In this document: one piece after another, positions 1 to 33,387 of the stretch | Position numbering within the stretch: the stretch's first letter is position 1 | Layout of the letters: the number at the start of each line of letters is the position of its first letter | Assembly: GCA_016234735.1 (NCBI GenBank) | Contig: JACRAN010000203.1 | Span: forward strand, 1-33,387 | DNA from: Bacteroidota bacterium | GTDB lineage: Bacteria; Bacteroidota; Bacteroidia; Chitinophagales; Saprospiraceae | Direction: 5' to 3' | Length of the DNA stretch: 33,387 nt | The notes under the pieces: generated by a model | The model's database searches: none | What the model saw: only the letters and a program-made list of their open reading frames with translations | Told to the model about the DNA's origin: nothing | Translations under genes and position numbers: made by a program

Positions 1-8
1 AAAGCCCC

Positions 9-51
9 TAGTTGTGGTCAGTTTGCAACAGACCACCCCAGACCACAACTA
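9..51. repeat. 11-bp inverted repeat (hairpin)
   Basis: TAGTTGTGGTC at 9-19 is the perfect reverse complement of GACCACAACTA at 41-51, with a 21-nt loop. No T-run follows on either strand, so it is not a convincing intrinsic terminator. It lies downstream of the minus-strand envelope gene and may be an mRNA 3' structure or belong to a neighbour outside the window. A run of ten C lies at 80-89. Confidence 0.5.
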
Positions 52-135
52 TAACCCCATACCCAACCAAAAAACAAAACCCCCCCCCCGAAGCCCATTA
101 CAAAAAACGGGCAGCACGAATATATTTTGTATTGG

Positions 136-186
136 CGGATGACCTGGGTAAAAACGATTTGACGGCATTTTCACCCAGGCCATCCG
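136..186 (-). other. 3' hairpin after the envelope-protein gene
   Basis: Positions 136-154 pair with 168-186 with two mismatches. The core is CCTGGGT/ACCCAGG, flanked by GGATG/CATCC and an inner AAAA/TTTT, with a 13-nt loop. It begins 5 nt beyond the stop codon of the minus-strand gene ending at 192. There is no T-tract after it on the minus strand, so it could stabilise the mRNA 3' end or act as a weak or factor-assisted terminator. Confidence 0.5.
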
Positions 187-191
187 GTGCA

Positions 192-3100
192 TCAGAAGTC
201 CAGCCCGATAGAAAAATGCAGCTTAGGTTCCTGCACCATCCTCGTCTCCACGCCCCAGGCGTAGTCCAACCGAACCAGATAGCCGAAAAGCAGGGTGCGG
301 ATGCCTGCACCGTAGCCGAAAATGATGGGGTCACGGAAGTAGTTGACTTTGATGGTCACATTGTTGTTCGAGGCCGTCCAGGTATTGAGCGGACTGGTTT
401 CGTTGAACGGATTGACGCCCTGCCAGGCCGTGCCTGCATCGAAGAAGCCAACGACCTGAAAGTTGCGGACGAAGTTGGATTGGGAACGGGGGAACAGGTA
501 ACGGAACACGGGCATCCTGAGTTCGCCGTTGAAGATGGCGTAGGAGTTTCCGTTTCGGGCGTTCAGTTTGAAGCCCCGTGCGTTGGTGGCGATGGAGCGG
601 TAGATGAAATCGTCGCCTGCCGGTAGCGGAATGGTCATGTCGAATTGCGGCAGCAGCCAGTTGTCGGTGCCGCCGAGCATGTAGAGGATTTTTTCCTGCC
701 CAAACGAAGTGGCCCCGGCCAACCGGCCAGCCAGCACCGACCACCTGAGCAGGCGTTGGTAGTGGCGGAAGTCGGCACCGACCACCGTCATGAAACCATT
801 GTTGGCTTTGAACTGCAGGTTTTCGCCCAAATCAATTTCCAGGCCCTTTACCAGCTCCGCAAAAACTTTGTAGCGGGTGCCGTTTTTCACGTTCAGCGCC
901 ACATCGAGCGTGTTGTCGAAAACGTACTCGCCCCGAACCCCGAGCCGCTGGCTGCGGAGGTCGGGCGTTTCCAGGGTGGCCGCATCGGTGGAGAGCATGG
1001 TGGAATTGTCGAACCGCAGCGTGGCGGTGGCCCGGAGGCTGGTGAAAATATCGAGCGGGTAGCGCAACTGGTACTGGCCCAGGAAAATCCGGTTGTCGTA
1101 TTTGATGGGCGGCGGCGTGTTGTCAAGCGTGAAACGGAGGCGGCGGTAGTACACCGCGTAGCGCTTGTCGAGCCGTTTTTTCTTGTCGTTGTAAATCAGG
1201 AAATATTCAGCGCCATTGAACGAAGTCGGCACCCGGATGCCCCCCTCGAACTCGTGGTCTTCGAGCAAATCCTTGAAATTGGCCTTGAGCAGGATGCCCG
1301 GCGGCGGGTAGCCGAAATCCTGCGGCACCCCTGCGTAGGAATTCAGCCCGTCGAACAACATGCCGTTGTCCAACTGCGTCGTCACGTAGTCGGTGCGGAA
1401 TTTCAGGCGGTACGGGATGATGCGGCTGGGGCGGAACTCATGCACCTTGCGCTGCGGGTCGTCCTCCGATTCGATGGCCCGGTACACCAGCGGCGGCTGC
1501 ACCGGCTCGGTTTGTTCCTCCTTTTTTTCCGATTGCGGGGTGGTGCGGATGGGCACTTCGTCGTCGTCGAACTCGCTCTGGAACAGGTAGTTGTCGATGT
1601 CGATTTTCCCGGTGTCCTGCTTTTCCTGCGGCAGTTTCGAGGTGTCGATGGGGTCGTCACCGGCTTCTTTCAGCACGTTGTCTTTGGGCGGTTCGGGTTT
1701 TGGGGCAGGGGTTTCGAGCACCTGCACCCGGCGTTTTTGGTGGTCGGTGAAACCAGGTGTTGCCATGTTTTCCGGCGCTATTTCAGCGGTAAAAAAATGG
1801 AGCCGGTTGTCCCGTTCTGCCATTTCCACAAAAATATTGGCCCGGCGGGCCTTGCTCTGCTCCTCGATGTTGCGGTCGTAGTTGGTGGTGAAATGGCTCA
1901 CCGCCCGCTGCTTGATGATGGTGTCCGACCACACGGAATCCACCTGCGCCAGCGCCACGCTGTCCAATTTTTCCGAAATAATCGAGTCGGCGTGCAGCCG
2001 CATTTCCGTCCCGTCTTTGAAGCGGATGACGTTTTCAAAATGGTGGATGTAGTCTTCGAGGTAGCCGGTTTTCCGATTGAAAACGCCGGATTCGTCGGTG
2101 AGGAAACCGAACCAGGTCGAGTCGATGGCCATTGGCTGGCGCTCGTTGGCGTACGGAGTGTGCGTCACCTGCACCAGTTCGCCCGTGGTGCGGAAGCCGA
2201 TGGAGTCGAGGTTGAGGAAGAAAATGTCGAATGTTTGGATGGGCAGTACCGAGTCGAGGACGGTGGGCAGGTTGAGCGAGTCCGGGCGGTTGGAGGCGAA
2301 GAGCAGCCCCCGCTGGCCATGCACCTGCACGAACGCCGCATCGAGGTCGTCCCAGCAGTCGGTGGTCAGGCGCTGGGTTTGGCGGTTGAGGGCGAAGTAG
2401 AGAAAAATGTCCGATTGCCCCCGCACGGCTGCCGACAGAACCATGTCGTTGGGGCTGATGTAGTCCATGCTGTACACCCGCTGGAACTGCGTGGACATGT
2501 CCTCCGTGATTTTTTCTTTGGTTAAAACATTGAACCTCAGCAACTTAACCACGTCCCGCCGCTCGTACATGATGGCCAATTCCATGTTGGTGGGACTCCA
2601 TGCCAGCAGCGGGTAGTTGTAGTCGGTGGCCTGGATGGCGTTGCGGGAGCCGCTCTTGAAAACGAGGCTCCGGTCGCCGGTGGCCAAGTCCTGCATCCAC
2701 ACCCGTTGCCGCCCGATTTCGTTGGTCACGTAGGCGATTTTCTTCCCGTCGGGGCTGATTTTCAGTTGTGAAAGGGGCAGGCTGCGCTTGTTTTTCACCG
2801 TGATTTCTTTGCCTTGCGGCGTACCCATGCCCTTCACCTCGGCTTCGTAGCGTTTTTGAAAAAAGCCGTACCAACTCTCGGTCGTTTTGAAATACGTACT
2901 CCCCAGCACGTAGAGGAAGCCGCTTTCGATGCTGCGGTTGATGCGGGTGAGGTAGAGCAGGTTCGACACGGTGGAGTGGCCGTAGTGCTGGCTGATGTAG
3001 TACCAGAGCGAGTGGCCTGCCAGCTTTGGGTTCACCTCTGCCATCGTCTCGAAATCGGCATATTTTCCCGACGAAAACATGTCCCGCAACTGGTTGTCCA

Positions 3101-3659
3101 GGTCGGTGTCCCACTCATCGCCGACGTAGGAAATCAGGCCGTCCTTGAACCACTCCGGCAGGTTCATCATCACGGCATTCTGCACGATTTCCTGGAGGTT
3201 GGAGCCGAACAGCATCGCGTTCAAGTACACGGAAGCCACGCCCTCGCGCACCTGTCGACGCAGGTCGGTGTGGTCGCCGTTGAAATACACGAACATCTTG
3301 TTGCCCACTATTTTCGTCTGGCCACCGGTGTTCACGAAGGCTTCCTCGCTGCCGATGTTGCTCTGTTTCAGGTCGGTGATGTCGGTGTAAACGATGATTT
3401 CGATTTTGTCATTCATCCGGTGTTCGAGGATGCCCTGGATTTCGTGGAAATCGTACTCGGCCATCTGCACCACCGCCTGCCCGATGAGGCGGCCTTCGCC
3501 GTACCAGTACGTGATGAAATTGCGGCTCTCGTACTGCGACCACTCGGCGAAGTCGTTGTTGAACTGCACCCGGTTTTTGCCGAATTCGGTTTGGGTCGTT
3601 TGGCCAAAGGTCATTTCAGCCAACGAAAAAAGGAGGAGGAGTGGGTAAATTATTCGCAT
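192..3659 (-). CDS. Outer-membrane protein: degenerate peptidase-MA-like, TolB-like propeller and Omp85-like barrel
   Basis: This 1155-residue envelope protein starts at the ATG at 3659, chosen because it begins a clean signal peptide (MRIIYPLLLL..AEMTFGQ). An upstream in-frame ATG at 3761 would add 34 unlikely residues. Residues ~20-280 look like a peptidase-MA/gluzincin domain. The landmark LPEWFKDGLISY (~167-178) is present, but the spot where HExxH is expected reads VREGVAS (~137-143), so the zinc site appears lost. Residues ~285-620 contain TolB/WD40-like blades such as LKISPDGKKIAYV. A Pro/Glu/Asp-rich linker spans ~640-760. The last ~380 residues alternate like an Omp85/surface-antigen beta-barrel and end in a terminal Phe. 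I infer an outer-membrane protein whose periplasmic part binds partners rather than cleaving them. Related Bacteroidota proteins are usually annotated as surface antigen or TolB-like. Precise function is unknown. Confidence 0.8.
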   Translation of the reverse strand: MRIIYPLLLLFSLAEMTFGQTTQTEFGKNRVQFNNDFAEWSQYESRNFITYWYGEGRLIGQAVVQMAEYDFHEIQGILEHRMNDKIEIIVYTDITDLKQSNIGSEEAFVNTGGQTKIVGNKMFVYFNGDHTDLRRQVREGVASVYLNAMLFGSNLQEIVQNAVMMNLPEWFKDGLISYVGDEWDTDLDNQLRDMFSSGKYADFETMAEVNPKLAGHSLWYYISQHYGHSTVSNLLYLTRINRSIESGFLYVLGSTYFKTTESWYGFFQKRYEAEVKGMGTPQGKEITVKNKRSLPLSQLKISPDGKKIAYVTNEIGRQRVWMQDLATGDRSLVFKSGSRNAIQATDYNYPLLAWSPTNMELAIMYERRDVVKLLRFNVLTKEKITEDMSTQFQRVYSMDYISPNDMVLSAAVRGQSDIFLYFALNRQTQRLTTDCWDDLDAAFVQVHGQRGLLFASNRPDSLNLPTVLDSVLPIQTFDIFFLNLDSIGFRTTGELVQVTHTPYANERQPMAIDSTWFGFLTDESGVFNRKTGYLEDYIHHFENVIRFKDGTEMRLHADSIISEKLDSVALAQVDSVWSDTIIKQRAVSHFTTNYDRNIEEQSKARRANIFVEMAERDNRLHFFTAEIAPENMATPGFTDHQKRRVQVLETPAPKPEPPKDNVLKEAGDDPIDTSKLPQEKQDTGKIDIDNYLFQSEFDDDEVPIRTTPQSEKKEEQTEPVQPPLVYRAIESEDDPQRKVHEFRPSRIIPYRLKFRTDYVTTQLDNGMLFDGLNSYAGVPQDFGYPPPGILLKANFKDLLEDHEFEGGIRVPTSFNGAEYFLIYNDKKKRLDKRYAVYYRRLRFTLDNTPPPIKYDNRIFLGQYQLRYPLDIFTSLRATATLRFDNSTMLSTDAATLETPDLRSQRLGVRGEYVFDNTLDVALNVKNGTRYKVFAELVKGLEIDLGENLQFKANNGFMTVVGADFRHYQRLLRWSVLAGRLAGATSFGQEKILYMLGGTDNWLLPQFDMTIPLPAGDDFIYRSIATNARGFKLNARNGNSYAIFNGELRMPVFRYLFPRSQSNFVRNFQVVGFFDAGTAWQGVNPFNETSPLNTWTASNNNVTIKVNYFRDPIIFGYGAGIRTLLFGYLVRLDYAWGVETRMVQEPKLHFSIGLDF

Positions 3660-3936
3660 GATATTCAATTTTTGAACCGGGAGCCTTGTTTTGATTGAAC
3701 GCAATAAACCGGGGAAAGTATGTGCCGTTTCATTGAAAAAATTGAACCAGTAAACCATCACTGGTCAAATTTCAGGTATTTGGTGAAATTTTGGCAGGAT
3801 GCCGAAATCTCAAAACCTTCCCCCGAAAAAGATTTCCTTGACAAACTACTACCTTCGCAGCCAATAGTTTTAAAAAAGGCAATTTAGGGGAATCAGCAGA
3901 CAAAATCTGCCTGTTTCACAAAAACCAACCAGACTC

Positions 3937-4578
3937 ATGCCAGCCACCATCGTCATTTTCACCTTCAATCCCTTCCAGGAAAACACGTACGTCGTTTTCG
4001 ATGAAACCAACGAGTGCGCCATCATCGACCCGGGCTGCTACGAAGCACACGAGCGCATCGAACTGGAAAATTTTATCATAGAAAACAAGCTGAAACCGGT
4101 AAGGTTGCTCAACACGCACTGCCACATCGACCACGTGTTCGGCAACAGTTTCGTTAGCAGGACCTGGGGGCTGGGACTGGAAATCCATCGGGGAGAGTTG
4201 CCCGTGCTGGAGGCTTTGCCGCAGGTCAGCAAGTTCTACGGCATCCCGATGGGCGAGCCGTCGCCGATGCCGGGCCGGTTCATCGAGGCAGGGGAGGTGA
4301 TTGCCTTCGGCAACACGAAATTGGAAGCGCTTTTCACGCCCGGCCACTCACCCGCCAGCCTGTCGTTCTTCGACCGGGCCGACGGTTTGCTCATCGCCGG
4401 GGATGTGCTGTTCAAGGAAAGCATCGGGCGCACTGACCTGCCCGGCGGCGATTTCGACACCCTGATTGCAAGCATCAAGACCCAACTGCTGCCCCTCGGC
4501 GACGAGGTGAAAGTTTTCCCCGGGCACGGCCCATCCACCACCATTGGTTTCGAGCGGGAACATAACCCGTTTTTATAA
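3937..4578 (+). CDS. MBL-fold metallo-hydrolase (glyoxalase II-like)
   Basis: This 213-residue cytosolic protein has the metallo-beta-lactamase fold. The metal motif THCHIDH (HxHxDH) is at about residues 61-67. A second ligand region TPGHSPAS lies near 130, AGDVLF near 150 supplies the bridging Asp, and FPGHGPST near the C-terminus supplies the last His. The N-terminal FNPFQENTYVVFDE and short length fit the small hydroxyacylglutathione-hydrolase-like group common in Bacteroidota, which hydrolyses thioesters with a dinuclear metal centre. The substrate cannot be read from sequence. The start is an ATG without a Shine-Dalgarno. The gene stands alone, divergent from the envelope gene (277-nt gap) and convergent with the YG-repeat gene. 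A TACCTTCG sequence at 3850-3857 could be a variant -7 box, but no well-spaced TTG accompanies it. Confidence 0.9.
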   Translation: MPATIVIFTFNPFQENTYVVFDETNECAIIDPGCYEAHERIELENFIIENKLKPVRLLNTHCHIDHVFGNSFVSRTWGLGLEIHRGELPVLEALPQVSKFYGIPMGEPSPMPGRFIEAGEVIAFGNTKLEALFTPGHSPASLSFFDRADGLLIAGDVLFKESIGRTDLPGGDFDTLIASIKTQLLPLGDEVKVFPGHGPSTTIGFEREHNPFL

Positions 4579-4678
4579 AAAAGGAAAACCACCCCGGCGT
4601 TTCCGCATGAAGTGGCTTCTAAAATTGAATTAGTATGAAATTGTAATCTTCAGCGCTCGTTTGTTCACCATCTCCGGG

Positions 4679-5878
4679 TTACTGTTTCACTTTCAGCCCG
4701 CCATAATTCAAGCTGGCCCGGATGGCACTTCGGGCATTCTGCGTACCCGCATGGCCCTTCACCTCGTGTGAAGTTCCTTTGTCTTTTTCGTAGGTGACGT
4801 TCAGGCCCGAAGGGTAGGCGATGCCAGCATAGTTGGTGGCAGCGTCGAGGGTGTAGCTGGCACCGTCCTCCACGGCAAGTTTGAAGTCGGAGTATTTGCC
4901 CACCAGGTTTATTTTTGAAAAACCTTTGGACACATGCTCGATGCGGAGGCCGCCATATTGGAGGTCAAAATCACCGTTGTCCTTGAGTTGGTCAATTTTG
5001 TAATCGGTGTACTGCGCTACTGCTACCACGCTTTCGGCACTGCCGATGTCCATGTTGCCGTACCTGCTTTGGCAGTTCAGGCGTTCCACTTTTGTGAGGT
5101 TGAACTCGTCGTAGCGGGATTCGGCTTTCAGGTTGGCACCGTTGTCCACCGTCAGTTTTGAATATTTCGAGGTGAGTGCGATGTCGCGCACATCGGCGAA
5201 ATTGAGTTTGCTGTACGATACGTTGACCGAAGCATCACGGGCTTTCACGACCGTGCCGTTGCCGTAGCCGAGTTCAACCGTGAGGTCGCCGCCCACGCCT
5301 TCCAGCCGGAAGTTGCCGTACTTCACGTCCACTTTTGCCTTGCCGGTGAGGGGTGCCACAGTGGCATCGCCGTACTTGTTGCTGAGGTCGAGGGACGCAT
5401 TGGCCGGCATGAATACCTGGTAGTTGATTTGGAATTCGGTGTGGTCGTTGCTGCCCCAACTCCACCAGCTGCTTTTGTTCGATTCTATGACGGTTTCTGC
5501 CTTCACGAAGGCGTCATCATTGGTGAAATCTATTTGGATGCGGTCGAAAACATTTTGAGCTTCCGATTCGCTGCCTGCTTTCACCACGATGGTCACGTCG
5601 ATTTTCGCCCGGTCCCTGTCCCAGGTTTTCACATCGATTTTACCGTACTTGTTGACGAGGTTTACCGTGCCGGTGGCATGTAGCGGGAATTCCTTTTTGA
5701 TGGTTTTGGTGAATTCCTGCTTTTGTTCCGGTTGCTCCTGCTGTGGTTTTGGCTGCTCCTGTTTGGGGTCGCCAGGCTCACCGGCCACCGCGGATTGAGG
5801 GGCAAGCACGAGTGCCGCCACGATGGCGCACCAGCCTGCGAACAGGCTCATTTGCCTGATTTTAGAGACTAATTTCAT
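4679..5878 (-). CDS. Secreted YG-repeat beta-solenoid (DUF4097-like) protein
   Basis: This 399-residue exported protein starts at the ATG at 5878, which gives a good signal peptide (MKLVSKIRQM..VVLA-type core ending in AVAG). An in-frame ATG at 5938 lies inside the preceding gene. After a Pro/Gln/Glu-rich stretch (~40-60) the protein is a chain of about 13 short repeats with the pattern [K/R/N/Q]Y[G/S]xhxh, for example NKYGKIDV, NKYGDATV, VKYGNFRL, SKYSKLTV, SRYGNMDI, LQYGGLRI and LNYGGLKV, about 20 residues apart. This is the pattern of a right-handed beta-solenoid like DUF4097 'putative adhesin' proteins. The SSWWSWGSNDHTEF segment interrupts the series. It overlaps the 3' end of the putative anti-sigma gene by 17 nt, so it is probably translationally coupled and part of the same sigma-controlled operon. 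An envelope or cell-surface role is inferred. Confidence 0.75.
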   Translation of the reverse strand: MKLVSKIRQMSLFAGWCAIVAALVLAPQSAVAGEPGDPKQEQPKPQQEQPEQKQEFTKTIKKEFPLHATGTVNLVNKYGKIDVKTWDRDRAKIDVTIVVKAGSESEAQNVFDRIQIDFTNDDAFVKAETVIESNKSSWWSWGSNDHTEFQINYQVFMPANASLDLSNKYGDATVAPLTGKAKVDVKYGNFRLEGVGGDLTVELGYGNGTVVKARDASVNVSYSKLNFADVRDIALTSKYSKLTVDNGANLKAESRYDEFNLTKVERLNCQSRYGNMDIGSAESVVAVAQYTDYKIDQLKDNGDFDLQYGGLRIEHVSKGFSKINLVGKYSDFKLAVEDGASYTLDAATNYAGIAYPSGLNVTYEKDKGTSHEVKGHAGTQNARSAIRASLNYGGLKVKQ

Positions 5879-6398
5879 CTTCTTCAGTTTTAATATTATT
5901 CGGATTAACGGTCTGAACCTTTTCGAGCACCTGCTCAAGGATGTTTATTTTGGTTTGGTAATTTTCAATCATGGCCTGGACGATTTGCTCGTCGGCCCCT
6001 GCCGGGGCGGTTTCGAGTTCCAATTTCAGTTGTTCGTACACTTCGTCCAACTCCTGCATGTCGGCCTGCACAAAACCATCTTGTTGGTAGGAAGCGAGTT
6101 GTGCCAATTTTTCATTGACCTCACTGTTGAAGTAGCGCTCCATTTCTGCGTGTTCCGGCGAAACGTCTGCCAGCGATTTGACTTCCTTGCCGGAGTTGGC
6201 TAAGTAGGCTCCCATCGCACCGCCTGCGGTCAGCAGCAGGGCGACGGCAGCGGCCACGCGCAGCCGCTTCATCCACACCACCCGGCGCAGCGGACGCTGC
6301 TCCAGGCTCCTGCCGATGTCCGACCAAACCTTCAGGTCCGGCACGGCCGTATCGAACGCCGCCCTGTTTTCAAGGATGAATTTTTCTAAATTGTCCAT
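5862..6398 (-). CDS. Putative anti-sigma factor, single-pass membrane protein
   Basis: This 178-residue protein has a cytosolic N-terminus (~1-45), one membrane segment at ~46-66 (RLRVAAAVALLLTAGGAMGAYL), and a periplasmic, acidic, helical C-terminal half rich in Glu and Gln (~75-178). I recognise no catalytic or zinc motif (no HxxxCxxC). The anti-sigma assignment is inferred from topology and position: it begins 55 nt after an ECF sigma gene on the same strand and overlaps the downstream exported beta-solenoid gene by 17 nt. The C-terminal half is probably coiled coil (VYEQLKLELETAP.., KINILEQVLEKVQ). It could instead be a generic envelope-tethered partner. Confidence 0.6.
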   Translation of the reverse strand: MDNLEKFILENRAAFDTAVPDLKVWSDIGRSLEQRPLRRVVWMKRLRVAAAVALLLTAGGAMGAYLANSGKEVKSLADVSPEHAEMERYFNSEVNEKLAQLASYQQDGFVQADMQELDEVYEQLKLELETAPAGADEQIVQAMIENYQTKINILEQVLEKVQTVNPNNIKTEEDEISL

Positions 6399-6453
6399 CT
6401 TCAGTTTTTAAACGAAGGATGACAAGTTGTTGGTAAACAATGGGTTAACTCAG

Positions 6454-7005
6454 TCAATTGTCCACCAGCAACCGCCTTCCTTCCAAAAGTTCCTTCAGTT
6501 TTTTCTTGGCCCGGCTGAACTGCGACTTCGAGGTCGCTTCCGTGATGCTCAGGATTTCGCCGATTTCCTTGTGGTCGTAACCCTCGAACATGTAGAGGGA
6601 AAAAACGACCCGGTAGCCATCCGGCAAATCGCTTATCGCTTCGTTGATGACCTTCACGTTGAGGTGTATTTCGCTCACCGTCTCTTGGTCTGGCACATGG
6701 TGGAAGCGGTCATCGAGCGATTCAATCTTCAGCCTCCTTTTTTTCAAAAAATTGATGCAATTGTTGACCACGATCCGTTTGATCCAGGCCCCGATGGTCG
6801 ATTCGTAGCGGAAAGAATCCATCTTGGAGTACACGTCAACAAACGACTGTTGGAGCAGGTCTTCGGCATCCAGGTCATCGTTCACCATTCGGAGGCACAC
6901 GTTGTACATCGCCTGTGAATACAGCCTGTACAACTCGAACTGCGCTTTTCGGTCGCCCCGCATACAGTTCTCGATGATGTCCCGGTGGGTACTCCCGTAG
7001 TCCAA
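6454..7005 (-). CDS. RNA polymerase ECF sigma-70 factor
   Basis: Sigma region 2 is clear: RGDRKAQFELYRLYSQAMYNVCLRMV, then DAEDLLQQSFVDVYSKMDSF and a WIKRIVVNNCINFLKK segment. Region 4 follows with LPDGYRVVFSLYMFEGYDHKEIGEIL and a recognition helix around ATSKSQFSRAKKKLKELL. The start is uncertain. I prefer the TTG at 7005 (183 aa), because the family normally begins 10-15 residues before the RGDRKAQ motif. The upstream ATG at 7107 would add 34 Arg/Pro/Ser-rich residues that look non-coding. It is the first gene of a minus-strand operon with the putative anti-sigma and YG-repeat genes, which suggests autoregulation and an envelope stimulus. Both points are inferred. Confidence 0.88.
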   Translation of the reverse strand: MDYGSTHRDIIENCMRGDRKAQFELYRLYSQAMYNVCLRMVNDDLDAEDLLQQSFVDVYSKMDSFRYESTIGAWIKRIVVNNCINFLKKRRLKIESLDDRFHHVPDQETVSEIHLNVKVINEAISDLPDGYRVVFSLYMFEGYDHKEIGEILSITEATSKSQFSRAKKKLKELLEGRRLLVDN

Positions 7006-7182
7006 ATTCCATTCAGTTTGTAGCCTAAACGACAGGCGTGGTGAGAAAAGGTTGCACCGTTTGGGAGGGTTTTTGCCACAAAAAGTTAATCTGTGGGCTG
7101 AGAGCAACGTGGTAATTTTGTTTTAAACCGTTGGTTTGCAATGATTTAAAACATCGACTTCAAAACGGCGGGTCTCCTGATT

Positions 7183-7374
7183 TTATTCTTCTTCGTCGGG
7201 TGCGTTTTTGCGCTCCCGCAATTTTTTGTCATCGACTTTTTCGTTCAAAAACTCGTTCAGCCGCTCGATGTTGAGGTTCGTGGTAATTTCCCCAAACTCG
7301 TTGATTTTGATGTCGAAGCCCTTGAGTTCGTCGTGGACTTTGGGTTGTTCTTTTTTGGATTGCTTTTTTGCCAT
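7183..7374 (-). CDS. Small conserved-looking protein downstream of gltX
   Basis: This 63-residue charged protein starts with a Lys-rich MAKKQSKKEQ. A short alternating segment (FDIKINEFGEITTNLNIERLNEFLNE) could form a beta-hairpin plus helix, and it ends in an acidic tail. No signal peptide or membrane segment is visible. The ATG lies 12 nt beyond the gltX stop, so it is almost certainly co-transcribed. I do not recognise the family; the tight spacing and ordered codon use argue that it is real. Possible roles as a binding partner of the tRNA ligase or a ribosome-associated peptide are speculation. Confidence 0.7.
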   Translation of the reverse strand: MAKKQSKKEQPKVHDELKGFDIKINEFGEITTNLNIERLNEFLNEKVDDKKLRERKNAPDEEE

Positions 7375-7386
7375 CGCCTTCGGGAT

Positions 7387-8922
7387 TTATGGATTCAAGG
7401 TATCAAAATAATCAAACGCCCGCCGCAGCCGCGCCACCGTCCGTTGCCTGCCCAGCACCACCATCATCTCGTACACCCCGGGGCCTTGCATCGTGCCGGC
7501 GAGGGCGATGCGGAGCAGCGGCATCACTTCGCCCGGTTTTAGGCTGCGTTCTGTCATCAGATTTTTCACACGCTCCTCCAATGTGGGGGCGTCGAACGGC
7601 TCCGTGCTTTCCATCAGCACTGCCAGTGCCTCAAAGTTGGGGTGGCTTTCCGGCTTCCACCGCTTTACAATGTTCTCATTGTCAAACGATTGCACATCGC
7701 CGAAAAGGTAGCTGGCCTGTACTACGAGGTCGGACAGAAAAGTCGCACGGCCCTTCATCAGGTGGCAGACTTTGGCCAAGTATTCATCCGAAACTTGGTA
7801 GCCCTTCGCCTCGGCCAATGGCTTGATTTGCGCAGCCAAGTCCGAATCGGCAGCGGCATGAAGGTACTGCTGGTTGTACCATTTTGCCTTGTCGTAGTCG
7901 AAGCGGGCACCGCCCTTGCTGATTTTTTCGAGGGAAAATGCTTCGCAAAGTTCCGCCAGCGAGAAAATTTCCTGCTCGGTGCCAGGGTTCCAGCCGAGGA
8001 AGGCGAGGAAGTTGATGACCGCCTGCGGCAGGAAACCAAACTCCCGAAAACCGTCGAAACTGTCCTCCTCCGATTCCGCTTTCCAAGCGAGCGGGAACAC
8101 GGGCATTCCGAACTTCGCACCGTCCCGCTTGCTGAGTTTGCCTTTGCCGTCCGGCTTCAAAATCAGCGGCAGGTGCGAGAACTTCGGCATGATGGCCTCC
8201 CACCCGAAGGCCCGGTACAGCAGCACGTGGTGCCCCGTGCTGGGCAGCCATTCCTCGCCCCGGATGACGTGCGTGATTTTCATCAGGTGGTCGTCCACGA
8301 TGTTGGCCAAGTGGTAGGTCGGCATCCCGTCCGACTTCATCAGCACCTTGTCGTCGAGTTCCCCAGTCTGGAAGCTCACCTCGCCCCGGATAAGGTCGGT
8401 GAACATAACCGTCTCATTTTCAGGCACTTTCAGGCGGATGACGTAGTCCTCTCCAGTGGCCAGGCGGTGCTGCACCTCGTGGGCAGGCAGCGTCAGGGCG
8501 TTCTTCATCGCCCGGCGGCTGATGTGGTCGTATTTGAAATTGTGGTTGCCAGCGGCAGCTTCCGACTGGCGTTTTGCATCGAGTTCGTCCGGCGTGTCGA
8601 AGGCGTAGTAGGCGCTGCCGTTCGACACCAGTTCGAGGGCATGTTTCTGGTAAATTTCCTTGCGCTCCGACTGGCGGTAGGGTGCGAACGGGCCACCGAT
8701 GCCCTGCCCTTCGTCGGGTAGGATACCGCACCATTTCAGCGACTCGATGATGTAGTCCTCGGCCCCCGGCACGTAGCGCCCCTGGTCGGTGTCCTCGATG
8801 CGGAGGAGGAAGGTGCCGCCGTGCTTTTTGGCAAAAAGATAGTTGTAAAGTGCCGTGCGCACCCCGCCGATGTGCAGCGGGCCGGTCGGACTTGGCGCAA
8901 AACGTACCCTGATGTTGCTCAT
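7387..8922 (-). CDS. gltX: Glutamate--tRNA ligase
   Basis: This 511-residue class I aminoacyl-tRNA synthetase charges tRNA-Glu with glutamate in the cytosol. The Rossmann-fold start VRFAPSPTGPLHIGG carries the HIGH-type motif at residues 17-20. RIEDTDQGRY (~41-50) is the Glu-specific signature, VIRGEEWLPSTGHH (~219-232) is present, and the KMSKS-type loop is KLSKR at 262-266. The C-terminal helical anticodon-binding domain is complete, so the length is normal for the family. There is no sign of GlnRS features, and a non-discriminating enzyme cannot be excluded. It has a ~118-nt leader with two predicted hairpins and is followed by a 63-aa gene in the same transcript. Confidence 0.97.
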   Translation of the reverse strand: MSNIRVRFAPSPTGPLHIGGVRTALYNYLFAKKHGGTFLLRIEDTDQGRYVPGAEDYIIESLKWCGILPDEGQGIGGPFAPYRQSERKEIYQKHALELVSNGSAYYAFDTPDELDAKRQSEAAAGNHNFKYDHISRRAMKNALTLPAHEVQHRLATGEDYVIRLKVPENETVMFTDLIRGEVSFQTGELDDKVLMKSDGMPTYHLANIVDDHLMKITHVIRGEEWLPSTGHHVLLYRAFGWEAIMPKFSHLPLILKPDGKGKLSKRDGAKFGMPVFPLAWKAESEEDSFDGFREFGFLPQAVINFLAFLGWNPGTEQEIFSLAELCEAFSLEKISKGGARFDYDKAKWYNQQYLHAAADSDLAAQIKPLAEAKGYQVSDEYLAKVCHLMKGRATFLSDLVVQASYLFGDVQSFDNENIVKRWKPESHPNFEALAVLMESTEPFDAPTLEERVKNLMTERSLKPGEVMPLLRIALAGTMQGPGVYEMMVVLGRQRTVARLRRAFDYFDTLNP

Positions 8923-8962
8923 GTTTTAATTGAAATGAAATTCCATCTTAATTTTCCCCGGT

Positions 8963-9043
8963 GGCAGCATTTTATCGTTGTAAACCGTTGATTTACAAGT
9001 AAATTGGCTGCCGACGAGGTCCCGCCCTCGCATTACGGGCGGG
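8963..9043 (-). promoter_or_regulatory. Structured gltX leader: two hairpins
   Basis: Between the divergent gltX and deacetylase genes, CCCGCCC at 9021-9027 pairs with GGGCGGG at 9037-9043. Next to it is an extended imperfect palindrome: GGCAGC 8963-8968 with GCTGCC 9007-9012 outside, and TTGTAAA 8978-8984 with TTTACAA 8992-8998 inside. Both would be transcribed in the gltX leader if the TACTTTTG box (minus strand, 9054-9047) is the -7 element. Neither is followed by a T-run. The role is unknown: leader regulation, or an operator for the divergent pair. Confidence 0.4.
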
Positions 9044-9046
9044 GTG

Positions 9047-9082
9047 CAAAAGTAAGCCTTCAGGCGGTTACTTTCTTGCAAA
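9047..9082 (-). promoter_or_regulatory. Candidate gltX promoter
   Basis: On the minus strand, TACTTTTG (9054-9047) matches the Bacteroidota -7 consensus TAnnTTTG exactly. The nearest upstream TTTG (9082-9079) is 24 nt away, slightly long for the usual spacing, so the call is tentative. Confidence 0.4.
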
Positions 9083-9133
9083 ATTGCAGTCCAACCGCCC
9101 TTGGACGGAACGTACCCAAAAGTTTGAAACACG

Positions 9134-9784
9134 ATGTATTTAGTCAAAACGCCTCAGTTTATCCAAAAGCTCTTTCCGAATTTCACCTGGCGCATCCCGA
9201 CGGGTGAAAAAACCCTCCATCTGACTTTCGATGACGGCCCCATCCCCGAAGTGACACCCTGGGTACTCGATCAGTTGGCGGCGTACCGGGCCAAGGCGAC
9301 TTTTTTCTGCATCGGTGACAACGTGCACAAATACCCCGACGTGCTGGAAATGGTAAAAAACGCAGGCCACACTGTCGGCAACCACACCTTCCACCACCTC
9401 AACGGCTGGCTGACAGACAACGTGAAATATTTCCTCAACGTTCGGCGGTGCGCCCACGCACTGCGGTCGAACCTCTTCCGCCCGCCCTACGGCAAGCTGA
9501 AACCCAAACAGGCGGAGTTCCTGCAACGGCACTACCGGATTGTGATGTGGGATGTGCTGAGTGGCGATTTCGACCCTGAAATCAGCCGGGAGCAATGCCT
9601 CGAAAATGTGTTGCAAAATGCCAAAGACGGCTCCATTGTCGTCTTCCACGACAGCCTGAAGGCTTGGGAAAAATTGCAGTTCGCCCTGCCAAAAGTGCTG
9701 GCCAATTTTCATTCGCAGGGCTACCAGTTCCGGCGATTGGAAGAACAAAAGTCCGAAACGCAGCAGTTGGTGTCCGTTGCCTGA
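9134..9784 (+). CDS. Polysaccharide deacetylase family protein (NodB domain)
   Basis: This 216-residue protein is essentially one NodB-homology domain. Motif 1, TFDDGP, is at 31-36 (catalytic base and metal Asp). Motif 2 is H84xxxH88 in NHTFHH. Motif 3, RPPYG, is at 116-120. A WD..SGDFD segment lies near 139-147 and motif 5, FHDS, at 171-174. All metal and catalytic residues are present, so an active N- or O-deacetylase acting on cell-wall or exopolysaccharide glycans is expected. There is no obvious signal peptide: the N-terminus MYLVKTPQFIQKLF is only mildly hydrophobic. It may act in the cytosol or periplasm-facing, as in many short Bacteroidota homologues. A long divergent region separates it from gltX. 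Confidence 0.92.
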   Translation: MYLVKTPQFIQKLFPNFTWRIPTGEKTLHLTFDDGPIPEVTPWVLDQLAAYRAKATFFCIGDNVHKYPDVLEMVKNAGHTVGNHTFHHLNGWLTDNVKYFLNVRRCAHALRSNLFRPPYGKLKPKQAEFLQRHYRIVMWDVLSGDFDPEISREQCLENVLQNAKDGSIVVFHDSLKAWEKLQFALPKVLANFHSQGYQFRRLEEQKSETQQLVSVA

Positions 9785-9828
9785 ACATTACCCTGTCTTT
9801 GCACACCCCGGTAAGCATGATTTTTTTT

Positions 9829-9862
9829 TATCAAATTTTTTGGTGCCCCAAATTTTTTGATA
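9829..9862. promoter_or_regulatory. AT-rich palindrome at the aminopeptidase promoter
   Basis: Arms 9829-9843 and 9848-9862 mirror each other around TGCC: TATCAAA/TTTGATA outside, TTTGG/CCAAA inside, and a 3x3 T/T internal mismatch. A TTTG at 9839-9842 and a TATTTGCG at 9861-9868 are 18 nt apart and could be the -33/-7 elements for the aminopeptidase, so the palindrome would overlap the promoter as an operator. A T-run at 9821-9829 precedes it. A similar T-run plus TATCAAATTT recurs near 12821-12838. Confidence 0.35.
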
Positions 9863-9917
9863 TTTGCGACCCGTCCGCCCCGCTGAAAATCAGCAATTTG
9901 TATGCAGTCTTGTCAAC

Positions 9918-11015
9918 ATGGATACGATGCTCGCTAAATATGCCCGATTGCTCGTCCATTATTGCCTTGAACTTAAGGAAGGTGAGCGGTTGTTCGTTTC
10001 TTCGACCACCCTTGCGGAGCCGCTGGTGAGGGAAGTGTGGCGGGAAGCGCTTCGGGCCGGTGCGGCGGTGGAAATTGACATGGCATTCCGGGAAAAAGGG
10101 CGGATTTTGTTTGAGGAGGCAGGCGAGGCACAATTGAAGCACATTTCACCATTGTATAAAATGGCAATGGAGGAATTTGATGCCTACCTGAACATCATGG
10201 CACCGTTCAACCTGCGGGAAGATCAGAACGTGGACAGCAGCAAAACCACAGTGCGACGGGAGGCTATGAAGGACTTGAATAAAATTTATTTTGAACGCAC
10301 AGCAACCCGTTCCTTGAAACGAAACCTTTGCCAGTATCCAACGTTAGCGAATGCACAGGAAGCAGGCATGTCATTGGAGGAATACGAAAAGTTCGTGTTC
10401 GGTGCCTGTAGCTTGTTCGAGGATGACCCCGCTGCTGCCTGGCTGGAAGTGCGAAGGTCGCAGCAGCACGTAGTCGATTTTTTGAACCAAAAAGAAACTG
10501 TGCGCTACCTTGGCGAAGGCATTGACATCACATTCTCGACGAAGGGCCGAACCTGGATCAACTCGGACGGCCAGACGAACATGCCCAGCGGCGAAGTTTA
10601 CACCTCGCCAGTGGAAGACAGCGTGAACGGCACGGTACATTTCACCTACCCAGTGGTGTATGCCGGGCACGAAGTGGAGGGCGTTACGCTTTGGGTGAAA
10701 GACGGCGAGGTGGAAAAATGGGAGGCCAGGCGCGGGAAAGACCTGCTCGACCAGGTGTTTCAGCTACCGGGAGCGAGGCGCTTCGGGGAAGCGGCGATGG
10801 GAACAAATTACAAAATCGACCGTTTTACGAAGAACATTCTGTTCGATGAAAAAATCGGCGGAACGGTACACATGGCCATCGGTCAGTCGTACTTGCAGAC
10901 CGGCGGCAAAAACCAGTCGTCCATCCACTGGGACATGATTGCGGATATGAAAAACGGCGGGCAGATTTTTGCAAACGACGAGAAGGTGTACGAAGGGGGA
11001 AAGTTCCTTTTTTGA
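9918..11015 (+). CDS. M29-family metallo-aminopeptidase
   Basis: This 365-residue cytosolic exopeptidase belongs to the thermophilic aminopeptidase (AmpS/AmpT, M29) family, which removes N-terminal residues using two metal ions. The diagnostic C-terminal half is present: PSGEVYTSPVEDSVNGTVHF supplies the first Glu ligand, EKIGGTVHMAIGQSY supplies the Glu and His, and SSIHWDMIADM supplies the last His-x-Asp pair. The start is the ATG at 9918 (MDTMLAKYARLLVHYCL). An in-frame extension to 9864 would run through the candidate promoter. Length is normal. It is a single-gene unit downstream of the deacetylase, and the 5' side carries an AT-rich palindrome. Substrate preference cannot be read from sequence. 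Confidence 0.92.
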   Translation: MDTMLAKYARLLVHYCLELKEGERLFVSSTTLAEPLVREVWREALRAGAAVEIDMAFREKGRILFEEAGEAQLKHISPLYKMAMEEFDAYLNIMAPFNLREDQNVDSSKTTVRREAMKDLNKIYFERTATRSLKRNLCQYPTLANAQEAGMSLEEYEKFVFGACSLFEDDPAAAWLEVRRSQQHVVDFLNQKETVRYLGEGIDITFSTKGRTWINSDGQTNMPSGEVYTSPVEDSVNGTVHFTYPVVYAGHEVEGVTLWVKDGEVEKWEARRGKDLLDQVFQLPGARRFGEAAMGTNYKIDRFTKNILFDEKIGGTVHMAIGQSYLQTGGKNQSSIHWDMIADMKNGGQIFANDEKVYEGGKFLF

Positions 11016-11033
11016 CACCGGAAAGGCATAAAA

Positions 11034-11062
11034 TTGTGGGCAGAACCAAGCTGATAAATTTG
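11034..11062 (+). promoter_or_regulatory. Candidate promoter P1
   Basis: TTG at 11034-11036, an 18-nt spacer and TAAATTTG at 11055-11062 match the Bacteroidota -33/-7 consensus exactly. Start of transcription would be near 11069, giving a ~110-nt leader to the GTG start at 11180. Confidence 0.6.
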
Positions 11063-11078
11063 TAATACAAAAAATGGC

Positions 11079-11106
11079 TTGAATGTTTGCAATTTTTATA
11101 AATTTG
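11079..11106 (+). promoter_or_regulatory. Candidate promoter P2
   Basis: A second copy of the same pattern: TTG at 11079-11081, a 17-nt spacer and TAAATTTG at 11099-11106. A third, weaker option is TTTG 11085-11088 with TACTTTTA 11111-11118. Together with P1 these form a tandem promoter for the gene at 11180. Confidence 0.6.
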
Positions 11107-11179
11107 GCGGTACTTTTAAAGACCAAGCCAGAAAGTTCTTATTTGAAAACCTATTTCCCAAAACAACACTATCTAAAAC

Positions 11180-11947
11180 GTGGAGAACAACATCGCATTT
11201 CTTGAACTGAAGTACGGCAATATTTACGGAGGGTTCCCCAACTTCTTTGTCATTGCCGAAGTAGCCCTTCTCGTTTTTGAAGGACGCAGCAAAAAAATCT
11301 TCATTGACACTTGGGTCAACAAGGCCGATGTGGATTACGTGAGCGTCTATTCCAAAACGAACGAATTCGGGCACACCGTTGGTCGCAACAAGGTCGTCAT
11401 CAACATGCGCACGGGCCGTACCCGACCTTTTCTCGAAGAATTTCACGTTGACAAACGGGCACTGCAATTTTCTTTCAAGCAGCTCCGCCCGGTCCACATG
11501 CGTGTCAAAAACTTCCTGTTCGATTCGCTGCGCAAGTACCAAATCGACACCATCATTACGTTCGATGGCCGCCGGGACGTGTTCCTTTGCGAGCGGGCAG
11601 GGGTCCGCTTCGGCAGAACGGAGATTGTCGATTTGCAAAAAGAACTGAATAAGGACACAGATTACCTGTTCTCATTGAACAAACTGTCCGTCATCACCAA
11701 CTTCGATATGGACGGCTCGTACCTGCGCTCCAACAACCTGGAGTATTGGTTGCATCCGATCGCTGCGAAGCAGCTTCGCCCGAAGTCTGCCGCCTGGGAT
11801 GCCGCCCGCCTGTTGATGATACACAATGAATTTTACGAGTACCGGACGGATTTCCTGCTCCGGGCGCAGCAGCTGCTCAATAAAATTCAGGCACTAAAAG
11901 AGGTGGAGGGGGAAGAGCATGACCATGACCACGACGAAGGTTCTTGA
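11180..11947 (+). CDS. Unrecognised protein, possible RNase H-like/exonuclease fold
   Basis: This 255-residue soluble protein begins at a GTG, the only start that keeps the first strand and leaves a normal leader. I do not recognise the family. The order of segments recalls a DEDD-type 3'-5' exonuclease: a first strand with an acid (AFLELKYG, ~6-13), a second hydrophobic strand (FFVIAEVALLVFEG, ~22-35) with the pairing strand KKIFIDTW, then TIITFDGRRDVFLCERAG (~124-141), resembling the 'HNxxFDxxFL' motif, and EIVDLQKEL (~147-155). The canonical DxE is missing, so any activity is doubtful. The C-terminus is acidic and His-rich (EGEEHDHDHDEGS), possibly metal-binding. It is monocistronic, with tandem promoters upstream and a strong terminator downstream. 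Confidence 0.75.
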   Translation: MENNIAFLELKYGNIYGGFPNFFVIAEVALLVFEGRSKKIFIDTWVNKADVDYVSVYSKTNEFGHTVGRNKVVINMRTGRTRPFLEEFHVDKRALQFSFKQLRPVHMRVKNFLFDSLRKYQIDTIITFDGRRDVFLCERAGVRFGRTEIVDLQKELNKDTDYLFSLNKLSVITNFDMDGSYLRSNNLEYWLHPIAAKQLRPKSAAWDAARLLMIHNEFYEYRTDFLLRAQQLLNKIQALKEVEGEEHDHDHDEGS

Positions 11948-11970
11948 TTTTTCCTGTCTTCCTAAAACCA

Positions 11971-12004
11971 AAAGGCAGTGGGGCATTGGCCCCACTGCCT
12001 TTTT
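11971..12004 (+). terminator. Intrinsic terminator
   Basis: A perfect 12-bp GC-rich stem (11973-11984 with 11989-12000, loop ATTG), extended by AA/TT pairs and followed by T's, 23 nt after the stop of the 11180 gene. Confidence 0.92.
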
Positions 12005-12056
12005 CCGTTTTTTAGGGCTGCGAATTTTCTCCCGACAAACCAATTCCACAAAATAC

Positions 12057-12096
12057 TTTTAGGCTTGTCTAAAAATAAGATACCTTTGGCCTAAAT
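12057..12096 (+). promoter_or_regulatory. Promoter and candidate metalloregulator operator
   Basis: TACCTTTG at 12081-12088 matches the -7 consensus, 20 nt after a TTTT at 12057-12060. TTTTAG (12057-12062) mirrors CTAAAA (12069-12074) around six bases, and TTTAGGC (12058-12064) is the exact inverse of GCCTAAA (12089-12095). The TTTAGGC half-sites resemble those of DtxR/MntR-type operators and bracket the promoter, which suggests autorepression of the regulator gene starting at 12114. Confidence 0.55.
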
Positions 12097-12113
12097 AAAT
12101 TTTGCTTTGAGCA

Positions 12114-12782
12114 ATGGAGAGTCTTACCCAAGCGGAAGAGAATTATTTAAAAGCTGTTTTTAAAATAGGCGAAAAAGACAACAAAGCCGCCAGCACCAAT
12201 GCCATTGCAGGTATTCTCAACACCACGGCAGCTTCGGTTTCCGACATGTTGAAACGGTTGGCAGGCAAGGGCCTCTTGCACTATGAAAAACATCGTGGGG
12301 CTACTTTGACAGAAAAAGGAAGTGAATTGGCCACCAACTTAGTCAGAAAACACCGCCTCTGGGAGGTGTTTTTGGTAAAAACCCTTCACTTCTCCTGGGA
12401 CGAAGTGCATGAAATCGCCGAGCAATTGGAGCACGTTCAATCGGACGAGTTGATTGACCGCCTCGACTTTTTCCTCGAAAAGCCACAGTTTGACCCACAC
12501 GGCGACCCGATTCCAGATGCCCAAGGCAACTTCACCATGCGCAGGCAGGTTCCCCTCCCTTCGTTGGCAATTGGCGAGCGGGCAGTGGTGGTGGGGGTTC
12601 AGGAATCGTCAGTTGCTTTCCTGAAATATTTGGACAAAATAAAACTCGAGCTGGGTGCCCGTGTGCAGGTACTGGAACGCTTCGAGTACGACGGTACCCT
12701 GAAAATCGAACTCAATTCCAACGAAGAAATTACCATTTCCCATAAAGTTAGCGAAAATCTGTTTGTACAAAAAACCAAATGA
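12114..12782 (+). CDS. DtxR/MntR-family metal-dependent transcriptional regulator
   Basis: This 222-residue full-length family member has an N-terminal winged helix at ~1-70 (TNAIAGILNTTAASVSDMLKRLAGKGLL is the helix-turn-helix). The dimerisation and metal-binding domain spans ~71-140, and an SH3-like FeoA domain ~150-222 (LPSLAIGERAVVVGVQ..). Metal ligands visible are H80 and E84 and the ExxEH block E103-E106-H107. Glu at the position of DtxR Cys102 is as in MntR, which favours manganese. However, the first-helix MntR ligands are not obvious (N10, K13), so Fe versus Mn is unresolved. It would repress metal uptake when metal-loaded. The operator-like inverted repeat upstream suggests autoregulation. 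Downstream lies only a fragment of the kind of ABC transporter it would control. Confidence 0.93.
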   Translation: MESLTQAEENYLKAVFKIGEKDNKAASTNAIAGILNTTAASVSDMLKRLAGKGLLHYEKHRGATLTEKGSELATNLVRKHRLWEVFLVKTLHFSWDEVHEIAEQLEHVQSDELIDRLDFFLEKPQFDPHGDPIPDAQGNFTMRRQVPLPSLAIGERAVVVGVQESSVAFLKYLDKIKLELGARVQVLERFEYDGTLKIELNSNEEITISHKVSENLFVQKTK

Positions 12783-12784
12783 TG

Positions 12785-12830
12785 CAGGGGGGTAGGTGGT
12801 GCTCGACCATTCAACCCCCTGTTTTTTTTT
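12785..12830 (+). terminator. Intrinsic terminator after the metalloregulator
   Basis: CAGGGGG (12785-12791) pairs with CCCCCTG (12815-12821), with an inner GGT/ACC pair, followed by a run of T to 12830. It starts 3 nt after the stop codon. Confidence 0.75.
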
Positions 12831-12834
12831 ATCA

Positions 12835-12981
12835 AATTTGCGCGCCTACTCCGACAAAGTCATTCTCATCAACCAGCGCCCGATAGCCTGCGGGGATACC
12901 GAAACTGTGTTCACTGAAGAAATCATTGCGATGGCTCGCCGCGGGCAACTGCCCATTTTGCAACAAACCGGAATAGCCTGA
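12835..12981 (+). pseudogene. C-terminal remnant of a metal ABC transporter ATP-binding protein
   Basis: The open frame ending in TGA at 12979-12981 encodes AYSDKVILINQRPIACGDTETVFTEE followed by a GQLPILQQTG tail. This matches the usual C-terminal segment of ZnuC/TroB/MntB-type ATPases (pattern YxDxVxLLNxxxIAxGxxxxVFT). The Walker A, signature and Walker B regions (~200 residues) are absent. The frame continues upstream only into the terminator of the regulator gene, with no credible start. I therefore read it as the scar of a deleted manganese/zinc/iron importer that sat beside its regulator. Chance resemblance is possible because the match is short. Confidence 0.6.
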
Positions 12982-13019
12982 GATATTCGACTCAATTGGT
13001 TGGGGGAGGAAGCATGTGA

Positions 13020-13070
13020 CCCTCTCAAAATGAAACCAGGCCCTCTCATTTTGAGAGGGTTTTTCTTTTT
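13020..13070 (+). terminator. Intrinsic terminator with two alternative folds
   Basis: Positions 13020-13033 pair with 13046-13059 (14 bp, 12-nt loop), followed by TTTTTCTTTTT. The 3' arm can instead fold on itself: 13041-13048 with 13052-13059, 8 bp around TTT. Both forms end at the same T-tract. It probably terminated the lost transporter transcript. Confidence 0.8.
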
Positions 13071-13237
13071 TATAAAATCAGGATAAAAAATATTTGAATC
13101 GCAATTTGTTGAAATACAGGGATTTAGAAAAAGATTTAATTTTTTTTTATTATGGAGGTACACCGTTTGGCACATAGGATTTTGTAACCGCAAATGAGCG
13201 GGCAAAAACAAACCAGGTTATTCAAAAACATCCCAAA

Positions 13238-13324
13238 ATGGAAGTCGCACTATTTTTTCTGATGCTTTTTTTCGCCTTTCTCGTGCTGCTGGTCCTCGTG
13301 ACACTCAGTGAGCAGAAAGCCTGA
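13238..13324 (+). CDS. Possible 28-residue single-pass membrane peptide
   Basis: An ATG at 13238 opens a 28-codon frame, MEVALFFLMLFFAFLVLLVL plus VTLSEQKA, that is almost entirely a transmembrane helix with a short polar tail. It lies 58 nt upstream of an ECF sigma gene on the same strand. There is no Shine-Dalgarno, as usual here. Small hydrophobic peptides of this size are easy to find by chance in T-rich DNA, so expression evidence would be needed. I include it because the ORF is compact, begins with ATG and has a charged tail in the orientation of known small membrane proteins. Confidence 0.35.
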   Translation: MEVALFFLMLFFAFLVLLVLVTLSEQKA

Positions 13325-13382
13325 AGACCGACTCCAACACGGCCATTCCCAAAACTTAATTACATCATCCTAAATACAGATT

Positions 13383-13907
13383 ATGACCACCATCGAATTT
13401 AATTGCCATTTCAACACACTCCAGCACAAGTTGCTGCCCTTTGCTTACAGACTGACCAACAACGTCGAAGACGCGAAAGACCTCATTCAGGAAACCGCCT
13501 TGCGTGCCTACAACAACAAAGAAAAATTTGAAACCGGCACCAACTTCCGGGCATGGGTGACTACCATCATGCGGAACACGTTCATCAACATTTACCGAAA
13601 GAAAAAGAACCGGGCCACCACTTCCGAGCCAGCGGACAGCTATGTTTTCGTCAATGAAAACCATGCGGTGGACAACAGCGCCCACTCCAACATGATGATG
13701 CTGGAACTGGACGGCATCATGAAGACCCTCGATAACATCTACCGGAAGCCTTTCCTGCTGTTCTTTGAAGGCTACAAGTACGAAGAGATTGCCGAAAACA
13801 TGAACCTGCCCATCGGCACGGTGAAGAGCCGTATATTTTTTGCCCGTCAGAAATTGATGGAGACTATTAACCGCAGTTACAATTTTGATATGAGCGTAAT
13901 GAATTGA
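13383..13907 (+). CDS. RNA polymerase ECF sigma factor
   Basis: This 174-residue sigma-70 family protein shows region 2 as LLPFAYRLTNNVEDAKDLIQETALRAYNN followed by FRAWVTTIMRNTFINIYRKKK, and region 4 as IYRKPFLLFFEGYKYEEIAENMNLPIGTVKSRIFFARQKL. The NMNLPIGTVKSRIFFARQKL segment is the promoter -35-reading helix. It lacks an adjacent recognisable anti-sigma gene. The next gene, 205 nt on, is a sensor histidine kinase, so regulation may be transcriptional or through a distant anti-sigma or response regulator. The family resembles the soluble ECF sigmas common in Bacteroidota (ECF with 'ETALRAY' and 'GTVKSR'). The regulon is unknown. Confidence 0.92.
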   Translation: MTTIEFNCHFNTLQHKLLPFAYRLTNNVEDAKDLIQETALRAYNNKEKFETGTNFRAWVTTIMRNTFINIYRKKKNRATTSEPADSYVFVNENHAVDNSAHSNMMMLELDGIMKTLDNIYRKPFLLFFEGYKYEEIAENMNLPIGTVKSRIFFARQKLMETINRSYNFDMSVMN

Positions 13908-14112
13908 AGTGAAAAAAAGGGTTGCCATTAATTCTCCCAAAAACATAACGCAGGCGGATTTTGAAACCGGCGTTTTGGAGCAACCCGACAGTGCATCTAC
14001 CCACGCCCCGTCTGACCAATTACCGATGCTGCGATGTGCGGTGCCATGAATTTGGAATTGATTCATACATTTGAATTTCCATTTTGAGCACTTCACATCG
14101 CTTTTTGTTTTT

Positions 14113-16155
14113 ATGAAACTGCCTGAACTACCCACTGTTTTCAAACAAAAACACCCTGCCGACCAAAAAGAGGCCGACGGGGATGGCAGTTCTTTTTCAA
14201 AAAAAACCGAACAGGCGCTTTCAAAAACTGTCGGCATCAAGGCAAAACTTCGTCCCCTCTCCCGCCTGCTAAGAGAAACAGCCCGCAAAAATATCAAAGC
14301 CATCTCCAACCTGACGCTCGCCGGTGTTGGCGAAAGCCTGCAATCCCTGCGCCTGAAGACCAAAATCCGCATGGTGCTGCTCATTCTTTTTGCGGTGGTC
14401 ACGCTGTTGGGCATCATGGGCGGCTACTACGTGCAACGCACTTCGACCAACGCCCTGCTGATGATGCAGGAAAACTACAACGCCATCAACTATACGAAGG
14501 GCATGTCGCAGGCAGTGAACGACATGGTGTGGGCCATTGCCCTCGAAAACTCGTCGCCCTCCTACCGGCGGCAACAACTTCGGAAAGCATCCGACAGCTT
14601 CGAGCGCTCACTGAACATGCAACTGAAAAAGGTGACGGCCCCCGAAGAGCAGGAACTGACCGACCGGCTCAAGCGGGATTACGAAGCCTTCAATGCCCAG
14701 TTGCAACAGATGGAATTTACGAAGGAAGTGCCGGTGAACTTGTACATGCAGCAACTCAACATCCAGGTGATGCTGCAATCCGTGCATGATTTGAACGATA
14801 AAATGATAAAACAGCGCACGGCGGAAGCCTCGGCCATGGCCAACAAAGTGACGATGTACATGATTATTTTGGGCATGTTGTTTTTCATTTTCGCCGTGTT
14901 TGCCCTGTACTATTTCCCCAACTACGTGGCCGACCCCATCCAGTCGATGACGGAGAGCATCCGGCAGATTGCACGAAAAAATTACAGCGAGCGCATTGCC
15001 ATTGAATCAAGTGACGAAATCGGGGAAATGGCAAAGTCGTTCAACCTGATGGCCGAAAAATTGGAGGAGTACGAAAACATCAACATGACGCAGGTTTTGA
15101 GCGAAAAAAAACGCACCGAAACCATCGTCAGCCGCATGAACGAAGCCATCATCGGGTTGGACGACCAGATGAACATCCTGTTCGCCAACCCCCCTGCCCT
15201 CGAATTGACGGGCTTGCAGGAAGAAGACTTCATCGGACAAAACGCCACGAGGTTTGCCAAAGGGCACCAATTGCTGCAAAACCTGTTGAAAGAAGTGCTG
15301 AACGGTGAGGTGACGGAGAGTAAAACCTTCGCTGCCATCAGCGTGGACAAGGACGGCCAGCGGCTGTATTTCAACAAAGACGTGCTTCGGGTGGAAAGCC
15401 CCGGCGACGATGCCGATGCTCCCATGAGCGTCGGGTTCATCATCATTTTGAAAAACGTGACGGAGTTGAAAGAGCAGGATTTGGCAAAAACCAACTTCAT
15501 GGCCACCCTCTCGCACGAGTTGAAGACCCCCATCGCTGCTATCGACATGAGCGTGAACCTGCTCGAAGACGAGCGCATCGGCCAAATGAACGAGGAACAG
15601 TGGGACCTCACCGGCACCATCCGCCTGAACATTTCCAGGATATTGAAAATGGTGAACGAAATCCTCGACATCTCCCGCATCGAAACCGGCAACCTGCAAT
15701 TAGAACTGGAAAGTGCCACACCTGATGCCATCGTCGTCAGGGCATTGGAAAACGTGAAAACTTTCATTGCCGAAAAGGAGGTCAGCGTCATCCAACACAT
15801 CGAGCCGGAGCTGCCGCTGCTGCACCTGGATTTGCACAAAACGACAGCCGTGCTGGTCAACTTCCTGACCAATGCCGTGCGCTACACGCCTGAAAATCAG
15901 GCAATTGAAATCAACGTTACCCGCCAGAACGGCTCCGTGCAATTTTCGGTAAAAGACAGTGGGCCGGGCATCACGGAGGAAGACCAGCACAAACTTTTCC
16001 AGCCCTACCGCCGCGCCGCCGGTGACAAAACGAAGGGCACGGGCCTCGGTTTGGCCATTTCAAAAGAATTTGTGGAGGCTCAGGGCGGGCAGATTTGGGT
16101 GGAAAGCAAACTTGGCGAAGGCAGCACCTTCAGTTTTGCGCTGCCCGTTGGCTGA
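14113..16155 (+). CDS. Membrane sensor histidine kinase (HAMP-PAS-HisKA-HATPase)
   Basis: This 680-residue two-component sensor starts at the ATG at 14113; a TTG at 14071 would add 14 unlikely residues. After a basic N-terminus (~1-85) come TM1 (~86-106), a helical periplasmic sensor (~107-246), TM2 (~247-268), HAMP (~269-321, ADPIQSMTESIRQIARKNYSERI) and PAS (~331-451). HisKA follows, with phospho-acceptor His at ~468 in ATLSHELKTPIAA. The HATPase_c domain has the N box (NFLTNAVRYTP), G1 (DSGPGI) and G2 (GTGLGLAI). Architecture is KinB-like. No response regulator is adjacent, so it is an orphan kinase. The stop codon lies only 2 nt from the stop of the convergent membrane-protein gene, leaving no room for a terminator between them. 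Confidence 0.93.
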   Translation: MKLPELPTVFKQKHPADQKEADGDGSSFSKKTEQALSKTVGIKAKLRPLSRLLRETARKNIKAISNLTLAGVGESLQSLRLKTKIRMVLLILFAVVTLLGIMGGYYVQRTSTNALLMMQENYNAINYTKGMSQAVNDMVWAIALENSSPSYRRQQLRKASDSFERSLNMQLKKVTAPEEQELTDRLKRDYEAFNAQLQQMEFTKEVPVNLYMQQLNIQVMLQSVHDLNDKMIKQRTAEASAMANKVTMYMIILGMLFFIFAVFALYYFPNYVADPIQSMTESIRQIARKNYSERIAIESSDEIGEMAKSFNLMAEKLEEYENINMTQVLSEKKRTETIVSRMNEAIIGLDDQMNILFANPPALELTGLQEEDFIGQNATRFAKGHQLLQNLLKEVLNGEVTESKTFAAISVDKDGQRLYFNKDVLRVESPGDDADAPMSVGFIIILKNVTELKEQDLAKTNFMATLSHELKTPIAAIDMSVNLLEDERIGQMNEEQWDLTGTIRLNISRILKMVNEILDISRIETGNLQLELESATPDAIVVRALENVKTFIAEKEVSVIQHIEPELPLLHLDLHKTTAVLVNFLTNAVRYTPENQAIEINVTRQNGSVQFSVKDSGPGITEEDQHKLFQPYRRAAGDKTKGTGLGLAISKEFVEAQGGQIWVESKLGEGSTFSFALPVG

Positions 16156-16157
16156 TT

Positions 16158-16568
16158 TCACGAAATATCCACGTTGATGCCGCCAAGTATCAGCCACAGC
16201 AGCAAGCCAATGAAGGCGATGATGATGCCCAACACCAGAAAAACGATGCCTACCGCCGGTATCACCAGCCCCAACAAAATGAACAAGCCGCCCAGCAGCA
16301 GCACAATCAACCCCGCCAAACCGAGGTTGACCCTTCCACCGGGCTTCGTGGCCCGCATCTTTTTTTCCAGCTTTTTTTGAAGTTTTTTCTGCAGCCAGTT
16401 GGTGCGTTTTCCTTTTTTGAAATGGCTGGAGTGCAGCGATTCGGTCGCTGTTTTGTGCGTGGCAGCAACAGCCGCTGCGGGCTGGTCAGGTTTTGAAACC
16501 GCAAAAAGCGAGGGGGAGGCAGTCAGGAAAAATGCCGTCAGCGCCAGCAGGAGTAGGTTGTTTTTCAT
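16158..16568 (-). CDS. Small exported membrane protein with a hydrophobic C-terminus
   Basis: This 136-residue protein starts at the ATG at 16568, chosen for the signal peptide MKNNLLLLALTAFFLTASPS..FA; an in-frame ATG at 16643 adds 25 residues before it. Next come an Ala/Thr/His-rich spacer and a strongly basic block (~50-75, KKGKRTNWLQKKLQKKLEKK). Two very hydrophobic segments follow at ~83-105 and ~107-130 (GLIVLLLGGLFILLGLV, VFLVLGIIIAFIGLLLWLIL). It resembles the small signal-peptide plus basic plus YqaE-like hydrophobic tail proteins common in Bacteroidota, whose function is not known. Convergent with the histidine kinase. Confidence 0.75.
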   Translation of the reverse strand: MKNNLLLLALTAFFLTASPSLFAVSKPDQPAAAVAATHKTATESLHSSHFKKGKRTNWLQKKLQKKLEKKMRATKPGGRVNLGLAGLIVLLLGGLFILLGLVIPAVGIVFLVLGIIIAFIGLLLWLILGGINVDIS

Positions 16569-16693
16569 CGAAAACAGGGAGTTAGGATGGTGAAAAAATT
16601 GCGCAGCACCCACAGAAAAAGTCTTCGGAAACTGCCTTTTCAAAACTCAGATGCAATTTTCCGCGGGGTTCCCCTATTTCGATTTTTGAAGTT

Positions 16694-17854
16694 TCAGGCG
16701 GGTCGGCGCTTGTGTTTCCGCCAAACCCAAACGGCACCGATGACACCCGCCAGGAAAAAAAGCACGGCAATCACTTCCGCTTGTGTGGGCTGGCCCGGCA
16801 GCCATTCGTACTTTACGTTTACCCTGATTTTTTCAATCCAAAACCGCTCGAACCCATTGAGAATCAGGTAGATAAAAAATATCATGCCCGGCGCTGCCGC
16901 CCGCTTGCGGATGGCCCAGAGGAAGCCCCCGATGAGGAACGAAGCGACGACTTCGTAGAGCGGCGTGGGGTAAACGGGCATGGCCAGCCGGTTGCAGTAC
17001 AGCCACTCGCAGCCCTCGATGGGGATGCCCTCCTTGTTCACGTTGTGCGGGAAGTCGTATGCCCAGAGCCAGTCGGGCAGGAACCACCAGTCGGGTTGGG
17101 CGGCGGCGGCAATGCCCCAGTCCCCGTCGCCGGAGAGCTGACAGCCGATGCGCCCGACCCCGTAAGCGATGATGAGCGCCGGTGCGACGGCATCCGCCGT
17201 CGGCCAGAACGGGATTTTGTGCCTGCGCAGGTACCAGGTGACGCCGAGGGTCCCAAAAATCAAGCCGCCGTAAATGGCGAGGCCGCTGCCGGAAAAAAAC
17301 GTGCCGATGGGGTCGTCGAAGAATCCCGACGGCTCTTCGAGGATGGAAAAAACCTTTGCCCCGAAAATGCCCGTGAGGGCGGCGATGATGGTCAGGTCGC
17401 CGATGCGGTCGTGCGGGTAAATCGTGCTGATTTGCTCCTTGGGCTTCGGCAGTTGCTGCTTCTTTTTTTCCCACCAACGCAGCGCTGCGAAAACCACCGC
17501 CAAACCGATGCCCGCCAGCCAGTTGCCTTTCGACGAAAGCAACACGCCGGCTGCGTTTTTTTGGAAATCGGCAAAATGCTGAAAAATGTACACGACTTTG
17601 AAGCCAAGCACGAAGCCGAACAGCCCGTTGGAAACCAATTCCCACCAGGTGGCGGGCAGCCCCACGAGGATTTTTGAAGTGGCCGGGCTGTAAATTCCCT
17701 CCTCTGCCTTGCGCTTGAGTTCGAGGTAAAAAAACAGTGCCCCGGCGAGGATGCCCACCACGAGCATCATCCCAAAGGTTTTGAAAACGGAAGTCCAATT
17801 GTCGGGTTGGGTTCCGAGAAGGTCGTGCAGAAGGTAGGACAGGTCTGGGTACAT
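16694..17854 (-). CDS. lgt: Prolipoprotein diacylglyceryl transferase
   Basis: Lgt transfers diacylglyceryl from phosphatidylglycerol to the lipobox cysteine of prelipoproteins in the inner membrane. The 386-residue protein starts at the ATG at 17854 (MYPDLSYLLHDLLG, typical of Bacteroidota Lgt); an in-frame ATG at 17887 is less likely. The family signature is GVGRIGCQLSGDGDWG at ~232-247, preceded by FFSGSGLAIYGGLIFG (~187-201). Multiple hydrophobic helices span the chain, from LVVGILAGALFFY near the N-terminus to VIAVLFFLAGVIGAVWVW at the C-terminus. It is longer than E. coli Lgt because of an insert (~125-150) rich in Lys (KKKQQLPKPKEQ), as in other Bacteroidota. The basic C-terminal KHKRRPA is cytosolic. 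Confidence 0.93.
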   Translation of the reverse strand: MYPDLSYLLHDLLGTQPDNWTSVFKTFGMMLVVGILAGALFFYLELKRKAEEGIYSPATSKILVGLPATWWELVSNGLFGFVLGFKVVYIFQHFADFQKNAAGVLLSSKGNWLAGIGLAVVFAALRWWEKKKQQLPKPKEQISTIYPHDRIGDLTIIAALTGIFGAKVFSILEEPSGFFDDPIGTFFSGSGLAIYGGLIFGTLGVTWYLRRHKIPFWPTADAVAPALIIAYGVGRIGCQLSGDGDWGIAAAAQPDWWFLPDWLWAYDFPHNVNKEGIPIEGCEWLYCNRLAMPVYPTPLYEVVASFLIGGFLWAIRKRAAAPGMIFFIYLILNGFERFWIEKIRVNVKYEWLPGQPTQAEVIAVLFFLAGVIGAVWVWRKHKRRPA

Positions 17855-17993
17855 TGCCTTTGGATAGTGGAGTTTGAGTTCGGGCAATCAACGCACTGCC
17901 AGTCAGTTATTATTTGAAAACCCAAGGGCCCAGCTCCTTTTTCTCAACAGATTGGGCAAAGATAAAAAAGGATTGAACAGCCACCTTCTCTGA

Positions 17994-18527
17994 TTACGCT
18001 GCCTTACCGCCTGTCGTTTCGGCTGCCACTGCCGCCTTGTTAAGCGCTTCAATTTCCTTGTCGATGAAGTACAGGCACTGCGGGCCGTCGCCAATGAGCC
18101 GGATGCGGTCGAGCACGGTGCGCATGAGCGCTTCTTCCTCCCGTTGCTCGTTGACGTACCACTGGAGGAAAGTCTGCGTGGCGTAGTCGTTTTCCTTGTT
18201 GGCCAAGGTGATGAGCTTGTTGATGCTTTGCGTCACTTTTTGCTCGTGCTCGTACACCTGCTTGAAGATGCCCTGCACCGAATCGAACTGCCGGGGCGGT
18301 TCTTTGATGCCAGGCGTTTCGGCGAAGCCATCCACGTCGCTGAGGTACTGGAAGATTTTCAGCATGTGCATCCGCTCCTCCTCCGACTGGCGGTTCAGGA
18401 AATTTGAGCAGCCGTGGAGGCCCTTGTGGTCGCACCAAGTGGCCATGGAGAGGTAGAAAAACGAAGCGTAGCCCTCAAATTCTATTTGTTGGTTGAGCGC
18501 CGCTTCCATTTTTTTTGAAATCATCAT
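17994..18527 (-). CDS. Ferritin (non-haem, FtnA-type)
   Basis: This 177-residue iron-storage protein starts at the MM pair at 18527. Numbering runs one ahead of E. coli FtnA and all ferroxidase ligands are present: E18 (EFEGYASFFYL), E51 and H54 (SEEERMHML), E95 (YEHEQKV), Q128 and E131 (NEQREEEA), plus the third-site residues E50 and E127. The 24-mer shell should therefore oxidise and store Fe. The C-terminal tail is Ala-rich (AAVAAETTGGKAA). No haem-binding bacterioferritin Met is evident. It is monocistronic, and a hairpin with a T-run lies 22 nt upstream of the start codon (see the regulatory feature). Confidence 0.95.
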   Translation of the reverse strand: MMISKKMEAALNQQIEFEGYASFFYLSMATWCDHKGLHGCSNFLNRQSEEERMHMLKIFQYLSDVDGFAETPGIKEPPRQFDSVQGIFKQVYEHEQKVTQSINKLITLANKENDYATQTFLQWYVNEQREEEALMRTVLDRIRLIGDGPQCLYFIDKEIEALNKAAVAAETTGGKAA

Positions 18528-18548
18528 GTGCAAACTATTTTCTCGGTT

Positions 18549-18581
18549 AAAAAAGGTTTGGAAAGATGTCCCACCTTTTTT
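18549..18581 (-). promoter_or_regulatory. Terminator-like hairpin in the ferritin leader
   Basis: Read on the minus strand, AAAAAAGGT (18581-18573) and ACCTTTTTT (18557-18549) form a 9-bp stem with a 15-nt loop, ending in six T, only 22 nt before the ferritin start. It looks like a weak intrinsic terminator or an operator. It could be an attenuator or simply part of the AT-rich promoter. Confidence 0.35.
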
Positions 18582-18584
18582 CAA

Positions 18585-18957
18585 TTAAAGCAGAACAACA
18601 TAAAACCGCCACGATTGATTTTGGTTTGGCAAAAATCAGAAATCGTTGCATCTCCATCGCGTAAATTGCCGGGCAAAGCACTTCATTTTTTTTGAAAAAA
18701 GACAACCGCAATTTATCGCTCCTCATCTTGGCAATCGCTTATACGGCGGGAATGTTCACAGGTTTTTTTTCACCGGCAGATATTTCCATGCCATGGGCAC
18801 CCATCCGCTGCCCACCGTCCTTTGGGCCGACCTCGATTGCACGCGGTGGCGGTGTTCGTGCTCACCTCGAACGCCGCCCGGCCTACGCCAAAACAATGCA
18901 GGAAGTGCCTCGTTGGCTACCGTTTTTCCCGGCCCGTAGGAGTGTGGAAAAAACGGA
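18585..18957. other. Region without a confident gene
   Basis: Between ferritin and the parA promoter no frame is convincing. A TTG-start frame at 18692 encodes MKKDNRNLSLLILAIAYTAG and a further hydrophobic stretch, like a signal anchor. It then turns into Arg/Pro/Ser-rich sequence to a stop at 18973, as if frameshifted or decayed after ~35 residues. No family is recognisable in any frame. Confidence 0.4.
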
Positions 18958-18988
18958 TTCGTCAGTCAGATAATATTGTCTATTTTTG
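18958..18988 (+). promoter_or_regulatory. Candidate parA promoter
   Basis: TATTTTTG at 18981-18988 matches the -7 consensus. A TTC at 18958-18960, 20 nt upstream, is a one-base variant of the -33 TTG. The flank ATTGTC..TATTTTTGCCC recurs before the CDP-alcohol transferase gene at 30645-30663. Confidence 0.5.
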
Positions 18989-19042
18989 CCCGGCTACCTC
19001 CTCAAAACTTGCACGGAGGATAATTCTTGGCAAACGAGCAAT

Positions 19043-19807
19043 ATGGGAAAAATCATCTCGCTATTGAACCACAAAGGAGGCGTCGGCAAGACCACGAGTG
19101 CCATCAACATCGGTGCCGGCCTCGTGGAGTTGGGTAAAAAAGTTTTACTCATCGACCTCGACCCACAGGCTAACCTCTCCCTTTCGTTAGGTATTCCGCG
19201 TCAACCCAACACGATTTACGAAGCACTTCGGGGCGAGTCAGAACTGGAACCCTACACCGTCAGGGAAGGATTGGATGTCGTCATGTCCACCCTCGATCTT
19301 TCGGGCGCAGAAATGGAATTGATCAACGAAGCGGGCCGTGAATATATCCTGAAGGAGTTGTTTGAACCGGTGAAAGACGACTACGATTTCATCATCATCG
19401 ACTGCCCGCCGTCGCTGGGCCTGCTGACGCTGAACGCACTGGGGGCCAGCGATTATGTGTACATTCCGCTGCAAACGCAGTTTCTGGCGCTCCAGGGCTT
19501 GGCCAAAATCAAGCAGGTCGTGGACAAAGTGAAGTTCCGCCTGAACAAAAAACTGGAAATTGGCGGGGTCATTGCCACGATGTACGATTCCCGAAAAATC
19601 CTCAACCGGGACGTGGTGGATACCATCCGAAAATATTTTGGTGAAAAAGTTTTCGACACCCTCATTCGGGACAATGTCGCACTGGCCGAAGCACCGTCGC
19701 AGCGGAAAGACATTTTTTACTACAACGCCAGCAGCATCGGCGCACAGGATTACATGAGCCTTTGCAAAGAAATACTGACCCGATTAGAAGTGGAAGAACA
19801 AGTTTAA
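19043..19807 (+). CDS. ParA-family partitioning/positioning ATPase
   Basis: This 254-residue deviant Walker-A ATPase dimerises on ATP and binds DNA non-specifically, so that partner-driven hydrolysis positions cargo. Start is the ATG at 19043 (MGKIISLLNHKGGVGKTTS): KGGVGKTT at ~10-17 is the signature-lysine P-loop, DLDPQANLS (~37-45) is switch I (A'), and DFIIIDCPPSLGLLTLNAL (~112-130) is Walker B. The length is that of short ParAs without an N-terminal helix-turn-helix. The upstream in-frame ATG at 18986 falls inside the promoter box. The next gene, 22 nt downstream, encodes the putative partner rather than a classical ParB. No parS-like sites were recognised. Cargo (chromosome, plasmid or protein complex) is unknown. 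Confidence 0.92.
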   Translation: MGKIISLLNHKGGVGKTTSAINIGAGLVELGKKVLLIDLDPQANLSLSLGIPRQPNTIYEALRGESELEPYTVREGLDVVMSTLDLSGAEMELINEAGREYILKELFEPVKDDYDFIIIDCPPSLGLLTLNALGASDYVYIPLQTQFLALQGLAKIKQVVDKVKFRLNKKLEIGGVIATMYDSRKILNRDVVDTIRKYFGEKVFDTLIRDNVALAEAPSQRKDIFYYNASSIGAQDYMSLCKEILTRLEVEEQV

Positions 19808-19829
19808 CTCACACCCAGCACCTGTCATT

Positions 19830-20357
19830 TTGAGCAAAAAGAAATTCACGGACGGACTCGAAAGCCTCTTTTCCTACGACGACAGCAAGGAAAGCGGGCA
19901 GGGCACTACGTTCCTCGAAGGGGCTAACGCCGACGAAGCGAAATCCAAGCCTGCCGTGAACCGCCCTTCTTCTCGCAAAACATTTACCACCGACCTCGAC
20001 TCGCTCCTCCACGAAGCCATGCAAGAAACCTTCGAGGAACAAATCCTGGAGCGGGAAGCGGCCTCTGCCGCTGCTTCGGGCACCAAGGCGCAGGCTTTCC
20101 ACCAGCAGACCCACCGCCGCAGGCCGATGAGTGGCCTTGACATGCTCATCCGGCGGACCGTGGAACGGGGTGCTGTCGAAGAAGACCAAGTGACGGGCAC
20201 ACGTCGGCTCACAGTGACGTTCGACAAGGAAAAGCTGAACAAACTCAAAACCATTGCCCGCATGGAAAAAGCCTACCTCAAGGACATCCTCGGCGACATT
20301 GTGGCCGAGTACATCCGCCGGTATGAAAAAGTGAAGGGCAACGTCGAGGAGTTGTGA
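19830..20357 (+). CDS. ParA partner with three ParB-like boxes and a ribbon-helix-helix-like C-terminus
   Basis: This 175-residue protein starts at a TTG (MSKKKFTDGLESLF). Three boxes recur at regular 46-47-residue spacing: KKFTDGLESLFS (4-15), KTFTTDLDSLLH (50-61) and RRPMSGLDMLIR (98-109). They resemble the ParA-activating N-terminal box of ParB proteins (pattern GLGxGLxALF). Linkers are low-complexity and acidic/Ala-rich. Residues ~125-168 (RRLTVTFDKEKLNKLKTIARMEKAYLKDILGDIVAEYIRRYEK) suggest a ribbon-helix-helix: one strand then two helices. It lacks the ParB/Srx CTPase domain. With the adjacent ParA it forms a two-gene module. I infer a multivalent ParA-stimulating adaptor that binds DNA or another cargo through the RHH end. 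Confidence 0.8.
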   Translation: MSKKKFTDGLESLFSYDDSKESGQGTTFLEGANADEAKSKPAVNRPSSRKTFTTDLDSLLHEAMQETFEEQILEREAASAAASGTKAQAFHQQTHRRRPMSGLDMLIRRTVERGAVEEDQVTGTRRLTVTFDKEKLNKLKTIARMEKAYLKDILGDIVAEYIRRYEKVKGNVEEL

Positions 20358-20367
20358 TGTTTTTAAA

Positions 20368-20424
20368 CTTGCCACAAAAAAAGGGTGCGAACCGACCGGT
20401 CCGCACCCTTTTTTTTGTGGCAAG
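20368..20424. terminator. Bidirectional terminator between convergent genes
   Basis: A long stem pairs 20368-20389 with 20402-20424 (one bulged T). It contains GGGTGCG/CGCACCC, flanked by A7/T8 and the GCCACA/TGTGGC base. T-runs follow the GC core on either strand, so it can end both the parA operon and the minus-strand thioredoxin operon. Confidence 0.9.
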
Positions 20425-20441
20425 TGATGGAGTGCAAAAAA

Positions 20442-21602
20442 TTATTTCCGCTTGATTTTTTCAATCAGGGCTTGGGTTTCAGTGTAATCTTCGCCGCTGG
20501 CCTTGGCCAGTTCGATGGCCTGGTTGGCGGCTTTCAGGGCCTTGCCTTTTTTGCCCAGCTTGTAGTAAAGTGAGGCAACCGTGTCGGTGTTGGCGTAATT
20601 TTTATCCATTTTCACCGACTGTTTTGCCCATTTCAAAGCGTATTTCAGCTCCTTTTTTCCGTCCACGGCTTCGTAAAACAGCCAGGCCATTTCGTTCAGC
20701 ACGGTCCAGTCTTCCGCCGGGAATTTTTTGAAGTAGGCATTGGCCGCTTTCGCAAAATTCTTCCAATCCTCCCGCTGGGCGTAGAAGCCCATTTTCAGTT
20801 GCCCTGACATTTCCTCCGCCCGGTCGGGGTAGGTTTTGGCGTAGAGTGCCTCCACTTTTTTCAGGTCGGCCTCCGTTTCGGCATGGGTGATGGTGTTTTG
20901 GACCATCTCGTCCACTTTCCCGGTGACGGCCTGCTGGCCGAATTTTTCCTCAAAAACCTTGCGGTTGTTGAGCAGGTAATCCGCCATTTTGGTGTCCAGG
21001 TCGCTCACCATTCGGAAAACGAACTCCAGGTTTTCATCGGTGCCCCAGTCTTTTTGCGTGGCCAGATATTCGTCGGCGACCTGGGCGTAGGTGCCGTCCA
21101 TCGCATCGTACTTAGCGAGGGCGAGGTTGTGGAGCAGTTCCAGGGAGCGGTCGCCCGCCTCGTACTGGGAATTGATGGAGCCGATGTTTCGCTTGGGGTC
21201 AAGTGCCGCCTCGCCGAGGCCGATGAGCAGGTCGGTGGTTTGGTAGCCAACCGCCCGATGCACCACATTGCCTTCCGGGTTGATGAAGAGCAAGGTCGGG
21301 TAGGCCTGAATGCCAAACTCACCGGACAGACCGATGCCCTCGCCCTTTTCCATGTCCATTTTTACGTTCACAAATTTGGCGTTGAAAAAATCGCCGGTTT
21401 CTTTTTGGGTGAAAACATCTTTCGCCATTTTCTTGCAGGGGCCGCACCATTCGGCGTAGGCATCCATGAAGATGAGCTTGTCTTCTTTTTCGGCTTTCGC
21501 CAACAGTTCCTTCCAGGTTCCCTTGGTAAACTGGATGCCCTGGCCGAAGGTGTTGCTGCCCATCAGCAAAGCGAAGGCCAGCAAAATCAGGTATTTTTTC
21601 AT
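20442..21602 (-). CDS. Thioredoxin-fold exported protein with a TPR-like C-terminus (paralogue 2)
   Basis: This 386-residue protein starts at the ATG at 21602 with a signal peptide (MKKYLILLAFALLMGSNTFG). The thioredoxin fold (~22-150) carries W52-C53-G-P-C56 in DAYAEWCGPCKK and the cis-Pro in QAYPTLLFI. The C-terminal ~230 residues are helical and repeat-like (ALKWAKQSVKMDKNYANTDTVASLYYKLGKKGKALKAANQAIEL), i.e. TPR. It is probably a periplasmic disulfide reductase or isomerase coupled to a protein-binding scaffold. It shares the same architecture and much sequence with the upstream gene, from which it probably arose by tandem duplication. An inverted repeat lies in the gap between them. Confidence 0.85.
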   Translation of the reverse strand: MKKYLILLAFALLMGSNTFGQGIQFTKGTWKELLAKAEKEDKLIFMDAYAEWCGPCKKMAKDVFTQKETGDFFNAKFVNVKMDMEKGEGIGLSGEFGIQAYPTLLFINPEGNVVHRAVGYQTTDLLIGLGEAALDPKRNIGSINSQYEAGDRSLELLHNLALAKYDAMDGTYAQVADEYLATQKDWGTDENLEFVFRMVSDLDTKMADYLLNNRKVFEEKFGQQAVTGKVDEMVQNTITHAETEADLKKVEALYAKTYPDRAEEMSGQLKMGFYAQREDWKNFAKAANAYFKKFPAEDWTVLNEMAWLFYEAVDGKKELKYALKWAKQSVKMDKNYANTDTVASLYYKLGKKGKALKAANQAIELAKASGEDYTETQALIEKIKRK

Positions 21603-21621
21603 GGTTGGATGATTGGGGAGT

Positions 21622-21684
21622 GATTGCTTCATTGTTGGATTGCTGAATTGTTATGCACAACAACAATGAAACAATGAAGCAATC
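21622..21684. repeat. 15-bp inverted repeat made of 8-nt units
   Basis: GATTGCTTCATTGTT (21622-21636) is the exact inverse of 21670-21684. The left side is also a run of four 8-mers of pattern ATTGYTnn at 21623-21654. Flanking TGGGG (21614-21618) and CCCCA (21687-21691) extend the hairpin. It lies between the two paralogous thioredoxin genes; see the heptamer-repeat findings. Confidence 0.75.
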
Positions 21685-21692
21685 CACCCCAT

Positions 21693-22859
21693 TTAACTTT
21701 CAAGTTGTTGGATGAAACGTTGCACCTCCTGCTCGGCAGGAGGCCCGGCCGTTTTGGCCATTTCGAGGGATTTGTTGGCGGCTTCGAGTGCCTGTTTTTT
21801 CTTGCCGTTTTTGTGCAGGATTTCAGCGTAGGTCAGGTAAAAATGATAGTTGTTGCCTTTTTCTGCGGCTTCTTTGGCGTACTTCTCGGCCATTTTCATG
21901 CACTTTTCGTCGGCAGAAAAATTGTTGGCAATGTCCGTGGCCAACTTGTGCAGGCCCTTGGCATCGCCTTTGGCCACGTTTTTTGCGTAGGCATCGCAGG
22001 ATTTGCCAAAGTTCTGGGCATCCTTCGCCGCTTTGAAGTAATCAAAATCGGCTTTGGCGGCAAATGCTGCCGCTTTTTCGGGGAAGTTTTCCTTCATCTT
22101 GGTTTTCGCTTCCGCCAGCAGTTCCGGCGACTGGTATTCGACGGCTTTCTTGGCCGTGTTGGTGCAAGCCAGTTCGATGCGGTCGCGCACGGCCTGCAAG
22201 CCCACGAGCATCCCGATTTCCTTCTGGTTTTTCACCAACAGGCCAAAAATGCGGGAGTCGGCCTCCACCGCCGCTTCGTGGATGAAGCGCAGGTTGAACT
22301 CCGTCGTCAGGTCCTGCTGGGTGCGCAGGTACTCGTTGGAGATGGCGAGGCTCGGTTTGCCCGATTGATTGAGCGCCTTCACGTAGTTGTAAATGAATTC
22401 GGGGTCGCGCTTGCCTTTTTCGTATTCGGCGGCGTACCCCCGGCTGTAATCGACCTTGCCGAGGGCCATTTCGCCCTGGCGGAGCAGACCGTTCACGTCT
22501 TGCCCACCCACGATTTTGTGGATGATTTCACCATCTCCACCGATAAAAAACAGCGTCGGGTAGGCGCTGACCGGGTATTTTTTGCGGAGCGACACGCCCT
22601 CGCTTTCCTCCATGTCCACTTTCAGGTTGATGAAATTTTTGTTGAAATACTCCCCGACGGATTCGTCTTTGAAGGTCGTGGCGGCCATTTTCTTGCAGGG
22701 GCCGCACCACTTGGCGAAGGCATCCATGAAGATGGGCTTGCCGGTTTTTTCCGACTCTTCGAGCGCCTCGTTGAAGGTGCCGTGAAAAAACTCGATGCCT
22801 TGCGCCTCCAGCCGGAGCGCCAGGAACACTGCCAGGAACAAGGAAAATGCTGATTTCAT
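21693..22859 (-). CDS. Thioredoxin-fold exported protein with a TPR-like C-terminus (paralogue 1)
   Basis: This 388-residue protein starts at the ATG at 22859 (signal peptide MKSAFSLFLAVFLALRLEAQ). The thioredoxin domain holds the C52-G-P-C55 active site in FAKWCGPCKKMAATTF and the cis-Pro segment SAYPTLFFI. The helical C-terminus ends in a TPR-like unit (NYHFYLTYAEILHKNGKKKQALEAANKSLEMAK). It closely parallels the downstream paralogue in domain order, length and the GIEFFHGTFNEALEE / GIQFTKGTWKELLAK start. A redox protein of the periplasm is expected; the substrate is unknown. It lies 102 nt downstream of the TPR lipoprotein gene on the same strand, probably one operon. Confidence 0.85.
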   Translation of the reverse strand: MKSAFSLFLAVFLALRLEAQGIEFFHGTFNEALEESEKTGKPIFMDAFAKWCGPCKKMAATTFKDESVGEYFNKNFINLKVDMEESEGVSLRKKYPVSAYPTLFFIGGDGEIIHKIVGGQDVNGLLRQGEMALGKVDYSRGYAAEYEKGKRDPEFIYNYVKALNQSGKPSLAISNEYLRTQQDLTTEFNLRFIHEAAVEADSRIFGLLVKNQKEIGMLVGLQAVRDRIELACTNTAKKAVEYQSPELLAEAKTKMKENFPEKAAAFAAKADFDYFKAAKDAQNFGKSCDAYAKNVAKGDAKGLHKLATDIANNFSADEKCMKMAEKYAKEAAEKGNNYHFYLTYAEILHKNGKKKQALEAANKSLEMAKTAGPPAEQEVQRFIQQLES

Positions 22860-22961
22860 GTGGACAAGTTTTATTTTGAAGGGCAAAGTAAAGCCATAAA
22901 CAATTGACATGCCCGGAATGACTGTCCGGGCAGGGAGTTTCAACATTTTTTTAACTTAAAC

Positions 22962-23486
22962 TCACTCCGTCTCGCCCTCGTATTTTTTTATCAAATCCTC
23001 CGGGTTCACTTCGACGACGGACAACAACTGCTTGACCTGTGGCACCAACATGGTGTCGTTCGGGAAGGTCGTCAGGAATTTTTTGTAGTATTTCGTGGCC
23101 ATCGCCGGGTCCCGCAGGTCGCTGTCGAACGTAAATCCTTGCAGAAAAAGTGCCATCGGCGCTTTGGGGTGCTTGCTGTAATCGCGCCAGACCTGCCCCC
23201 AGAGCTGTACGGCCTTGCCGTATTCCCGTGCGCCTTTGGCCACGTCGCCTGCTTTGAAAAGCAGTGTGGGCGTGAGCGTGTCCTGTGGGTAGTTTTTGGC
23301 GTAGGCCTCCGTTTTTGCTATCAGTTGCAGGGCGGCTTCCCTGTCTTTGCTGGCATCTTCGGCCTTGAGCAGTTGCTTTTCGAAGGCGGAAATTTCGTCC
23401 TGCAATTTTTGTTGGGCCGGGTCTTTCGCAGGCTGGCAGGCAGCGAGCAGGGCGATGGGCAGTAGGAAAAAGCTGATTTTTTTCAT
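22962..23486 (-). CDS. TPR-containing lipoprotein
   Basis: This 174-residue protein has a lipoprotein signal: MKKISFFLLPIALLAAC, with the lipobox Cys at 17. The mature part is helical TPR-like (KTEAYAKNYPQDTLTPTLLFKAGDVAKGAREYGKAVQLW; GFTFDSDLRDPAMATKYYKKFLTTFPND), reminiscent of BamD/YfiO-type or outer-membrane assembly lipoproteins but shorter. The residues after the Cys (QPAKD) do not show the strongly acidic surface-export signal of some Bacteroidota. It leads the operon with the two thioredoxin-fold genes. Lgt encoded nearby would modify it. Confidence 0.8.
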   Translation of the reverse strand: MKKISFFLLPIALLAACQPAKDPAQQKLQDEISAFEKQLLKAEDASKDREAALQLIAKTEAYAKNYPQDTLTPTLLFKAGDVAKGAREYGKAVQLWGQVWRDYSKHPKAPMALFLQGFTFDSDLRDPAMATKYYKKFLTTFPNDTMLVPQVKQLLSVVEVNPEDLIKKYEGETE

Positions 23487-23611
23487 GGCTTCAAATTTTT
23501 GGCTGCGAAATTACCACGCCGGGGCGAAGCGCCAAAGTTGGTGCCGCTTTTCCGGTTTCCGGCTGTCCGTTGCCAGATGCCGATGTGCAGATGGGGAAAT
23601 GAAATTTTCAA

Positions 23612-24544
23612 CTAAATCGAGAACACCGGCAGGATTTTAAAACCCGGCAGCAGTGGTTTCAATTCTTCCAAATCGGTGGTCATGCCCAGCAAAAAACCAC
23701 CGCCACCGGCCCCGCAGATTTTCAGTTTGAGCAAACCGCCGTTCAGCCCTGCCTGCCAGGCGGAGTGAAATTTTTCGGGAATCATTTTTCTCAAAAACCG
23801 GAACTGGAACTCGCCAATCCGGTGCATTTCGTCAAACAACCCAGCGCCGTCGCCCGCCAGGAACGCAGCAATGGCGGCCTCCACCGCAGGCAGCAGGCCG
23901 TTTTTGCATCGCTCCCGAAAGCCTTCGCCCCGCATTTTTTCCAAAAAGTATTCGATGAACGGGGTGGCCTTCCGCTCGATGCCGGTGTCGAGGAGGAACA
24001 TCTGGGAATTGGGAATTGGGAATTGGGAATTGGTGGGTATCTCGACGATTTGCACACCTGCTGCGCCACCGAGCAGAATTGGCTTCTGCAAAAAACAAAT
24101 CAGCGGGTCGGTACCGCTGCTGGTGCCGTGAAAAAACGCCTCCATTTGTGCCAGCGCTTTTTTCAAAAAAGCCAAACCCTCACTGTCTCCGAAATCCGAA
24201 ATCCCAATTCCGAAATCGCCAAGCACCGCCGCCGCCAGCGCCCCCGAACTGCCCACCCCGTAGCCAGTCGGGATGTTGGACTCAAAAACCAGCCCCTCGC
24301 CGAGCGCCTGCCGGAAGGCGGCCACGTCGATTTCGGCGAGCAATTCCCCCTGCCGCTGCAAGCGTTCGAGGTAGGCCGCAAACTGCGGAAGCTGCATTTG
24401 CCGCAAGGCCAATTCGGCCTGGCCCAGTTTTTTGGCGTACGCCCAATGCCCGTGAAAAAGCGGCAGCGGCACGGCCAGCGCCTGCGAGCCGGTGTTCACC
24501 GTGTGCTCGCCGAAAAGCAGCAGTTTGGCTGGGTAAATTTTCAT
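23612..24544 (-). CDS. GHMP kinase, mevalonate-kinase-like
   Basis: This 310-residue small-molecule kinase starts at MKIYPAKLLLFGEHTVNTGS, the typical first motif. The phosphate-binding GHMP motif is PTGYGVGSSGALAAA (~92-106), TSSGTDP (~141-147) carries the catalytic Asp, and motif 3 is KICGAGGGGFLLG. Mevalonate is the likely substrate (ATP + mevalonate to 5-phosphomevalonate, isoprenoid pathway), but galactose- or other GHMP substrates cannot be excluded. No other mevalonate-pathway gene is in the window. Two in-frame tracts, DFGIGISDFGDS (~110-121) and TNSQFPIPNSQ (~171-181), are made of 7-nt DNA repeats and look like loop insertions. Divergent from the oxidoreductase gene. Confidence 0.85.
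   Translation of the reverse strand: MKIYPAKLLLFGEHTVNTGSQALAVPLPLFHGHWAYAKKLGQAELALRQMQLPQFAAYLERLQRQGELLAEIDVAAFRQALGEGLVFESNIPTGYGVGSSGALAAAVLGDFGIGISDFGDSEGLAFLKKALAQMEAFFHGTSSGTDPLICFLQKPILLGGAAGVQIVEIPTNSQFPIPNSQMFLLDTGIERKATPFIEYFLEKMRGEGFRERCKNGLLPAVEAAIAAFLAGDGAGLFDEMHRIGEFQFRFLRKMIPEKFHSAWQAGLNGGLLKLKICGAGGGGFLLGMTTDLEELKPLLPGFKILPVFSI
24004..24033. repeat. (GGGAATT)4 heptamer array inside the GHMP kinase gene
   Basis: Four perfect GGGAATT units plus GG. In the minus-strand kinase frame they encode TNSQFPIPNSQ, which interrupts the normal fold sequence. Confidence 0.9.
24189..24216. repeat. Second heptamer array, (CCGAAAT/CCCAATT)4
   Basis: CCGAAAT, CCGAAAT, CCCAATT, CCGAAAT in tandem. 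On the minus strand it encodes DFGIGISDFG in the kinase. CCCAATT is related to the unit of the first array. Confidence 0.85.
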
Positions 24545-24609
24545 CGTAAAAAACTGAAAAAAGCAAAGGTAAAAGTCTGGCGGGTTCTCCTACTTTTGCT
24601 GTCTTGACA

Positions 24610-24663
24610 ACTTCCTTTTTACTTTTCACTTTGTCCTTCCCGTCCGCCGACTGGCGGAACGGG
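24610..24663. repeat. Degenerate heptamer tract and hairpin upstream of the oxidoreductase
   Basis: ACTTCCT, TTTTACT, TTTCACT, TTGTCCT at 24610-24637 keep a 7-nt period. Then CCCGTCCGCC (24639-24648) pairs with GGCGGA and CGGG (24653-24663, one bulged A) around GACT, a 10-bp stem. It sits in the divergent gap before the gene at 24695. Confidence 0.6.
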
Positions 24664-24694
24664 ATTTCGCTTCGCTCAATTTTACTTGAAAAAA

Positions 24695-25708
24695 ATGCAA
24701 CGCAAAGCCTACCGCCTCAAAGCCGGAAACCTGAACAACCTGCGGATGGTGACGGAAAACCTGCCCGAACCCGGCCCCGGCGAGGTCATGGTGGAGGTCA
24801 GGGCCATCGGCCTGAACTTCGCCGACGTGTCGGTCATCATGGGATTGTACAGCGCCACCCCGAAGGGCGAGTTCACGCCGGGGCTGGAGTTTTCGGGCAT
24901 TATTTTGAAAGTCGGGAGCGAGGTGAAAAACGCAAAACCCGGCGACCGGGTGATGGGCGTGACTCGCTTCGGAGGCTACGCCACCCACCTGAACATCGGT
25001 GCCGAGTACGCCATCCCGCTGGCCGACGACTGGTCGTTCGAGGAGGGTGCTGCCTACCCCGTGCAGGTGCTCACGACCTACTACGCCCTGCTGCCCTTGG
25101 GCAATTTGCAGGCAGGCCAAACGGTGCTCATCCACAACGCTGCGGGCGGTGTGGGCATCCTCGCCAACCGCCTGGCCAAGCGCATGGGGGCCGTCACCAT
25201 CGGCACGGTGGGCAGCCCGGTGAAGCTCGATTTGCTGCGGCAGGAGGGGGTTGATTTTCCCATCGTGCGGGATGAAGATTTTTTCAAAAACTTAGACAAC
25301 ATCCTGAAAAACAGGGAGTTGAACCTGATACTCGAAACCAACAACGGCAAAATGCTGCTCGAAGGTTTCAAGCGGCTGGCACCGGAGGGACGCAGCGTTG
25401 TGTACAGCGCCGCCGATTTCATCACGCACGGCAACCGCCCGAATTTGTTCAAAATCATCTGGAAATACCTGCGCCGCCCGATGATAGACCCGCTGAAACT
25501 GACCGACGGCAACCGGGGCATCCTCGGCTTCAACCTGATTTATTTGTACAAAAAATCGCAACTCCTGCGCCGGTATCTGGAGGAAATCAAGGCCTGGAAC
25601 ATCGGCAAACCCAGGGTCGGCCATGTGCTGGAATTCGACAAACTGCCCGAAGCCGTGCGCCTGTTGCAATCCGGCACAACGACCGGGAAAGTGGTGGTAA
25701 AAACCTGA
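24695..25708 (+). CDS. Zinc-type MDR oxidoreductase (quinone oxidoreductase-like)
   Basis: This 337-residue medium-chain dehydrogenase/reductase-like protein starts at the ATG at 24695 (MQRKAYRLKAGNLNNLRM); a TTG three codons earlier is also possible. The GroES-like catalytic domain is the first ~130 residues (LPEPGPGEVMVEVRAIGLNFADVSVIMG). The nucleotide fold follows with GAAYPVQVLTTYYALLPLGNLQAGQTVLIHNAAGGVGILANRLAKRMG (~113-160), containing the dinucleotide motif AAGGVG. No structural-zinc Cys cluster is visible. It resembles zeta-crystallin-type NADPH:quinone reductases or VAT-1-like proteins. It is followed 6 nt later by the DUF4177-like gene on the same strand. Confidence 0.88.
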   Translation: MQRKAYRLKAGNLNNLRMVTENLPEPGPGEVMVEVRAIGLNFADVSVIMGLYSATPKGEFTPGLEFSGIILKVGSEVKNAKPGDRVMGVTRFGGYATHLNIGAEYAIPLADDWSFEEGAAYPVQVLTTYYALLPLGNLQAGQTVLIHNAAGGVGILANRLAKRMGAVTIGTVGSPVKLDLLRQEGVDFPIVRDEDFFKNLDNILKNRELNLILETNNGKMLLEGFKRLAPEGRSVVYSAADFITHGNRPNLFKIIWKYLRRPMIDPLKLTDGNRGILGFNLIYLYKKSQLLRRYLEEIKAWNIGKPRVGHVLEFDKLPEAVRLLQSGTTTGKVVVKT

Positions 25709-25714
25709 CAGTCA

Positions 25715-25963
25715 ATGAGATACAAAACGATTTTCGTGGATGCCCCGACGGCTGCGAACAAAGGGGCCTTCGGTGTGACGATGCACGAAACCAATGGCGA
25801 CCAATTGGCCCGCGACGTGCAGGCTGCCATTTTGGAGAAGGATTCGGAAGGGTACGAACTTTTCCAATCCATGCCCGTTACCTCCTCGTTGATTTATTCC
25901 AGTGCCTATCCGTACAGTTTCACGACGGGCGTGGTGCTGATTTTTAAACAAAAAATCCAATGA
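25715..25963 (+). CDS. Small DUF4177-like protein
   Basis: This 82-residue protein resembles the DUF4177 fold: a short strand start (MRYKTIFVDAP), a helix with AAILEKDSEGYELFQSMPV (matching the 'LxxxGxEGWELxxxxP' pattern) and a closing strand GVVLIFKQK. No catalytic residues are evident and the function is unknown. Its TGA overlaps the next ATG by 4 nt (ATGA at 25960-25963), so the acetyltransferase is translationally coupled to it. It starts 6 nt after the oxidoreductase stop; the three genes are an operon. Confidence 0.75.
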   Translation: MRYKTIFVDAPTAANKGAFGVTMHETNGDQLARDVQAAILEKDSEGYELFQSMPVTSSLIYSSAYPYSFTTGVVLIFKQKIQ

Positions 25964-26409
25964 TTACTTTCCGCTGCAAAGCATTTTACGAACTGACCAC
26001 CCCGCAACTTTATGGCATCATGGCCCTGCGCCAGGAGGTGTTTGTCGTCGAGCAAAACTGCGCCTACCTCGATGCCGACGGCAAGGACACCCAAGGCTGG
26101 CATGTGGTGGGTTACGATGACGACGGCAGGCTGATGGGCTACGCCAGGCTGCTGCCCAAGGGTGTTTCCTACGACAATTTTGTTTCCATGGGGCGGATAG
26201 TCACCTCGCCTGTCATCCGCCAAACCGGGGCGGGCAAGGCGTTGATGAAGGCAGCCCTGGATATGATGGATGAACTTTTCCCCGGCGAAAACATCAAGAT
26301 CAGCGCCCAGTCGCACCTACGGGGTTTTTACGAAACTTACGGTTTTGTGGTCTCCGGCGACGAGTATCTGGAGGACGACATCCCGCACTTTCCGATGGTG
26401 AGGGGGTGA
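25960..26409 (+). CDS. GNAT acetyltransferase, ElaA family
   Basis: This 149-residue ElaA-type GNAT protein transfers an acetyl group from acetyl-CoA to an amine. The family start FYELTTPQLYGIMALRQEVFVVEQNCAYLDADGKD is present. The acetyl-CoA loop is VTSPVIRQTGAGKALMKAAL (Q/RxxGxG/A), followed by SAQSHLRGFYETYGFVVSGDEYLEDDIPH, which is diagnostic of ElaA. Substrate unknown. Coupled to the upstream DUF4177-like gene by a 4-nt overlap. Confidence 0.92.
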   Translation: MITFRCKAFYELTTPQLYGIMALRQEVFVVEQNCAYLDADGKDTQGWHVVGYDDDGRLMGYARLLPKGVSYDNFVSMGRIVTSPVIRQTGAGKALMKAALDMMDELFPGENIKISAQSHLRGFYETYGFVVSGDEYLEDDIPHFPMVRG

Positions 26410-26412
26410 AAT

Positions 26413-26515
26413 GGTATTGGGAATCAGGTATTGGGAATTTTTACACAAAAAACTGATTTACAATCATTTATGGCAACGACTCCCAAATACCCAATATCTA
26501 ATACCTAATTCCCAA
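26413..26515. repeat. Inverted GGTATTGGGAAT repeat spanning the aminotransferase stop codon
   Basis: GGTATTGGGAAT occurs twice in tandem (26413-26424 and 26427-26438). TTGGGAATCAGGTATT (26417-26432) matches the inverse of 26500-26515 in 15 of 16 positions, with a 67-nt spacer. The right arm carries the last codons and TAG stop of the minus-strand aminotransferase. Unit sequence is related to the GGGAATT array in the GHMP kinase. Confidence 0.8.
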
Positions 26516-27695
26516 ATTTCTCAATGGCCAAATTGACGGCCCCGCAAGCCAGTCGGATTTCTTCTTCCGAAATCGTGAGCGGCGGGGCGATGCGCAGGCT
26601 TCGGTCGTTGAAAAGGAACCAGTCGGTGACGACGCCGTTGACCGCACATTCGAGGATGATTTTTTGTAAAACCTGAAACCCGCCCACCTCCACCGCCATC
26701 AGCAGCCCGGCGCTTCGCACCTCCCGGATCGCAGGGTGGACGAGCAACTGCCGGAACAACGCTTCTTTTTCCCGCACTTTTTCCACCAAACCATTTTCCG
26801 TCAAAAACCGGAGCGTGGCGAGTGCTGCTGCGCAACAAACCGGGTGCCCGCCGAACGTGGTCAGGTGCCCCAGCGGAGGCTCGTGCCCCAGCGAACGCAT
26901 CGCCTCCTGCGAAGCGACGAAAGCGCCGATGGGCATACCGCCGCCCATGCCCTTGGCCAGCAGCAGCACATCGGGCACGATGCCGTACTGCTCGAACGCC
27001 CAAAGTGTGCCGGTGCGCCCGTAGCCCGCCTGTATTTCGTCGAGCACGAGCAGGGTGCCGGTTTCGGTGCAGCGTTGGCGGAGTTTTTTCAAAAAACCGT
27101 TTCTGGGCAAACGGACACCTGCTTCGGCCTGCACGGTTTCGATGACGACGCAGGCGGTTTTGGATGAAATTTTTTCCAAATCCCCCTCGCTGTTGAAGTT
27201 GATGTGCCGCACACCGGGCAGCAGCGGGTGGTAGCCCTGCGTGAAAAACGTGGGCGACATGAGGCTGGCCGCCCCCTGCGTACTGCCGTGGTAGGCTTCC
27301 CGGCAGGCCACGATTTCCGCCCTGCCGGTGAAACGTTTGGCCAATTTCATGGCACCTTCGGTGGCCTCGCTGCCGGAGTTGGTGAAATAAACGGTGTCGA
27401 GCGGGTCGGGCAGCAGGCTGGCCAGCAGGCTGGCCAACTCGACCTGTGGCGACAGGACGTACTCGCCGTACACGAGCGTGTGCAGGTAGCGGTCGGCCTG
27501 CATTTTCACGGCCTCCACCACTGCCGGGTGCCGGTGGCCGAGCACACTGACACTGATGCCGGCGATGAGGTCGAGGTAGCTTTTGCCGGAGGCATCGAAG
27601 AGGAAACTGCCTTCCGCCCGCTCGATTTCGAGCAGCAGGGGCATGTCGCTGGTTTGGGCGACGTGGCGGAGGAATTGCTGGCGAAGGGAAGGCAT
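26505..27695 (-). CDS. Class III pyridoxal-phosphate aminotransferase
   Basis: This 396-residue PLP enzyme of the ornithine/acetylornithine/GABA aminotransferase group starts at the ATG at 27695 (MPSLRQQFLRHVAQTSDMP); an upstream in-frame ATG adds 10 residues. The fold-defining segments are FLFDASGKSYLDLIAGISVSVLGHRHPAVVEAV, YFTNSGSEATEGAMKLAKRFTGR (PLP phosphate site), VIETVQAEAGV, LVLDEIQAGYGRTG, and the Schiff-base Lys in LLAKGMGGGMPIGAF. Closest-looking group is Bacteroidota 'aspartate aminotransferase family protein' of acetylornithine type; the substrate is not certain. The C-terminal KFGN and the stop codon come from the GGGAATT-type repeat, so the C-terminus may have been rewritten. 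Confidence 0.9.
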   Translation of the reverse strand: MPSLRQQFLRHVAQTSDMPLLLEIERAEGSFLFDASGKSYLDLIAGISVSVLGHRHPAVVEAVKMQADRYLHTLVYGEYVLSPQVELASLLASLLPDPLDTVYFTNSGSEATEGAMKLAKRFTGRAEIVACREAYHGSTQGAASLMSPTFFTQGYHPLLPGVRHINFNSEGDLEKISSKTACVVIETVQAEAGVRLPRNGFLKKLRQRCTETGTLLVLDEIQAGYGRTGTLWAFEQYGIVPDVLLLAKGMGGGMPIGAFVASQEAMRSLGHEPPLGHLTTFGGHPVCCAAALATLRFLTENGLVEKVREKEALFRQLLVHPAIREVRSAGLLMAVEVGGFQVLQKIILECAVNGVVTDWFLFNDRSLRIAPPLTISEEEIRLACGAVNLAIEKFGN

Positions 27696-28013
27696 GTTAA
27701 AAAAGATGCAAAATTGAGGAGGCAAAGTTCAAAAGTTATGGGGGATTGTTTCAGGAAAACTCATCTGCCCGGTGTAAATCGCTCGTCGGATAGCGTTGTG
27801 ATTTGCTCCAAAATCGGACGGTGGAAGCAAAAGTTGGGTAGTTTTGTGGAGAATCCTGGAAGGGGAAAACTTTTTGCTTTTTTAAAAGTTCTTGAAAATC
27901 TAAAAACGGCAATTTCTCGTTTGTAAAAGCGGAGTGCGTTTGTTTGAACAAAAGTAAAAACCGGCCGCCGCCCTCTCCTGAAATGCCAACACCTAATTGA
28001 AGAAACTGGATTT
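27696..28013. other. 318-nt divergent intergenic region
   Basis: No credible frame. A minus-strand TAACTTTTG (27738-27730) is a near match to a -7 box for the aminotransferase, and CAAAAGTA at 27949-27956 is an exact minus-strand TACTTTTG without a spaced TTG. No clear promoter for the gene at 28014 was seen. Confidence 0.4.
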
Positions 28014-30599
28014 ATGGACATTCGCAAATTCAAAAATCAACTTGCCTTAAGCCTTGTTTTCTGCTTGCTGACCACTGTTTCGTTTGCCCAAAAAATGACG
28101 ATTGTCAAGGGCATGGTCATCGATGCAACCACCAACGAACCGCTGCCGTTGGTGACCATCGCTTTCAAAGGCACCAGCATTGGCACGACCTCGGACTTTG
28201 ACGGGACGTTCGTGCTCGAATCGAAATGGGCATCGGGCATCATCGAAATTGCTTCGCTCGGCTACGAAACGCAGACCCTGCCCATTCAACTCGGTATGAA
28301 ACAGGAGGTGAACGTGTCACTGGTTTCAACTTCTCTGGTGATAGCGACGGTGGAAGTTAAGGCCAAAAAAGGCAAGTACAAACGCCGCGACAACCCTGCC
28401 GTGGAATTGATGCGCAATGTCATTGACCATAAAAAAGACAACCGGATTGAGGCGGTGGATTTTTACGAGGTTGGCAAGTATGAAAAAATAGAATTCGACA
28501 TCAACAACTTCGACCCGGAAAAACTGAAAAAAAGGCGGGCGTTCAAGAAGTTTCAGTTCATGTTCGATTATTTGGACACTTCAGAAATGAACGGGAAACC
28601 GTTCCTGCCATTTTTCATTCAGGAGTCTTCTTCGAAAGTGTACTACCGCAACAGTCCCGAGAGCATGAAAGAACACCGGGAGGGGGTGAAAGTGACGGGA
28701 ATGGAGGAATATGTGGACTCGAAGGACTTGACTACGATGACGGAGGTATTGTATCAAAAAATCAATATCTATGACGATAACATTCGGATGCTCGACCTCG
28801 CTTTTATGAGTCCGCTCAGTCCGTTGGCTATTGGCTACTATCGCTTCTACATCATCGACTCAACGGCGGTAGTGAATGGCTACCCGGTAACGAAGGTGTC
28901 GTTTTACCCCGTCAACAACCAAAACATTGCTTTCAAGGGCGACCTTTTCATCCTGCGTGATTCGTCGTATGCGGTGGTGAAGGCCGATTTTGGGTTGACA
29001 AGGCAAGTGAACGTCAACTTTGTGCAGGACCTTCGGCTGGTGCAGGAATTCAAAAAAATGGACGGCGGCGTTTGGGCGAAAGACAGGGACAAAGTGGTGG
29101 TTGATTTTGCCATCAGAAAAAAGGATACCGGCTTCTACGGCACCAGGGATGTTTTCTACAAAGACTACGTACTGCACGTCAAACGTGACGACGAAACATA
29201 CGTCGGCACCGAAAAAATCATCGATGCAAGCAACGCCTACAAAAGGAGCGAAGAATTCTGGCAAACTGCCCGGCATGATACCCTTTCCAGCAAGGAGCGT
29301 GGCGCTTACGAAATGATCGATACGCTGCAACGGGTGCCGGCATTCCGCACGACGATGACCGTCCTTGCGCTCCTTGCTACCGGCTACAAGGCATTTGGAC
29401 CGGTGGATGTGGGGCCGATTGCCAATTTTTACAGCTTCAATCCGGTGGAGGGTTTCAGGATGAAATTAGGAGGCGAAACGAACCTGAAGTTCCATCCCAA
29501 ATTGTCGCTTTCAGGCTACGGTGCCTACGGCTTCGATGACCGGGCGTGGAAGTATGGCGGCGGTGTCCTTTATTCTTTCCGCGACGATTTTAAAATGAAC
29601 CCCAAGCATTACGTCAGATTGGCTTACCAACACGATGTGAGCCTGGTGGGGCAAATCCTGTACTTCAACAGCCCCGACAACTTTTTCCTTTCCTTTCAGC
29701 GGGGCTCCAGGGACCGTATGCTGTTTTTGGACAGGATGCAGGCAGAGTACATGCTGGAACTCCGTAACCATCTTTCCTGGCTACTCTCATTAAACAACAC
29801 AACCTACCAGCCATACGGTGCTACGTTACTCAACTACTATGACCCCGAAACAGAAGAACCACAATCGCTGAGTGAGTTCAGCACCAGCGAAATCGGATTG
29901 CAAATCCGATTCGCCCCCAACGAGCAGTATCTCCAGGGACGCACTTACCGGACATCTTTTTTCAACAAGTACCCGATTTTTACGCTGAGGCTTGCAACCG
30001 GGCTGAAAGATGTACTGGGCGGTGACTACAGCTACAACAGCGCCTCCCTCAATGTAACCAAGCGTTTCTACATGTCGTTTATCGGAACAATGCGCATGGA
30101 TTTTGAAGCCGGGAAATACTGGGGGGAAGGCTTGCCGTACTTCCTGCTGAACTTGCCGAGGGCCAACCAGACCTACGCTTACCGCACCCTTTCCTTCAAC
30201 ATGATGAACTATCAGGAATTCGTCAGCGACGAGTATGCCTGGCTCATGCTGGAACACAATTTCAATGGCTTCATTTTCAATAAAATACCACTGATCAGAA
30301 AGTTGAAACTGCGGGAAGCCGTCACCTTCAAGGCCATTTACGGTCGGCTCACCGATAACAACAACCCCGAAAAGAACCCGTCGTACATTCAGTTTCTGGA
30401 AAACGATGAAGGTCAGCGCGTCACTTACACCCTGGAAGACAAACCCTACGTGGAGGCGGGTGTAGCGGTAAGCAACATTTTTAAAGTAATTCGACTGGAC
30501 CTGGTTCGTCGCTTAACTTACCTCGACAATCCGGAAGTTCCTTCCATGTTTGGCGTGAAGGGCTTGGGGCTGAGAGCCAGATTAAGGATTGAATTTTGA
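28014..30599 (+). CDS. DUF5686/carboxypeptidase-regulatory-domain outer-membrane protein
   Basis: This 861-residue envelope protein carries a signal peptide (MDIRKFKNQLALSLVFCLLTTVSFAQ). The carboxypeptidase-regulatory-like beta-sandwich is at ~27-115 (KGMVIDATTNEPLPLVTIAFKGTSIGTTSDFDGTFVLE, a SusC-type pattern). The rest is DUF5686: AVELMRNVIDHKKDNRIEAVDFYEVGKYEKIEFDINNF and a long aromatic-rich, beta-strand pattern running to an Arg-Ile-Glu-Phe C-terminus, typical of outer-membrane barrels. The family is widespread and specific to Bacteroidota; its function is not established. Transcribed alone, with the lipid operon starting ~145 nt further on. Confidence 0.92.
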   Translation: MDIRKFKNQLALSLVFCLLTTVSFAQKMTIVKGMVIDATTNEPLPLVTIAFKGTSIGTTSDFDGTFVLESKWASGIIEIASLGYETQTLPIQLGMKQEVNVSLVSTSLVIATVEVKAKKGKYKRRDNPAVELMRNVIDHKKDNRIEAVDFYEVGKYEKIEFDINNFDPEKLKKRRAFKKFQFMFDYLDTSEMNGKPFLPFFIQESSSKVYYRNSPESMKEHREGVKVTGMEEYVDSKDLTTMTEVLYQKINIYDDNIRMLDLAFMSPLSPLAIGYYRFYIIDSTAVVNGYPVTKVSFYPVNNQNIAFKGDLFILRDSSYAVVKADFGLTRQVNVNFVQDLRLVQEFKKMDGGVWAKDRDKVVVDFAIRKKDTGFYGTRDVFYKDYVLHVKRDDETYVGTEKIIDASNAYKRSEEFWQTARHDTLSSKERGAYEMIDTLQRVPAFRTTMTVLALLATGYKAFGPVDVGPIANFYSFNPVEGFRMKLGGETNLKFHPKLSLSGYGAYGFDDRAWKYGGGVLYSFRDDFKMNPKHYVRLAYQHDVSLVGQILYFNSPDNFFLSFQRGSRDRMLFLDRMQAEYMLELRNHLSWLLSLNNTTYQPYGATLLNYYDPETEEPQSLSEFSTSEIGLQIRFAPNEQYLQGRTYRTSFFNKYPIFTLRLATGLKDVLGGDYSYNSASLNVTKRFYMSFIGTMRMDFEAGKYWGEGLPYFLLNLPRANQTYAYRTLSFNMMNYQEFVSDEYAWLMLEHNFNGFIFNKIPLIRKLKLREAVTFKAIYGRLTDNNNPEKNPSYIQFLENDEGQRVTYTLEDKPYVEAGVAVSNIFKVIRLDLVRRLTYLDNPEVPSMFGVKGLGLRARLRIEF

Positions 30600-30632
30600 T
30601 GCCGGGATTTCATCGTTGCTTCATTTCTGGGC

Positions 30633-30660
30633 TTCCTTGCGGAAATTGTCGCTATTTTTG
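30633..30660 (+). promoter_or_regulatory. Candidate lipid-operon promoter
   Basis: TATTTTTG at 30653-30660 matches TAnnTTTG, with a TTC (30633-30635) 17 nt upstream as a variant -33. The start codon at 30745 leaves a ~80-nt leader. Confidence 0.45.
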
Positions 30661-30744
30661 CCCCGCCATGTTGGTGAAACAGAAAAAAACGGACGTTCCC
30701 CGTCCACTGCTTTTCCGGCTTGCATGCCAACCAGCCTACCGGCT

Positions 30745-31455
30745 ATGAGCGAAAACCTGCTTAAAAAATACGGGCAACCCTTGGTTTACAAGGTTATCAA
30801 CCCACTGATTGACCTGTTGGTGAAGTGGAAGGTCAGGCCCAACACCATTACGACTATCGGCCTGGTTATCAACACTTTCGCCACCGTGATTTTCATTTAC
30901 GGCGGGAAATATGGCGAGCGGAGCGACCACTCGTACATCGGTTGGGCGGGCGTGGTGATTTTGTTTGCAGGCTTGTTCGACATGATTGACGGACGGCTGG
31001 CGAGGGTTGGCAAAATGGCCTCCTCCTTCGGGGCGCTTTACGACTCGGTGCTCGACCGGTACAGCGAAATGATCATGTTCCTCGGCATTTGCTGGTACCT
31101 GGTGGCGCAGAGTTACTTCCTGAGTTCCCTGTTTGCCTTCATCGCCCTGATTGGCTCCATGATGGTCAGCTACATCCGGGCCAGGGCGGAGAGCCTGGGG
31201 GCACACGCCGATGTGGGCCTGATGCAGCGGCCCGAACGCATCATCATCATCGGTGTCTCGGCGATTGCCTGCGGCGTTTACTCGGCGGGCGGCGGCAGCG
31301 AGGTAAAAATCACCGTGGACTGGCTGCCGATTCCACTGTTTGAAACCATCACGATTTTCACGTTTCCCATCATGGTGTTGGCAGTTCTTACGAATATTAC
31401 GGCCATCACACGGTTGATTTACAGCAAAAAAGAATTGGAAGAAAACGAAAAATAA
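30745..31455 (+). CDS. CDP-alcohol phosphatidyltransferase
   Basis: This 236-residue inner-membrane enzyme transfers a phosphatidyl or related group from a CDP-activated lipid to an alcohol acceptor. The full signature DxxDGxxARx8GxxxDxxxD is present: D79, D82-G83, A86-R87, G96, D100, D104 in FDMIDGRLARVGKMASSFGALYDSVLDRYSEM. Five or six hydrophobic helices follow (e.g. IMFLGICWYLV, FAFIALIGSMMVSYI). Start is the ATG at 30745 (MSENLLKKYG); upstream frame extensions look non-coding. The acceptor (glycerol-phosphate, serine or inositol-phosphate) cannot be read; the RARAESLG segment is also seen in phosphatidylinositol-phosphate-synthase-like members. First gene of an apparent four-gene operon. 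Confidence 0.92.
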   Translation: MSENLLKKYGQPLVYKVINPLIDLLVKWKVRPNTITTIGLVINTFATVIFIYGGKYGERSDHSYIGWAGVVILFAGLFDMIDGRLARVGKMASSFGALYDSVLDRYSEMIMFLGICWYLVAQSYFLSSLFAFIALIGSMMVSYIRARAESLGAHADVGLMQRPERIIIIGVSAIACGVYSAGGGSEVKITVDWLPIPLFETITIFTFPIMVLAVLTNITAITRLIYSKKELEENEK

Positions 31456-31505
31456 ACTGCACGATAAGTTGATACCCAGCTTTTTCCCACTCAAACCATT
31501 TTCAA

Positions 31506-32075
31506 ATGAGCCGAATCGTATCCATTATCTTTTTTTCCGGCATCCTGGCCTTGCCGTTGTCGGCGCAAAGCAATACCAAAGCGGAACCGTCGGCACTTCT
31601 CAGCCGCCCCGCCGACTTTCCGACACCCCCCAAGACGAACAAGTCCCTGTTTTTTATTCAAAGGAATAAAAACAAAAACACCATCGTGTACGATGCCAAT
31701 TTAAAGGCAGGCAAATTTGACAGTTCCAAACCCATCGATGCCTACTGGCAACGTTACGCCAGCACAGGTCTCCGGGGTGAACTCACCTGGACCCAAAAGA
31801 CTTTCGCATACGGGTACAGCAGCAAAAAAGATGCTGTCGGCAATGGCTACTACATCACGCTGACGGCCTACGATAAAAGAAAAATCCATTTACAACTCGA
31901 TTCGAAAGGACAGCCGTTCGCCACCATGTTAATCAACGGGAAAAACTGCCGGTTGAATTATATTTGGGTCTTCGCTGACAACAGCAGCAAGTGGCCCGAT
32001 GTCATTCACGTGGACCTGCACGGTACAGAGCTTGGCACCAGCAAAAAACAAACCGAGCGAATTCAAAACAATTAA
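31506..32075 (+). CDS. Exported DUF4833 protein
   Basis: This 189-residue protein has a signal peptide (MSRIVSIIFFSGILALPLSAQ) and one globular domain from ~40: PKTNKSLFFIQRNKNKNTIVYDAN, then PIDAYWQRYASTGLRGELTWTQKTFAYGYSS. These are the hallmarks of DUF4833. The domain is largely beta-strand. No enzymatic motif is recognised. It lies 50 nt downstream of the phosphatidyltransferase and 10 nt upstream of the desaturase, so a lipid-linked periplasmic role is inferred from context only. Confidence 0.85.
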   Translation: MSRIVSIIFFSGILALPLSAQSNTKAEPSALLSRPADFPTPPKTNKSLFFIQRNKNKNTIVYDANLKAGKFDSSKPIDAYWQRYASTGLRGELTWTQKTFAYGYSSKKDAVGNGYYITLTAYDKRKIHLQLDSKGQPFATMLINGKNCRLNYIWVFADNSSKWPDVIHVDLHGTELGTSKKQTERIQNN

Positions 32076-32085
32076 CTTAACAACG

Positions 32086-33027
32086 ATGGGACAATCCAAT
32101 TTTTACTTCTCCAACGCCGCCCAGCCTCACACCGAACGCAGCGTTGAAATGCTGAAAAAATATCCGCAAATCACAAAACTCATCGGGCGTAACCCTTGGA
32201 CATTCCTGATACTGACCGGGGTGGTAGCGCTCCAGATGACGTTGGCCATTGCCTTCGGCCAGCTTGGCAGCGAGTATTGGTGGCTCATGCTGCTGACGGC
32301 CTACTGCGTGGGGGCATTCGCTGCACAGGCACATTACAGCATCATCCACGAGGCCACGCATAACATGATTTTCAAGAACAGGATTCTGAATAAGTTTTGC
32401 ATCCTCATGGCCGACCTTTCCAATACGGTGCCGGGTGCCATCGGGTTCTCCATCTTCCACCTGAAGCACCACGCCTACATGGGCGACGATACGCTGGATG
32501 CCGACCTGCCCACTGTTTGGGAAGCCAGGATGGTAGGCAACTCGCCCGTGCGGAAGGCCATCTGGCTGGCACTTTTCCCGTTTTTCCAGATTTACCGGGC
32601 TTTGAAGCTGACCAAAATCAACGTCTGGAGCGGATGGATGGTGCTGAACCTTGTGCTGGTGTTTTCCGTGAACGCTACCCTGGTGTACTTTTTCGGCTGG
32701 ATGTCGGTGCTGTACCTGTTCAGTTCCATGATGTTTGCATTGGGCTTCCACCCGGTAGGGGCACGGTGGGTGCAGGAGCACTACACCCTCGACGAAGCAC
32801 AGGAAACTTTCAGCTACTACGGTCCCATCAACAAAGTCACCCTCAACATCGGCTACCACGTCGAACACCACGATTTTCCTTCCGTCCCCTGGAACAAGCT
32901 GCCGGTGCTTCGCAAAATTGCGCCTGAATACTACAACACACTGGGCTACCACCCCTCCTGGGCGAAGCTGATGTACCAGTTCATCACGGACGGGGAATAC
33001 TCGCTCTACCGCCGTGTGAAGCGCTAA
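32086..33027 (+). CDS. DES1-like fatty-acyl/sphingolipid delta-4 desaturase
   Basis: This 313-residue membrane desaturase starts at the ATG at 32086 (MGQSNFYFSNAAQPHTERSV). It matches the eukaryotic sphingolipid delta-4 desaturase (DEGS1) pattern along its length: QPHTERSVEMLKKYPQI near the N-terminus, and three His boxes H88EATH92, H125LKHH129 and H258VEHH262. The distinctive GFHPVGARWVQEHY, ETFSYYGPINKVTLNIGYHVEHHDFP and LRKIAPEYYNTL..SWAKLMYQF segments are also in the same order as in DEGS1. Several hydrophobic helices lie between boxes. The expected chemistry is O2-dependent insertion of the 4,5 double bond into dihydroceramide, needing a diiron site and reduced electron carrier. Bacterial substrate could instead be another sphingoid or acyl lipid. 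Clustered with lipid genes, which supports this. Confidence 0.88.
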   Translation: MGQSNFYFSNAAQPHTERSVEMLKKYPQITKLIGRNPWTFLILTGVVALQMTLAIAFGQLGSEYWWLMLLTAYCVGAFAAQAHYSIIHEATHNMIFKNRILNKFCILMADLSNTVPGAIGFSIFHLKHHAYMGDDTLDADLPTVWEARMVGNSPVRKAIWLALFPFFQIYRALKLTKINVWSGWMVLNLVLVFSVNATLVYFFGWMSVLYLFSSMMFALGFHPVGARWVQEHYTLDEAQETFSYYGPINKVTLNIGYHVEHHDFPSVPWNKLPVLRKIAPEYYNTLGYHPSWAKLMYQFITDGEYSLYRRVKR

Positions 33028-33040
33028 ACATTGAGTTCCA

Positions 33041-33387
33041 ATGGCTGTAACTTATCAGGAAATACTGGCGCAGACGGAAACCTTCCTCACCGACTTTTTT
33101 CAAAAAAAAATCGGTGCCGAGTACGTTTTCCATGACTTCCACCACACCCGCAACGTACTGGAAGCGGTGACGGAAATCGGCAGCGGCAGCAACCTCGACG
33201 ACCGGGAACTCGACCTGCTGCAACTCGCCGCCTGGTTCCACGACAGTGGCTACGATGCCGGGCCGGAGGGGCACGAGGAGCGCAGTTGCCGCTACGCTGT
33301 CGGTTTTTTATCGAAATTCGAGCTGCCCGACCAGGACCTCGACCTCATCACCCGCTGCATCATGGCCACCCGCCTGCCGTTCCGGCC
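33041..33387 (+). CDS. HD-domain phosphohydrolase, truncated by the window edge
   Basis: At least 115 codons of an open frame beginning MAVTYQEILAQTETFLTDFF run off the end of the window. HD-domain metal ligands are visible: FHDFHHT (~31-37), AAWFHDSGYD (~67-76) with the HD pair, and GPEGHEERS (~78-86). This arrangement (FHxxxHT..WFHDxGY..HEExS) is common in Bacteroidota HD proteins, including those with a C-terminal Pycsar-effector-like membrane domain. The missing C-terminus decides between a soluble HD phosphohydrolase and that type. It is the last gene seen in the lipid operon, 13 nt after the desaturase. Confidence 0.8.
   Translation, partial: MAVTYQEILAQTETFLTDFFQKKIGAEYVFHDFHHTRNVLEAVTEIGSGSNLDDRELDLLQLAAWFHDSGYDAGPEGHEERSCRYAVGFLSKFELPDQDLDLITRCIMATRLPFR

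Follow-up and report, generated by a model that had tools for sequence, protein, structure and literature searches.

Why should a ParA ATPase be paired with a protein that carries three ParB-like boxes ahead of a ribbon-helix-helix (RHH) domain, and what might such a pair position? The question is raised by two adjacent genes in a window of 33,387 nucleotides, the whole stretch of DNA that was analysed, from a member of the Saprospiraceae (contig JACRAN010000203.1). The first product matches Pfam AAA_31 (E 2.9e-59) and has the ParA fold without an N-terminal HTH. The partner gene follows on the same strand after a gap of 22 bases, and its product matched no Pfam family; starts other than ATG are common in this gene, TTG or GTG being preferred at 25 of 35 homologous partner loci. 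The promoter-like element upstream (Table 1) has the form TAnnTTTG, which we take to be the Bacteroidota -7 promoter consensus, and the genes flanking the pair are ordinary chromosomal ones (prolipoprotein transferase, ferritin, thioredoxins). Two adjacent thioredoxin-domain genes on the minus strand (20442-22946) are similar in length, were placed in one cluster and are probably tandem duplicates.

Table 1. Features of the parA/partner locus, with positions in the window
Feature	Position	Strand	Description
Promoter-like element	18981..18988	+	TATTTTTG (TAnnTTTG); 62 bases 5' of the parA start; conserved in the genus alignment
parA	19043..19807	+	ATG start; 254 aa ParA ATPase; deviant Walker A KGGVGKTT
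Partner gene	19830..20357	+	TTG start; 175 aa
Box 1	19836..19871	+	Residues 3-14, KKKFTDGLESLF
Box 2	19974..20009	+	Residues 49-60, RKTFTTDLDSLL; runs on into a conserved acidic helix (predicted 52-81)
Box 3	20115..20159	+	Residues 96-110, RRRPMSGLDMLIRRT; divergent; like GLDSLIQST of Bacteroides plasmid partners
C-terminal RHH domain of partner	20199..20333	+	Residues 124-168
Terminator-like inverted repeat and T run	20376..20415	+	3' of the operon; 19-nt arms, 95% complementary

The original prediction of a conserved two-gene ParA module was borne out by genome context. Homologues of the partner were found in 29 of 60 relatives, comprising all 14 members of the genus (window included), 15 of 23 from other genera of the family and none of 23 from the rest of the order, and a partner profile search recovered 42 of 248 genomes of the order, every one of them in the same family. 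Named records with the partner were from Saprospiraceae, with one from Chitinophagales (6 loci). At the scale of the phylum 18 of 392 genomes matched, 15 of these lying outside the family and matching weakly across the RHH end; at the 16 such loci that were read, a ParA was present in the same stretch at five, and the partners had at most one N-terminal box by eye. With the single protein as query, no copies were detected in viral contigs.

Adjacency is nearly complete, with parA adjoining the partner at 40 of 41 loci. In the exception, a genome of two contigs (G269), the operon is split and a module-type ParA (75% identity) lies ~1.7 Mb from the partner (L094, L175), so that each is found without the other beside it. 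Searching 14 partner-less genomes of the family with the ParA gave no module-type copy (12 had only a match of 42-47%, and two had none). The ParA and its partner are present or absent jointly, and both persist where the operon has been split. In G269 the chromosomal-type ParA is likewise well separated from ParB (0.78 and 1.76 Mb), and both par operons of this genome are split.

Of the 29 genomes with the module, 27 have a ParB, and the genome of the window has a separate, complete canonical parAB, its sole ParB_N match being on a different contig from the module. The origin is therefore already served by a system in these genomes. A conserved chromosomal position was considered and rejected, as the distance between module and ParB was ~3.4 of 7.5 Mb in one genome (G195), 1.4 of 8.4 Mb in another (G200) and 0.7 of 4.3 Mb in G269, with no pattern.

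The C-terminus of the partner is an RHH and not the ParB clamp, as had been proposed. A partner profile matched ParG (PDB 1p94, E 1.6e-4) across the RHH, helices were predicted at residues 133-146 and 150-169 with pLDDT >90, and neither a ParB_N/CTPase domain nor an HTH, as in a chromosomal ParABS partner, was found. RHH chains were also matched by VIA-align at Z 4.4-6.6, values by which ParG-like and other RHH proteins are indistinguishable, and Foldseek, a weak guide here on its own, gave a best E of 0.49 (ParG) with nothing at or below 0.001. With an RHH domain encoded by the gene that adjoins parA, the module is a ParA/RHH partition pair of known type, with the three-box partner as its new feature. 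Among the open papers searched we found none on a multi-box RHH partner of ParA or on the Saprospiraceae pair.

The three predicted boxes are all present, their anchors (F6, F52 and P99) being 46 and 47 residues apart. We assessed them across 58 homologues (59 were aligned, and the one-box protein L103 was omitted) and found three boxes in all 58, which sets this 175-aa protein apart from the short partners with a single tail motif. Mean column information was 2.81, 2.48 and 2.56 bits for boxes 1, 2 and 3, 2.36 bits for the RHH and 0.96, 0.74 and 0.93 bits for the three linkers. By this measure all three boxes are no less conserved than the RHH and much more so than the linkers. Codon comparison of the window with eight members of the genus gave 53 synonymous and 14 non-synonymous changes in box 2 and 52 and 19 in box 3, while linker 1 varied freely (71 and 98). 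In the same comparison the opening 15 codons of the partner gene (19830-19875) were nearly frozen at the DNA level, with the TTG/GTG start retained; codons of box 1 were identical in 89 cases, synonymous in 14 and non-synonymous in one, as against ~50 synonymous changes in each of boxes 2 and 3. This near-frozen start is perhaps a start-region signal.

How far the boxes resemble one another was examined using profiles of each, with shuffled sequences as the reference (family-wise p<0.05). The box 2 profile detected box 1 in all 58 proteins and the box 1 profile detected box 2 in 47, and by their sequences these two are clear repeats of each other. Box 3 was detected in nine proteins by the box 1 profile and in four by the box 2 profile, while its own profile detected box 1 in 33 and box 2 in 22, which points to a divergent motif weakly related to the other two. 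What it resembles instead is the sole box that partners from Bacteroides-type plasmids carry (GLDSLIQST, GLDSLIQPT).

The boxes had been described as activation boxes of the GLGxGLxALF type found in ParB. Their hydrophobic residues (i, i+4, i+7, i+8) have the spacing of L11, L15, L18 and I19 in Myxococcus xanthus ParB; the last three are retained in every box of all 58 homologues, and the full set of four in 58, 57 and one of the 58 for boxes 1, 2 and 3, respectively, the first hydrophobic being absent from box 3. A basic residue at the central i+2 position was found in only one, two and two of the 58, and the basic residues of the boxes are instead placed ahead of the motif. In M. xanthus ParB the central R13 contributes little to ParA binding, yet ATPase stimulation requires it (PMC12462528). 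At i+5 related ParBs mostly have Arg, whereas the boxes have an acid (47, 47 and 57 of 58).

We also built a profile from 23 related ParB N-termini out of 31 ParA/ParB loci, the other eight being dropped as unmatched by the pattern used to find ParB. It exceeded shuffles for box 1 in 9% of partners, for box 2 in 0% and for box 3 in 3%, and so failed to recover the boxes as significant ParB motifs in single proteins. The proposed match to ParB N-termini therefore stands for the hydrophobic spacing and not for profile significance, and the case for the boxes is carried by spacing, conservation in the family and plasmid kin. Since all three boxes of the partner lack the central basic residue, and the ParB profile misses boxes 2 and 3, the label of activation box was dropped, and we describe the boxes by their spacing as ParB-like, docking-like motifs.

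These results bear on whether box 1 alone docks on ParA, with boxes 2 and 3 binding other things (self-association, another client or the RHH). The ParB profile ranked box 1 first most often (33 of 58 partners, against nine for box 3 and none for box 2), box 1 occupies the position at which one-box plasmid partners carry theirs, a long predicted helix continues box 2, and box 3 is divergent. However, the mutual match of boxes 1 and 2 is well above shuffles, box 3 is similar to the lone box found in the plasmid partners of Bacteroides, which stand beside their own ParAs, and the spacing and the i+5 acid are common to all boxes. We consider docking by box 1 alone rather unlikely, and favour three docking motifs per chain.

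A matching site on the ParA is largely preserved. We mapped the ParB-peptide pocket from M. xanthus ParA, with positions numbered by reference to the D60A site of the PDB chain, onto 61 module ParA rows (54 distinct). Y81, E117, L150, L152 and L155 were retained in all 61, E82 and L192 in 60 each and D110 in 56, and by this mapping the module ParA retains most of the pocket. Three changes are fixed, with L187, a position where 23 of 28 chromosomal ParAs have Ile/Leu, replaced by Lys in all 61, and, near the pocket, E176 replaced by Gln and T184 by Val. The Lys at L187 and the acid at i+5 of the boxes may represent a charge swap that separates two par systems in one cell. A caution is that six of seven plasmid ParAs share the Lys at L187, while the i+5 residue of their partners is N, S, A or D. 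In sum, the module shares with chromosomal ParABS the spacing of the ParA-binding motif and most pocket residues, while its partner differs from ParB in having no ParB_N, CTPase clamp or central basic residue.

DNA binding by the ParA itself is less direct to read. R238 of M. xanthus ParA is required for nonspecific DNA binding; its equivalent is A, S or T in all 61 module ParAs and is also non-basic in seven of seven plasmid ParAs. The basic residues R209 and K185 are invariant close to this position in module ParAs. Because of the replacement at R238, and though these two lie nearby, binding of the module ParA to the nucleoid is something that we infer.

The origin of the pair is suggested by its closest relatives. 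The module ParA is 67% identical to plasmid ParAs of Flavobacterium and Tenacibaculum and 46% to its own chromosomal ParA, and in our tree, where bootstrap is not fully settled and some branches are long, module ParAs form one clade (99/97) beside plasmid ParAs (fork 84/81) and apart from chromosomal ParAs. The plasmid relatives (L113-L116, L118, L169-L172) encode short RHH partners with a single box, one of them annotated as plasmid partition protein ParG. Pairs from Bacteroidota plasmids (Flavobacterium pA5BP1, Tenacibaculum, Adhaeribacter and Bacteroides p5482) resemble the module in their ParA (57-67% identical) and in having the partner gene just 3', with an N-terminal box and C-terminal RHH; they differ in being plasmid-borne, with one-box partners of ~85-110 aa and, in some, periodic repeats. 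The best reading of these relationships is that the module arose from Bacteroidota plasmid partition pairs, or from an ancestor common to both, and is now chromosomally fixed, the ParA-docking motif having multiplied within a plasmid-type ParA/RHH module.

More distant systems share the architecture. ParF/ParG of plasmid TP228 likewise has an RHH partner with a flexible, ParA-activating tail, but ParF is much further removed from the module ParA (phmmer E 1.6e-12, where chain 8ray_B gives 1.5e-64) and ParG is a 76-aa protein with a short tail. The delta/omega system of pSM19035 also combines a ParA with an RHH partner, and omega carries one short activating tail per chain. To activate its ParA, the pSM19035 RHH partner requires at least four contiguous parS repeats (PMC9499535).

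In the window we found no centromere or operator repeats. Likewise, word enrichment across 36 regions upstream of parA gave no shared repeat, words of the TAnnTTTG type alone being clearly shared. Among 60 loci, periodic repeats (z ~3.5 or more) occurred at ~6 of 52 module loci and three of eight plasmid-type loci, a modest contrast in which the repeats are mutually different and that at L119, one of the plasmid cases, consists mostly of simple AAT units. Strong and mutually unlike tandem repeats were seen upstream of parA at L099, L085 and L097 and between the genes at L018, those at L099 having 18-nt units (z 15).

The cargo may instead be a protein, as in McdAB-like positioning, with the RHH merely autoregulating the operon or dimerising the partner while ParA positions an assembly encoded elsewhere. 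The scarcity of centromere-like repeats at most module loci, the promoter as sole shared upstream element and the coexisting ParABS would all fit such a role. Yet no third gene is conserved beside the pair across 41 loci, whereas ParA systems for protein cargo are often near their cargo genes (PMC10241942), and the nearest relatives of the pair are plasmid DNA partition pairs. We judge a protein cargo to be unlikely; descent points to DNA, and together with the RHH it suggests a DNA cargo, a site for which was not found in the regions searched. The module could also be a plasmid partition cassette that was left behind or is resident and that serves some other end, for instance to keep out incoming plasmids of its own par type by incompatibility. 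This view would suit the kinship of the ParA to plasmid ParAs and the presence in G257 of a further, one-box pair on a plasmid-like contig, but is very improbable given family-wide retention with ParA and partner present or missing together, purifying selection on the boxes and RHH, and extra boxes that it leaves unexplained.

Our preferred reading, to which we give a probability of roughly 60%, is a chromosomally fixed ParA/RHH module in which an RHH dimer on DNA offers three docking motifs per chain and its DNA is moved or held in place. It draws, at the level of sequence, on the conserved pair, the RHH, three ParB-spaced motifs, the conserved pocket and plasmid ParA kinship. The RHH dimer would bind DNA, and its flexible N-terminal tails would present six ParA-docking motifs per dimer, where plasmid relatives have one per chain. 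These motifs could hold nucleoid-bound ParA-ATP dimers at their edges, in the ParB-type pockets, and a single chain or dimer could supply the two motifs that fill both. ParA would be tethered and then, with its ATPase presumably stimulated, released, and the RHH-bound DNA would be moved or held. Each ParA dimer of M. xanthus may require two ParB peptides, and to gather several ParA-binding tails M. xanthus ParB needs a closed clamp (PMC12462528) and the pSM19035 RHH protein needs DNA repeats (PMC9499535). By analogy, a three-motif tail could replace DNA repeats in gathering motifs, for which the repeat-poor module loci are suggestive only, because five of eight plasmid-type loci are likewise without repeats. 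Counting against the preferred reading are the lack of a centromere at the loci searched and of a central basic residue, the replacement of R238, the change of L187 to Lys and the weakness of box 3.

A bolder version, which we offer tentatively, is that valency has shifted from centromere to protein. Two motifs of a six-motif RHH dimer would together occupy the paired pockets of a single ParA dimer in cis, capturing and triggering ParA with neither an iterated centromere nor a clamp closed by CTP, and the recoded contacts (pocket Lys and i+5 acids of the boxes) would insulate the module from the ParABS of the same cell. A partner family whose single chains carry three motifs, set against plasmid relatives with one box, amounts to a natural experiment on valency in ParA systems. 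It is also a case of a plasmid-type partition pair that appears to have become a long-lived chromosomal module of one bacterial family alongside canonical ParABS. With its paired charge changes where the two proteins would dock, the module opens partner specificity to direct test.

Two further observations concern related pairs. G257 has a typical module as well as its one-box ParA/RHH pair (L103, G257:C11), and the 10.9-kb plasmid-like contig that carries the latter also has helicase-like and recombinase-like genes, as read from their translations. In another family of Bacteroidota (f38; L124, L125, L135 and L138) a ParA is accompanied by an RHH protein whose N-terminal box, KKTFKDFNPA..FIS, is of another kind.

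What the first reader, a model, noticed from the sequence alone, without database searches (positions are those of the whole stretch)
32086..33027. Bacterial homologue of eukaryotic sphingolipid delta-4 desaturase in a lipid operon
The protein follows DEGS1 over its whole length, with three His boxes (HEATH, HLKHH, HVEHH) and the unusual motifs HPVGARWVQEHY, SYYGPINKVTLNIGYH and HHDFP in the same order, and an N-terminus (MG..QPHTERS..YPQI) that also resembles it. Established: DES1 makes the 4,5-trans double bond of ceramide; Bacteroidota make sphingolipids, usually described as saturated. Inference: this organism may make a delta-4-unsaturated sphingoid base, and the gene could be a horizontal acquisition or an ancient relative of the eukaryotic enzyme.
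Basis: partly seen in the sequence, partly recalled or inferred. Interest (0 to 1): 0.72.

Follow-up and report, generated by a model that had tools for sequence, protein, structure and literature searches.

The report
Bacterial relative of ceramide desaturase
A Saprospiraceae-type bacterium carries a relative of the animal enzyme that puts the double bond into ceramide, next to inositol-lipid genes in a genome that also has a sphingolipid starter enzyme, so some bacteria may make unsaturated sphingolipids; the chemistry is not yet shown.

Summary
Window 32086-33027 encodes a 313-aa membrane di-iron protein with Pfam FA_desaturase (1e-26) and Lipid_DES, the sphingolipid delta-4 desaturase N-terminal model (2e-12, above cut-off). 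A tree separates it, with recalled human DEGS1/DEGS2 and >60 bacterial homologues, from ordinary desaturases of the same genome (SH-aLRT 100). The genome has a confident serine palmitoyltransferase (SPT), a phosphoinositol-dihydroceramide-synthase-like PAP2 protein, a GNAT and an epimerase on another contig. The gene sits after a BT1523-type phosphatidylinositol-phosphate synthase. In a related MAG all of these lie in one cluster with this desaturase. Thirteen of 80 homologous loci, in three phyla, have an SPT-like gene within 8 kb; 20 of 21 close relatives carrying the family also carry SPT.

Corrections: it is not the bacterial form closest to DEGS1. It belongs to a bacterial-only branch (59/59 with ARW-Q-EH and IPW, where DEGS has GHF-A-EH and IPG); another bacterial branch is 46% identical to DEGS1. 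Recent transfer from a eukaryote is not supported. The product (4E double bond, C4-hydroxyl, or a modified sulfonolipid) cannot be decided from sequence. I found no report of such a bacterial enzyme in the open library searched.

The parts
32086..33027 (+). DES-family (Lipid_DES + FA_desaturase) membrane di-iron oxygenase, 313 aa; predicted sphingoid-base desaturase
32347..32361 (+). His box 1 HEATH (residues 88-92)
   Evidence: invariant H88/H92 in 68 DES-family rows
32458..32472 (+). His box 2 HLKHH (residues 125-129)
   Evidence: invariant H125/H128/H129
32749..32784 (+). HPVGARWVQEHY (residues 222-233), signature of the bacterial B branch
   Evidence: R227, W228, Q230 in 59/59 B-branch rows, absent in A, C and recalled human DEGS
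32857..32871 (+). His box 3 HVEHH (residues 258-262)
   Evidence: invariant H258/H261/H262
31506..32075 (+). DUF4833 protein, found near the desaturase also in L026, L061, L068, L091 and alphaproteobacterial L042, L045, L055
30745..31455 (+). CDP-alcohol phosphatidyltransferase, phosphatidylinositol-phosphate synthase of BT1523 type (start inferred; ORF listed from 30589)
   Evidence: NF052561 341.6 bits, 2.4e-102, just under cut-off 350
28014..30599 (+). CarboxypepD_reg + DUF5686 protein; same position in L026, L040, L061, L068, L091
33041..33387 (+). start of an HD-domain-like protein (weak, just under cut-off), cut by the contig end

Best explanation
The gene encodes a bacterial member of the sphingolipid delta-4 desaturase (DES) family: a membrane di-iron enzyme that uses O2 and two electrons to put a trans double bond at C4-C5 of the sphingoid chain of dihydroceramide, or of its inositol-phosphate form. 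Upstream steps by genes of the same genome: serine palmitoyltransferase makes 3-ketosphinganine; an epimerase/SDR (CerR-like) and a GNAT (candidate ceramide synthase) make dihydroceramide; MIPS and the PIP synthase make phosphatidylinositol phosphate, and a PAP2 protein related to phosphoinositol-dihydroceramide synthase moves the head group to ceramide. Shown: family membership, conserved His ligands, fold, presence of SPT and of the cluster in relatives. Inferred: the substrate (ceramide-type) and, less surely, the regiochemistry (4E).
For: Lipid_DES and FA_desaturase above cut-offs. The His residues of the three boxes plus H222, H232 and N254 are invariant in 59 B, 7 A, 2 recalled human and the C92 sequence. 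Model pLDDT 90.7, fold of membrane di-iron enzymes: AlkB Z 14.9 and SCD1 Z 6.5. SPT in genome. L040 holds DUF5686, PIP synthase, DES, FA_hydroxylase, PAP2, SPT, GNAT, epimerase and MIPS in a row; most of this set is found in the window genome split over C121 (window), C215 and C66. 13/80 homologous loci have an SPT-like gene within 8 kb. L061/L068/L091 carry the desaturase inside a BT_1522-1526-like inositol lipid cluster (Heaver 2022, PMC9246714). Relatives: SPT-like gene in 20/21 family-positive and about 5/40 family-negative genomes.
Against: No product is known for any bacterial member. The window branch differs from DEGS in conserved motifs beside the His ligands (ARW-Q-EH, IPW), which could mean other regiochemistry or substrate. 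In the window genome SPT is on another contig. Six family-positive Bacteroidia genomes have no SPT-like gene, only the sulfonolipid enzyme CFAT. GNAT and epimerase functions are by position and fold family only.
Confidence: 0.55

Rival explanations
1. It is a C4-hydroxylase, or a bifunctional desaturase/hydroxylase like DEGS2, and the product is a phytoceramide-type (4-hydroxy) inositol sphingolipid.
For: DES-family enzymes include DEGS2, which makes phytoceramides (PMC11765627); recalled DEGS2 and the window protein both have V before EHH in box 3 where most have N; AlkB, a hydroxylase, is a closer solved fold by Z than SCD1.
Against: The V is shared by only 3 of 59 B-branch rows; fold similarity to AlkB does not show hydroxylation; several of these clusters already carry a separate FA_hydroxylase gene.
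Confidence: 0.18
2. The substrate is the capnine-type base of sulfonolipids rather than ceramide.
For: The genome has a strong cysteate-C-fatty acyltransferase (PDB 28eh, 3.4e-182). In class Bacteroidia all 15 family-positive genomes carry CFAT, six of them without any SPT-like gene.
Against: Among close relatives, DES-positive genomes G015, G016, G018, G039, G041, G051 and G060 lack CFAT but have SPT-like genes, while many CFAT-positive, SPT-negative genomes lack DES. No locus seen has CFAT next to DES; the window sub-clade is the one linked to SPT. The six CFAT-only genomes fall in a different sub-clade.
Confidence: 0.13
3. It modifies the N-acyl chain of ceramide (2-hydroxylation or acyl desaturation), as the Caulobacter DesA-family protein CC_0202 does.
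For: A DesA-family protein is reported as the ceramide acyl hydroxylase of Caulobacter (PMC11324152).
Against: The Caulobacter control genome has no PF08557 match, so that enzyme is not of this family; a separate FA_hydroxylase lies in several of the clusters.
Confidence: 0.1
4. It is an ordinary acyl-lipid or carotenoid-type desaturase with a superficial resemblance to DES.
For: PF00487 is a broad family; weak NCBIfam match to beta-carotene hydroxylase (3e-07).
Against: Lipid_DES above cut-off, tree split at 100 from the genome's own acyl desaturases, sphingolipid gene context; the NCBIfam hits are far under their cut-offs.
Confidence: 0.04

Closest known systems
Eukaryotic sphingolipid delta-4 desaturases DEGS1/DEGS2 (DES, Pfam PF08557 + PF00487)
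   Same: Whole-length similarity (36% to recalled DEGS1), N-terminal Lipid_DES element, all His ligands, SYYGP-N and N-G-H-EHHD motifs
   Different: Separate bacterial branch with ARW-Q-EH and IPW in place of GHF-A-EH and IPG; bacterial operon with PIP synthase; product unknown
Bacterial DES-family branch A (e.g. L006, L007, L010, L106)
   Same: Same family; in the window's genus each DES-positive genome has either an A-type or a B-type gene
   Different: About 46% identical to recalled DEGS1 and grouped with it; not next to SPT in the loci seen
Bacteroides thetaiotaomicron inositol lipid cluster BT_1522-BT_1526 (Heaver 2022, PMC9246714)
   Same: PIP synthase, PAP2 phosphoinositol-dihydroceramide-synthase-like protein, PgpA and MIPS genes are found with the desaturase in related loci
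   Different: The desaturase, an FA_hydroxylase and DUF4833/DUF5686 genes are added; the word desaturase does not occur in that paper
Caulobacter ceramide pathway (spt, cerS, cerR, CC_0202)
   Same: SPT plus N-acyltransferase plus dehydrogenase plus a desaturase-superfamily oxygenase
   Different: CC_0202 is reported to hydroxylate the acyl chain, and the Caulobacter control genome has no Lipid_DES match

Membership tests
Sphingolipid delta-4 desaturase (DES) | Lipid_DES N-terminal model plus FA_desaturase domain | tested here: met
   46.5 bits (cut-off 23) and 94.6 bits (cut-off 29.7)
Sphingolipid delta-4 desaturase (DES) | Three His boxes and further conserved His/Asn in order | tested here: met
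   invariant across 59 B, 7 A, 2 recalled human rows
Sphingolipid delta-4 desaturase (DES) | Groups with DEGS apart from other desaturases | tested here: met
Orthologue of DEGS1/DEGS2 (narrower than the DES family) | GHF-[A/S]-EHY and IPG signature seen in recalled DEGS1/2 and bacterial branch A | tested here: not met
   ARWVQEHY and PWN instead; 59/59 of its branch. Argues against calling it an orthologue of DEGS, not against the family
Sphingolipid delta-4 desaturase (DES) | Introduces the 4E double bond into dihydroceramide | not testable with these tools
   needs expression and lipid MS
Membrane di-iron desaturase/hydroxylase fold | Fold shared with AlkB and SCD1 | tested here: met
   AlkB Z 14.9 over 249 residues, well above unrelated rows; SCD1 Z 6.5
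Bacteroidota serine palmitoyltransferase (gene on C215 of the same genome) | NCBIfam NF047600 equivalog cut-off | tested here: met
   674 bits against 640
BT1523-type PIP synthase (window 30745-31455) | NCBIfam NF052561 cut-off | tested here: inconclusive
   341.6 bits against 350; homologues in L040 (354.5) and L061 (408.8) pass
Phosphoinositol dihydroceramide synthase (gene on C215) | NCBIfam NF052609 cut-off | tested here: inconclusive
   362 bits against 480, whole length, the only NCBIfam hit

The most novel reading that the evidence does not exclude
Sphingolipid backbone desaturation is an old bacterial trait: a branch spread over several phyla makes true (unsaturated) ceramides and inositol phosphoceramides from dedicated clusters, and the eukaryotic DEGS enzymes derive from, or share a bacterial ancestor with, the other bacterial branch (A).
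Probability: 0.25. Interest if true: 0.75.

Novelty: new variant of a known kind. Interest (0 to 1): 0.58.

Why it matters
The 4,5 double bond separates ceramide from dihydroceramide in animals and changes signalling and membrane behaviour. Bacterial sphingolipids are described as dihydroceramide-based in the work read here (e.g. PMC9246714). A genetically linked bacterial DES branch gives concrete genes and culturable carriers (Mucilaginibacter, Taibaiella, Segetibacter, Beijerinckia, Methylocapsa) in which to test whether bacteria make unsaturated sphingoid bases, and bacterial outgroups for the history of the eukaryotic enzyme.

Tried and rejected
Eukaryote-to-bacterium transfer: not supported, the window protein lies in a 59-row bacterial branch (98-100) away from the recalled human rows. 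Viral or plasmid carriage: no relatives in viral contigs with two alignments, none in phages or PLSDB. Solved relatives by sequence: none credible in the PDB. Literature: searches for bacterial delta-4 sphingolipid desaturases, PF08557, unsaturated capnines and Mucilaginibacter ceramides gave nothing relevant; the library lacks most subscription papers, so absence is weak evidence. The C92 paralogue (L005) was left out as an anchor for the tree because of its long branch.

Full report
What is there. No NCBIfam equivalog passes and no close sequence relative is solved. An AlphaFold model on a 43-sequence alignment has pLDDT 90.7 and the fold of membrane di-iron enzymes: alkane monooxygenase AlkB at Z 14.9 over 249 residues and stearoyl-CoA desaturase at Z 6.5; two chains of a chloroplast FtsHi motor complex rank higher, Z 17-19. 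The His residues expected to bind iron are invariant in every family row examined.

Where it lies. The window is the whole of contig C121 of a 4.88 Mb, 99% complete genome, in the same genus as the published MAG Saprospirales bacterium NAT133: G005 is listed as same genus, and its contig C68 has the same length (35,886) as PAAY01000062.1. The gene order is CarboxypepD_reg/DUF5686 (28014-30599), a CDP-alcohol phosphatidyltransferase (30745-31455), DUF4833 (31506-32075), the desaturase, then an HD-like protein cut by the contig end, with gaps of 50, 10 and 13 bp after the phosphatidyltransferase. The phosphatidyltransferase matches the BT1523-type phosphatidylinositol-phosphate synthase model at 341.6 bits, just under the 350 cut-off; homologues in L040 and L061 pass. 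The same order (DUF5686, PIP synthase, DUF4833, desaturase) occurs in the sister species (L026).

Sphingolipid genes in the genome. Contig C215 holds a serine palmitoyltransferase (NF047600, 674 bits, cut-off 640; best PDB matches are serine palmitoyltransferases 8guh and 3a2b, 2.5e-154), with a PAP2 protein upstream (only NCBIfam hit: phosphoinositol dihydroceramide synthase, 362 bits, below the 480 cut-off) and a GNAT and an NAD-dependent epimerase downstream. Contig C66 has myo-inositol-phosphate synthase, and three FA_hydroxylases occur elsewhere. The genome also has a cysteate-C-fatty acyltransferase (CFAT), the sulfonolipid starter enzyme, so both kinds of long-chain base are probably made.

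Why the two contigs belong together. In L040, a different Saprospiraceae MAG, one stretch holds DUF5686, PIP synthase, desaturase, FA_hydroxylase, PAP2, SPT, GNAT, epimerase and MIPS in order. In G015 the PIP synthase and DUF4833 genes lie directly beside PAP2, SPT, GNAT, epimerase and MIPS. L068 and L091 carry epimerase, MIPS, PgpA, GtrA, DUF5686, PIP synthase, DUF4833, FA_hydroxylase, desaturase and PAP2, and L061 most of the same. BT_1522, 1523, 1525 and 1526 were shown by knockouts to be needed for inositol lipids in B. thetaiotaomicron (BT_1522 for the sphingolipid form only), and that work describes the sphingolipid as phosphoinositol dihydroceramide (Heaver 2022, PMC9246714). The window genome therefore looks like the same gene set split in pieces; that is inference.

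Breadth. A scan of named genomes found at least 571 bacterial relatives; the best 80 come from Bacteroidota, Ignavibacteriota, Alphaproteobacteria, Verrucomicrobiota, Kiritimatiellota, Acidobacteriota and others, mostly MAGs, some probably mis-binned. Thirteen of the 80 loci have an SPT-like gene within about 8 kb, in Bacteroidota, Alphaproteobacteria (Beijerinckia, Methylocapsa and others) and Spartobacteria; several also have the GNAT. A rough assumed background of four such genes per 4 Mb would give about 1.4 of 80 (the loci are not independent). The SPT-linked loci that are rows of the tree (L031, L036, L040, L042, L062, L103, L105) are all in the window's 18-row sub-clade (SH-aLRT 94-100). 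The proteobacterial and verrucomicrobial SPT-like genes that were scanned score under all SPT equivalog cut-offs, so their identity is by context.

Co-occurrence. Among 61 relatives, 21 have the family; 20 of these have an SPT or SPT-like gene at 467 bits or more (glycine C-acetyltransferase-like genes in the same search reach about 358), and the one without (G032) is 89% complete and shows no such gene at all. Of 40 without the family, about five have SPT-like genes. Fisher p is about 1.6e-10 by genome and 4e-5 by genus, not corrected for shared ancestry. CFAT does not track the gene among relatives: many CFAT-positive, SPT-negative genomes lack it. But in the phylum sample six family-positive Bacteroidia genomes have CFAT and no SPT-like gene, and they fall in another sub-clade, which leaves a sulfonolipid role open there.

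Phylogeny and a correction. Inside are branch A (bacterial; about 46% to DEGS1), the human pair, branch B (59 bacterial rows with the window, 98-100) and a long-branched paralogue on contig C92 of the same genome. In the window's genus nine species have an A-type gene and four a B-type, never both, which fits replacement of one by the other and so a similar job, but does not prove it.

How it most likely works. By family chemistry (established for DEGS), a membrane di-iron enzyme would take O2 and two electrons from a donor to dehydrogenate C4-C5 of N-acyl-sphinganine, giving ceramide, which the PAP2 enzyme would turn into inositol phosphoceramide. Shown here: family, ligands, fold, co-inherited pathway. 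Inferred: ceramide as substrate (about 0.8 overall) and 4E regiochemistry (about 0.55). C4-hydroxylation, sulfonolipid bases and the N-acyl chain are the live rivals.

Novelty. No paper on a bacterial enzyme of this kind was found in the open library, which holds few subscription papers. I rate it a new variant of a known kind.

Noticed in passing
window 31506-32075; L026, L042, L045, L055, L061, L068, L091: DUF4833, function unknown, lies near this desaturase in Bacteroidota and also in alphaproteobacterial SPT-desaturase loci (28-30% identity), so it may belong to the sphingolipid pathway.
   Followed up: partly
window 28014-30599; L026, L040, L061, L068, L091: A CarboxypepD_reg/DUF5686 protein is a steady neighbour of the PIP synthase, and DUF5686 proteins also lie near SPT clusters (L195, L197, L199, L200, L203); a candidate for a lipid-related role.
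   Followed up: partly
G000 contig C92:15322-16410 (L005:1270-2358): A second, very divergent Lipid_DES-family paralogue in the same genome, His boxes intact, with unrelated neighbours; role unknown.
   Followed up: partly
L061: Contig filed under an Azovibrio (betaproteobacterial) MAG is nearly identical to Bacteroidota contig L068 over the cluster and is probably mis-binned.
   Followed up: partly
L062, L064, L095, L103, L105: Beijerinckiaceae carry an SPT-like gene, a GNAT and the desaturase in a row; a compact candidate ceramide cassette outside the curated SPT families.
   Followed up: partly
L204-L209 (G209, G449, G445, G205, G307, G429): Bacteroidia with this desaturase and the sulfonolipid enzyme CFAT but no SPT-like gene; possible unsaturated sulfonolipids.
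   Followed up: partly
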